Source: Adineta ricciae
Lineage: Eukaryota; Rotifera; Eurotatoria; Adinetida; Adinetidae
DNA length: 64,000 nucleotides
Assembly (NCBI GenBank): GCA_905250025.1
Contig: CAJNOJ010000232.1
Location: forward strand, 1-64,000
Direction: 5' to 3'
Shown here: positions 1 through 64,000 of the stretch, in pieces
Layout: the number at the start of each line of letters is the position of its first letter
Position numbering within the stretch: the stretch's first letter is position 1
Position numbers and translations under genes: made by a program
Notes under the pieces: generated by a model
Seen by the model: the letters and a program-made list of their open reading frames with translations, nothing else
Database searches by the model: none
Told to the model about the DNA's origin: nothing

Positions 1-1422
1 ATGCACCGCTAGATAATATGATCACGAGAGTGAGAAAAGGCCAAACGTCTTCAAATGGCTGAAAAAGAAAACATGTCACGCATGGAATAGATCTTCGATG
101 TGCACGATGAAGAAATGACATTTCTATGATTAGTATTAGATAAGAAGAAGGAAGTTGAAATAATGGGGACGTATTGAATGGTGGCGGTTATCTGACGCGG
201 TTGATAATTGTTAGTAGGGCTGTGTTTGAGTGGCAGTAGCCGGAGAGGAAACTGACTTTTTGGACGAGATATATACTTATTGAATTGTTACGCTTTTTGA
301 GTGCTGTTCGATGCTTTGTAACCGTCTGAGGATGGTTATGGTGTATTTGAGGTGATATAGGGCTGGATGTGAACGGTGTGCTATCGAATAGGATCTGTTT
401 AATTGAATATGTGTATGGATATGAGGGAAGAATTCGTATATGATGATGAGAAGATGAAACTGGCTGTAAAGTTTGCTTTTCGGAACTGTTTTTCATGACA
501 TGCATCAGTGAAAGGTAAGTTTTTGATAATGGGAAATGATGTTGATGTCTCAGTGAAAAAATTTAGGTTGAGTTGCATGATGGTTATGCCGCGTGAGAGG
601 TTGCACTTTTATGAGCAGTCATAACGAAAAGTTGCGGGTCATAGTGAAATATTTCACCAGATGCAGATTGATCGAAAGATCCAAGAGACGTATAGCTGTT
701 TAAGGGAGCTTATAGAATTTTTCGCTAAAGACTCGTATTATTATTTTGCCAGAATGAAATACGGAACCGCCAGCAGCGATTCTAGGGAGTAACAGTGAAT
801 TCTTTGTCCAGTTTGTTACACTTTTAGGAGACTGAGAGACGTTGTGTAGGTTCTCGTGTATTTGATATGGCTGATAGATTTGTGCACTAAAACATGCACA
901 AGAACATTCATGTGTATCTTCAGTCTACAAATTATAGTTGTCTATTCTCTTTTTAAGTTCTACTGATGAGGCATGTAACATTTACCAGTTTACCTATAGA
1001 TAAACAAGTGTTATCGCCGATCCATTCATTGAATACTGATTGTGGCGAACAAGTGAGATGTTGATACTAACCAGTGTAAAATGACTTATCTCACCGCCGT
1101 TTTTATTCTGCCTTATCATATAGTTTATAAACGCTTACGAACGTTTAATTTTTTTTTATGAGCGGGCGCGTACAAAGCTGCTTGATTTTTATCAAATGAA
1201 GTAGATTGCACGGATTAAGTTATGGACATATTCTTTAGGTTTTGACTCATATCTAGCTAACCTTTCATTCGATAATTTTTATAATTCCAATGACCGTGAG
1301 TACTTTTGGCAGAACTTATACAATCCTTTGAAATTTTGGTTGTTTGTTGCATTTTGAAGAGAAAAGATAATGAATGCGTTTCTTGGTTTGTCCAATCATT
1401 CTACAAACCATATACAGTTACA
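1..1422. other. No supportable gene
   Basis: I find no spliced gene here. A 105-codon minus-strand open frame (188-505) is rich in Ser, His and Ile/Leu and has no recognisable domain. The rest is stop-rich in all frames. This could be an intergenic region or the flank of a gene lying outside the window. Confidence 0.5.
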
Positions 1423-1679
1423 ATGGAACTTAGTGAATCAATCGTTGACCAAACGAGAGTAAGTTTGATATTTCGACAATAGTATTTTTGGTAAATACCA
1501 GCCAATTATTGCAGTTATTTTTTTCCCCTGTTCACTCCTACTGTGGACATATTAAATGCCCTTTCTTCTGTAACACTTACTTTCTGCTAGTATTAGAATC
1601 TAAATACATACTTCGAAGCGTAATTTTTTTTCTTTTCATTATCGCAACCTTAATTGCTATCATTACTATACCGGCATGA
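1423..1679 (+). CDS. Weak small single-pass membrane protein
   Basis: This is a tentative two-exon model. ATG at 1423 gives MELSESIVDQTR, then a 56-nt intron (1459-1514, gtaag...gcag) joins in phase 0 to an exon ending in a strongly hydrophobic segment (RSVIFFLFIIATLIAIITIP) and TGA at 1677. The intron has the local length and good splice signals. The predicted product is about 67 residues with one C-terminal membrane helix and a short Cys-containing region before it. I do not recognise a family. It could be chance, or part of the next gene. Confidence 0.25.
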
Positions 1680-1818
1680 AGGTATTGCATTCTTAATGAT
1701 TTTTATAAGTTGCGAAGAAAAAACGGTCTTCTCTCATTTAACAAGTGAGAAATACACAATTTAACAAACTGCTTTATAGTCGTGCGCCGAAAATATTGCG
1801 TTTATATTGTAGGATTCC

Positions 1819-2221
1819 ATGGCTCAGTATAAAGTATTGTTACATGGCTTGAAACCGAACGATATCATATATAGCACAAATCCTGAATTGTCTGTCATAC
1901 GAGATGAAAGTCGACGAGGACAATCTTCATCGACACAACCATCAAGTAATCAAGAGGATATCACACCTATGCAAGAAACTGACTATCTCGATTTGTATAT
2001 TAAGCCGATAGAAAAACCAAATAATCAGGTACGATATTTCCGATATTGTATTCAATTAGCGAATTGATAATCTATTATTTTAGCATTCTCTCCTTCAAAG
2101 CGATGTCCCAGAAACAACCCCGATTTGTGTCACAATTCGCCAAACGTCACGAGGAACTCGTCGTATTTGGATCTCACAAACATCATTGCTCTCACAAAAC
2201 ATCAATGTTTAAATCAATATC
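1819..2221 (+). CDS. Hypothetical short protein, two exons
   Basis: ATG at 1819 opens a Ser/Gln-rich frame starting MAQYKVLLHGLKPNDIIY. An intron of local type (about 2029-2083, gtacg...ttttag) joins in phase 0 to a second exon ending near 2221 with TSLLSQNINV and TAA. The protein is about 112 residues, polar, with no membrane segment or known motif. Because an acceptor-like TTGTAG lies just before the ATG, the exon may be internal to a gene with upstream exons I could not find. Function unknown. Confidence 0.35.
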
Positions 2222-3647
2222 TATATTCTTCCTCCATTCTACAAACGCGAGAGTTTTCCCGAATAAACATACACGAAATTAGTATATACCAAAACTGATA
2301 CGTGCACAAAATCAGTTTTTATATTCATCGATCTCATGTATTATACGATATATAGTTGTATTATGTTCTCTGTTGCCATAATTTCTTCATAATGACAATG
2401 TAATGTGGAGCGTGTGACAAAAGAAAAGCCAACCTTTTCCTACTCTATATGAAAAACTGAATAGATTTCTGTTCAAACTTGTGTTATTCGACAGATATAA
2501 GAAGAGTATCGTCTTGAATATTTCTCGCCATTGTTACTTACTCATCAATCATCTGCAGGCTACAAGGATAAGTGCAACTCATCAAAAAACATCTATATTT
2601 ATTCTCGATGATAATTATCTATTCATGAAAGAGGGCAACAAGAGAATTATATAAATACAAAATGATGACATCGAGGAACGAGTCGAAACATTTCCTATAC
2701 GACAATTTGATAAAAAATAGTATATATTTGATTTGATTTGTTCGCATACATGCAATGATCCATTATTTGTTATTATTTATAATCTTTTTGCCTTTGGACA
2801 ATATAATTTTATTTCTGTTAGAAAGTCAATTCCTCCAACATAAGCTGAAGAGGATATTCAGCAATAAATCTGTTTACACGAAATTTTAATTTTAAAAAAT
2901 TGATGCGAATGAATATCATGAAATGCGTTTAATTGTGTAAAAAACCTCCATTCGTAAAATAAATACACAGCTTCCATACTCTTCGTTTCTCTCTTGGCGA
3001 GAAGCAGTTCGTAATAACAGGAAAACGGCAAACACAATGTCGCTCGGATGTAAAAATTATGATCAGAGATACTTCTCCCATCAGTCTCAGTGCCTGCTTA
3101 GAATGCTAGAAAACAAGAAAACACATACCGTAGTACGTGAGGAGGTGATCGTTATGCGTTTACTGCAAAAGAAGAATTCAAACAGTTCAAAAACTGGATG
3201 AATGCAGTCATGATCAACGATGAAAATAACGAAATATAATAAAATCCAGTCATACAGATAAGTAATTGGATTTTGACATGATGCAAATTCTTTCTACATT
3301 CTTAATGTGACTCTAGCGTAGTGAAAGAAAGTAAGTGAAAGAAAACTTCCTAATCTCGTCTTCCGGCTTTAGTTCGTGAATAATATGGACAATCGAATAA
3401 AACAATCCTTAATCAAATTTTTCCGTCAATCATCTTATACTATCTGGAAAACGTAAATACCTCGAAGATGATGGCAACGGGAGAAAAAAAAGAAAAATGC
3501 AAAATTAATATTTTCCGGTACGAATAGAATAGCACGATGAGATTCTTTCAAGGATGAAATCTAAGGAAGCGGTATTCAAATCTAATGTCATAACAAAGCT
3601 GTTTTAGGTTAGGACGAGTCGATGACAATAGGATTGACAGCAACAAT
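2222..3647. other. Intergenic, AT-rich
   Basis: There are no convincing exons on either strand. The stretch ends in the 5' region of the channel gene; an acceptor-like TTTTAG occurs at about 3602-3607, 40 nt before its ATG. Confidence 0.5.
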
Positions 3648-6600
3648 ATGCCATTAGCTGCTTTAACACCTGTATTAAATGATTTGCTTCATCAAAGAGA
3701 CACCGAATCCATGTCAAATCAACGAAGTCAACCTTTGCAACAGTCGACGATTTCATCAAATGATTCATTCGAAACAAAAGAATACCTGTGCAAAGGTACT
3801 GCTGGTGGCTTTTCGGCTGGTATTGCCAATCCATCAGCATCGCCGTCGTCGTCTTTATGTATCGAAGATGTGAGTAGCTAATAATCACATTTCTTGTCCG
3901 AACGAAAACGGATGCTTAAGTCATTTATTTGAGAATGAATAATCGTTATGTCGACAATCAAGTCCGAAAAACTCGAGGCAATCAAATAGATAGGAAAAAA
4001 AAGAAGAGAAAAATATTGTTTTTCTTTTATATTTTTCTTTTTCTCATCATGACACTAGTTCCGTTTCCCTTCATGTAATTAAGTATGATAGATAGAAAGA
4101 GAATTCTTGAAGAAATCATCGACACTTACTTGCTTGTATTTACTTACACTTAAAATATAGAAAAACGAAGTTGTTAACGACGGAAGAAAATTGCATTGAC
4201 TCTAAGATGCAATAGTCAACAAGAGAAGATTGCTACGAATGACGCGCCATCAAACATATGGAGAAGATCCTTTAATCGCTTATTTTCGACCATTTCTTGG
4301 TTAGTTTAACAATTTTGAAACTTTTTTCTCCATTTAGCAAAATTCTCACGTAACTAAAACAATCAAATTCGTGAAGAATGAAAATTCCCTAAAAAGAGAA
4401 GATTCATTTTTGCGAAGATTCTCTGTTCACTATGGTTATCGTGGATTCGGAACAATGGGTATATTTTCTTTTCGCTAGAAAATTTCTATCTTTTATTTGA
4501 CTTGAGGAGACTCTATTTCTTGCTCTTTTTTTGTTCTCAAGTATCGTCCAAGCGAAATCTACGAACAAATATTGAAAAAGATGAGCCAATTAAATCCCGT
4601 TATCTATTTATTCGTCGAATTTTACGCTCATGCAATTATTTTGTTATATCTACAGATGAATCATTTTTATTTTATTGGTTGATTCTACTGAACATATTTG
4701 TATTATACAATCTGTGGATTCCAATTGCGCGGCAAGCATTCGAACCATTGCAAAGAGATTATGCCGATCTTTGGAAATTTGTCGACTATCTTGCTGATAC
4801 GATATATCTTCTCGATATCGGTATCCAATTTCGAACTGGTTATTTACAACAAGGTACAGTTCATACTGAATATCTATTCCTGAACATGGTGTTCGGATGT
4901 CGAATGTTTTAGGTTTACTTGTTTACGATCATTATAAATTAGCAATGCATTATATTCGTTCTTCTCGCTTTATTTGCGACATTGTATCATTAACGCCGTT
5001 GGAATTATTACAAACGAAGTTCGGTCCCATACCAATTCTTCGTTTTCCGCGATTTTTAAAGATATATCGAACGTTTCAATTCTACTATCTTCAAGAGTCT
5101 CGCACTGTCTATCCAAATACCTATCGTGTTCTTAATTTATTTCATATACTTCTCCTGCTTGGCCATTGGTTAGCTGCATTTTATTTCATGGTATCAAAAG
5201 CAGAAGGTTTTGTTGGATACTGGTCCTATCCAAAGCCTGTTGGAAATTTTTCGCAACTAGCGAAAATGTATTTACGCTGTCTGTATTGGTCAACATTAAC
5301 TTTAACAACAATCGGTGATTTACCACCACCAGAAACCAACTGGCAGTGAGTAGATTTTTCATCTTCTTTACTTTCTTACTGCAGTATAGTATATCACTGG
5401 AGAATTTGACTTGAGTATGAGATACCATCGATATTTTCTTCGTTTTTTTTCTTGTTCTCTTTTTTCTTCCGAAAACTAGATGGTTGAAAAATTTCACGAA
5501 CAAACGGTAAGTGTATATGTGAATATTGGTGTTTAAAAAAATGCTTTGAAATCCGCTTTTAGTTACGCTTTTTTAATAAGCGTTCACTTGTTCGCCGTTT
5601 TTGTCATAGCTATCATCGTGGGTAAGCAATAATAAAGATTACCAAACAAAAATATACACTTATAAACGTGATATATTCTCTTGAAAGGAAAATATTTTTT
5701 TAAAAGAAAATATCATCAGTTACATATCACATGTTCTATATTTTCTTTTGAGGGCTGTTTTTGCTATTACTAGCTATATGGTTGGGATATTCGTTTTCTC
5801 ATCTATTATAGGTAAGCCATTTATCAAATAAAGAAGGAACCTATCGTTTTTCTTATGACAGGACAAGTTGGCAATGTTATCGCAAATCGTAATGCTAGTC
5901 GTTTAGAATTCGAGCGCTTATTGGTTTGATTTGACAAGTTCTTTACGTACAGTCAGTTAACTTCTCTGTATAGGATGGTGCCAAGCAATATATGCGTTCG
6001 CATAATGTTCCACCTGAGATGCAACGGCGTGTTCAACGTTGGTATGATTATTCATGGTCACGTGGGCGTATGTCTGGTGCTGGCGATGTTCATTCAATAA
6101 AACTTCTTCCAGATAAACTCAAAACTGAATTAGCACTTCACGTTAATTTAGGAACATTAAAAAAGGTAAGTCTAGTATCACAGGAAAAAAGATCTAATTT
6201 CTGTTCTCTTGTTATGCATTGAATTCCTTATTATGTTTTTCAGGTAACTATATTCCAAGAGTGCCAACCTGAATTCCTTCATGATCTGGTTCTGAAAATG
6301 CGCGCTTACATTTTCACACCTGGTGATATAATTTGTCGGAAAGGTGAAGTAGCGCGTGAAATGTTCATTATAGCTGATGGTGTTCTAGAAGTAGTCAAGT
6401 AAGAATCAATTACAACTATATATCTACTTATAGTAATTCAATAAAAATGTCCGTCATTTATATTTAGCGAAAAAAATGAAGTATTGACTCGTATGGGCGC
6501 AGGCGACTTTTTTGGCGAGATCGGTATATTGAACATCGATGGTGCTAATCGACGAACTGCCGATGTGCGAAGTGTTGGTTATTCGGAATTGTTTTCTTTA

Positions 6601-7832
6601 TCGAAAGAAGATGTGTTAGAAGGTTGTCGAGATTATCCAGAAGCTGAGCGTAAATTATACGAATATGCACAAAACCGACTTGAACTTGAAAAGTCGAAGA
6701 AGGAAGCGGAGGCAGCCGCAGCAGAGAGAATGAGAAATCCTCTTCACACATTGACATCAATTGCATCCTGCTTAACACAGAACCGGATATCAACGACATC
6801 ACCAAATGTAGCACAAACGTATGTGATATTTTGAAGATCTCTACACTAGATACAAAAAAACTTTCGTTAGGAATGCGCCCAACACTAATGACGAGAACGG
6901 AAACGAAATAGTTACTGCAGAACCCGCACTATCACCTCATACTTATCGAAAAGGAACAGCAGGAGTCCGAGCGAAGTATGCTTTATAGCACAATTAGTAT
7001 TAATATTTTCTCATAATTATTAGATTACAATCTAAATACAGCACAACGCGTGCACAAAATTCAATCTGTGATAATCAAGAGAAATCTTCAGAATCACAAT
7101 GTCCGACGACAGAAAACCCTTTAATTCGATCCTTACGCATTCATTCAACAGATCTAATGAGTAATATTGAATCTGTTATCAATAATCAGCTGGTGAGTTT
7201 TTCACATGATGAATTGCTCGTATGTATAATGTTTTTTGCACTTTCAAAAGAAATCAGTGGAACAGAAATATCGTGACCAAATCTCTGACTTACAAAATGA
7301 AAACGACTGCAAAGATTCTCGAATTAAATTGTTAGAGCAAAAAATACAAAAATTACAGGTTCTTTTGTTTTGTTTTCTGAATGACATAACTGAGAATAAC
7401 TGCCTATTGTATTTTAGAAAACTTTGCTTAATCGCAATCGAATTTGGTTTGAAGAACAATGACATATCTGCCTTGTACATAATTTTAGAAAAATTCATGT
7501 CTTATCAATCTGTTTACCCATTCGGATAATATTTTTTCTGTGTTTGTCATACATATTCATATATCTTGTTATAATTATTCTGTAAAAAAAGTACACATTG
7601 AAAGAGCAACAAAATCGGTTCGTTTCGTATTAGTTTACAGCATAGAACTAGTAGATGTCTATGGTTTAGTTAGAATAATATCGGAAGTTTCTTAGAAAGA
7701 CTGCGCAAACAAATGAAAAGAAATCTGATGAAACGGTCTTCCACATCGAAGTATCGTGAAGACATCGTTATTGATAAAAAATTAACATGCGATAAATGTT
7801 GCATGAAGCAAATTTCTGACCTGAAAAGCTGA
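3648..7832 (+). CDS. CNG: Cyclic nucleotide-gated cation channel subunit
   Basis: The product is a plasma-membrane cation channel opened by cGMP or cAMP. Fourteen exons (3648-3869, 4338-4458, 4542-4853, 4913-5345, 5480-5506, 5563-5621, 5862-5923, 5974-6165, 6244-6398, 6468-6818, 6871-6975, 7024-7192, 7251-7358, 7418-7462) sum to 2361 nt, giving 786 residues in frame. Order: Ser-rich N-terminus; S1 ([17 protein letters not shown]); S2; an S4 with repeated Arg/Lys ([10 protein letters not shown]); S5; pore [18 protein letters not shown]6; C-linker; cyclic-nucleotide-binding domain with FGEIGILN and the ligand-contacting NRRTA; then a C-terminal coiled coil. The pore acidic residue is Asp where CNGA family members usually have Glu. 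An alternative last exon (7674-7832, after TTAG) joins in phase 0 to the 7358 donor, gives 824 residues and continues the heptads, so the annotated end covers both forms. Family assignment is firm; A- or B-type is less certain. Confidence 0.93.
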
Positions 7833-8967
7833 TTTAAATATGTATCACTCTTTTTCTTTATTTATTCTGATAATCATTGTTCATTTTCTTTCCACACTTT
7901 ATTTTAATTTGGCTTCTCTTTGGAATTCAAACGACAAACACAATTAATGTGTTCTGACACACTAAAACCACTTTACTGCTAAACTAATGATAGTTATTTA
8001 AATTGATGACAATGAATTCATATATATTTAACATGCTGCTAATCCTTGTGTTTTCCTATTTGAAAGTCACGTAAAAATGTTTAATTACTGTCATTTCAGC
8101 AATCATTCAAAGAACTTTGTAGATATTCTGCTACAAATCACACTAGTTCTCAAGAAAAGATTAAGTTCACCCAAGATCACTTTATCGAACAGAAACACCG
8201 AATGTCAGACGTTTGCTGCCGCTGATGAATGCGTTGTGTTATAGAATATTGTTGAAGAGAATAAATGACACGTATTGAGAAGCCTATCGTATAATTTACA
8301 TTTTTGATTGCAATCCTCATCAATAGGCAGAATCCGCAATGAGGCCGTATTTTCAATCCATCGGAAATAGTTAAATGCTACTCGCAATTATTCGTTGAAC
8401 AAAGAAGAAGAAGAAGCAAATTTGCTGTGTACGGTGCTGGTGGAGAGAAAACTGACAAGTAATACTTCATGCTATCTTAACAACGGCGAATAGTTATCCA
8501 CATGATTCAGTGGAAGTAAACTGGCGACATCTGTTGATCATCGTCACTTGTTACAATTTGAGTCATTAGAAATTTTCTCGAAACTCATCTCACAAATAAC
8601 TTTTGAGTCATACTCGAGAAATGTCATTTTATTCGAATAACATCCAGAACCAATCGTATACTCGATCCTTGTTTGTCAGTTTTTCTATGACTATTAATGT
8701 CTCTAAGTTTTTCTTGCATTTTTTTTCTTCGTTCCAGTAATCTTTGTTTGCTTAACAGAGCAAGATATGAAAAAGAGAAGAGAAAAGAAAGGAAAGGTAC
8801 GGGGGCGTTGACATTGTCGTTCTCGTCATTACTATTATCTGAGATTCTACTTCTCATTTTCCGAATTCATGTAGAATACTGAAGATGTTCTTATACTAAT
8901 TAATATTTTGTCTTCGCTTGTAGTATGCCATGATGTACGAATCAATTTAGCTTATTAACTGAAGGGT
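7833..8967. other. Intergenic between channel and stonin genes
   Basis: I see only short open frames on both strands and no domain. The region holds a purine-rich run near 8760-8800. The promoter and 5' UTR of the stonin gene presumably lie here. Confidence 0.5.
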
Positions 8968-11900
8968 ATGTTCAATTCGTTTGCTAATGTGTTCAGTGCT
9001 GACGAAAATAAAATAAAAGAAATGAACGGCACGAATCCGTTTGACCTGCCGGCATCATCAGCAACGACGACGACGATAGATCCGTTTGGAATATCTTATA
9101 CGATGAAGTTATCTGAATCATCAGAAAAATTTGATGATAATCCATTTACCGTCAAACCAAGTGGTAATAAGGCTATACGACCACGTAGCGGCAAAGAAGC
9201 ATTATCATCGTCTAATTGGTTAGCTTATCAACATTCGATGGATGAGGCAAATTTAGATGGACCAGATGATTTATCGGAGAAATCATTAGCAACAGATTCA
9301 TATCAAGCCAATCGTTTTAATCCATTTGACAGCCCAACAATTCCAGAAACAACTCCACTGGCTGCAACATCATTCCAAGCGTTTCCAGCAGATTTTTTAT
9401 TTGATACAAATACTGATTCCAATCAAGTATCAACAGCGGATTCTAATCAATCATCCTATGCTTTTCTTGATTTTAATCAAACAAATGCATCGTCACCGTT
9501 TCAAGTCGTAAAGGATGACACACTGACAGACATAACACTATTGGATTCAACCAAAACATCTCAACCATCATTATCGACGACAGAATCAAATCCATTAGTA
9601 ACATCTTCATCAAATATCACACATACACAAACGCCTCTATCAACAACGATAAGTACAAATGTAACTTTTAATACTGGATTTAATGATCAATTTCTTGACT
9701 GGCTAACGCCATCATCTGGCGCAACAGCTAGCATTAATTCAATAACTAACCAATCATCGCCATTAAACGAGTTTAACACTATCAGTAAGTCAGAAGATCC
9801 ATTTGGATTGACTATTCAACAGTCACAATCATCATCGGCAATACGTACGTCGTAATAATTGTCTTGTTCTTCGTTGTCTAATTATAGACATATTATTTTC
9901 TTGTAGAAGGATTTGACGACGGACATAGTTCACCATCATCTATCACTCTTTTAAAACAAACAGTACGTCGTCCATCAAATGAAGTAGTACCTTCGATTCA
10001 CATACAAGAACTAACAGTAGGACATAATAATACCAATGTTGTGTCAAAAGGATATTATGGTAACGAAAAGAAAAACCAATCTGATGATGATTCCGAGGAT
10101 GATAAGAAAATGGTGTTCCATATTGGCGAAAGAAAAGGAAATATGTCAACTCATGATTCGAACATACCCTTGCCATTATTACCTCCACCACCTTCACCAT
10201 CATCATCCAAAAAATACAAAGAAGTTAGCGATGATGCCAGTTCATCCTCATCTGAATCCGATGAAGATGATCCACTTGCAATATTTCGATCGAAGCCTAC
10301 TACCCAAAGCATAAACCAGCAACCGGGCAGAAGTCTATTTACTGACTGGGATGATGAAACGACAACAGCAACGAATGAACAAGCACAGCAATCGGTATGC
10401 TTAATATGTATATGTGTATATGTGTATGTATCGTTGTCTTGTATATGTCACAAATCGGTACAACTGCACTTTAACGACCACTTCTTTGTTATTCACGTAT
10501 ATATACACGACAGAGCTGGAAAAAATTATATTGGTGCATCAGTCACCTAACGCATCATGAAATAAGCCATTAATACAAACAGATGTCATAGTAGAATAAA
10601 CGCCGTATATAGGAGATTGATTAACCTCAGACGATAATGTAATAAACTTCATTCTAAAAGAAAATTAAAAAAATTAAGGACATAAGAAAATGGAATATTT
10701 TTCATAAAGTAGGTTCTTTTAATTAAGATAAAAAAGACTATCTAATTATAAGTCCTGTAATATCTGTTACAATAGCAGAACCATATAAAAGAGAAAACTT
10801 TTTCATATATCTATCAAAAAGAAAAGTATGGATATTAATAATATCAGTGTTAATAATATTGATAAACTGACTATAATAAGGCTTCATGAATTAATATTGA
10901 CAGAAGATATGCTATAGGTTCGATAATTTATTCAGATGAATGGAAAGCATACAGTTCACTAAGAGATAATTCCAACTATACTTATGCTTCGCTTGATCAT
11001 TCAAAGCCGCTGGTAAACCATGTTATATCCCAGGTCATTGTGGCTCGGTGGGTTCCAGTCGGAATCCGGCGGTAAGAAATTCGCCCAATCCGATCGGTAC
11101 CGGCGTTTTTCTCTCAAATTTGTGGTTTTAGCAAAAAACTAGTTGCGAGCTATATTAGAGAATTAAAAAGTTTGCAGCACCATCTAAAGTTACATTTCGA
11201 TAAAAATTATATCCAGTTACCTAGACCGTTTTTGGGTCTATAGCTGGTTCAGGCGACTCAGACACCTCGACATTACCGTGAGACAGCGAAATCAATAGAA
11301 ACTTACGATTTTTAACAGACTCTTAAAAAATGTAGTCGTTTTTGCGAAAATCTATCTATGATTATATAGGCGGTAAATCGGCGGCTTTCAGGCAGTATAA
11401 TCTTCAGTCCTACGATCGGGAAAAAGTAAAGAAAAAAAACAAAACAGAATGTGTAGATCTTCACTTCCTGTCTATGTCGACGAGTTTGTATGGCGTCAGG
11501 GCTTCCTTGATGAGCCATTAAAAAATATTATATTACAAATCAGATCTATTTATCCTGTATAATAATTCTCTTATATGTCTGTTTTTCTAATAAAATTCTG
11601 TTCTCTCATGACATCTGTTTCTCTAAATGGCCTATTTCATGATGCATTGGGTGACTGATGCACCAATATATTTTTTTTCCGTTCTGTCATGTATATATAC
11701 GTGAATAACAAAGAAACGGTCGTTAAACTGCGTTTGTACCCACAAATCTATTCAAGATTCTTGTTTAACAATTATCTGTTGAAATTATTTATCCATCATT
11801 TTTGTCGCAGGAAAAAATTCAATCAATACCACCACCGCCATTAGATTATTACTTACATGAACCCGATTACGATGATAGTGCACCATTGGAGCCCTATCAT

Positions 11901-13795
11901 AATGATATCAATGAATTACAATTACAGCAGCTTAATGGATGGCTATTACAGATTCGTGTGCCATTAAGACAGAAGGATCTGTATAAAAGTACTTTTCAAC
12001 GATTTAGTGAAACACGTAAGATATTTTGGTGAAAACTTGTGATGTTCTATCCATTGTTGTTTTTTCATAGGTACTTGGCAAGAATGCTATGTTCGAATAT
12101 TTTTCGACGAGAAAAAATTGCGTTTTTACCTTCCACAAACTATTGAACAATCATTTGCAGAGATTGAACTTCAAACATGGTATCAATGTACGAAATTTAA
12201 TCTTCAGCAACTGGACCAATATTCCAAAATTCATACATTCAAAATCTACGAAGCTAATTATCGTGAAATACCTCAAGTTCGTATCGATCGACTTGTTACA
12301 TTGCCCGAAAAGCTATTTCGACGATTTACTCGACCAAATAAAGCTCAACAAGTTTTACTAGATCATGCTAACTGTGTTCAACAGGAAATTGTTAAATTCG
12401 GTCAATTGAATTATACATATTTAAAACAATTCTTCATTATCTTGGATGATTTATTCTGGTCAATGCCTGTTACGCGTAGTCGATTAGAAAAGCATTTAAA
12501 AGAAGAGATTACTGTGAAAATCGTCGATGAATACTATGCACATATCGACAAATATCATCATATCTGCAAGCATAAATCGCGTACACGTTTATTTCTCCTC
12601 GCTTTTCTCAACGGAACAGAACCTGTTGTCGAAATCGGGATGAACGATTGGTTTCGTCACGGAAAAGAAGTTAACAAACGAAACGAGATTATTATCAATA
12701 AAACATTGCAAGAGTATTGGATTAAACCGGAACAAGTAGAACTAGCATCGGTTATTGATGCGAATGAATACGAAAATACTCATTTACTCAAACTAATCCC
12801 ACCAGATAGTCAAAAAGTTGAAATAATGCGTTTTCGTACTAGACCGAAACAAAATATCGAATTACCCTTACAAGTAATGAAACGAGACTTGTTTTTTTGC
12901 GAAAAAAAGTTTTTTTAATCGAAACTATTTCTTTATAGGTTTATTGTTTCATGTCAGTTATTAAACGCCAAGTAAACATACGAATCGAAGCAACTGTATC
13001 AAATGCGTTTAATATAAGTATTTTGTCAAAAGCATCATCAGTGGCAACGAATGATAAAACAGCTAATGTACGAGATGACAATAGTGACGAACAGTGTCCA
13101 TGTGAAGACATACAAATACGGTTTCCGATACCAGATCCATGGGTGTATATGTTTCGAGTGGAGAAACGCTTTCGTTATGGAGCTATACATAGCGTTCGTC
13201 GTAAGGCAGGCAAAATCAAGGTAAAATACCTAGTTCGACTAGAGAATGTATGACATTTTGTTTATTCTAGGGCTTGGATCGTTTAATGGTACATCGCAAT
13301 GATGCTTTAACGCCATTCATGGCAGCATCTGCGGGTGTAGCCAAATACGAACAAGCATTTCGATCGATTGTTTGGCGTATTGATCAATTACCAAAACGCG
13401 ATCAAGGCGCTTATAAAACACATGTATTCGAATGCAGTTTTTCAGTCGCTCCGCATGACCCAGTACCGGAGAAATATGAACCAATCGCTGACGTTGAATA
13501 TTGCATGTCACAAGCATTTGTGTCACATTGTCAAGTAGGGCAAAAACTGTAGGAAATTATATTAGCTAGCAGTTTTGATTGCTTTCAGATTCGTTCGGTT
13601 GCTGTACCAAGTGCTGAAGAAACGCCTGAAAAATGGATTCGACCGAAGAGTTTATTTACTTATACCATCGATATTGAGTATGCATTTAAAGAAGAGGAAA
13701 AGAAAGAATTTGCACCAATCGAAATCGATATGAAAGAACAAACAATGTCCCAGAGTGAAGCAGAAAATAATTCACAATCCGATGACAGCGACTAA
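8968..13795 (+). CDS. STON: Stonin-type endocytic adaptor (mu-homology domain)
   Basis: Stonins are clathrin adaptors that sort synaptic-vesicle cargo such as synaptotagmin at the plasma membrane. Seven exons (8968-9844, 9907-10394, 11811-12015, 12071-12873, 12939-13220, 13271-13534, 13589-13795) sum to 3126 nt, giving 1041 residues in frame. The N-terminal half is low complexity, rich in Ser/Thr/Gln, and carries NPF or DPF motifs (NPFDLP, DPFGIS, NPFTVK, NPFDSP, DPFGLT) of the sort that bind EH-domain proteins and AP2. A proline stretch and an acidic Ser run follow. The second half is the stonin-homology region and mu-homology domain, ending WIRPKSLFTYTIDIEY and an acidic tail. The start is the first ATG ahead of the NPF region. 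Intron 2 is 1416 nt, over 20 times longer than its neighbours, because it contains an inverted-repeat element. The stonin call rests on the NPF plus mu-homology architecture. Confidence 0.85.
10457..10596 (+). repeat. Left terminal inverted repeat
   Basis: This is the left arm of the intronic element. It starts GGTACAA and pairs with the reverse complement of 11601-11740; blocks such as TTTGTTATTCACGTATATA and ATTGGTGCATCAGTCACC are identical in both arms. Confidence 0.85.
11222..11240. repeat. Small hairpin inside the element
   Basis: TAGACC and GGTCTA flank a short T-rich loop, forming a 6-bp stem in the more GC-rich interior of the element. A role is unknown. Confidence 0.4.
11601..11740 (-). 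repeat. Right terminal inverted repeat
   Basis: This is the right arm of the intronic element, ending TTTGTACC immediately before the second CACAAATC copy. Differences from the left arm are single bases and short gaps, so the copy is not freshly inserted. Confidence 0.85.
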
Positions 13796-14003
13796 ACGAG
13801 ATTGAAACGATTATTACTGTCATCCTGACTGGACTACTTTGTTTGCTATGCAAAACTAATGTTGTACACCCAATAATCTTTACCTTTTATGTGATATTTT
13901 GCATTTTCACCCGCTTATCGTATTTTAGTGCAACCTACTGAGTTTGTTTTTGTATTTTCATCATTTATTTTATGTGTGTTCAGTTTGGTTTTGATGTCTT
14001 ACA

Positions 14004-14009
14004 AATAAA
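14004..14009 (+). terminator. Stonin polyadenylation signal
   Basis: AATAAA lies about 210 nt after the stonin stop codon and only 22 nt before the acceptor-like TATTTCAG that precedes the next gene. Confidence 0.5.
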
Positions 14010-14017
14010 CCAGTCTA

Positions 14018-14031
14018 TATTTATATTTCAG
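14018..14031 (+). promoter_or_regulatory. Candidate trans-splice acceptor before STAG
   Basis: A pyrimidine-rich TATTTATATTTCAG ends at 14031, 31 nt before the STAG ATG at 14063 and just after the stonin AATAAA. No donor is apparent in the short gap. This fits a spliced-leader acceptor, though a 5'-UTR intron acceptor is possible. Confidence 0.4.
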
Positions 14032-14062
14032 ATAAGTGAAAAAGGAAACGAAACGAAACAAG

Positions 14063-17000
14063 ATGTCAGCCAATATCAGTACAAGATCGTTAAGACAACA
14101 TGTTCAGCGTTCATTAGGTGATGATTTCATCGAACCACCCTCCGTCATGTCTGCAGTAGGGAACGATGACGATGATGACGACGGAACGGAAGATTTTCAT
14201 CCTCGAGGCACAACATCAAAAACACGGTCGCGTGGTGGTGGAAGACAATCACGTGGAGGACGCAAAGGTGGCTCGAATATTAATCAAACGGACGATGATT
14301 TAATGGAAACAAGTTCAGTTAGTACGATGACAGGACGGCATACAAGTTATGGCGATCATCAATCGGAAGAAAAAGGATACTTTCATCATTTATTAACTGG
14401 GAAAACGAATATACAAGTCCTAGTTGATCAATGGATCGATTCATATCAAGCGAATCGCGATGAAGCATTAATTGAACTGATGCAATTTTTCTTGGATTCC
14501 AGTGGTTGTAAAGGAAAGTTAACACAGACAATGTACTTGAAAATGGAGCATGTCGACATGTTACGCGCAATGACCGAGCATTTCGATGAGGTAAGCATTG
14601 GACCATAAGCGTTCATTTCACCGAGATTTCGACTGATTTCGATTACTAAGATCGAATACAGATAGTTTCACTGATGTTAGATTCTCTGTGGTGGTCTTTT
14701 TTGTCGACAGCAATGAATGAATAGTTTTACTGAAGATAATCTATCGTGGAAGTGTCTATTGTTGAATCTACCACGAGTATTGTATCATTTGTTCGTACAT
14801 AGTGCACATAAGTTTCATTACTGTAGCGTTTTTCACACTCAGCAATCAGTCAAACATAGCATGTTAACTGATTAACATAATATAAATTATTAATACTGTG
14901 GAAAATAGTTGTAGTTATTTACGCGTTAGTGTATACCTATATATTTTGCTACAACAGAGAAAAGTAAATTCAATTTTTTAATTTATATTTTCTATTAGGA
15001 TACATCGGAATATCCGATAATTATGTCTGGTTTACAATATAAAAAATTTCGTACGTCATTCAGTGAATTCGTTGTATTATTAATAAAACAATCATCCTAC
15101 TCAATTATATACGATCAATACATGATTGATAACTTGGTTACGTTATTAACTGCTCTGTCCGATTCGCCTGTACGTGCTTTTCGTCATACAGGAACTTTAG
15201 CAGGTGAGAAACAATATTGACCGAGAGAAACAATTGCTTATCTGGTTTGGTTTTAGTCTTGAAAGTAATGACAGCACTTGTCGACATTGCATTAACGATT
15301 AGCATTCAAAAAGATCAGTGTCAAAGACAATATGAAGCTGAACGACAAAAATCCAGCGCACGACGAGCTGCTGATCGACTCGATACGTTAACAGCAAAAC
15401 GAAAAGAGGTTTGATGATTCGAATATATCGATTGAATTTACCCGAATGTTTTAGCTCGAAGGAAATGAAAACGAAATCAAGAGTTTTATGAATTTCATCT
15501 TCAAAGGTGTTTTCATTCATCGCTATCGGTATGAGTTCATTTTTCTCAAATATCATCTTGTGATCAAGCATTTCTTTTAAACAGAGATGTCGTACCGGAT
15601 ATTCGTTGCTTATGCATCAGTGAACTGGGTGAATGGATGAAAAGCTATCCGATGGTTTTTCTTGATGATATTTATCTTAAGTATATCGGTTGGACTCTCT
15701 ATGATAAAGTAAGAGAGAAGAAAGCCGATTTAGTTTGTTTTATGAGCAGTTTTCATGTTTAGGTTGGTGATTGTCGATTACGCTGCTTACTTGCATTAAT
15801 ACCTTTATTTCAAACGACAGATCTTGTTGGCAAACTCGAACTATTCACCAACCGATTCAAAGTAAAGAAATATTCTAAGTATATTTGATGGATTGTGTAT
15901 ATCTTGCTATAGGATCGGATTGTGCAAATGACTGTTGATTGCGAATATGAAGTAGCAGTGCAAGCAATCAAACTTTTAACCGCAATCTTAAAGTATGATT
16001 CGCAGAAGAAGAGAATAAATAGACATGTTTGATTTATCATTCGTATAGATTCAATGATCGAATATTAGAAGATAAAGACTGTGAGAATATATATGAACTT
16101 GTGTACCATTCCCATCGACAAATCTCGCAAGCGGCTGGAGAGTTTCTCAATCAAAAACTATTCCATAAAGCAGAACAACCATCAAATCCATCGAAAAAAC
16201 GCAGTCAAAATACTGCTTATATGCATTTACTTGTCCAATTCTTTATCGAAAGTGAAGTAAGTACCGTTGCAACCAACTTAGAGATGATTTTATACATCTG
16301 AGGATACATCTTTCTAGCTTCATGAACACGCCACGTATCTAGTTGATTCGATGTGGGATCAACATCCTATGATGAAAGATTGGGAGTGTATGACTGATAT
16401 CTTACTCGAGGCACCTGAACAAGACGAAGATCGTACGTGTTGTGTACTTTCAAGTTCATATCTTTCTAGAATTAATTTCATCATTTAGCTCTTGACGATC
16501 AACATGAAAACTGTTTGATTGAAATCATGGTTTGTTGTGTACGTGAAGCAGCAACTGGAGAATATCCAATTGGTCGTGGACAACCAAATCGAAAAGTGCC
16601 GCGAAAACAGTTGATTTTTTTGCTGAATGCTTTACTTTCATTTGTTTCAGTTGACAATGAAAGAACAGAAACAAAAGGAAGATGATAAGAAACTCTTGAC
16701 CGATCATTTTATCGGTGCTTTACCACCATTATTGAATAAAGTGAGTTTTTCCTCTTACATATGCATAAGACTTTTCGTCTGTTCAACGTGCGAATGTTTA
16801 GTATATTGCCGATGCGGATAAATTATTGAATTTATTGCAAATTCCACTTCATTTCAATTATGAAGTATATACAACGACACGACGTGAACGTGATCTCGAT
16901 GCTTATTTGAACGCCCTGAGTGACATTGTTCAGCGTCACACAACAGCTGAAGTGCGTTTAATTAAATTTTTCGAAATCACATTTCCATCTCTATCATTCG

Positions 17001-19017
17001 AGTAGGTTTTCGATGCTGTTTCGAAATGCTTTGAATGCGTATGCGACGTTAGTTTCACGCTATCCAATCGAGCCATTGCTCATCGTGGAAATATTATTGA
17101 TAAAATAATTGCTAATTTCAATGCTGCTATGGGTATCTTCGAAGAGATGGTAGGTTGTTAATGACGACATTGTTCATATTGTCTTGTTGGACATTTGTAG
17201 GACGAAGCAGATGAAGATGATTTATATCCGTTACTACTCAATTTAAGAAAATTAGACGCTTTCCATCAGTGAGATTGATTACTTTTCCTTTTTGGACAAG
17301 ATTTTAAAATTTTATTTTGTTACAGATGCCACGATTTAGGTAACGTTGATTTATGGGATAAAATACACTTGTTATTCAAGGCAGCAATCGATAATGAAGA
17401 CATGTCACCCGAGGTTCGTCTACTCAAAACGAATTCTATCGAAGCATACATTTTGCTTTTCTAGATCGTCGAAAAATGCTTTGGTATTGCTAATCGTAGT
17501 TTACTTTGGGGATTACATCAGTTAGATCTGCAGTTCGACAAGGTAAATACGCTATATGTTTTCTTTAGTAGTAGAATTGATTGAAAACACTCATATGTAT
17601 CGAGCATACTGTGAAACAGTCGTTTCTTATCAATAAAGTCAAATGTAATTTCGCGAGTTGTCTCAGGTGCTATTTATTGAAAACCCTAGTTTTATTCTTT
17701 CACTGTAATTTAGGATTTACTGAAAAAAATTGTCAAACGAAGCCGTAAATTGTGTACATTATGTCAAAAATTGATGTTACATGCCAATGCTCAAATATGT
17801 CAATATGCGTATTCAACATTGTGCGACTTGTTAATCAGTATGAGTCCGCATTTAGTGGATAAAAATCCTGATTATCAAGTTCTCGTCGTTGAAATTAATG
17901 AGAATCTTATTCAATCATTATTAACATTTTTAAACACCTATGTGTTCTTTGCTGAAGATCCCAAAAGTGAGTAAAGTGGCATTCATTATCAATATACAAT
18001 CGATTATTTACCTATAGATCAAGATGAGCAAGCAAAAATTGAAACACTTCATAAAAAGCGTAATCTTCTTGCTGCTTATTGCAAATTAATTGTGCACAAT
18101 GTATTACCAATTCAAGCAGCAACTAATATCCTCAAATATTACGTTAAAGTAATCATCTAGACAGAATTTCGAATCTGTTTATTTATGTCTTCTATTTGTC
18201 ATTCCAGTATAGCAATGATTTTGGCGATATTATCAAAAATACTTTTACACGAGCGCGAGATATATCGAAAATTCATACAGCTAAAACAATGGCTTATAGT
18301 CTCATGGCTGTATTTAAAGATTGTATGGCTTCTCGCGACACCACACAGTCTGGTAGCAGTGAAGACACAGCTAATGTTGATCTATCACCACTAAGAGTAA
18401 TTGAAATTTAATGAATAATCATGTAAAAAGCATTGTTTCCTTATAGGAACTGGCTCGTCGTTTTAACTTATCCTTTGGATTGGATATGTCTAAACAAAGA
18501 GAGGCACTGGCTGCTCTCCATCGGTATTTCTATCGTATTTGTATTTTCTTCTTGTGAACATCTATTTTGGAAATTTAGTGAATGTATCCGTTTTGCTTTG
18601 ACACCATTGTTTAATCATGATGATCCAACACAACCGGGACCAAATATACTCTTTCTTGAAGTATTACCTGAATTTGCTTCAAAACTGCTTAAACCGGATA
18701 AAAAAGCAATGTTTGTACTTTCTGAAATTTAACGACACTATTTCTTTTTCGTGTTTGTGCATTGTAGTTTTGATCACATTGATAAACTTGTACATAGTGC
18801 AACGCTTGAAAGTGATGCATGGCAACCACTACTGAACTATCGTCGTATTCTCAACGATGAGCCAGGCGCTGGTCATAGTGTTAAGGCACGAGCATCGACT
18901 GGTACTCGCGGTCGTAAACGTGCAATGCCACAAGACGGTAATGAATCATTTATCGCGTTTCAGAAAAGAACTAAGAGTGTTTTCTTTTTCTTTCTAGATG
19001 ATAATTCTCGATTGTGA
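14063..19017 (+). CDS. STAG: Cohesin subunit SA/STAG (Scc3, stromalin)
   Basis: This is the HEAT-repeat subunit of cohesin, which binds the kleisin and DNA and holds sister chromatids together in the nucleus. It is a long many-exon gene; all introns are about 50-70 nt except those at 14591-14998 and about 17545-17714. The N-terminus is disordered, with an acidic run of Asp and Arg/Gly repeats ([15 protein letters not shown]). The STAG fold begins around [20 protein letters not shown]. The stromalin-conserved domain is clear: [32 protein letters not shown] and [17 protein letters not shown]. The C-terminus is basic and then short (DDNSRL), without the long tail of vertebrate STAG1/2. The ATG at 14063 is the first in frame; an upstream GTG at 14036 is not needed. 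Its spacing after stonin suggests possible co-transcription. Confidence 0.93.
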
Positions 19018-19164
19018 TTGAACGATGATTGATTTGTGTTTTTTTTTTGTTTAACCGTACCTACTGTTTTCTTGTATAGCATACTTAGATGTATTATCTT
19101 GTTGTTCTCACTGTATTCATCTATTAACGTTTGCTTTTCTTGTAGTCAACCGAGACTTTTACAT

Positions 19165-19170
19165 AATAAA
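19165..19170 (+). terminator. STAG polyadenylation signal
   Basis: AATAAA about 150 nt after the STAG stop and 70 nt before the acceptor-like TCTCTTGTAG that precedes TBCB. Confidence 0.4.
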
Positions 19171-19228
19171 GAAACGTCAAACAAGAAACTGGTTTTATCG
19201 AAAACGAAATGCCGAGAAACTCATTCGC

Positions 19229-19240
19229 TTTCTCTTGTAG
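19229..19240 (+). promoter_or_regulatory. Candidate trans-splice acceptor before TBCB
   Basis: TTTCTCTTGTAG ends at 19240, nine nt before the TBCB ATG, and follows an AATAAA at 19165. The arrangement repeats the one between stonin and STAG. Confidence 0.4.
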
Positions 19241-19249
19241 ATCATAACC

Positions 19250-20192
19250 ATGGCAACTGGAGATGATATGATCGAGTTCACGATAAAGAATAATATGGTG
19301 TCAAGTGAAGCAATACGTCGTTTCAAACGAAACATTCCGATTCACGAACTAAAAGTATTATCTACAGCGTTGAATTCGATAGAACACCTATTTTCCTCTG
19401 TAGAATCAACTAGAACTGATTACAGGCGCCCAAAGTCAATCGATGAAAGTTCATGTTCATGACGAACGTGGTACAAAATTATTTGACATTGATGATGATT
19501 CGCGTACTCTAGGTTCCTATAATGTTCAATCGAAAATGATTCTACAAGTTGAAGAAACAAACTTGAAACGTGCGCATATGTTTGATGATACAGGTGACGT
19601 ACCGAAATATGAATTAACCAATGAAGAATATGAATCGAGAAAGAATACAGCCAGACAATTCATGCAAGAACATAAGATAGGAAAATACAATCCAACAGCT
19701 CAAGAGGAACATACGCGAAAAGAAAAAGAAAAAGAAGCACATGAACAAGAAGCAGCCAGTAAAATAAATATCAATGATCGGTGAGTCGAGATAGTCTAGA
19801 AAATGAATTTGTCTTATTGTACTGTTGACTCATAGATGTGAAGTGTCGGTTATTTCCCAACCAACAAAACGAGGAACCGTGATGTTTAAAGGTGAGCAAC
19901 GAACAACCTTTTCCCTAAAAACAATTTGTCTACAATGCAAAAATGTTACAATATTTAGGTGAAGTACATTTTAAGCCGGGAGTTTGGGTTGGAATCCGAT
20001 ATGATGAACCATTAGGCAAGAATAATGGATCGTGAGTTCGTTCGTGACGAAACGAATTTGAGAGAGTCTGATTTTTGTTTTAGTGTTGAAGGTAAAAAGT
20101 ATTTCGAATGTCCTGACAAATACGGAGCATTTGTTCGGCCAAGCGCAGTTACAGTTGGTGACTTTCCTGAAGTTGATCTAGAAGAATTATAA
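19250..20192 (+). CDS. TBCB: Tubulin-folding cofactor B
   Basis: TBCB binds alpha-tubulin released from the chaperonin and, with TBCE, helps build or take apart the tubulin dimer in the cytoplasm. Five exons (19250-19354, 19404-19780, 19836-19891, 19959-20031, 20084-20192) sum to 720 nt, giving 239 residues, close to the 244 of human TBCB. The N-terminal ubiquitin-like domain includes [18 protein letters not shown] and [13 protein letters not shown] charged helix follows ([14 protein letters not shown]), then the CAP-Gly domain ([20 protein letters not shown]). The CAP-Gly signature reads GKNNG where GKNDG is usual, and the protein ends EVDLEEL. The ATG has a good context (AACCATGG). Exon 2 starts at 19404 because only that acceptor keeps the frame and restores the family motif. 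Confidence 0.93.
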
Positions 20193-20247
20193 CATTCGCA
20201 CTTTTATTTTACAATTTGTGATATTTCGAATGATTGCACGTGTGGTG

Positions 20248-20253
20248 AATAAA
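20248..20253 (+). terminator. TBCB polyadenylation signal
   Basis: AATAAA occurs 56 nt after the TBCB stop codon. Confidence 0.5.
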
Positions 20254-20722
20254 CACTTCCTACAGTTCGTTTTTAAATCTGACTAGTGTATTCTTATCTT
20301 GGAATTTATGATCTATTTGAAATAACATTTCGCACAAAAGAACGTTCTATGTTAGTTGTTTCTAAAAAGAACGACACAAATATCGGCAGTTTCCAACATA
20401 GATACAGTTCTCATGGAAAGACCATCTTCCGTACGAATAAAAATGCCCTAATTCATATCTGAAGTTCTCGTATAAATCTATTCATATCATAGTTGCATAC
20501 TTTCTGTGTAAATAGAACACGTGACTCTCATTCCCACTGGGCAAACACATTTTTCTCGTCCGCTTACAACTCAGGTGTACAGAGGAAAGGCAGACGTTGA
20601 TTTGCTTTCGCTGAATACGTCTGTCACATTTACTTTTCGTGCGCTCTGTGAGGACTTTAAAAAGCCGAATATTTAAGGATCACAGTTTCTCGAAAATTTC
20701 CTCTAATCTCAATTGCAACATA
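20254..20722. other. Intergenic, 5' region of the dsRBD gene
   Basis: No further gene is seen. The in-frame open stretch from 20639 could extend the next protein by 28 residues, but that extension has no domain character. Confidence 0.4.
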
Positions 20723-21559
20723 ATGCATACAGCATGGAAAAATCGTCTTCAAGAGTATTGTCAAAAACAGAAGATTTCTTTGCCCAGTTATCGAATCCAA
20801 AACCAATCCGGTCCACCGCATAATCAAAGATTTAAGGTATTTATAGAATTGCAGATCAGATTTATGTCAAATTTACTATCACCGAATGTCTTACAGTCTG
20901 TTGTACGATTCTACCTTCTAATTACTACAGCGTGTACTAGAAATAACATTTCAAACAATTGAATCTTTTTGATCACAATCGATTTTTATTGTTTTACTGA
21001 TTTCATTATCCTTTGTCAGGTTGAGGTCGAAGTGAATAACCAGTCTTATACTAGTGTTGGTGATTGTCTTTCAAAAAAAGAAGCCGAACAATGTGCTGCT
21101 AAAGTAGCTTGGGAAGATCTTACAGCCAGGGCTCCTGAAATTATTCCTCAAGGAGAACCCGATCCAACCCCTTCGTATGAGCAAGCAATAGATAATGCGG
21201 TGAAAAATCATTTACCTGAGGAATATACTAGTGTCGAAGAATATATCGAAACTATGGTCAAATCGAACGGTGGGCATATTCGTAAAATATCACCACCGAA
21301 TGCTTACGGGGAATACAAATTCGAAATTAGCGGTTCATATCGAGATTGTGAAAATGTTGGAAGGCCTCATAGGAAAAATCAAATTTATTTCATCGTTGAT
21401 CCTACTAAAAGAACTTATTGGCAAAGATGTCATGATCCTGACTGTTCTAAATTCAAGTCAGCTGTCAAGAACATTCCCAATGAATACATAATATGTACGA
21501 ACACGCAACACGAGTGCGACACAACGACGTCCACATTGTCAAACCGAGCTATCGAGTGA
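20723..21559 (+). CDS. dsRNA-binding domain fused to PrimPol/UL52-type zinc finger
   Basis: Two exons (20723-20836, 21020-21559) sum to 654 nt, giving 217 residues. Residues about 1-75 are a double-stranded RNA-binding domain: WKNRLQEYCQKQKISLPSY, then the beta strands across the splice (RFKVEVEVNN), then a helix with KKEAEQCAAKVAWEDL. Residues about 125-190 look like the C-terminal zinc finger of PrimPol: YRDCENVGRPHRKNQIYFIV followed by WQRCHDPDCSKFKS. The expected ligands (Cys, His, Cys, Cys) are all present. The catalytic archaeo-eukaryotic primase domain that normally precedes this finger is absent. A Thr/Ser-rich tail follows. I infer a nucleic-acid-binding protein that could combine dsRNA recognition with the single-strand contact proposed for such fingers. 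The start is the ATG just ahead of the dsRBD. Confidence 0.8.
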
Positions 21560-23744
21560 GAAAGTCGTGGAAAATCTATAAGACGCTATCGTATCAATCA
21601 TGTGTTTTAAAATTTTGATTGTTATGTCTAATACCTCAGCTTAACTTAACGTCTTGACAATCGTCGTCATTTTTATAAAATAAAATTTTTGACGAAAAAA
21701 GCTGCAAATGTTTATTTGGTTTTTCGATCGGCAACCAAAAGAAATCATTAACGAATATAAGAAAAAGTAACAGATCAATCAAGGATATAGATAACGATGA
21801 AAATATCAATTAATAAACACCCTTGTCTAGAGGATATGAAAACCTTCAAGTTACAACCAACATCATCAATAACAAACCAACGCCCGCTTCTTGTCTCGTC
21901 AGTGAGTTTCGAAAATCATTTTAACTAAGCGTAATAAACAAGTTTCATGGTTATTTATCCAGAAGTCAATTCTTTCAACACTTCATTACCTATTCGATAC
22001 ATCAATTATCACTTACCTAAATAAAGAACTATTATTCAGAAATTAATCATCGTTCGCTCTTCTACAGTTATTTGTAAGATGTGTCAACTGTATTCATCCA
22101 AGTTCAATGTGTATCAAAACAGTAATTAAACAAATATATTCTTATTTAAGATCACTTTAATTGTATATTTAATGTATACAGTTCATTGAATATTAAAAAA
22201 CGATTCAAAACTTCATGTAAACGTCTAGAAAAAAAAGCGAAATTTTATCCATATCTGATTGATGTGATAATTATTGCGTAACATATTATATCTTTCTTCC
22301 GTCTCTTTCTTTTTCTTGAGCAGCTTCATTTATCAATATCATTGGCCATGTACTGAAATTTTAAAAAAACTGCAATTAAAACACTTCAGAGACATATCTA
22401 AGCTATCAATAGAATCATTTTCTACTTTCTAATCTAAACAATCGATTTCGAAAGACAAACAGAACATAAAGAAATCGCTAATGACGCATGTGCAGAAAAA
22501 TCTTCCAAATCAATTATTATAACATCATGTACACTTGAAAATATGCGTTAAAATCACTTCTGGATGAATAGAATCTCCTTTTTCAGTCGTGAGTAGTACA
22601 TTTTGTCTGTATTCGCACATTTGACACATTTCGAGTTTATAGTGTTTTATTTTCTCTCGTTCTCTTTCCTCCATACTGAGTTAAAAAAGCTCGAAAGACA
22701 AGAGACGTCTATTTACTTGCCTTCTCGCATTCGTATAATACTGTACCATTTAGATCAATTGTGCTATTTACTGCTTGAAGACACTATCATCTTTAGTACT
22801 CTGAAAAATCAGTCGTATCAAATGAAAACAACCGACGGCCATGAATGAAAGGAGAAGGAGAGAGATTCTACAAAGAAATCACCGCTTTATTATTTCTTTT
22901 CATTCATACGACTTCTATTTTGATGTTGTTACATGCAACAGATGAAACGAAACAGTATCGAAACGATGTGAACGTGCTCATTATTTATATGAATAATCTA
23001 ACTTCTAAGGCTGAAAAGGTTAGCATTCTCTATCGAGAAGCACACGAAAATTTGTTTCGATGTCGATATGATAGGTACACATACCGACATATTTAAATTC
23101 ATTGAGCATATATACGTACAGAATAAATCCTTTCGTTGTCATTTTTTCTTTTTCTTTTTTTATCACCTACGATCGTATCAGATTGACTATCAGTATTCAT
23201 CCGCTCATTCTTTTCGATGTACAAATGAAGCGTGACTTGCGTAGTAGAGTGGACAACGAAATTATTACGACGTTTTGCTCTCTACACGGATGAAGAAGAG
23301 AACATTCTATCATAAATGATAATTACACACACACAAGCACATCGATGTCTTCTCTCTCTCTCTCCTTTTCTCTACTTCAATTTCACTTTGAACAAATATT
23401 CGTACGATGTAAAATTATAAAGTGTATAGTAAAGGAGAACGAATAAGTGAGATGAACAGGTAAGATAGAAAGAAAGAAATGGTTATTTTATACCAACGAT
23501 CATTTCGTTCTCACAAGTAAGAAAGGTGTATACTGAAGGATGGCAAACACTTAACCTCCTACCTCATCATGTACATCTATACATATCTGTGAACATGAGA
23601 TCTTCTGTGTCTTATGAATGTGTTTCTTTTCATTTAACTATCAGACCTTGTAAAAATCACATACAGACACATTCCAAGGATGATCATATCAAATAAATTG
23701 TACAAGATTGAGTACAATTTCATTCTGATTTATTTTAGTATCAG
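21560..23744. other. Long intergenic region
   Basis: About 2.2 kb of AT-rich sequence with only short open frames of low complexity. It contains ACACACACAAGCAC near 23325 and a CT run near 23350. No transposon ends or RNA gene are recognised. Confidence 0.45.
23730..23738 (+). promoter_or_regulatory. Candidate acceptor before RING gene start
   Basis: TTATTTTAG ends at 23738, six nt before the ATG at 23745, again suggesting trans-splicing or a 5'-UTR intron. Confidence 0.35.
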
Positions 23745-26284
23745 ATGGCAGCCGCAATACCTCGACATCTTCTCGAAACGCTTGTCAATTGTCCAGCTTG
23801 TTCACAACGTTACACCGAGCCCCGAGTTCTTCCAACATGCGGACATACTGTGTGTAAGTAAACATTGGAAAAAAACTACTAATCTTCGCTATTCATGCAT
23901 GAAATTAGGTGTGACATGTCTTGAAAACGAATGGAATGCTGAAGAATCAACATTAACAAGTAATGGCAACCATGATAAAACAGCTCACTATTGTCCTGTA
24001 CCGAATTGCCGAAAAGAAATTTGTTCAACAATAAAGAACTACGCAGATTTACCTATAAATCAAACTGTTCTCGATCTAGTTGAATCATGTAATTTTCACG
24101 TTGAAGCAACTGGGCAATGCCAAGTTTGTAATCAATCACCATCGTTCGTTAAATGCTCGCATTGCTGTTCATTTGTTTGTTTTGAATGTGCAAATCAACA
24201 TCGACGTGAGGCATTAACGACATTGACAAATAATATTAACACTCTTGAACAAGAATATTTGAATATGAATGATCAAATCGATCACGCAAGACATCATGTT
24301 ATTGAGATCAAGCAGAAATCAATCGAAGCTATTCGTCTTTATTATACACGTTTAATAGATGAATTGCGTTGTGCACAGTTAACAAATGAGGATATTGTCG
24401 AACGACAAGCGATTATATGTCAAAATGAACTCGAATTGCTCATCGACGAACATAAACAACGTTGTGAACAAATAAACAAGACAATTCAAGATCTACGAAC
24501 AACGATTACAGATTGGTCAACGATTGAACAATTTAAACAATTACAAATGAAATTGACACATATTCAAGAAGATATACGCGAAGCTAGTGAAATCTTTCAG
24601 GAGCGTATACCAGAAATGAAACTATTCGAATTCGATAATATTGAACTTAAAAAGAAAGTTTATGACAAGAATCTCGATTCCTTCTCACAAGTAGATGAAC
24701 TAGTTGCAAATACTTGCAAACAAAATTCGATGGCTTCAAGTAGAACAACACAACAACAGCAGCAGCACCTCGATGGTATGTTATGCTTTCTTTTGTGTCT
24801 GGTCATTTTCTATTTCTAATTAAATATATACACATACATGCATACATATGTATAGATTCAAGTAGTACAGCTTCGTCTTCAACAAACAATGAACATCCAA
24901 AAGCTTCGATATCTACCAATGATCGAGCAATAAAAAAGCATTCCAATGGTCAAGGAAATACCTATAAGACTGTGAATTCTGCTGGCCACCAGCAAGTGCT
25001 ACCAAACATTATCGATGATACAACTGTTCATCCAGTATCAGACCAAGCACTCGCTCCACCAACAACATCATCTTCGCATATTCCTACGCATCATCATGTT
25101 CACCGTTCTCATCCATCCTCAACCGGTAGTCTGTTGCCGAAAACCGTCTCCAGTTCGATGGCTGACCTATCTCTATCGTCGCATAGTCATAAAATGACAA
25201 CTGCGTCTACTCGTTCATCGACGTTTCAATCGAAATTAGATAATTGTAGTCTTGAATCTTATAAGAAGATTCCTTTATCGCAAAGTTTCGATTGGGGAAT
25301 GTTAGCAGTTACAAATACCGATTTAATATTACTTTATAATAAAGATAAAACGTCATTAGTTATATTCGATGCTAGTGGACATGAGAATGAAGTAAGTGAC
25401 AATGAAATCTTCTCTTTTTAGCAAGAAATTCTGCTTTCCTGTCTTTAGAGAATTCAATGGTCAGATGGTGATATAAAAGATTTATGTATTTATCATGATG
25501 ATAGTATAATTATAGTTGGTGAACATAAACAAGCATCAAAGCCTATCGAATGTAAATTATATGTGTGTAATTTATCACGAAAACAGCTCGAACGTGAACG
25601 TGTCGTTGAACGTGGTCTTAATTGTCAACGTGTTGCGTCAGATACACAGTTTATTTTCTATGCATCAGAAAAAGGGTGTAATAAATCAAAAATTTCGGTC
25701 TTTGATCACGAATTACAATTACAAGTAACATTCGAATCGGGAGTGGAGGTGAGAAGCATCGTGACGGATTCGCAATGCTGTTATATATTGGGCAAACGAC
25801 GAGAACGAGAACCGGCAAGATATTTTCTAGAAAAACGACAAAAAAATGGTGAGATCAAGTTTAATCACAATCTAAACTAGTATTGCCGAATCTTTTTCTC
25901 CCGTTAAAATAGGTCAACTTGTCCGTCGTATTGATCTATATGAAATCAATGTTGATAATATGAATCGATTAATTCAGGATCCCATCAGTCATGGTGTAAT
26001 CGTGACAGATGGAGGAAATAAAAAAATCTGGGCTGTTGGGCCAGAAGGTGAAAAGAAAGCAGTTCAATACCGACCATGGCGTAAGAAGGCTCTTCATCTC
26101 CTTTGTCCGTTCCTTTTCTATATTCTTTTTTTTATTACTAGCATGGAGCGTGGGATTTTTAACAACGGATACTTTACTTATCCTTCACGCTGGCTGTTTA
26201 ACTTTCCATGCCGTTAATCACAATAAACAATTGAATAATGGAACAAAACTACGAAGTATAATAACAAATACGGAAAAACTTTGA
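23745..26284 (+). CDS. TRIM-like RING/B-box/coiled-coil protein
   Basis: A probable E3 ubiquitin ligase. Six exons (23745-23853, 23909-24775, 24856-25391, 25449-25848, 25913-26080, 26142-26284) sum to 2223 nt, giving 740 residues. RING at residues about 16-75: CPACSQRYTEPRVLPTCGHT, VCVTCLENE and CPVPNC. A B-box-like Cys/His region follows (CQVCNQSPSFVKC, CSFVCFECANQHR), then a long coiled coil (residues about 130-300) and a Ser/His-rich linker. The C-terminal third has repeated beta-rich blocks (GMLAVTNTDLILLYN, DLCIYHDDSIIIVGE, SIVTDSQCCYILGK, HGVIVTDGGNKKIWAVG) suggesting a propeller of NHL or WD type. The start codon lies in another frame from the obvious long reading frame; the 55-nt first intron restores the second half of the RING. 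The substrate is unknown. Confidence 0.8.
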
Positions 26285-26419
26285 ACTGCTTCCACCTTGA
26301 GATATTTCTCGTAATTGAACGGACAATATCTTTTAGTGTTTTCATCGATTGTGTTCTTTTTGTGGGCTTTTTGGAGTGTTTAAGGGAGAAATTTATAAGA
26401 CAAAAAGTAACAAAAAAAT

Positions 26420-28139
26420 CTAAGCGTCTCGTTCGTGTCGTCGTTCTAAACGAATTCTAATTTCACTTGGAGCTATAACTACAGCTTCTTTCAATTTCGA
26501 CTCAAATGTATTCCTTTGATCATCACATCCAATCACTGAATATGTTTTTAGCAGACGAACAAGCACCATCTTCATTTCCATCAGTGCAAAACGCATTCCG
26601 ACGCAGTTTCGTGGGCCTGCTCCAAATGGTATCCACGCCATCGAATGACGCTTCGTCTCAAATCGCTCTGGATAAAATGTGTGCGGATCCACTGGTCCCC
26701 ACAACTCAGTATCGAAATGGAGATTGTAGATGTCTACGGCTATACGAGTGCCTACCGGAACAACACCCACTCCTTTGAGGTCAAAGGCTTCTGTACTTTG
26801 ACGATTGATGACTACCGGTGCGATAGGATACATTCGAAGGGTCTCGCGAATGAACATGTCGAGATAGTTCATTTGTGACAGTATGTCGTACGAAGGCATT
26901 TCGTCTTCATGTTCTGGATTGAAGTAGGTGTCGATGTGGTGTTGTAGGGTGAGTTGCTCATGTGGATGAGTAGCAAGAACATAGGAGACATAGCTGAGTG
27001 CAGTACTGGTAGTTTCATAGCCAGCAATCACTATGCGAGACAGAATAGCGTATGAGAGCAAAGGAAGATAATGGTCTTACTGAAGAGGAAGATGTTGGAA
27101 GCAATTTCATGGGTTGTCAATTTTCGAATCAATGGAACTTCAAGTCCTGTATCGCTGTTATTGACGAATGAACTCCGACGATCCTTAAAAGAAAAATATA
27201 TTTCATCGTGAAAAGCTATGTGAAAGTATGTACCTGGATATAATCTGCATCGGTAGCAGATTCGAGCATTAAATGTAACAAATCGGTTCGATTTCTTGGA
27301 CCAGAAACTCCGCGTTGGTCAATGATTTTTTTAGCTTGTTTCGTAATCCATGTCTCGGGATCCTCATCAATGAAATTTTTAGTGATTGGAAAAATATGTC
27401 GAATCCAGTATCGTATCTTATTGGCATATGTGTGAAGTGCAAACCAGAAACGTTCGAGTTCAGTGATAAACAAAGCAGCTATCACACTGATTCGCAATTT
27501 ATCGTTAAACACTTCTTGTGAATGCGTGAGATAAGGATCGTTACTGTTGTTTTGCATATCTGTGTTGATTCCAAAGCCACACGACCAAATTGTATCCATT
27601 GTGAAACGTTTCAAATAGGCATAGATATCGAACGGTTCACCTTTTTTGCATTCATCAGACAATTTCTTCATCAACACATTGATACTTCGATGAACTAACG
27701 GTGTCATTTGCTTCAGTTTCGATGATGAAAATGTCGGATTGATTATAAACCTTTGACGTTTCCAACGAAGACCCGTCGCGCTGAAAAGATGTATGCTCTT
27801 CTCGTGTCGACCTTCCAAAGGAAACGGTCGGCGAGAATGAAAATTTGAAAATGATTTTATGAATACATCTTGCAAAACATCCGGATCAGAAACCACAATA
27901 ATCGGTGTGTGTCCTTCATAATAACCATATATACGACCATACTTTTTTGTCCACTCATGGATACTCAACGATAATCGTTTGCTTCTGATGATATCGAGAA
28001 AGTTGCCGAAGAAGAGTGTGGGTGGCGGGCCAGGGATATTAAGTTTGATGAAAAAGTCGTATGCTTTGCGAATATGCCATAAATAAGCAACGACGACGAC
28101 AATGAATAAAGCAAGTAGGATACTGGTGATCAAAAACAT
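26420..28139 (-). CDS. Cytochrome P450, CYP3 clan (copy A)
   Basis: A haem monooxygenase anchored in the ER. Three exons (28139-27234, 27183-27081, 27030-26420) sum to 1620 nt, giving 539 residues. The N-terminus is a membrane anchor (ITSILLALFIVVVVAYLW) followed by a proline hinge (NIPGPPPTLFFGN). Also present are the C-helix WKRQR, the I-helix AGYETTSTAL, the ExxR helix ETLRMYP, PERFETKR and the haem-binding FGAGPRNCVGMRFA with its cysteine ligand. Similarity is closest to the CYP3 clan (KKYGRIYGYYEGHTP). It lies 855 bp downstream of an identically oriented paralogue with the same intron positions. The 3' 600 bp and a 5' 263-bp block are almost identical between copies while the middle is diverged. 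The substrate cannot be inferred. Confidence 0.93.
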
Positions 28140-28993
28140 ATTATTTTTCTTGTTTCACGGATATGTATGAATAAAAGAAGGTTACACAGTAAAGAAAAAT
28201 GGTTTCTTTTTCTCAGTATGGCCTCTATACGACAGTGAATTATTACTTTGGCTTACTTCTTCCAGACCGTCTCGAACATGTTTTTTCTTCTTTTTCTTTT
28301 CTTTTCTTCACCTATGTGACGTGCTTTATTCTACTCAGCAAACTGAAAGTGCATTTGAGATGAGTTCTCAAAAGTAGGACTGAATTTTGCGATTAAAGTT
28401 TGCAAAGTGTCATCTGAAGAGAAAGGCATGAATAAAAACATTCTCGTGAATTATCCAAAGAGCCGTAATTTGAAAATGATAGCAGGTATAGATAACTATT
28501 ACTTCTCCTTTTAGTTCTTTTTCGTACTCAATAGAAGACACAAACATAGATACTACAGCAGTAAACAAAATCATCAATTAACGATATATTTGAACAGTAT
28601 ACTGGAATAGTCGGACAATATTTGTGATCATCTGATTAGTGACTGTAGAAAACAAATCAATGAACAAAGTATTCAAGGGAAAAAAACATCGACAGATTTT
28701 GCAAATTCCTACAAAAACATTTCTGACTGTTGTGAAAGCAGTCGTCGTGGTTTCAACAGTTCGCTCTAAGGACACCGCCGATAAGAAAATAAAAATATTC
28801 TAACAGCATCTTATGCAAACAATACTGACGATGTCTGCCCGGTACTAGAAACATAATCTAACGATAGAATACATATATGAGCGTGTCTTGAGCAATTACA
28901 TTTTTCTGTTAGTAAAAAGTCTGCTTTTTGCAATTTTATTTCCGTTTAATATCTTATACAGGCAAGAAAGTTCTTAATATTATCAGATACGAA
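28140..28993. other. Spacer between the two P450 genes
   Basis: Contains the promoter of copy A and the 3' flank of copy B. It has no coding evidence and no obvious similarity to the flank of copy B, so the duplicated block does not extend far into it. Confidence 0.45.
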
Positions 28994-30728
28994 TTATAAA
29001 TGAACTTCATCTCTGCGCTGTAATCGAACAATAGTGTCTCTTGGAGCTATGACGAAATTTTCTTTCAAGTTCTCGAATGAACCATGTGTTTTTTCACCGC
29101 AATCGATCACTGAATATGTTTTTAGCAGACGAACAAGCACCATCTTCATTTCCATCAGTGCAAAACGCATTCCGACGCAGTTTCGTGGGCCTGCTCCAAA
29201 TGGTATCCACGCCATCGAATGACGCTTCGTCTCAAATCGCTCTGGATAAAATGTGTGTGGATCCACTGGTCCCCACAACTCAGCATCGAAATGGAGATTG
29301 TAGATGTCTACGGCTATACGAGTGCCTACCGGAACAACACCCACTCCTTTGAGGTCAAAGGCTTCTGTACTTTGACGATTGATGACTATCGGTGCGATAG
29401 GATACATTCGAAGGGTCTCACGAATGAACATGTCGAGATAGTTCATTTGTGACAGTATGTCGTACGAAGGCATTTCATCTTCGTGTTCTGGATTGAAGTA
29501 GGTGTCGATGTGGTGTTGTAGGGTGAGTTGCTCATGTGGATGAGTAGCAAGAACATAGGAGACATAGCTGAGTGCAGTGCTGGTAGTTTCATAGCCAGCA
29601 ATCACTATGCGAGACAGAATAGTTTATGAGAGCAAAGAAAGATAATGGTCTTACTGAAGAGGAAGATGTTGGAAGCAATTTCATGGGTTGTCAATTTTCG
29701 GACTAGTGGAGGCTCAATCTCTGGCTGTTCGTTGGTAGCATTGCTTGCTAAACCATCCTTGTATGAACACACATAATAATCGCTCAAAGTTATCATATCA
29801 ATAAAGTTTGTCTTACTCGAATACATTCTTCGTTAGAAGCAGATTCCAGCATTAATTGCAATAGATCGACGCGGCTCGTTCGGCCGATTTCTTGCTGTTT
29901 TTTTATCATTCGTCGTGCCTGACTTATTATCCACGTTGCTGGATTTTCTTCAATAAAGTACTGTGTCAGTGGAATGTGGTAACGAAGCCAGTGTTTTGAA
30001 TGACTTATTGACATGTGTAATGTTCTCCAAAGAGCTCGCAATTCAGTGATGAATATGGTCAATACTGCAAACAAACGAAGCTGCATTCTGTCCCCAAATA
30101 CCTGTTGAGAATAAACTAAATAAGGATTTGCGGTATTATTTTGCATATCTGTATCGATTCCAAAGCCACACGACCAAATTGTATCCATTGTGAAACGTTT
30201 GAAATAAGTAGATATATCGAATGGTTGGCCTTTCCTGCATTCTTCGGACAGTTTTTGAGTGAGTACATGAACACTTCGATGAACTAATGGTGTCATTTGC
30301 TTCAGTTTCGATGATGAAAATGTCGGATTGATTATAAATCTTTGACGTTTCCAACGTAAGCCCATTGCAGTAATCATGTTTACGCTTTTGTCAGTTGGGT
30401 CTGCTAGTGGAAACAGTCGGCGAGAATGAAAATTTGAAAATGATTTTATGAATACATCTTGCAAAACATCCGGATCAGAAACCACAAGAATCGGTGTATG
30501 TCCTTCATAATAACCATATATACGACCATACTTTTTTGTCCACTCATGGATACTCAACGATAATCGTTTGCTTCTGATGATATCGAGAAAGTTGCCGAAG
30601 AAGAGTGTGGGTGGCGGGCCAGGGATATTAAGTTTGATGAAAAAGTCGTATGCTTTGCGAATATGCCACAAATAAGCAACGATTATAATCAAAAGCAGAG
30701 TCAACAGGATACTGGTGAGGAGCAACAT
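28994..30728 (-). CDS. Cytochrome P450, CYP3 clan (copy B)
   Basis: Paralogue of the neighbouring P450. Three exons (30728-29817, 29757-29655, 29604-28994) sum to 1626 nt, giving 541 residues. It has the same anchor and hinge, WKRQR, AGYETTSTAL, ETLRMYP, PERFETKR and the haem motif FGAGPRNCVGMRFA, so it should be active. It differs from copy A in the middle of exon 1 (substrate-recognition regions), in intron 1 and exon 2 (acidic-polar linker NATNEQPEIEPP), and in the last 20 or so residues. Exon 3 and intron 2 are nearly identical to copy A. Confidence 0.93.
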
Positions 30729-31166
30729 AGCTGGAAATTAATGCTTGACGAAAGAGCACGCTTGTTTTTCTCTTGCTCGAAAACAAGTAATCACGCAGTG
30801 TATGTAGTATTCTTCTCTTGTGTTTTCGTTCGAAATCTTTCCTTCGCTGATGTACTTTATCACTATATTTTCGTGCTTTTAGTACGAATGAATAATAGTA
30901 TCATGCAGTCATAGATTTATTTCTATCGTACTGTTGTTTGATTCGAGAACGTAGCGTAGTCTGAAAATAATCATCATCGAAAACATTTTTGCTTGAAATT
31001 CAACAACTGTAAATTGTAAGAGACGTCGAAATATAGTGAAAATGAGTAACAAAATCTTTTTTTTCTGTTATGTATCATACACTATTGATCTTTCATCAAC
31101 TCTTTTTGCTTTTATCATAGCAAAAACATTAGAAAAAGAAGAATACAGTGAATGAATGGAATATTT
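30729..31166. other. Intergenic, 5' of P450 copy B
   Basis: AT-rich, with no exon evidence. It separates the P450 promoter from the 3' end of the TEX47-like gene. Confidence 0.4.
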
Positions 31167-32329
31167 TCATAATGAAAAATTGATCGGAAATAATCGATGA
31201 GTGGGCGGTGCAGTTAGATCTAATTGAAATATATACATATGTACGGGAAAATTTTCATTGAGAAGAATCTTACCGCTTTCAAAACGAACATTAATCGGAC
31301 GTTGATAGTTCTTCAGAATATCTTCAGCTGTTTGAAAGATTGGTTGTTTCAGAAGATAATTGATATTTGCTACAAAAGTGCATTTGTAGGAACAAAAACC
31401 ATTCCTCAGATACTTTTCTCATACCTTGATTAGGTAGTAGGTCAGCGCGTTGATCTACATTAGCCAAAATATCAACAGGTCGCTCCTTGTTAAAATAGCT
31501 GCGATAAGAAGAGTACAGGTCATATAAATGTAGTTCTTACGTTAGCTCGTCGTTCATTCGCTTGGTATTTAGCTATGCGTAGTAATTTACCGAGAACTTC
31601 AAGCGATATAGCTTCTACTGTTTCAGCTGGTTGAGCGTCGAGGTCTTCGACAGCTAATTTAACACTTTTAAAGGTCCAATTGGAATAGATTCGCGCTGAA
31701 ACCTTCAGAAGAACAAGTTCTCAGATTACCTTTCAAGAAATCAAACTAATTACATTGTAAGAAATATTTAGAATCGATGCTTCTCGTATCAGACCATTAT
31801 CACGGTTGTGAATCGATTGATCAAGATCTTCCAGAATAAGTTTCATTGCTGGATTTGTTACTTCCAAAGAGTGTATGAAAAGCGTTGGAAATATCAGTAA
31901 AAGGCCGGTAACAGGCGGAATGCTACTGCCTCCTGGTGTATGACATTCACGATTATCCAAACTTTTTTCCAGAATAGCCGGTATCGAATTTATATAATTC
32001 TCATAATAATCTATAAAAACAAGGAAATCTGATAGGTGTTTTCTGAGGAAAACGAAGTTCTACCTGCAAGTTCTGATTGTTTGTCCCAAACATCTCTCAG
32101 ACGACCAATAATAACAATATTGTTAACCAATGGAAGCTAAATATAACAGATATGCAATCGTTTGTATTTGTTTGCATTCTAATGCGTCTCAAACGTATCA
32201 ACCTACTTTTTTTTCTACGACTTGTTGAAATAGTGTTTGCGTTGGATAGCTATTTGTATTTTCCACTTCAGCAGCGGGACTACGAACACTTAATCTTTGC
32301 GATTTTGCTTCATTACGTACTTGAGTCAT
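31167..32329 (-). CDS. TEX47-like protein (BLUF-related fold)
   Basis: Minus-strand gene of about seven short exons starting ATG at 32329 (exons 32329-32207, 32136-32064, 32010-31754 and further ones to 31167, with introns of about 50-70 nt). After a polar N-terminus the second exon gives LPLVNNIVIIGRLRDVWD, then the core PPVTGLLLIFPTLFIHSLEV, KLILEDLD and EASILNISYN, followed by ARIYSNWTFKSVKL. The order and the TGLLLI(F/Y)PT...E motif recall vertebrate TEX47, whose fold is related to BLUF domains. The C-terminal piece (DILKNYQRPINVRFES, then a Pro-containing end) also fits that family. A flavin-binding light-sensing role is not implied; I see no clear flavin-contact motif. Assignment is from remembered family patterns. 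Confidence 0.6.
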
Positions 32330-33661
32330 GATCTTTTAATCAAACTAGTCAACTGAACTAAATTTCAATGTATAACATTAAAATCATTTTGTTTCATGAT
32401 GTCATAGCAACCGACTCTATTAAATCTCTCCATACGACATCTACTGTCAGTATGTTCAAGCACTCTCTTTTGCTTCTTATTGAATTTTTTAGATCTCGAT
32501 TCAACACACAAATAGAATTTAAATGACGATTTTGTTAACTTGTACCTGTTCACGCGGCAACATAGTGTGCATGCATCAAGATTACTTAATGAAGCAGGTC
32601 ACGATCGAGTTATATGTTATACACGAGAGAATACAAACAAGTTGACAAAGAAATGAACTCAAAGATTTCCACTCTATATACTGAACTATTCGAGAAAATA
32701 GTACACTGTTTTGTATTCTGATTTTTATGAGAAAATTTTGATCGGATCAGGCGGATATGATTAGTCTTAATAACATCCGGTGTGACATTTTTTTTCCCTA
32801 ATCAGATCGAATCTATTTGTTGGAAGTGATTCTGTGAGAAAAATCTATCAATCATTCGATCGGGATGTCACTTGAGGCACACAAGTTTTTCCTCTTGCCT
32901 AAAACCATCTAGCATCACTCGAATATTAAAAACCAAATAAAAAAAAAGAAGATATATCATTTTCTTTCTCTGTCTCCAATGCTCCTGATAGTTTGCTCAT
33001 ATACACAAAGAAAACGTCTCCATCGTGCAGTGATTGTATTATTGATTCATTTATATTTCTTTACATTTCGATAACATGTAAGTAATGGAATGAATTATTA
33101 ATCAAATCTAATTGGAAATTATCTCGATATAAGATGACAAGGTAAAAGAAGATTTATTCTGATGAAAAACAAAAAAACGGATTTCACGATGTAATTCAGA
33201 TCGCATAAACTCTACTGCAAAACAAGCAGTTCAATCTAAATTAGCTGTTTTGTTTTGTTTTGTTTTTCTATTGAGTTACTCAGACAAATTAATGTCGACA
33301 GGATAGACTACGCACCGAGCAAATGACGAGTTTTATCGGTAGGGTATGCATACTTTCCGAACGAGACACACAATCGTCATTTTCTCAATAGAAAGAGGCT
33401 AAAGTTTTCCGCCCCTGTCTTTCTCTCTCTCTATTTCTCTGAGAGAAAACGAGAAGAAATAGAAAGACGAATAAAAATCTATAAACAAAATAGAAACAAA
33501 CGAAGACTCATATACATCCATAATAGACGTACACATAGGAAGAATTTCATCTAGGCATCCCTTCTTGTTCAACACGAGAAGTCTCGTTTATTACTTTTCG
33601 AAATGTTTTTGTTCGATTTTTGCAGATAAATTTTTTCCGTAGTACCAGTATTATTATCATC
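32330..33661. other. Divergent intergenic region
   Basis: Separates the TEX47-like gene (-) from the EF-hand gene (+), so both promoters must lie here. It contains a CT run and its near-complement at about 33415-33470, and a TTTTG repeat near 33245. No gene is recognised. Confidence 0.45.
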
Positions 33662-33985
33662 ATGTCGGCAGCAAAAAACTCGTCCGATGACCTTCGAACG
33701 GAATTCGACCGTCTCGATGGAGTGAGTTCAGCATTATTCACATAAGACTTCATCTTTCTTTTGATTTTTTCATAGGACAAAGATGGTTATATCACTCTTC
33801 AAGAATTTCGTGCGTATCATTCAAAAGCAAACAAAGATGATACCGCAATAAGTAAAGCATTTGCAGCTATTGATTCGGACAAAGACGGTCTCGTAACATT
33901 CGAAGGTAGAAACCGACCGTGATCCATCTAATTTAGGATGTTTTCGTGTTCTTTTCTAGAATTTCAACGAGCATACAAGGACTAA
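33662..33985 (+). CDS. Two-EF-hand calcium-binding protein, 71 aa
   Basis: Three exons (33662-33721, 33776-33905, 33960-33985) give 216 nt, 71 residues, too short and split to appear as one reading frame. Two canonical loops are visible: DGDKDGYITLQE, interrupted by intron 1 after its second residue, and DSDKDGLVTFEE. Both have Asp at positions 1, 3 and 5, Gly at 6 and Glu at 12, so both should bind calcium. The whole protein is one EF-hand pair with no membrane or targeting signal; it ends FQRAYKD. It resembles one lobe of calmodulin. A calcium sensor or buffer is likely but the target is unknown. Confidence 0.85.
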
Positions 33986-35334
33986 TTAATACAAATAGCT
34001 AATAAGGATTTGAAATGGTCGTACTTTTGTTCGATGCACGTCACTTATATGTTGTTGCTTTTCCTTTTATTTGTGTAGTCTTCAAAAAAAACTTGCCGTT
34101 TTTGCAAGCGCCATCTTCTTCCTGTCTTCATTTCTTGCGCAAGCTTTAACTATATATGAATATCTATACTTACTTTGATGTACTTGACATATATTTATTG
34201 AAATAATAAAACTAGTCTCGAGTAAAGCCGAAGAATGAACTTGAGTTGCGCTATCTATCTAATAGGATGTCCAAGGTTTATTTGCATTCATCAAGAAAAC
34301 GAAACATGCAATATGATCACACGCAACATGATTATCAATGCTATTAGAACAAAGTTCTTGTCCGAACAATATTCTGCAGATTAAAAGAAGAAGAATAAGA
34401 AGAAGAGAAGAGAGAGCGCTCTATCAAAACAAGCGAATGGCACTGTCGAAGAATAAATCAATCAGAAGTATACTTTTTTCTTGTCATCGAACCGAAAAGC
34501 TTGACGTATGGAATATGAAGGAGGGAGCGCAACTAATTATTTGATCTCCGTCCCTCTTTTGAAAATCAAGCGGGACGATTCTTTTTGTTTTCTCTCTCAT
34601 TAAACAATTCGTCTCAATTTGATTATTAATCAGTATGCGACAAGTAATCAATCGAAGAACATGAAAGTAAATAAATACAAGTAAATATTTAAGTACGCAT
34701 CTTTCGGGATCACTCGATGGTAATGAAAAAAGAAATGATGACATAAGGGAAACACAAATGTGCTCTCGCACTTCCAAAAAAAGAGAAGTATTAAAGTGAA
34801 AGCATTGTGCAATTGGAAAAGGGTTATAAACTATTTATTTCAAAATGAAAGATTGCTCAGACGTTGTTTTACATTTCATCCCGATAAAACGTGACAAGAA
34901 TTCGAACTGTTAAGTCTTATCATCGTTCATATTAACTAAGTAGATAAATTTCGTTTCTAATCGATGGAATTGCATTTTTATCGAATCGTTTTTGATACAG
35001 ACCAACTTGCATATCATTCATTAGATTTTTAATCACAATACAACAAAATTCCTTTCCATCATATTCCTGATGATAACACTGTTATCTTTCAAAATACAAC
35101 AATCGGCTCACATTCATTGCTAGTTCATCATAAGACACAAGAAAAGAAAAAATGACATCATCACTACGAACAGCAACAATCATTATCTTAAGCTATTCAA
35201 TCGATATACATATACTCAGTGGTATATTATATAATAGGCGAAAGAAAAGACAAAAAAAAGGAGAATTTATATATTTAAATAGACTGAAGGTGTTATATAC
35301 ATAAACAGACATAAATATTTCGACCATTGAACAA
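33986..35334. other. Intergenic between EF-hand gene and orphan gene
   Basis: Apart from the polyadenylation signal of the EF-hand gene I find nothing. The region around 34370-34420 is a purine-rich AGAAGA tract. Confidence 0.45.
34205..34210 (+). terminator. EF-hand gene polyadenylation signal
   Basis: AATAAA about 220 nt after the stop codon of the EF-hand gene. Confidence 0.4.
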
Positions 35335-36114
35335 ATGCCAGTTGCATCTGTAAGTCGATTTTATTTGCTGTAATGCAAAGAATACATGTGATTATTTGAT
35401 TTCTATTTTGCTTTTAAGATTGACAATAAATCTGCAGCGGTTGATGATGATCTAACGGATCTCTCGTGGTTAACACAAATGAATAATACAAAACAACGTT
35501 ATTTGCCATCGAATGACTCTAATTACGAAAGTAAAACGAAGAAACTCGAACGAATCAACAAGCCATTTACCGTGGTCAATGGCCAAACAATGCGTTCAGC
35601 ATTACCGACATACACATCTCATCAGCAACAATATTCAAATGAAGAAAACCAATATTACTCACACCATTCATTCAACAATCAAACATTAAAACGTAAATAT
35701 GACTCGTCATCAACATCTTATCATCAAACAAAACGTTTTCACTCTGAACAAACACTTCCAATCTATCCAACACCACCAGTCTCATCGGATTCATTCTATT
35801 ACGATCAAACAGCATCGCTCTTACCACCACCGATGACACAACAACGAACAATGACCTCGCGATACATGTTACTTAAAAATGATCCGTCACTTTCGGATAC
35901 CATTTCATCTGTTCACATGTCGACACATTTAAACGAACCTATGCAAATGATCGAACACGACAATATCTGTTCGGATGATATTGAACATTTGTTAGATATA
36001 TTCAAAAACGAAGTGGAAATGATCGGACTCGATCCAATTGCAACTACGAGTACAGGCGATTGTACTCTCGATATGGCACAATGCTTATCATCAAATGAAT
36101 TCTGTTCATATTAA
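35335..36114 (+). CDS. Orphan disordered protein, 236 aa
   Basis: Two exons (35335-35349 and 35419-36114) sum to 711 nt. The first exon codes only five residues, MPVAS, and a 69-nt intron follows. The protein is polar and rich in Ser, Thr, Gln, Tyr and His, with no membrane segment. Near the N-terminus DDDLTDLSWLTQMNN resembles the short acidic-hydrophobic motif found before the forkhead domain in FOXN2/3 proteins, but no forkhead domain follows. A basic LKRKYD could be a nuclear signal. The C-terminal SDDIEHLLDIFKNEVEM is a predicted acidic helix. A nuclear regulatory protein is possible but unproven. Confidence 0.6.
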
Positions 36115-36204
36115 CATTCTGTACATTTACTGTTGTTTTGTTTTCGTTAAGCTTTATTATTTAAAAAACGAAGTACGTGTCGTTGTTTTTTCGAAGTTCA
36201 GATA

Positions 36205-36210
36205 AATAAA
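36205..36210 (+). terminator. Orphan gene polyadenylation signal
   Basis: AATAAA 90 nt after the stop codon, inside the convergent gap with the FHIP1 gene. Confidence 0.5.
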
Positions 36211-36497
36211 CTGTATTGAAAACAAACTTTGGTTTTTCTGTAGTTCGCTAAGTCCTTAGCAATTGAGTGAAATTGTTGGATGTTTTTCTTATTGTGCATA
36301 ATTCTAATCGCTTTTGACACCGGAAATTACAGATTGAGTCAGTCGAATCCACACAGCTGAGAAAAGGTTTTAGGTATTTATTGTAGAATCAAATGAAAAG
36401 AAAAATAAATAATTGTGAATATGTAACAAGCAATGCATAGAAAAAAAAGATTATTAGAAATATTGTTAGCAAAATATGAGAAGAAAATAGCTAGGAT

Positions 36498-39400
36498 TTA
36501 AAACAAAAATGGATTAGATGATATTTCTTCAAATATAAGATCATCATCGAATTGTTGTACACTATGTTCGAGTGTGATAGCAGCAAGTTCTTTGAGAAAT
36601 TCATTGAATATTACTGCACAGTAAGCAACATTACGTGTTTTTGGATCATCCCATTCATTCACAGGTATACGGGTGTGATTTTCACGGATATTTATAAATC
36701 TAAATGAGGAGATGTACTTTTGAACTTATTCAGGGAAAATTTACTTCATTGATGTTTGGTCAATGAATGTGATTTGAGAATGATCATGGTCTTGGGTGTC
36801 TGTATCATTTCTTTCCGCTGCTCGGCTTCGTCCTCGGAAAAAATTCATCAAACGACTTCGTGTAGATGTTCGCTCTAGAAGAGATAAGTTCAAATATGAT
36901 TTTTTTTTGTTTATAATTCAGTGAAGAAGATCTATGAAACATCAGACATGCAGAAAAATCATTCCCTAGAGAAACTACACCCACAACCTGGTCGAGGTAT
37001 TTGTCGGACTTCGAAAAAAACTCGTTCTTCCTCTGAAATTTTAAATAAACAGATCGATCCGTCGTCAGTTTTCCATTACCTCTGCCCGGATCGGCTGATT
37101 TCGATCGTGTACGGGAGGGAGAACGAGTTCGTGAAGATGTTTCATAAAATTCCTAGATGAAAAGAAAGATCATGTGTTGAATGAATCAAAATTTCGTCTC
37201 TACTTTAGTTGCATTCTCTCTTTGATATAACAGTTCTTGTGCTAATTGAACCAGATGACCAAAATTATTATACGTTTGAGAAATTGTTTCGAGTTTTGAT
37301 TTGAGATTTGAAAGAATCTAGACAAACCATCAAACGGCACGATTAGAATTTCGAAAAAGACCTGTAGATCTACTTGAAAGAGTGATTTCACATTGGTTTC
37401 TAAGACAAGACTATGATTTAACAATAACGAACGTAACAATGGTTGGGAATAATGTGCTAATCGCGAGATGATACCAGTTAATAGTAAATTGACATATAAA
37501 GAATTTTGTACCATATTTTCCAATTTGGAAAATATTGTTCGTAGGAACGGACCTAGGAAACATACAAATATGTACTGGTGAAATAATTAACACGATAGTT
37601 TCTCGCGCGAACAAAGTCCCTGTTGGTATTCTGTCTAGGAAAGTATCTCTGCGGAAAAATTCTCATTAAATGAAAAGCTTTGGCGACAAAGTTACCGATG
37701 TCAGCTGGTTTATTCCCATTTGTTGATGTCTGGTGTTGAATACTAGTTGGAAATAGTGTCGATTGCGTTAGGTTTGAGAAATCATTTGGGCTGAACAATG
37801 AAACGTCCATTGAGATCGACGGTGGCAAAATCGAATTAGGAAGATTAGTTGATTGAGATGATTGTTTGTCTTTATCTGCATTAGAACCAGGTTCAGTGAT
37901 TGATTGCGCTCGGTGTTGTTCGATTTGTTCGGAAAGTTGAAGAAGGTCACTTAAAACTTCTTTACCTGTTTTGGAAGACTTTTTTGAAGATCGAATATCA
38001 GTAAGACGGTCAAGTATTGATAAGAATTCATTTAATGTCAGTTTTTTGTTGAATAGTTCATTAAATAAATCGTAATCAATCGCAATATCGACTGTTTGTT
38101 GAGAAGACTCGTTTTGGAGAGAATATTCTATTTGATCGATCAGTTCGTTCAGTAGATTCGAAATATTTTCATCGATTTCATTAGTTTGTTCGTTCATTTC
38201 ACGGAATTGATCTAGACAGGTGTTCAATGTTTCAACACATGTTTTGATTTCATGTTGTAGAAGATTATCAGATGTATTTAACGATTTCACAGACCACATG
38301 TCGTCTTGTTCATTTGAAAAATCAATAAACGAAAATGCATAAAACGAAGATGGACGATCGTAATCATCGCTTTCGTCGTCGTCATCGTCATCATCATCGT
38401 CATCGTGAAAATATGAGTGATATTTTATAGTTGAACGTTTGGCAAGTAGTTCATCTGGTATGGGTTGATTATTTGCAAGCCAGGAAGGTAGTTGAAATGA
38501 ACTATTGGAAGCTTTACATGTTAGTTCGATTTGAGCATTCACTTCGATAAGACCTTCTTCATGAATACCAGAATCATGGGATGCTGCAACGTTTCTCTCT
38601 AGATGCAATGCGAGATTTTGATTCGCCGTATTTGTTGATAGATAATCTGATTTTTGTGAATTATCATTGTCTGTGTTTAGTGTTGAAACACTAGTAGTGA
38701 GGGAATTTGCAGCGATTTCTCCGATAACTGCATCTGAAGATGGTGTCTCACCGTCGTATGGTGCTGACCAACACCGACAAGCAACACGACATCGAACTAT
38801 GTTGAAATGTGCATCCTAGTACGTGAAACATAATAGATAAACTTTCTGAAGTACGTATCGGCACATTCATACTTCAAGATAAGCAGCAAATGTTGATTCA
38901 TATCTTTCGTGTGATTTGTCTCTCTCTTCGAAATGTACTTGTATTGCTTGAGTTCGGTCAGTACTAAACATCAGATGGAATTGAACGGAGTGGAAAATGA
39001 GAGTTTACTGTTTACCTATTTGTCGTGTCATTTTTATTTACAAACGATGATTGTAATGAGAGGAATCGTTCCGCATTCTTGCCATAAATTTCCATATCGA
39101 CTATATGCCTTCGTTGACTCCACATAACGTGTCGACACGGGGTCAAATACCTATGAATGAAAATATAGCGATCTCCCAGTGCGAACAAGAGTCTGTTTCA
39201 TACATAAAAACCAATCGATACATAATATCTTCGCAGTTTAAATTGATCAACGTATGAAACAATCCAAGCGAAATTAATCCAAGCTGAAAAAAAAGCAAAA
39301 CTCCACTTTTTTGTCACTTGCGAATCTCATATTCTTGCGTACCTTGGTTGTAACATTGATTCTTTGTATTAGCGTGTCCAATAAACCAATCTCATCGATT

Positions 39401-41520
39401 TTCGCACAGAGTATAAATTTCAAGAATACTTTCAGTAGAGCTGGCTCATAGATAGTACGTAGGAATAAATCGAGATATGCTGTCGCTGCAATAACTTCAT
39501 CCATTGTATTCTAAATAAACCAAATCTGTCTTAGCCAGATCGATACATTCAAATATCAGAATTACGAAAAGAAGAACAACATGTGCATGCGAAGATCAAA
39601 TCATTGTGCAAGGAAAAAGAAGGAAAATAAATCGGACAACAGATATTCAATTCCCTATTCCATTTCCATACAAATATTTACCGATAACTGATGCAAATCA
39701 GAGAAATTCACCGGTAGCTCATGAAGATCCTATGAGAAAAGAAATTTGCATCGATGCACCCATACGATTAAACAATTAGCACGATTATCCCAAAGAAAAA
39801 GAAATCACATGCGCCAAATGAATCTCCAAACAACATACTTGATAAATACTCGGCCCGAGAACGGGTATAAGAAAACCATGGTAGATATACTGCAACAGAT
39901 GATGACCAATACTTGGATGAGCGATCTGTCATGGAAAGTAGAAGATGCAAAACTTGTTCATCTGAGCAAGAAGTGAATGTTTTTACTTGAATAACGTCAT
40001 TACAGAATTGCAATGAATTCATGAATTGCACTAGCGACGCACTTTGTGACCATTCGTTTTTAGTTAAGATGAACCATTCGTCATTGTTTGTTCCGATCTG
40101 ATGTGGTAAATCGGAGTACAATGCGCTTAGGCCTGTTGCCAAGATCTGATGAATAACAGAGACAAGAATACAAAAATACGTTCATAGATCAAATTTGAAG
40201 TATCTACCGGACAGAAATTTGTATTTTCTACAATATACTTCGCAATCTGCTCATTTCGATGGGATAATTGCATGATCAGTAACAGAGCATCACGAGCCTG
40301 TTGTCCTATAAAGAAATGAAAATTGGTATGAATGCTAATAGTATAATAGTAAAATCAATCGCATAAGCAATCACAAATAATAGTAACGGACATGCTTGAA
40401 CTCTTTCTAAGAAAGTCTGTCCCACCTGTAGTAATACCCTGTGCAGATGGTTTATCTAAACATGATAGATTTCTCGTATCAATGAAAATGTTAAATATTT
40501 CTTTTCTTATATTAATGAAAAAGATAAGAACGATCATCAAGTGCCGTACCTGCAAGTCCATCGCGATGAACAAATGGTATTAGAAGAGAGAATATGACAA
40601 ATCGTGACGGGCCATGGTCAGTGCTGATATCAAAGCAAAATTCCAATAGTTCAGGACTTTTTGCAATACTGACGCACACCTGAAAAAAGCAGATTCGTAT
40701 TGACGACATTTCCTCAACGAAAGTTCTTGGTGTATTCCTCATACATCTATCTATCTAAATGAAATTCACCTTGTACTCTCATCGAGTCTAATCGATATAT
40801 TAGCTGTTCCCTTTTAATTTGCTAAATGTGTTCATACATGTTAAAAGACATTCATTAAACGAGCACATGAGGAGATAACTACAACTATTACATAACCAAA
40901 AAAAAACTCTCGTGTCAATAGTGGCCCTATGACTATGATATCGCCGTGATATGACCTATAGATCCTTCATATGTTATATTTCATACTTGATTAAGCACAA
41001 CGATCATATGTTTTTCAATAAGTTCTAATGATGATGACGTTTCACACGATCGAAGTAGATTGAGCAATGGTTTGAACTAAAACAATCGCATAGAAATATC
41101 CCACATCGATAGTGCAATGTCCTACGATTTGCTTGTGAAAGAGCAGTTCGAATTGTGAACGACTGAGGAGAAATTCAAAACAACGTAATTGATGATATTT
41201 AAGTTCCACAGCATATTCAGGACAACTTAATGACCACACAAAGAAGGTATCGAGTATGGATTCCGATATAAAGTATAGAAGTATGGGACCAGGGCGATCT
41301 TGACTAGCGACTTCATTAGTTAACAGAGTGACTGCATGTTGAAAATGAGATGTTACGCAACTGATATCATCTTGATTCACAAATGATTTCTGTAAGACTT
41401 GTTGAATTTGTTTCCAATGTTGTCGTAAGACCTACAAAATTATGAAAGTTAACATTCATCAATTAATTATTTATGACGATGATCAACTTTTACCTCTTCC
41501 ATTATCATCATGAACTCCAT
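36498..41520 (-). CDS. FHIP1: FHIP1 (FAM160A), FHF complex subunit
   Basis: FHIP proteins join FTS and Hook to link dynein to early endosomes. This minus-strand gene has many exons with mostly 50-70-nt introns. Conserved blocks in order: GPILLYFISESILDTFFVWS, LRCFEFLLSRSQFELLFHKQ, RFVIFSLLIPFVHRDGLAG, FCPILATGLSALYSDLPHQI, SLVQFMNSLQFCNDVIQ, AATAYLDLFLRTIYEPALLK, then the C-terminal LYVNLLLTGIISRLAHY and the family ending VIFNEFLKELAAITLEHS. Between them lies a long disordered insert (38608-37660) with a run of about ten Asp, Ser/Thr-rich stretches and a predicted coil. The ATG at 41520 gives MEFMMIMEEVLRQHW, matching the family's first helix; vertebrate members have extra residues before it, so an upstream exon may exist. 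Confidence 0.92.
38376..38404 (-). repeat. GAT/GAC codon repeat coding poly-Asp
   Basis: A trinucleotide microsatellite within the FHIP1 insert codes a run of about ten Asp residues (HDDDDDDDDDDESDD). Length variation between alleles would be expected. Confidence 0.7.
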
Positions 41521-42944
41521 TGATAGTCAATAGAACTGATTCTTTATTCTTTTCTTTCTTTCTTTCTGGTTTTTTTTTTCTCTCTCTCTCTCGAACAAGA
41601 TAGGATGGGATGAGCGTTATGATGTCTGTCAAATAAATATAATACTGTTGACGATAGGAGACAACAAGTTAATCACAAAGAATGAAAACAATTCTTTCTC
41701 GTTTTTTTTTTCTATTGGGCAACAGTTCTATTCCGGTCACGCAAAAATGTCAAAATTCCGATAAAATCTTTTTTGTTTTTAATCAAATAAAGTCTTCGGC
41801 AGGTCAAGGACGTGAAAAACAAGTCGAAAAATATATTGTGTTAAACTAACCGTGATTTCGGTGCTATACTCGTCGTCTAAGCTTTCTCGTTTACGATGAC
41901 GTTTCCATTGAAGTGCCATCATGATAGTACCAAGACATCTAGAACAACGAAGCAAACACAAATTTGCTCACACGAAGCAAAAAACAGATATAAAATAAAT
42001 GTCTTTTTTCTCATAAATAAAATGTTTATATGAAAAGCAAAGTGTAACAAATCACGCTTCATTTATTATCATGTATCACTACTCAATTGATAATAACCGA
42101 AAGATAGTCATTCGTTGCCAAATAGATACAAACAGTAAAAAAACCATGACTCATGACAATACATATATGCGTATTTCAACTCGCTTACTCGCCTGCGATG
42201 AATGTGTTTGTTCTGTAGCAAAAATTGGCCAATGAAAATACTTTAATGAAGTTCTTCAATTATTTGAGTGTTTTGAGCGTTGCTAATTGACTTTTGCAGA
42301 TGATTTGTGATCGGTATCGGAGATAATAGAACGGAAGGTTCTTTATTTGTCGAATAGATGTCGCTTTTAATGCTAAATATGATTGTAATATTGGAAGAAA
42401 CACATCTTCTGAATGTTATATTCTATCATATGATCAGTCAAACAAATTCTTTTATGAGAAAGAAACGAACGATCGTTCTGTCAATAGATGCTTCAGATAA
42501 ATTATCTTTTGATAAACAAAGAGCATAATGATAGTGGTAGATTGATTAGTTATCACATGAGAGAAGTGAGAAGATGATTACTAAAAGTAGCGATGTATTG
42601 TTACGCTATAAACAAGATTATTTTGAAAGAAATTCGACTCTGTCAAGAAGGTTTGACCTGAGCAGTTATTCACTATGTAAGTTGTAAATCTTCGATAAGA
42701 GCATGTAAAAAGCGACGTGCTGTAGCAGAAGTGTATCGACTCATTCTGTAGGATCTATTCAGTTGCGTGTGGGATAACTAAGTAAAGTACATTAATTAAA
42801 CTGCTAATGCACCCGGTAATCGTTATCATAATAAAGAGAATATCGTATTTGATTACATATGTATAGGTATTTATTGACGGAATACATTTACAATCACGTA
42901 GTAACAATAAACAACAATTACAATGAGTTTGTGTCTTATGGTCA
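41521..42944. other. Intergenic between FHIP1 and NHL/EGF gene
   Basis: Holds a CT/TTTC microsatellite at about 41550-41594. On the minus strand near 41940 an acceptor-like TTCTAG is followed directly by ATGTCTTGG, and a 60-codon frame overlaps it (41961-41779). This could be an upstream FHIP1 exon, since relatives start MSW, but I cannot connect it. Confidence 0.4.
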
Positions 42945-45900
42945 TTAAATTGTATGTCGTACAAAGGACTTGTTTCTGACTGGTCGATTTTGATGATTAT
43001 TTCGTGCTAACTGCAATCGTCTACGGCGTAAACGATCACGTTCTTCGCGAACTGGATCGATACCGAATCCATATTTCAACACATCCATGATAATGATAAA
43101 ACCCGCTACAATCGTTAGTGCTAAAATAGCTATAAAAGCGAATGCTTTCGATACGTATTGGTAGACGATGACACTTCTGGCGATGTTTTCGCAATGACGA
43201 CCACTAAAACTGCTGGATGTACATCGACACGTGTAATCAAAAGGTAATGATTGACAAATGCCCTTATTCAAACAAGTCACATTATAACAGTAATCAATTT
43301 GAGTTTCACAGTGGACACCAGTACGTCCTTCAGTACAGTTACAGAAAAATTGTATATCGTTCAAGTTGACACACGTACCTGAAATGAGAGGAGAATTTAG
43401 TGTTAGTCTAGTTGTCAATATATCTTATTCACATACCACCATACAAACAGATGTTCGATTTGCATGGACGTAAGTCGTTTTCACAATCCGTTCCATTATA
43501 ACCAGGTTTGCATTCGCAAAGGTAACCGCGAGAAGTGTTTCGATCGTTTTGACAAGTACCAAAGTTTTGACAATACGGATATATGTCACACGGACGAAAT
43601 GAAATATTGCACGCAAATCCAATTACATTTGAATTAGAGCAACTAGGTGGCATGAAGGGAGTGAGAGTTTCGTCCACCACGGACTCCAATGCAGTGCTGA
43701 GTGATGCATCTGCTGATTCTAAAATGTATTCATACGGAATCCACATTATTTTTTCTTGCTTAAGTATGAGGAAGTAGCATGGATTTCATTACTACATTCC
43801 ATTTTATACTCAAAACGTATCCATTCTTCAAAGAATTATGTAATCAATAGTTCTTACCAATTGTTGATTCTGTTGAAGTTTCATTATAAACTAAAGCTAA
43901 GTTTGTTGAGCAATACTATGGAACTTTTAGAAAACTCACTAGATGTTGTTATCTCTTCAAACTCAAGGTTTTGAAAAGTGGATGTAGCTGTGAAAAACAT
44001 ATAGGTGATAAAACGTCTTTTAGACGCTGTTATTGTTAACTCAATACGTACGGTATTCTTCACCAGATTCGCTTTCGTTCGATAGGTTATAATAAACTGA
44101 AACAAAAGATAAAATAGATAGTTTAAGAAAAGTAGGTTAAAATTGCCATTACTCGACGAATTATCCAATAATGTGTCAAATATCGCTGTTTCGAGTACAG
44201 TTTTGTTTGGAGGCGAAACTACATAAACGAATTACATAATTTCATAGGACAATGCGAGAAAAATATACGAGATTATTTAGGCTGTTCTATTCCATGTGGT
44301 AGTCTATAGAGAGTGTATCACAGTGTTATGGTGGTTCTTTAGCAAATGAAGAGTCCAATTCTTTTCTCAAGACGTGTCTGAAGCAAAAGGGCCAACAATA
44401 ATCGTAAAAAGATCTTGGGATATATGTATGATCAAATTTTATTAGACGATTTTTATCAAAAAGAACTTCGATAGTCTATTCCGATCATTTGCAACAAGAA
44501 ATGTCTTCTCATAGTGTTCATAACACTTAATATGAACTCGAATTGACTTCTTTGAGGTCAGATCAATTAATAAAACGAGTTGTTTTACTCACCACATTTT
44601 GATGTTTCCAAGTTGTACTTCAAAATTTGATTTCTACTTGCATCAATGACATATATATTTCCATATCGATCGAAACTCATACTGCTTGGATACTGCAATG
44701 ACTTTCGCCGATAGCGCTTGTTATTCTCACAGCCGATCAGACATCGATATTGACTATAATCTGACTTAACCAAGATAATTCGACTATTTCCTTTGTCAAC
44801 GATATATAAATTGCTGTCGTAATCTAGAATAATATCCGATGGACATTTGATTTTCGTTGTATTGGATACTGTCACCCCCATACGTGATCCATGTTTAAAA
44901 AGCTGGATCCGATTGTTCTTGCAATCTGCCACGTATAGGCCAAGACTATTGTCAACGAAAATTCCATGAGGTTCGTTCAATCCGTCGGGACTAGATGAAT
45001 GTTTCGAATCATTCTTGCCTGCAGCGATTGTCCACGATTGATCTGATGATGCAAGTTGTCTTTTCACCACAATATGCTTTTTTCTAATGGAACAGTAAAT
45101 TGTGTTGTTGATGTCCACAAAAAGTCTATAACAAGGTTCATCATGATTCTGTCCAATTGTCGTTTTGTTATGCAGATTTGCGAATGGAAAAAATTCAATA
45201 GTTTTCTTCTTGTCTTCACTTAAATAAATACCTTGCAAGGTGACAAAAAGACTGTTTATTTTATCGGACGACGCTGGATTCAGCCATCTCGGTAAGCATA
45301 TGAACCGGTCATACCACAGTTCGCAGCTTATGGTCACTAACTTGTTGTAATAGCAGCATGTATAGATTCTATCATCAATACCAACGAATATATCGTTTGG
45401 TGTCCATCCCAGATCGAAGCTGTTATACCATATACGGTTTCCTCCCGTGGCCCAATTTGAACGATTACAAAATTTTGGCTGATTGTAAAACACTATAAAC
45501 AAATCAGTATAAATATTTTAAAAATATCCTATAAATACTATCAAGGCTCTTCAACATATCTAGTGGGAAGAGCTCAATATTGTTGCCACACTTTCGAAAA
45601 TATATTTGTATTTAAAATATGCATAGAACGTTGCTGCTCAAAAGAAGTTAACTGCTCTCTGCCCAAAACAATAGGCAAAAGTAAAAAAATTGGTAATGAC
45701 AATGAACTAAACTATAATTTCACATCAGTGGTTTCAATAATTGATAAAAGTAACTATAAATACTTGACACAATATAGATAGATAGATAGAGGTATCCCCA
45801 ATCTGTTTTAACTATTACTGAGATCCAAGGTTTGTAAGATACATTTGACTAATCTCAGCAGTTCGTCATACTTTACCTTGAGAATTCGAAGAAAGTTGTA

Positions 45901-45946
45901 CTAATCGAAGAAGTAATAAAGAGATAACAAGTGAAACTGTTTTTCT
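42945..45946 (-). CDS. NHL-repeat, EGF-domain single-pass membrane protein
   Basis: Exons 45946-45877, 45492-44593, 44218-44153, 44096-44052, 43987-43940, 43858-43869, 43718-43437 and 43378-42945 join in a constant phase 1 and total 1857 nt (618 residues); the first coding exon upstream is not identified. A hydrophobic segment near the start (VSLVISLLLLRLVQLSS) is a signal peptide or anchor. The ectodomain has NHL repeats (GIFVDNSLGLYVADCKNNRI, DIILDYDSNLYIVDKGNSRI, SMSFDRYGNIYVIDASRNQI), a Ser/Thr linker with N-glycosylation sites, and three EGF-like domains (CQNDRNTSRGYLCECKPGYN is the first). A membrane helix (AFIAILALTIVAGFIIIM) and a basic tail (RLRRRRLQLARNN) follow. It is a surface protein of unknown ligand. 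One exon is only 12 nt. Confidence 0.82.
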
Positions 45947-46851
45947 CTAAATACAAAATATGAGAAAGAAGAAAGTATACAGAAGTACAGCGTACCATTT
46001 TAGAAAGAAGATGAATTGTGGAAAAAAAAATCAAAATGGTTATTCACCAAAGAATATCATGTTATTTAAATCCGACTGTTGTACTTGTTGTAAACTGACA
46101 CAATTAATACTCAGACATAAAAGTCAAGAATTCTATAAATTTCTCAGAAGTTTCAATTAAGGAAAAATATTTATTTATGATTAAACTCCTTGCAAAATTG
46201 ATATCCATATATAGATTTTCTTCCGGGAATCGGAGAACCGGTGGAATATTTAATTGAGAAACTACCAGTAAATATATAATAACTAACATTTGCTTAACTA
46301 TCGACAGTTCGTTCTTTAGGATTACTTGCGAGAAACTAAACAATCTATTTTGTCTACTTCTGTATTCCTATGATAGATAAATGGAACGATCCGAAACCTG
46401 ATCACACTTATATTCATTCTATTGATCTAATGTCATAATTCTTATCAATATTGTTTCGATACATACATCATATCAACGTCACGAACATCGAAGTACTTTG
46501 TCGGATATCTGGGACAATTCTTTTTCTCTTCTCCTCTTGCTTCTTTTGTACCATGCAAACACCAGAGGCATATATTAGACGCATAAGATCAGCTGTTCGT
46601 TACAGATGCCGGTTCGACATATTCATTCTGTCTGAGTATGAGTTCTCTATTTAGCAACAGACCATTTTACACGGCTGGACATACGATCACAATAGATTAA
46701 CAATTTGTAATTTCTATTTCTTGACACGAAAATCGTTTCTTCCTCAATGATTAATTATACTTTTGCATGTGAATTATTACTATACCATCACACAGTAGAC
46801 AACGAGAAGAGAGAGTAAGAGAAAATAAAAATGTAAACATTCGTTGATCTG
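45947..46851. other. Divergent intergenic region
   Basis: Should hold the missing first exon of the NHL/EGF gene and upstream elements of the nuclear receptor. I could not identify the exon. A GATA microsatellite of about four units (TATAGATAGATAGATAG) occurs near 45775. Confidence 0.4.
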
Positions 46852-46861
46852 ATTGGCCAAT
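46852..46861. promoter_or_regulatory. Palindromic CCAAT element
   Basis: ATTGGCCAAT is a perfect 10-bp palindrome presenting a CCAAT box on both strands, 107 bp before the TATA motif of the nuclear-receptor gene. Binding by NF-Y-type factors is plausible but unproven. Confidence 0.35.
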
Positions 46862-46958
46862 ACAGGTTCGTAGATTACAAATAAAAAATCAAAGACACAT
46901 TTTTCTCTTTTTTCCTTCTCTCTCGTGTTTCTGCGAATCATGTTTTTTCTCTGTTGAA

Positions 46959-46966
46959 TATAAAAG
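46959..46966 (+). promoter_or_regulatory. TATA box of the nuclear receptor gene
   Basis: TATAAAAG lies 79 nt before the ATG at 47038, in a region otherwise lacking coding potential. The spacing allows a short 5' UTR of about 40-50 nt. Confidence 0.45.
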
Positions 46967-47037
46967 ATTGAATATCATCAACCCATCAACTATTACTAGA
47001 TTTCATTTGATTATACAAATATAACTTCGATTATCAA

Positions 47038-49167
47038 TGTTTTCAATGGATGACTATCGAACGAAAACGATCTATAGGTAAGTCGTTTTCTACTTCATCT
47101 AACTGAGCAATGATTTATCTTAGCTGGTCGAAGACGGAAGAAGATGTGTACTGAATATCGGACATCAGATACTGTCCAAGATTCAGTACAATTATGAAAT
47201 TTCTTTATTTTATTGTTTAGTTATACTGATCTAAGCAGTGTAGCTCGATCGGATGTGCCGACTGATCCATTATCTATCTTGTTGGAAGCCCGCTTTGAAC
47301 CGTGTCAAGTGTGTGGGGAACAATCATCTGGTCTGCATTGCGGCGCGATTACTTGCGAAGCATGCAAGGTAGGGTGCATATAAGAGTCTGTGAATGTTGT
47401 GTTATCAAGTATTTTTTGTTAGAAATTTTTCCTTCGATCGATTAATGGCGAAGATCTGAAGTATAAATGTGTGAGAAGCAAAGATTGTGTAATAACAAGG
47501 AATACTCGTACGCAATGTCAATACTGTCGATTTGAAAAATGTAAATTTGTCGGAATGACAGTGAAAGGTAATAAAATTGAATTTATTTTCGATTGATATT
47601 TGTTTAATTACGGAAATGTTCAGAAGTTTCAGAAGTACAACAAACTCCACGTGTTGCTGATATCTTCGCTCAAATTTCTTGTTATGTTTGTCAAGCATCG
47701 TCGAGTGGTATTCATTTCGGTAAGTTTTTCTTACCTTATTCAGCTCGATATTCGGTTCATTGATTTTCTAGGAGCGATTACTTGCGAAGGATGTAAAGTA
47801 AATTTCCATTAAAGAAAATTTAGTGATCAGAATGCTGATTTTTCTTTCAAGGGATTTTTCCGAAGAAGTATTAAAGAAAGAGCACCAAGCCGTTATAAAT
47901 GTATGGACAATGGCACATGCGAAATCAGTGCGTCAACAAGAAATGGCTGTCGTTATTGTCGTTTCCAACGATGCATTAAAGTCGGGATGTCTGTCGAAGG
48001 TATCAAGTTTAACTTCTATGAGTTTTTCAAGAAAAAGAAACGCGTATCTAGGAAGTCGAATCGGACGGCAGAGTAATCTGTTTAAGCATCACATGCGTAA
48101 GTAAAAGTTCGAGTAACAAGCTTTGTACTTGATAACGAGTGTTGAACTTTAGGAATGATGCTTCAAAGAAACGAACACATTTCGCACACATCGATGCTTC
48201 ATCTGACGACACCGTCAACAAGACGAAATAAAAGATCGACTACGAAACGGACCGTTAGTGGATCGAGCAGTTCAGAAGATGAACGTAAGTTTTTGCGTAT
48301 CGTTTCTATTGTCTTTGATTCTATCATTAAGTAACACAATCTACATCGACTGTCGTCGACTACGAAGACCAACTGGATCGTCAAAGCAAAGATTTAATAT
48401 CTGCTATTCATAAAGCATACAAAGAAACTCTCGAAGTAAAACTCTCGAACTCTTCTAACCATTTTTCGTTTCTTTCATTTTGTATCTAACAGAATTTTCC
48501 CGAGTGTTCACATCAGAGTACACCTTGGCTATCCTGTATGAACCAATTTAAAAACTATGCCAACCGTTCAGTCAAATTTGCAACATGTATCCCTGGTTTC
48601 ATGAATTTACAAAACGTGACTGATCAAGTCCAATTGATAAAATCCAGTATTCATAGTCTAATTATACTTTGTTCACACCGAATGCTTAAATCTTCCTCAT
48701 GGAACTACTTCAATGTTACGGAAACCAAATTGCATGATGCATTTCAAAATTTCTTTCCGTTTATCGAAAACATTCGTTTTGATGTTGAAAAGGTTCACAT
48801 GTGTATCTCAGCATTAAAACTCGACGAGAAAGAATTCACTCTATTCCTTTCCTTATTAATCATTTCAACTAGTAATATTTATCTATCGGAATTTCTCTTA
48901 ATCGATTCTACTCAAACCGAATTAACTTGTGCATTATGCGATTACATGGATCGCAAACGTGGAGGGAAAAATCGTGACTTTTACACACTGATGTTTTTAT
49001 TACCAACGTTGAGAAAATTAAATACTATTATACAAGAACAAATTAAAAATCAAATACCGAAAAATATTACCTATCCAGCATTTTTTTCTCGAGTTTATCT
49101 CAACGAACATGACACAGTAGGATTATTCATGAATAACCAAATATTAAAAAAAGCCCTGCTCATTTAA
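47038..49167 (+). CDS. Nuclear receptor with two DNA-binding domains (2DBD-NR)
   Basis: A transcription factor with two tandem C4 zinc-finger DNA-binding domains and one ligand-binding domain, an arrangement known from flatworms, molluscs and rotifers. First DBD: CQVCGEQSSGLHCGAITCEA, KFFLRSINGE, then CQYCRFEKCKFVGM, with P-box CEACKK. Second DBD: CYVCQASSSGIHFGAITCEG, FFRRSIKER and CRYCRFQRCIKVGM, with P-box CEGCKG. These are the P-boxes described for the family. The second DBD is followed by the C-terminal extension EGSRIGRQSNLFKHHM, which appears only if the intron at about 48001-48052 is removed. A basic Ser-rich hinge leads to the helical ligand-binding domain from about 48430 (NQFKNYANRSVKFATCIPGF, FTLFLSLLIISTSNIYLSE), ending ILKKALLI. 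The ligand is unknown. It acts in the nucleus. Confidence 0.92.
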
Positions 49168-49336
49168 CCTTAGAATTCGTACGATCATCAATCAGCTAAC
49201 ATTATTGATGAATGATCAACTTCAACAGTGCGAAATCGATCGTCCGTTCCCATGCAGAACAGTACATTCAAACCGGTTGTATTTCTCACGGTGACATCTC
49301 GTTTCTTGTATTTCAAATGTCTTTCTTGTTGATATC

Positions 49337-51651
49337 TTAACTATTCGAAAGTAACTTTCGATTCGATAAATTACGCAGGTAATCGGTGCCACACTTTTCC
49401 AGCCACTGAGAATTATTTACAGGTGGATAATATAAATAACATCGGGGATCAACAGGTTCGTAATCTTTCGTGAACGAAGGTGCTCGTCGTAATGATAAAT
49501 ACGTTCCAACAAGACTAACTGACACGAAGATAATCAGAAAGAGACGATCGATAATTAAGGCAATAAAACGCCATTCTTCGACGATCTAAAAAGGAGATTG
49601 AATAGATTGCCTTTTCCGATGTCCCAATGTTTTCAAACTATTCTCTTCTAATCGATCATTTCTTTCCGCGTCTTTTATGCAAACGATAATCGACTTACTT
49701 CCTTTTCTTTTTTGGCATTTTCAATTTGTTGAGCAATGTATGCAATATGATCAGCTGTTCGTCGAGCGATCGATCGTCGCCGTTCATCTTTCCATGGAAA
49801 TGTTAAAGATTGATCCGTTGTCGCGTCAGCCGATGACGATTTAACATAAACGTATTTCTGTGGCATCGGCGGTCGTTCCATGAGTAAAAGTTTTGGCAGA
49901 TAGATCAGAAGGAAATTCCTTATACACGGTAACATATGTGTTGTCGGATGGCGACGAAAGTGTATATTCAATGTAATAATTGTAATAATAATCGAAAGAT
50001 TTACAATGACGAGTGTAAATAGTAAATATTTACCGAGGAGCGGGATGACGACGGATGTTGGCGGAATAAGTTCAATGAGCAAGAGATAAAACACTAGTAG
50101 AGCAACGAGAATCGAGATTGATAGGGTAATCTTCTTTTTACTATCGGATGGTAAAAGAAATACGAGAACAGCTAGGACTGACATATTAATACACGGTACT
50201 ATTAAATTAACAATGTAAAATAATGGTTTGCGTTGAACAATGCAGACGAATGTTAGATCGAGATAAACTTCAACACAACATGCATAAACAATTTCGTGTC
50301 GAATAGCTGGTAAGCCTAAAAACCCGATGATGAAAATCTTCAAGCATTACCTTCATATATTTACTTAGAATTTCCCATTCAATAGATGGAACATAATCTT
50401 CTAAGTCCCAACCACGTTCAAGTACAGTTGATTCATTATCGGTCAAAAATTGTAGATTAACTAGTCGACCCTATGAAAATGGATTTACAGTTCCATCCGA
50501 ATCGATGAACTCATACATCCGACTTACATGGTATGTCCATGTACCAAATTTCAACGTACAGTTCTGTATATCAAATGGGTAATATGCAATATTGATCGCA
50601 CAGTAGGATTTGTAGATCATTGGAGGGTTCTATTGAGCAATTTAATGAGAAAGAAAACATATTTATTCAATTCAAATAAACAAACAAACAAACCAACCCA
50701 GATGACAGTTCCATCATATCGAATTTGTGCCTTCGACCTTGTGGTTATTTGATAATCACCATCCGCATCTGAAATGTGACGATACAAGAAAATGTATATG
50801 TATTAGGAGAAATGCTACTTACTGTTATATAGAACAAGATCAGGTTTCCAAATAAGATCACTAGGCATTTGAATGTACTCGACGCCGTCAAATTCTTCGG
50901 GCGACCATATGAAGCTAAAATCTTGCCATTCCTACAGATAAAATCTTGAAATGTATCATGAAAAGACAACGAGAAAATTTCGGAAATACTCCGAGTCAAC
51001 TTACATGAAGTACGTAGACATGTGTCTGCATGATTTGATTTTTTTCATCCTAAATGACATTGATAAATCTATGACAATTGCCCTTTTGCTTTTCTTATCA
51101 GATGAAAAAATATACTTCTTACCATTAGGAATTATATCAATACTTAGCTATCTACTAGCAGCAGATGTGTTTCCTCATTTTCCTTTACTTAATACTTCAT
51201 TTCAACCATATATGTATATGTATCTGTATATATATGTCTGTGTCTTTCTTTTCCTGTATTTACATTTCATCCACTTATGTGCAGAAACAAGTGCATCTAT
51301 GTAGATCATTACTTATCCTTTACACAGTAACTCAATATAATGTATATACAAGCAAATATAAAGAAAACAGAGTCGCCCCAGTAGATTATATACATACCAC
51401 ATCAGCTATTTGAATAAGTTTGAGACCAAGTTTAACCGTAACAACATCGGAATTGTTTCTAACTGGACGAACATTTTTGTTATAGTTTGACATTAAATAT
51501 TGATACAGTTTATTGGTTCTATCACTTCCGAAGGCTGAAATGAAGGGTGAGGATAATTAAATCTACTCATCAGTATTCGTTTGGCTAATTAATTACCTAG
51601 TGTACATGTCGTGAGAAATATGATGAACGAATAACAAAAATATTGCTTCAT
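49337..51651 (-). CDS. Nicotinic acetylcholine receptor-like alpha subunit
   Basis: A Cys-loop pentameric ion-channel subunit. Minus-strand gene with ATG at 51651 and a signal peptide ([20 protein letters not shown]). The ectodomain has loop A ([12 protein letters not shown]), the 13-residue Cys loop ([15 protein letters not shown]), loop B GTWTY and loop [10 protein letters not shown]; the adjacent Cys pair marks an alpha-type subunit able to form the main face of an agonist site. M1 to M3 follow ([60 protein letters not shown]), then a short M3-M4 loop with basic RRRSIARR, and M4 ([20 protein letters not shown]). Before M2 the usual SGEK reads SKKK and the 9' residue is Val rather than Leu. 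Introns are about 50-110 nt except a long one near 51390-51046. Confidence 0.9.
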
Positions 51652-51665
51652 CTAGTTAAATTGAG
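51640..51665 (-). promoter_or_regulatory. Candidate acceptor at the receptor start codon
   Basis: On the minus strand TTTCTCAATTTAACTAG runs directly into ATGAAG, so the AG ends immediately before the start codon. It could be a trans-splice or 5'-UTR intron acceptor. Confidence 0.3.
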
Positions 51666-52680
51666 AAACGATGTTTGAGCGATGAATGATGTCATTGATA
51701 ATTTGTGTAAAGTCCAGCTGTGCTTCTAACCTTGGAAGTTTTCTTTCTTTTTTGTTACATTCGATCCAGATGAGCAATTGATAATGATCAGCTTGGCAGT
51801 AGTCATGCTCGTTTCTCTTTTTCTTATTCTCTATTCTCTGTAGATTCTGGGATCGAAGAAAGAACTACTGGAGTTGAAATAAAGAAGAAAAAGGCGTATG
51901 CCCATCGAAGAAATAGAAACGAAGAAGAAGAAGAAAAGGAAAGAGGAGACACAGAATCTAATGAAAGAGAGATGAAAGACGCTCTTGTCATCAGCTAAAG
52001 CAATGATAACAGGGGAAGAAAGGAAAACCAGACAGACAGACAGAGACGAAGAAGAAGGAAAAAGAACGAGTGATGACAATTCGGAAAAAAAAACGCAACA
52101 GCATCTCGTCGTGCATCTAGTTTATTGACTAAATTAGTCATGCAAATACAGCGAAGGCAATGTTTGCCAACAAGAGTAACCAATTTGTTGTAGTCCCTCG
52201 TAACAAAATCAAGACTTTTCAAATTAATTTCCTTATACAATTAGAACTCCCTCGAAAATATTGACAAGATTATCATATTAATCAAAAAGATAACACTGTT
52301 GAAAGCTTTATCATAACTATAAATTTCATCTAACACATCATCGGAACAATATCTGTCCGATAATCTAAATTTAGTTTTTTTTAATCCGAAAATAAATAGA
52401 ATAACCATTGCTCTTTACTCAACTGCGTGGTTCCTCGAGATATTTACGAATGTCTTCCCGTTGAATGATACATAACTTCATTCAACCGAAAAAATTCGCT
52501 GTCAGATACGTCTATATGTGAATGCAAATGATAAATCTCTAGCTGTCAATAAGCCAAACAGCTGCATGTCATGTTACCGATTACTAGCATATATAATCGT
52601 TGTTTTTTCATACATACAAGCTTCGTACTATTCAATAGAGAAGTGATTTGGAAAATAATTACAAAAAAATACAGAGGACG
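51652..52680. other. Intergenic with purine/pyrimidine-skewed tract
   Basis: The plus strand from about 51830 to 52070 is strongly purine-rich (GAAGAAGAAGAAG runs, GACAGACAGACAGAG), giving long but low-complexity frames that I do not call as genes. It is upstream of the receptor and downstream of the Parkin-like gene. Confidence 0.5.
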
Positions 52681-53682
52681 TTAAAACCAATGAGTTTGAA
52701 TACAATCTGTACGGAATTCCATCTCACAGATCCAGCACCATGTCATGCCACATCGTGTACAAGATATCGCATTACACCCACCTATGTATAGAACAATTGA
52801 TTAGAACAATTACAATGGAATTCGTTTCGTTTTACCATCTTTTTCCGTTTTGACGGAACACCTTGGGCACTTTTTGATCATTACCGATGACGCTGTTGAC
52901 TTGCGATAGCCAAAAAGTTGACTCCAAAGCTAAAAAATCAAATAAAACCATCAAGTTCGATATCTAAGCAATCCATTTGCTTACAGAAACTGGTTGACTG
53001 CGATCATTTTCCCTTGCTGTTTGACATGGACACGTCTGAACAGTCTCATCTTCCCAAAGTGCTTTACAACTACGACAAAATGTTTTCTACGAAGGCAAAC
53101 AATTATATTTGATTTCCATTTTCTCTTCACATACTCCACAGCCAATCGACGATGGACATTTTATCTTTAGATTGTTTTCATCTAGTATTAGTCCAGATCC
53201 GCAGCATGGTATTGGACAGATCACTCCTTGATGATACAATACATATTCTTCAGCACCAAATGCTTTATATCGTTCGTACTATAATCAATACACATGTAAA
53301 TAAAAGATGTTTCTTCGGCAAAAAAAAACACAGTTCCATTTACATTCGATTTATCCATCAAATGAAAGATGTGCAGTTCACGAAGAAGCGTATTAGCACA
53401 GCCATTCGGGCAACCTAGACTATAACCAATATCCAGATCATATTTGAACTGACGCGAATTCAATTTTGTAATTGCATATTGTTTGAAACATGCTAAACAT
53501 ACATGATGATGGCAGTCAAATACAATCGTTAAATCTCTAAATATAATTTTCGTAAAAAATGCATAAACTCAATCAGAATAAAATTACTTATTATCCAAAC
53601 ATATGCAACATTCATGTTCGTGTTTATTTTCTTGTATCACCGATGAACAGCAATTATCAGGAGTACTGATTTGACATGCCAT
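52681..53682 (-). CDS. Parkin-like RBR E3 ligase lacking Ubl and RING0
   Basis: A RING-between-RING ubiquitin ligase. About seven short exons give roughly 240 residues; human Parkin has 465. RING1: CCICLDNKDLTIVFDCHHHV, CLACF, then ITKLNSRQFKYDLDIGYSLG, a stretch closely matching Parkin. IBR: GAEEYVLYHQGVICPIPCCG, CPSSIGCG and FCRSCKALWED. RING2: KKCPRCSVKTEKDGGCNAIS with the candidate catalytic cysteine in GGC, then CTRCGMTWCWIC and the Parkin-like ending CIQTHWF. The start ATG at 53682 lies 20 or so residues before RING1, and upstream sequence codes neither the ubiquitin-like domain nor RING0. The usual Parkin His and Glu partners of the catalytic cysteine read Ala and Thr here. The linker before RING2 keeps a Trp (LWSQLF) like the repressor element. 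Confidence 0.85.
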
Positions 53683-54065
53683 TTGTTTCAATTTTCATGA
53701 CAATCTAGATCAAACTCGTGCGCATATTGTTTGTCTGTCACTTCTGTTTCAGTTTCAGGTGAATAGAGCAATTCGATTGGCTGATTGTTTGTAACCATTA
53801 CAAATCTCATCCGTGAGACGACGCTGTACATATACAGTCATATAGACGAAAATGAAAATGATTTTTGCTTTCTAAAGTGTAGCAAATTAATATCGTGTGA
53901 TTGAAACGCTTCCTGTTTTTGTTCTTCTTCAGAGATAAGAATTTAAACTCAGGATAGCCATTCACGTATTTTCTCCGAGTATGGTATTGGGCAGGTACCA
54001 GGAGTTGAAATGTAATATATTCACGAACAGTTGTTCTTTGTTGTTGAAGTGAAATCGAATATTAT
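53683..54065. promoter_or_regulatory. Short divergent promoter region
   Basis: 383 bp separate two divergently transcribed genes, so both promoters must share it. An inverted CCAAT box (CGATTGGCTGATTG) lies near 53774. No TATA box is obvious. Confidence 0.4.
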
Positions 54066-56657
54066 ATGAGAGAATTTCTCACTTTGATTCATTTGGAAAT
54101 AAAACGAAAACTAACAATGTTCTTCTCATTAGTCTTCCTCTATGGTATTCATCTTGTAATAGCATTGAGCTCGGTAGAAGATTTAGCCGTGACGAAACAT
54201 TTTCAAATTGGTTGTTTAACGCTGAAATCTAATAAACAATTCATCGTGACAAATCTTCAAGAAAATCATCTTTTACCTTATCAAACATATTCAAGTTCGA
54301 ACATGTCAGTTGGTTTATGTTTTCGTCTATGTCGTCGCTGGTTAATTCTGCTCGACAAGCAAAACACAACATGCATTTGTTTGTCTACACTGAGCAAACT
54401 CTATGAACTCAACGAGCATCTGGGTGAATATTTATCTGATCACAATTGTCCAGACACAAGCGTGCAGATCTATTCGATAACAAAAGATTCAACACCATTA
54501 CCATTGCTAACGTCATCAGTCAGCGATGATTGGTCATTCGATGGTTGTTATGAATTGGAGAATATCCAGTATGTTCGCATGACTATTCCATTAACGAATT
54601 TCGATTTCGCTACCGCACTGGATCGTTGTCGAAAACACTGTTGGATGTTACACGGAGCGAATTACTATGCGTATTTTCTCTCGCGGAAAAAGTCTTGTTA
54701 TTGTCTACCAATTGAATTTCCTCCACCGATTAAAACTGCTGCAATACGAAAACCGCTAACACATTGTTCATTTCTTCCAAGTATTTGTCAAGGATTTGGC
54801 AATTCGTGTAGACAATATTATTCTGAAACGAATGTTGATACATTAGTCAAAATCGATGTACATCATTATTGTTCATCCATAGAGCCAGGTGCATTTGCAT
54901 TTGATCGAATCTTTTATCGATGTTTGAAACTCGTTACACTTCGTCGATTCATATCAATTTCGACAATAAATTATGATCAGAAATGCTCACCAATTACTAT
55001 TAAAACGCGTGAACAATGGAATTATTTGATTCATTCATCATGGGTAACCAATACAAATTTATTCATTCAGATCGATCGAAATTCGACGTATCTCTATAGA
55101 GATCTGTTTAAATCGAATAGTTTAGTATCATCATCGAATCTATTGTGTGTAGTTATTAAACGAACCGATTCGAATGCTGTCTTAGGTGAACTTATTCAAT
55201 GTCTACTTGCACGTCCGCCAGGGTCCGTTTTATGTGCGCAAAAACCGTACCCATCGGCTATACCACATGATGAAGAATTTCAAAATACGTATGTTACGTG
55301 TGTTTTTCTTTTATACTAGGAAACCGGTGTGATCCAATCAGATAAGATCAATTTGTGTAGATTTTTTAATGGATATCTTGGAAAATCATAGAGATATTAT
55401 CAGACTCGGTGTATCATCATTTTGGATGTAACCGGTAGAGAGATTCGAACTGTAGACCAATGAAGCATTTCACCTGAGACATTTCAACTATCATTTCACA
55501 ATGAATTAATGCGCTGAGGATATTTAAAGAAAGATTGAATAGTGTTTTTTATCAAATTTAGAAATGTTGGACCGGAAATTTCGACGAACGAAACGTTGAC
55601 TTGTCCTCCTGAATTCGCTTTATTCAATCGAATGTGTTACTACGCAGACCCATCACTAACTTATGGTATTCAAGCGGGTGAACAAATATGTGCCAGTCAA
55701 CATTCGAACAGTACTCTAGTCACGTTTAATTCTCATGAATGGGCGAATGTAAATGTTTCCAGATTTCTCGGTCGAACTTTTAATGATATTTTATTAGAAT
55801 TCTTCTACTATATCTTAGAAAAGAAGCTCCCTATGGGAACAGAACTGACAGCAAATAGAAACCAACAAATACGTTTACTCCTAGGAGACAAAATCAGTCC
55901 GGAAAAATGTTTCTTACGTTATTTTACGCGTTCAATTGGAGGTTTTTCTCTAATTGATTCATGCACTAATGGTGGATATCCTATTTGTCAAACTGAACCA
56001 ATGCGAATGAAAGTTTCCAGCACTACACTTATACCTACCGCGATAACTCCTATAAATACCTCGTCCATTGAACAAATGACAACACAAATCATTCCATTAA
56101 ACTCAACAACGAGTTCGTTGATTTTCACAAATGAATCAAATAACATATCATCATGTGACAATTGTACTGCGAATTCTATTCGCAACGACGAAGATTCAGT
56201 TGATAATCAAACGAAGATCTATCCGGAATCTTACATGAACTCAACCAAAGCAATTATACAGCCGATATCCACATTAAAAGCTCACGTTAAGTACCGGCCA
56301 TTAGTTCTAATCCTTACCGGTCCGGTATTAGGTTTGATCATATTAATTCTCGGAGTTGCTCTATTAATCTGGCGTGTTCGACAAAGCACTGAATCATATT
56401 CTATACGTAATAGTTTTCTTGCTTATCAGCGTACGAAACGTTCATCAACAACTGCAACAGTCAGCGACGTTCCTACGACACCTGTTATTATCTATAATCG
56501 TACAAAACCTAAACGGCAATCGGCGGGTGAATCTGGTTCATCATTACTTTCACATCATTTCTTACCCGATGACGATACGATCGAACTTTATGCTACAACA
56601 AAGACACCATTGATCGATAGCATTCCAGAAGAACCGTGTTCTACTAATGTAAAGTGA
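54066..56657 (+). CDS. Type I membrane protein with WSC-like domains
   Basis: Two exons (54066-55288, 55562-56657) give 772 residues from the first ATG, or 755 from the second ATG at 54117, which gives a more normal signal peptide (MFFSLVFLYGIHLVIALSS). The ectodomain has two WSC-like carbohydrate-binding patterns: GCLTLKSNK with CFRLCRRW and CICLS, and GCYELENIQYVRMTI with CRKHCWM and SCYCLP. After the intron comes a Cys-containing segment reminiscent of a C-type-lectin-like fold (CPPEFALFNRMCYYADP, ICASQHSNSTLVTF). A Ser/Thr-rich stalk with many N-glycosylation sites, a membrane helix (LILTGPVLGLIILILGVALL) and a cytoplasmic tail with Ser/Thr-rich segments follow. Likely a cell-surface receptor or adhesion protein; domain calls are by pattern only. 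Confidence 0.7.
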
Positions 56658-56799
56658 CATCTATGAAAAAGATCTCCAATTCATTTTTCTTTTCTCCATT
56701 CATTGATCATCTTTCAAGCTGGTCGTTGGTTTGATTTTCTTTTTCTCATACTTTTATATTCAATCGATATGGAATGAACACAATTGCATGAATATTTCG

Positions 56800-56810
56800 A
56801 ATTTTTTCAG
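56800..56810 (+). promoter_or_regulatory. Acceptor abutting the ubinuclein ATG
   Basis: AATTTTTTCAG ends at 56810 and the ATG begins at 56811. This is a strong acceptor with no coding exon visible upstream, as expected for a trans-splice site or a 5'-UTR intron. Confidence 0.45.
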
Positions 56811-59800
56811 ATGTCTTTAACAGGCAAAAAAACTCGAGATCCATCTCACCTACCTACCCTATCTTACGAAATCAAATTAAATCTCCCTGTTAGCGTTGAT
56901 AGTAAACCACAAGAAATCTCTTTCTTAGATTTAATCGCGAATGATACCAGATTTGTAAGTTACATTTACCTCTCTCAAACGAAATTTCATTATTTATTTT
57001 CCAGAAAAACGATAAAGAAAGTTTGGAGTTGGTGTTGAGCTCCTATGTAAAGGCATGTGGTAAACAAAGTGTCAAAGAAATTCTTGCCGAACGTGACGTA
57101 CGTAGTTACTCTCTTCAAATTGTTCTCATTCTTGAATTATTATCTAGACCACAGTTGATGAAAACGCATCATTATCCGATATTATCCATGCGCTAATGGA
57201 TTATAACGATCAGCAAAATGCAAACTTAGGTGTTGGTTATAATGATCCTGAAGATGATGATTCATTTATTGATGATTCGACGGCTGCTCAAGATATTATA
57301 CCGAGGAATATGACGAACGAACGGGATGGATTTTATGTCAATGAAAAGCATCAGCCAATTAATGCTCGGTATCTGAGTGATCCGAGTGAATCGGAAAGCG
57401 AAGAAGAAGAGGATGACGATAGTGACGATGATGATGATGACGATGAATCGAGTGAAAGTGAAAAAGATGAAAAGCAAACGAAAAAGACTACTGATGTAAG
57501 TCATATTTACTAGAACGAAAAGAACTTTTTATAAATTTTCATAATTATTTTTAGAGAGAAGATGATGGAAATGACAAAGTATGCTATGATCATCTTTCGG
57601 GAAGATTTACACTTCAATTTTTATATAGGCAGCAAAGAAGAGCAAAACAGTTGACGACATTGCAACGAAGCCATCTACTGTTAAGCGAAAACGGTATGTT
57701 AGAATGAAAGAACATACACATCTATTATTTTCTCTCCTAATTACCATGATTCGCGTTCGAATTCTTCTGCATGACGCATAACTAGAATCTTATACTAGTT
57801 CTATTGTGTTTTAGAAGCGTATCAGAAGTTACCGCACCTAATTTGCCGGTCAGTCTTGACGACAAAACTAAAAGTCACAAGCCAGTCGAGGAACCAGTGA
57901 AAAAGATTCAGAAACTAGCTGAAACAATTCCCGTACAATCAACATCAGATGCCGTTTCTTATGTCTTACCAAACGAAATGGAAAGTGATGTTAAACCATG
58001 CATCGATAAACTAGTCAAAGTACGTTTCGTATTTTCAATTGTCACGCAGCCATTCTTTTAATTTAGTTGATTGTGTCTGAGTCAACAATGAATAACAAGC
58101 AAAAGAAAATCGAACGCCTTTTTCATCCAACAATCTGTCGCGAATTACTCGAGTGAGTCGGAATTATTCTCTCCAGTGAATATTATTTTCGTTTTCTAGT
58201 CTGGTCAAGAAGTTACATCGACATACGAATGCTCATCGACAATTGGCATTTGATATTTTAAGTACTAAGACTGGTATCTGTGCACAAATCTTAGTAACAA
58301 GAGCTCGTTTGATATTACTGAATGATTATGAACCATCGGCACCTTTGAGTTCATTGAGTGAAATGAAGAACAAACTGAAAGCAGAAATTAATCGTTCGTT
58401 AGAGATTCATATACAAGCACACAATCAAGCAGTCAAGTTTGTGAAAAGATTGTTTATTTTCTTTGTATGGAAACGATTGCATTCATTTAGAGAGTGGCAA
58501 CAAAAAATGGCAGAAAATCCGTCGAAAGACAAAAATCGTGGACCGAGGAAGAATTTTCGTTTGTACAAAACAATAAAGTATGTTGATAATAATTTCAGTC
58601 GAATTTTTGACGTGACATGTAACCTTCTCTTTATTTCAGTGAACTCATTATTCGTTGTCTAGATCGTAAGCTTGAATCAATGACGGTACTTGATTTAGAA
58701 TCGTTGGAGTTATTTCTTCACGATCAAATCGTTCCACTATGGGAAAAATCAGGATGGATGACAGCGAAGTATAAATTCTCATCGTAAATAAGACTGAATC
58801 ATTTGAAATTTTGTTTATGAACAGAAAAATCACCAGCGAAGTCATTCGATTGGAATATCGACCTTTGAAAGATCCAAATCCGCCACCAGTTCCATCATCT
58901 CAAGTAAAAATTCTTTCTCACCGGAAGCAACCGATGATGAATTATTTTAGGCGAATCGAACAACACCTTTATCTCCAGCAGCTGAACGAGTGAAGAAGGA
59001 CTCGACGGCAATTCCATTATTACCGGCGCCGCCACTACCTGGAAAAGTTTCAAATACTCATGTATCTCCAACGAAGCCAGTGCAGCAACAAACGGCAATA
59101 AAAACTAATGAAAATAAATCTTTAAATCATATCTCATCAAATAGCAATCCGTTGAAAACAGTAGAATTGGCGACACGGGTTTCCACGAATGTTGTTAAAC
59201 AACATACTTCACGTCCTTCACCGACAGGATCAACATCCAGTCAAGTAAATAGATTGAACAGACATGATTCTTTTTTTTTAATTGCTTCTTATTTAGTCAT
59301 CTGAGCAGTCTTCACATAAATCAAGCAAAATAGATCTAAATCGGTCTCTTGTTAAGCCATCCATTGCTTCTCAACCTGAAACGGCGACTAAACGTAATTC
59401 TACTCCAAACTTACCTTCTGTATTGGATCTCACAATGGATATATTTTCACAATTCAAAAAACAACCCGACGAATTACTTCTTGCACCACACAAAGCACAT
59501 TCACATTCCTCATCCAACAAAGATCCATCGTCATCTTCATACAGATCCTCATTATCATCCTCCTCCTCCTCAAGTAGTCATTCGAAACAACAACAGCAAC
59601 AATTTGCTACCAAACTTCCCTCAGAAAAGTCTTCGGCTTCATCTTTTCTTAAAGACGCACTTATGATTAGTGCATCATCATCATCATCACCGAAAATGTC
59701 ATCATCACCATTAGCAGTTGATAACATGCTCAGTAAATCACATCACAGTCCTAAATCGACTCCATCTACATCTGCATCTGCTTCCAAACCATCAGCAACA

Positions 59801-60401
59801 GTACAAAGCTCAACACCTAATCCCCACCGTTCGTCAGGATCGCATAAGAGTAGTTCGAGTCGTTCTTCAGTCGATTTTTCTTCTCATAAAAATGAGCAAC
59901 AAGTAAAATCCTGCTAATTTTCTTTTCAAGAGAGTCGGTATTCAAAATAATTTCTCCTTTAGATTCAGCAACAAAAAACATCTTCATCAAGTAATCGATC
60001 GCAAGCAAATGTCGGATCATCATCAACATCAAAGTCGTCGTCTGTCTCACCAGCATCTCGCCGTTCAACATCTACATTTACTGGTACACACGAATCTCAG
60101 GTATGAACAAACACATTCTTGACGAAACCTTACATTCATAATGGTCGTACAATTCTAGTCCAACCGTAGTCATACATCTTCGATGGCAATACCATCCTCA
60201 TTGCCACAATCACTGCAATGGGATACAGCAACATTGCAATTAGCTGCTGCTGCATTATCTAATCCTCAATTACTCAGTTCAACTATGTTCGATCCGACTT
60301 TATTCAATTCGATGTTCGGTACAGCACCGAGCATCGTTTCTTCCAATCAGTCATCTTCATCACGTCAACAACAATCGAACAATAATAATCGACGAAGTTA
60401 A
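56811..60401 (+). CDS. UBN: Ubinuclein/Hpc2-like HIRA-complex subunit
   Basis: Ubinuclein is a subunit of the HIRA histone chaperone that deposits H3.3 in chromatin. The gene has about a dozen exons with short introns. The Hpc2-related domain, which contacts HIRA, reads DDSFIDDSTAAQDIIPRNMT followed by RDGFYVNEKHQPINARYLSD. A long acidic Ser/Asp/Glu run comes next (about 57397-57470). The ubinuclein middle domain is present (HRQLAFDILSTKTGICAQIL, RARLILLNDYE, LEIHIQAHNQAVK; then RKNFRLYKTI, LESLELFLHDQIVPLWEKSG). The C-terminal third is disordered, dominated by Ser, Pro, Lys and His with long Ser runs. The start is the ATG directly behind a strong acceptor. The HRD and middle domain make the family call firm; the exact exon ends near 57540-57830 are approximate. 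Confidence 0.88.
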
Positions 60402-60782
60402 ATACTGATGTGCAGTTATGAAATCAATCACCTTTCGTCATGTAATCTATTATCAATAATGAATTATGTCTGACACATTGTATTGTCCCTATGTACAACA
60501 TATTTTTGTTCTTTTATGTATATATCTCATATGTTCGGTGATCAAAACAAATATTTAACTTTATTTTGTACTTCATTTGTTCGTCCTCATTTTTTTTTGT
60601 ATAAAAAAAGCCAAGAAATCCTATATGAATAGATCAAGAACGAACAAGGTATGTAAATATCGAAGTGATTCGTACCCTAACTAAATTCTTTACTTCCACA
60701 CAAGCACTAATATAAAAATAATCTCATTTATATAAATCATCGTTAATTTCACAAGAAAATCATGTGATAAACTTACAAAAGT
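60402..60782. other. Convergent intergenic gap
   Basis: 3' UTRs of the ubinuclein gene and of the convergent membrane-protein gene. It is T-rich with no clear coding signal. Confidence 0.4.
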
Positions 60783-61700
60783 TTACAATTCATTATTATA
60801 AGCGTATAAACCATATCTTCCCACTTGTTTCACTTGCTTCGTTGATGACATGTTTTCAGTTCGATCGCTAACTGTACTATCCAAACTGAACACACTTGAC
60901 ACAATACTTGATCGTTGATAAGCCGTGTCATTTGTTTTCCATTTACAATATCTTGCATATAAACACGTACATATGCAAAGTATCCAAATCAACAAGACAA
61001 TCAGGCCAGTGACGAAAAGGATAAGATTGAGTCTGACTTTTGAATCATTTTCTGGCGTTTTTGTCGCCGTTGGCAGTTTATATTCCCCATCGAAACAAAC
61101 GTGCGATTGCGAACTATAATTTGTACTTGGAGTGACATCATAGAAATACTTCGTCGTTTCATTACAAAAGATTTCAATTCGCACTGCATGTAAGGATAGA
61201 TTGAAAAAATTTGTTTGCAAATCTAAGTGAATTCGCTTTCGATTAGCTCGTAAACTAAATGTTAGAAATGAATAATCGATTCCATTCGAATGTAAAATCG
61301 ATTGCAAATAAGTGAAATTCAATTTCTGATAGTTATCGCGTTTGATTTGAATATGCAGAGATTTTTCAATGTGTGAATGACCGGATGGTTTAAATAGATT
61401 TGGTATAAGATAAGCATATCCTTGAAAGAACTGTTCGAACAGTGTGTCATTGTGAAAGATGAATTCAACACATTCGAATATATGTGTGCAATTGTCGGCT
61501 TGACTGATTGAATTGATTGACAGAAAACTTATCTCGCATAGTAGACATTCTTTATAGGATGCTTCGATAGTTCGTTCAGATGCACGTGATTGACAGAAAT
61601 TACTTAGATTCGAAGATGAAGTTTGGAAATATAGACAATAATTATGAATACAGGAAAAAATTGTGAGGAAAATCAAAGAAATTCTCGTCACATTGGACAT
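60783..61700 (-). CDS. Intronless type I membrane protein, 305 aa
   Basis: A single 918-bp open frame, unusual in this intron-rich window. The N-terminus is a signal peptide (ISLIFLTIFSCIHNYCLYF). The ectodomain of about 210 residues has several Cys (CLLCEISFL, CTHIFECVEF, IFCNETTKYF, HVCFDGEYKL) and N-glycosylation sequons. One membrane helix (LILFVTGLIVLLIWILCICT) and a tail of about 60 residues with a Ser/Thr run (SSIVSSVFSLDSTVSDRTEN) follow. No known domain is recognised. The tail motif AYQRSS resembles AYQRTKRSS in the tail of the WSC-like protein at 54-56.6 kb, which may be coincidence. Confidence 0.7.
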   Translation of the reverse strand: MSNVTRISLIFLTIFSCIHNYCLYFQTSSSNLSNFCQSRASERTIEASYKECLLCEISFLSINSISQADNCTHIFECVEFIFHNDTLFEQFFQGYAYLIPNLFKPSGHSHIEKSLHIQIKRDNYQKLNFTYLQSILHSNGIDYSFLTFSLRANRKRIHLDLQTNFFNLSLHAVRIEIFCNETTKYFYDVTPSTNYSSQSHVCFDGEYKLPTATKTPENDSKVRLNLILFVTGLIVLLIWILCICTCLYARYCKWKTNDTAYQRSSIVSSVFSLDSTVSDRTENMSSTKQVKQVGRYGLYAYNNEL

Positions 61701-62981
61701 GAGAAAATCAACAAATTATTATCTCGGCGCGGAAACAATCAATTTCAGAAATGTTCTCTATTTCCGTGAAAGCTTTAAAAGAAACTTCTCAAGCTCCTCC
61801 CCGCCTCACTTGTCTGATGAGCAAATCACAATATGATTCATTGAATTCAATTGCTTTTTTTATACGTTATAAACTTTTCAACAATGTCTCATTTACATAT
61901 TTTATCTTCAGTCAAGAGGGTTGTAAAGATCATTTCAAATCGTCATTTTATTGAAAAAAAAGAAAATAAAGAAATCTGTTTGTATCGGTGCAAACTTACC
62001 TGAATCATAAAAGCTCCATATTCATTTCAAGAGAAGATCAAGCACAATAAGCTAATGAATATTGTTTGCTTTCTGGAAGAAGGAGATCTTGAGAGAGTGC
62101 AATTATGAAAATGAGAATAAGCGACAGTATCTGATTGGAAATTCATCTGTGATCGAGTACAAGGATAAGATAGAAAGAATAGCACACGCAATTGTTTTCT
62201 AAACAAGATGTTTAAATGGTAAGGATAAGAATAACGACACGAACAAATAATCCCGGGCAATAGTATCGAAAAGGATAAGAACAGTACTCGATTGTTCGCT
62301 AGATTCAAAATTTCAATATATCTATGCAGAAGTCAATCATTGGTAACAAAGAAGATAGGAGATATGTAAAAATATATGTACGTGTATGTATGTGCCGAAG
62401 ATGGAGATAAGGATGTGAGAAGATGTTTGATAGAATGGTGGTATTACCTTTAGTGAAGAAATTTCAATTCAATGGAGCAGGAACAACTGAAAAAAAGAGA
62501 TAAGATTTTTATTTGCATGAGAAAGAAAGCGGAAAAGAGGATAATCATTCACACGTTTGCAAAATTCCAAAGATAAACAAGACGAGAGAGAAAGAGAAAA
62601 AAAATGAAAATTGCGCAAAAGAGAAAATTTCCAATGAATATAACAAATAAGAAGCAAAAGAAAAACCAAAACGATACTGTATATGAATCAGCAGATCATG
62701 ATTTCCAGCCTAATCAGGTTTCAATAAGAACAGAAAGAAAAGAAAAGAAGGGACAAGTAGCAAGATTCGATGATTGTCGTCTGCTATATGCCGGTAAAAG
62801 ATCGAATTCACAGGGAAAACGACAGAAAAACAAGCGAATAAGAAAGGACGGAATGTCTCAGAGAAAAACAAAAAGGAGCTCAGTGATAAGTAATAGTGTT
62901 CAAAGAGCACCATGTATATAGGTAAATAACACAAGAAAATGTAAGAAGAATGCAATAGTGTATGTATATAAAGTTTCTATA
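61701..62981. other. Gap downstream of the PTBP-like gene
   Basis: Purine-rich plus strand (many AGAAAG, GAGATAAG runs) without exon evidence on the minus strand. No RRM coding segment is present, which matters for the truncation of the PTBP-like gene. Confidence 0.5.
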
Positions 62982-64000
62982 TCACAAGCGCAGAAAATCA
63001 GCAGGATACATGGTGGGTGTACTGTTGTTGTTGTAAAAATAAAGAGCAGAAGGTGAAGATAGATTTGCAGTTTTTCCCGGAATAACACGAGCACCACTAC
63101 CACCATTGACACATACCTCATCAGATGATGTTGTTGATGCTGATGCTGAAAGAAATATATAAGGACTTGATGCTGTTGCATGCGAATGATGATGATGATG
63201 TTGCTGAGATAAAGTCGATAGCGATAATGGTGATTGGTTCGTACCAGCTGTGGTTAATAATGTTGCAGAAGGATTTGAACATGCTATTGCTGTCGTATAT
63301 TGTTGAGCTAATTGATTAGCATTTAGCATTGCGGCATTTGATGCTGAATTTTTCGAGAATGAATTCAGAAAGAAATGATAGGAAAAGTTGTCTACCTGGA
63401 AAGTGAATTGCTCCATTATTCATTGCTGAAAGTGTTGTTAATGGCGCTCCTGCAAGTGCCATTATGGAGGAACCAAAAACATTTGGCATGCCTGATAGGT
63501 ATCTTGCGCCAATTGAGATTGACTCGTTCGAATTTTCGCTTGCTGGCAATATGGGATTGGTATAATCGCGACTTTTATCGTTATTATATTTAACGTTTAA
63601 AGCATGCAGTTTCGAATAATCAATTTGTAATGTACAACAACCATTGTAAATATTTTGTCCTGTTAAATTCTTCAAATAGATAAATAAGGTGAAAAAATGC
63701 ATTGATTCAAATGAAGTTTTTACCATTTTGGCTGTTTGTGCAGTTGCTGCATCTTTCATTTGGATTAAACCTTGAAATTTATCTACATGGGAACGAACGA
63801 GTGCCGACTGAAAAGTGATTATTCGTTTTTTCTCTCCCTCTCTTACCGTTTTTAGTAAATGTTATTATTTTTAAAACAACACCAAATTTACTAAAGATCT
63901 GTTTTTTAAATAAACAAAAATCAATTTGACATTTACCAAATAATTAAGTATTTCTCTCCTCTACCTGATGAAATGTATCGACATTAACGGGATAGATCAT
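62982..64000 (-). CDS. PTBP: PTBP-like RNA-binding protein, 3' part only
   Basis: Partial gene running off the right edge, so its 5' exons (RRM1) are outside. Exons 64000-63965, 63898-63847, 63807 to about 63723 and onward give RRM2 of polypyrimidine tract-binding protein: [58 protein letters not shown] and [19 protein letters not shown], which agrees closely with animal PTBP. PTBP binds CU-rich RNA and controls splicing in the nucleus. A linker rich in Ala, Ser, Thr, Gln and His follows. The frame then reads through a possible donor (GAG/gtatgt near 63117) to a stop at 62982. RRM3 and RRM4, expected next, are not found on this strand down to 60.4 kb. Confidence 0.85.

Follow-up and report, generated by a model that had tools for sequence, protein, structure and literature searches.

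A dsRNA-binding domain paired with a PrimPol/UL52-type zinc finger in a small predicted protein of the rotifer Adineta ricciae

A short gene of the rotifer Adineta ricciae raises the question of what a protein might do that joins a dsRNA-binding domain (dsRBD) to a zinc finger of the type found in PrimPol and UL52 primases. The gene was studied within a window of 64,000 nucleotides, this being the whole stretch of DNA analyzed, and was compared with the rest of a genome assembly of 130 Mb in 1033 contigs. The positions of the gene, its parts and its relatives are collected in Table 1.

Table 1 Positions of the dsRBD-finger gene, its parts and related genes (window numbering unless a contig is named)
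Feature	Position	Strand	Remarks
Gene locus	G000:C232:1-64000 window, exons 20723-20836 + 21020-21559	+	217 residues after splicing
Exon 1	20723..20836	+	38 codons; start codon and first half of the dsRBD, including the GPPH loop
Intron	20837..21019	+	phase 0, 183 bases; GT at 20837, AG ends at 21019
Exon 2	21020..21559	+	rest of the dsRBD, followed by the linker and the complete PrimPol-type finger module; ends with the stop codon
dsRBD	20735..21121	+	residues 5-72, intron inside; Pfam PF00035
Finger module with pre-finger segment	21206..21466	+	residues about 101-187; from tblastn and profile comparison
UL52/PrimPol-type zinc finger	21332..21466	+	residues 143-187; Pfam PF03121; ligands C148, H155, C175, C180
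R146 codon	21341..21343	+	position of human PrimPol Arg417
R153 codon	21362..21364	+	position of human PrimPol Arg424
AATAAA, candidate poly(A) signal	21679..21684	+	120 bases past the stop codon
Second gene	C85:272351-271739	-	67-base phase-0 intron at the same place as in the window gene; 181 residues
dsRBD-only genes	C245:91435-91572 and C264:98985-99122		close pair

The first-pass annotation, made from the letters of the window, had predicted a 217-residue protein interrupted by one intron, and the model was borne out, with both splice boundaries where they had been placed, GT and AG at the intron ends and phase 0. Upstream of the start codon, back to the preceding stop, no other in-frame ATG was found. 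The annotation had also described an N-terminal dsRBD and a PrimPol/UL52-type finger in the C-terminal half, and profile searches agree on both. The Pfam model dsrm matches the former with an E-value of 5.6e-19 (68.9 bits against a cut-off of 23; profile positions 1-66 of 66), and Herpes_UL52 matches the latter with an E-value of 1.3e-7 (31.8 bits against a cut-off of 21). The two domains are paired in the window protein. This pairing is independent of the splice, because residues 39-217, from the middle of the dsRBD to the C-terminus and including the KK of the dsRBD, form one uninterrupted frame that takes in the entire finger as well as half of the dsRBD. The objection that the two exons belong to different transcripts is weakened for the same reason, and also because the same phase-0 intron is present in three further genes.

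The residues by which dsRBDs contact dsRNA are a GPxH loop and a KK at the start of helix 2. In the window dsRBD, GPPH begins at residue 30 and KKEAE at residue 57, and from the domain and these contact motifs it is predicted to bind dsRNA. It is the single dsRBD stretch that Pfam detects in the protein; DND1_DSRM overlaps it above its own cut-off, and the NCBIfam models of RNase III (residues 4-71) and of a seadornavirus dsRNA-binding family (residues 9-73) were both far below their cut-offs. Solved sequences that match this dsRBD at E ≤ 0.01 number 54, with DRB4 as the best (E 1.6e-16, summed over its two dsRBDs), ADAR second, PKR third, and DRB3, HYL1 (two records) and DRB2 in ranks 4-7. 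The dsRBD of the second gene, on contig C85, has four solved-sequence matches at E ≤ 1e-5, all of them plant DRBs; F21M12.9, among the matches of that copy, is taken here to be HYL1. The plant DRB class has been described as Dicer cofactors in small-RNA biogenesis (PMC4351826). The DRB-like dsRBDs of the window and C85 copies are a possible sign of horizontal transfer; a plant origin is only a lead, since the PDB is a poor sample and the animal proteins ADAR and PKR stand so high in the ranking.

Two further genes, on contigs C245 and C264, encode a dsRBD only. Their products of 115 residues differ from each other at 9 positions, and the C245 protein matches dsrm with an E-value of 7.1e-19. 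Because both share the position and the phase of the intron with the window gene, the window dsRBD is, judging from gene structure and domain, a member of a small family in this genome. The finger would then have been either added to a dsRBD or lost from the C245 and C264 genes.

As for the finger itself, all four expected zinc ligands had been reported as kept, and they are indeed intact, with spacings of 7, 20 and 5 residues that equal those of the zinc ligands C419, H426, C446 and C451 described for human PrimPol (PMC4027207). Across the six reading frames of the window this exact four-ligand pattern is present once, and none of 100 mononucleotide shuffles of the 64 kb produced it; the finger match exceeds chance. 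A search of the whole genome (130 Mb) for UL52 gave four matches at E ≤ 0.001 from 8 candidates, namely the window gene, the C85 copy, a PrimPol on C126 and an element-like primase on C473. The Pfam model pPIWI_RE_Z remained below its cut-off in the window protein. Among solved sequences, the alignment of the finger found 0 matches at E ≤ 10, and exon 2 alone found three, all with an E-value of 0.78 or worse. Structure prediction with AlphaFold gave a mean pLDDT of 45.9 for exon 2 alone and of 60.8, with a pTM of 0.45, for the finger module alone (window 21209-21499), and the latter model has the predicted order helix, two strands, short helix, two strands, helix. Foldseek returned 425 PDB and 654 viral-library matches to this model at E ≤ 10 and none at E ≤ 0.001; rank 4 in the viral library went to a medusavirus protein whose name refers to an AEP (primase) domain (E 0.18, 65 columns). 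These predictions speak neither for nor against the explanation preferred below.

When the genome was searched by tblastn with the window protein, 16 matches were obtained from 15 candidates, the best one outside the gene itself being that on C85 (46% over residues 38-192). The protein encoded there has both domains (dsrm, E 1.3e-14; Herpes_UL52, E 1.7e-9) and is 48% identical to the window protein overall; 37 residues follow the last zinc ligand in the window protein and 13 in the C85 copy. The neighbors on both sides are collinear when window positions 10000-40000 are set against 9.5 kb around the C85 copy. In the left neighbor (14999-19014), 17 of the 18 plus-strand frame matches have 57-98% identity and one has 41%, so that most of this neighbor is more conserved than the dsRBD-finger protein; the frame matches in the right neighbor (23638-26281) have 49-82% identity. 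Because both domains, the intron and the collinear neighbors recur at C85, the two genes are, on the comparison of the two regions, copies in a duplicated block, and the pairing is older than the duplication and has been kept since. A block of this kind is as expected for bdelloid rotifers, since these have been described as tetraploid (PMC7943196).

The dsRBD-finger gene is apparently under purifying selection, the NG86 comparison of the two copies over 177 codons giving dN 0.455, dS 1.54 (near saturation) and dN/dS of about 0.30; the share of differences is highest at third codon positions, with 0.53, the other two having 0.38 and 0.30. These data bear on the possibility that the finger is a decaying piece of a PrimPol gene, fused by chance to a dsRBD gene and functionless. 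Since the genome has PrimPol genes at other places, a partial copy could be imagined; the existence of two diverged copies (48%), both open, with the same intron and ligands and with most differences at third positions, makes this very improbable. Between the left neighbor and the dsRBD-finger gene, the window holds a gene with a ubiquitin-like domain at 19404-20192 (Pfam Ubiquitin_2, E 3e-11), presumably that of tubulin-folding cofactor B, and the frames of this gene had no match in the C85 block.

The primase catalytic domain had been noted as missing. Pfam found none in the window protein, and tblastn at E ≤ 1 found no primase match in the window or in the 9.5 kb around the C85 copy, the queries being four frames: two from the catalytic region of PrimPols, one on C40 and one on C146, and two primase-like ones, each from a different element locus, with the remaining PrimPol exons left out. 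The genome has PrimPol genes on C40, where one frame matches the solved catalytic domain of human PrimPol weakly (E 6.6e-4), and, as a close pair (89% identical in one 167-residue frame) that are possibly alleles, on C126 and C146. Hence the window gene is not a substitute for a lost PrimPol. As judged from the translations, an intron interrupts the finger of the host PrimPol genes, unlike that of the window gene.

Over 57 columns, the window finger and a host PrimPol finger are 47% identical (hhalign probability 99.2). Together with the pre-finger segment, the window finger aligns to element primases at 33% over 81 columns with a single one-residue gap, and tblastn matches to these primases cover residues 106-194 (C473) and 101-187 (C298). 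A donor of the finger could not be named on this basis: the host PrimPol is nearer, yet the alignment extends across the pre-finger segment in the element primases alone. The element-like loci are found at C298:55000-63500, C514:1-9000 and C473:1-6000, and each has a UL52-type finger frame, above the Pfam cut-off only in C473, beside another frame that, in our view, resembles a primase. The primase-like frame of C514 had no significant match when tested in Pfam. The C473 locus continues with frames that look to us helicase-like, one of which was tested and had no significant Pfam match. At C298, the primase-like frame has a MULE transposase domain (E 1e-15) about 1 kb away.

The presence of three loci with element-like primases and the same kind of finger, together with the nearly gapless alignment of finger and pre-finger segment, would suit a dominant-negative protein or decoy against the primases of mobile or viral elements, in which a free finger would occupy the primer end or the primase partner and block replication. 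Such a role is considered quite improbable. Human PrimPol reportedly initiates synthesis in cis, the two domains belonging to the same molecule (PMC10415149), so that a separate finger could hardly take the place of the natural one, and the role of the dsRBD is left unexplained.

More can be said from what has been reported on the human finger. In the same study, the change R417A or R424A in human PrimPol raised the KD for a 5'-triphosphate DNA duplex from 0.49 μM to above 10 μM, and a duplex without the triphosphate was not efficiently bound; the measurements concern DNA duplexes and the finger within the full enzyme, and Arg424 may be structural according to its authors (PMC10415149). Relative to the first Cys, the two arginines are at -2 and +5. 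Arg occupies both positions in the window protein (R146 and R153) and in the C85 copy, a mapping that rests on the identical ligand spacing and not on an alignment with the human sequence. Two host PrimPols were compared, and both have Arg at +5; at -2, that on C146 has Arg and that on C40 (C40:245225-245431) has Lys. The three element primases compared have Arg at -2 in every case and at +5 in one case. As the arginines are present in most of the fingers compared, they may reflect family inheritance and not retained function. At +28, the position of human His447, the window copy has His and the C85 copy Tyr, and at the position of human Met432, both have Tyr.

The explanation preferred here, which is put forward tentatively, is that the window protein is a two-handed reader of 5'-triphosphorylated dsRNA ends and probably a cofactor of RNAi for RdRP products. 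From the architecture found in the gene, we infer both the binding of the 5'-triphosphate and the role in RNAi. The dsRBD would hold an RNA duplex whose 5'-triphosphate end would be clamped by the PrimPol-type finger, in the way reported for the PrimPol finger and the 5'-triphosphate of the primer. In this way, newly made end-triphosphorylated dsRNA would be recognized, above all the products of cellular RdRPs and possibly viral dsRNA, and the bound dsRNA would be handed to Dicer or Argonaute, or kept from them. The first-pass annotation had suggested dsRNA together with primed or single-stranded nucleic acid as ligands, a guess that we would narrow to a duplex end bearing a 5'-triphosphate. 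In this best explanation, the protein may be, with the same reserve, a small host adaptor without a recognized enzyme domain.

At least 95 RdRP exon matches were obtained in the genome, spread over 28 contigs, with 75 of the 105 candidates scored. Bdelloids have on average 38.9 RdRP genes and monogononts 2.5 (PMC7943196), and the 22G-RNAs of nematodes, which are made by RdRP, carry 5'-triphosphates (PMC4323106). A role in reading 5'-triphosphates fits this genome context, because RdRPs are many and the nematode RdRP products are 5'-triphosphorylated. Several observations count against the same role. The C85 copy, which has KR at the helix 2 position, is without the GPxH loop and has Tyr at +28, and from the latter two differences it may bind less well; in addition, the Met432 position is changed to Tyr in both copies. 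The genome may also already own a 5'-triphosphate sensor, since the RIG-I C-terminal domain had two matches, C107:57845-58210 (E 8.7e-12) and C136:151175-151525 (E 2.9e-4), which are candidate RIG-I-like receptors.

The loss of the GPxH loop in the C85 copy may also be taken to favor an adaptor for protein interactions, in which the dsRBD would mainly dimerize or bind Dicer and the finger would be a structural zinc site without triphosphate binding. Zinc ligands can be kept for folding alone, and non-canonical dsRBDs have been reported to bind proteins (PMC5716075). This explanation must be called doubtful, as the GPPH loop and the KK are kept in the window copy and both copies keep the two arginines that reportedly serve phosphate binding, though Arg424 may be structural.

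A role in replication or repair has also to be weighed, in which the finger would sit on the 5'-triphosphate end of RNA/DNA primers or R-loops and the dsRBD on the hybrid, the protein acting beside PrimPol or competing with it in genome repair. The closeness of the finger to that of the host PrimPol would agree with such a role. The dsRBD, however, carries the features of a dsRNA binder, and dsRBDs usually prefer RNA:RNA duplexes over hybrids. In the human study, the ligand tested was a DNA template with a 5'-triphosphate primer, in favor of a repair factor. Against it, human PrimPol has its RPA-binding motif past the finger (PMC10415149), where the window and C85 proteins have the tails given above; on the whole, this role is judged unlikely.

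Returning to the reader of 5'-triphosphorylated ends, a stronger form of the proposal can be stated with considerable doubt: the protein would be a new, helicase-free reader of 5'-triphosphate dsRNA, with the primer-end clamp of PrimPol fused to a dsRBD of the RNAi type, and would tell RdRP-made (or viral) dsRNA from other duplexes in an animal with dozens of RdRPs. The PrimPol/UL52 finger has been studied as an accessory of primases, and here it is found beside an RNA-duplex binder in an RdRP-rich genome. If 5'-triphosphate ends are read, the recognition of primer ends would have been reused for RNA surveillance, and a single small protein with two point mutants would allow a direct test of how RdRP products are marked in such an animal.

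The first-pass annotation knew of no described family with this pairing, which agrees with the literature searched, where, partly among the matches listed, no description of a dsRBD paired with a PrimPol/UL52 finger was found. No relative with both domains was found in the viral, phage and prokaryotic collections searched. Scans of the IMG/VR viral contigs with three alignments (161 stretches with patterns of the dsRBD only, 15 and 44 with the others) gave no confirmed relative, and one genome each of 84,980 bacterial and archaeal species (104 stretches) gave none; both are weak negatives, as an exact short peptide pattern was required and there was no positive control. Among 50,697 phage records, five match, in the N-terminal part only (query residues 5-93 at most). 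Every part of the protein is a known domain, and the pairing of what would be a dsRNA-binding adaptor with a primase-type end-reading finger is new within the literature and the collections searched.

Among known systems, the plant DRB proteins (DRB4, HYL1/DRB1, DRB2 and DRB3) and the animal proteins Loquacious, TARBP2 and R2D2 are similar in being dsRBD cofactors of small-RNA pathways, and the window dsRBD is DRB-like. These DRB and Dicer-cofactor proteins have two or more dsRBDs, whereas the window protein has one dsRBD, not two or three, followed by a PrimPol-type finger. RIG-I-like receptors bind 5'-triphosphorylated dsRNA ends, a property only proposed for the window protein, and the end-reading domain of RIG-I also binds zinc; unlike them, the window protein has no RIG-I C-terminal domain or helicase detected by Pfam. 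The element-like primases of C298, C514 and C473 have the same kind of finger module and a similar pre-finger segment. They differ in that their fingers adjoin a primase-like frame (C298 and C514; partial at the contig end in C473) and that Pfam detects no dsRBD in the finger frames. In comparison with eukaryotic PrimPol, no primase domain was found in the window protein, which has an N-terminal dsRBD instead and a finger unsplit by an intron; the likeness lies in the four ligands at identical spacing, in Arg at the Arg417 and Arg424 positions and, in the window copy, in His at the His447 position.
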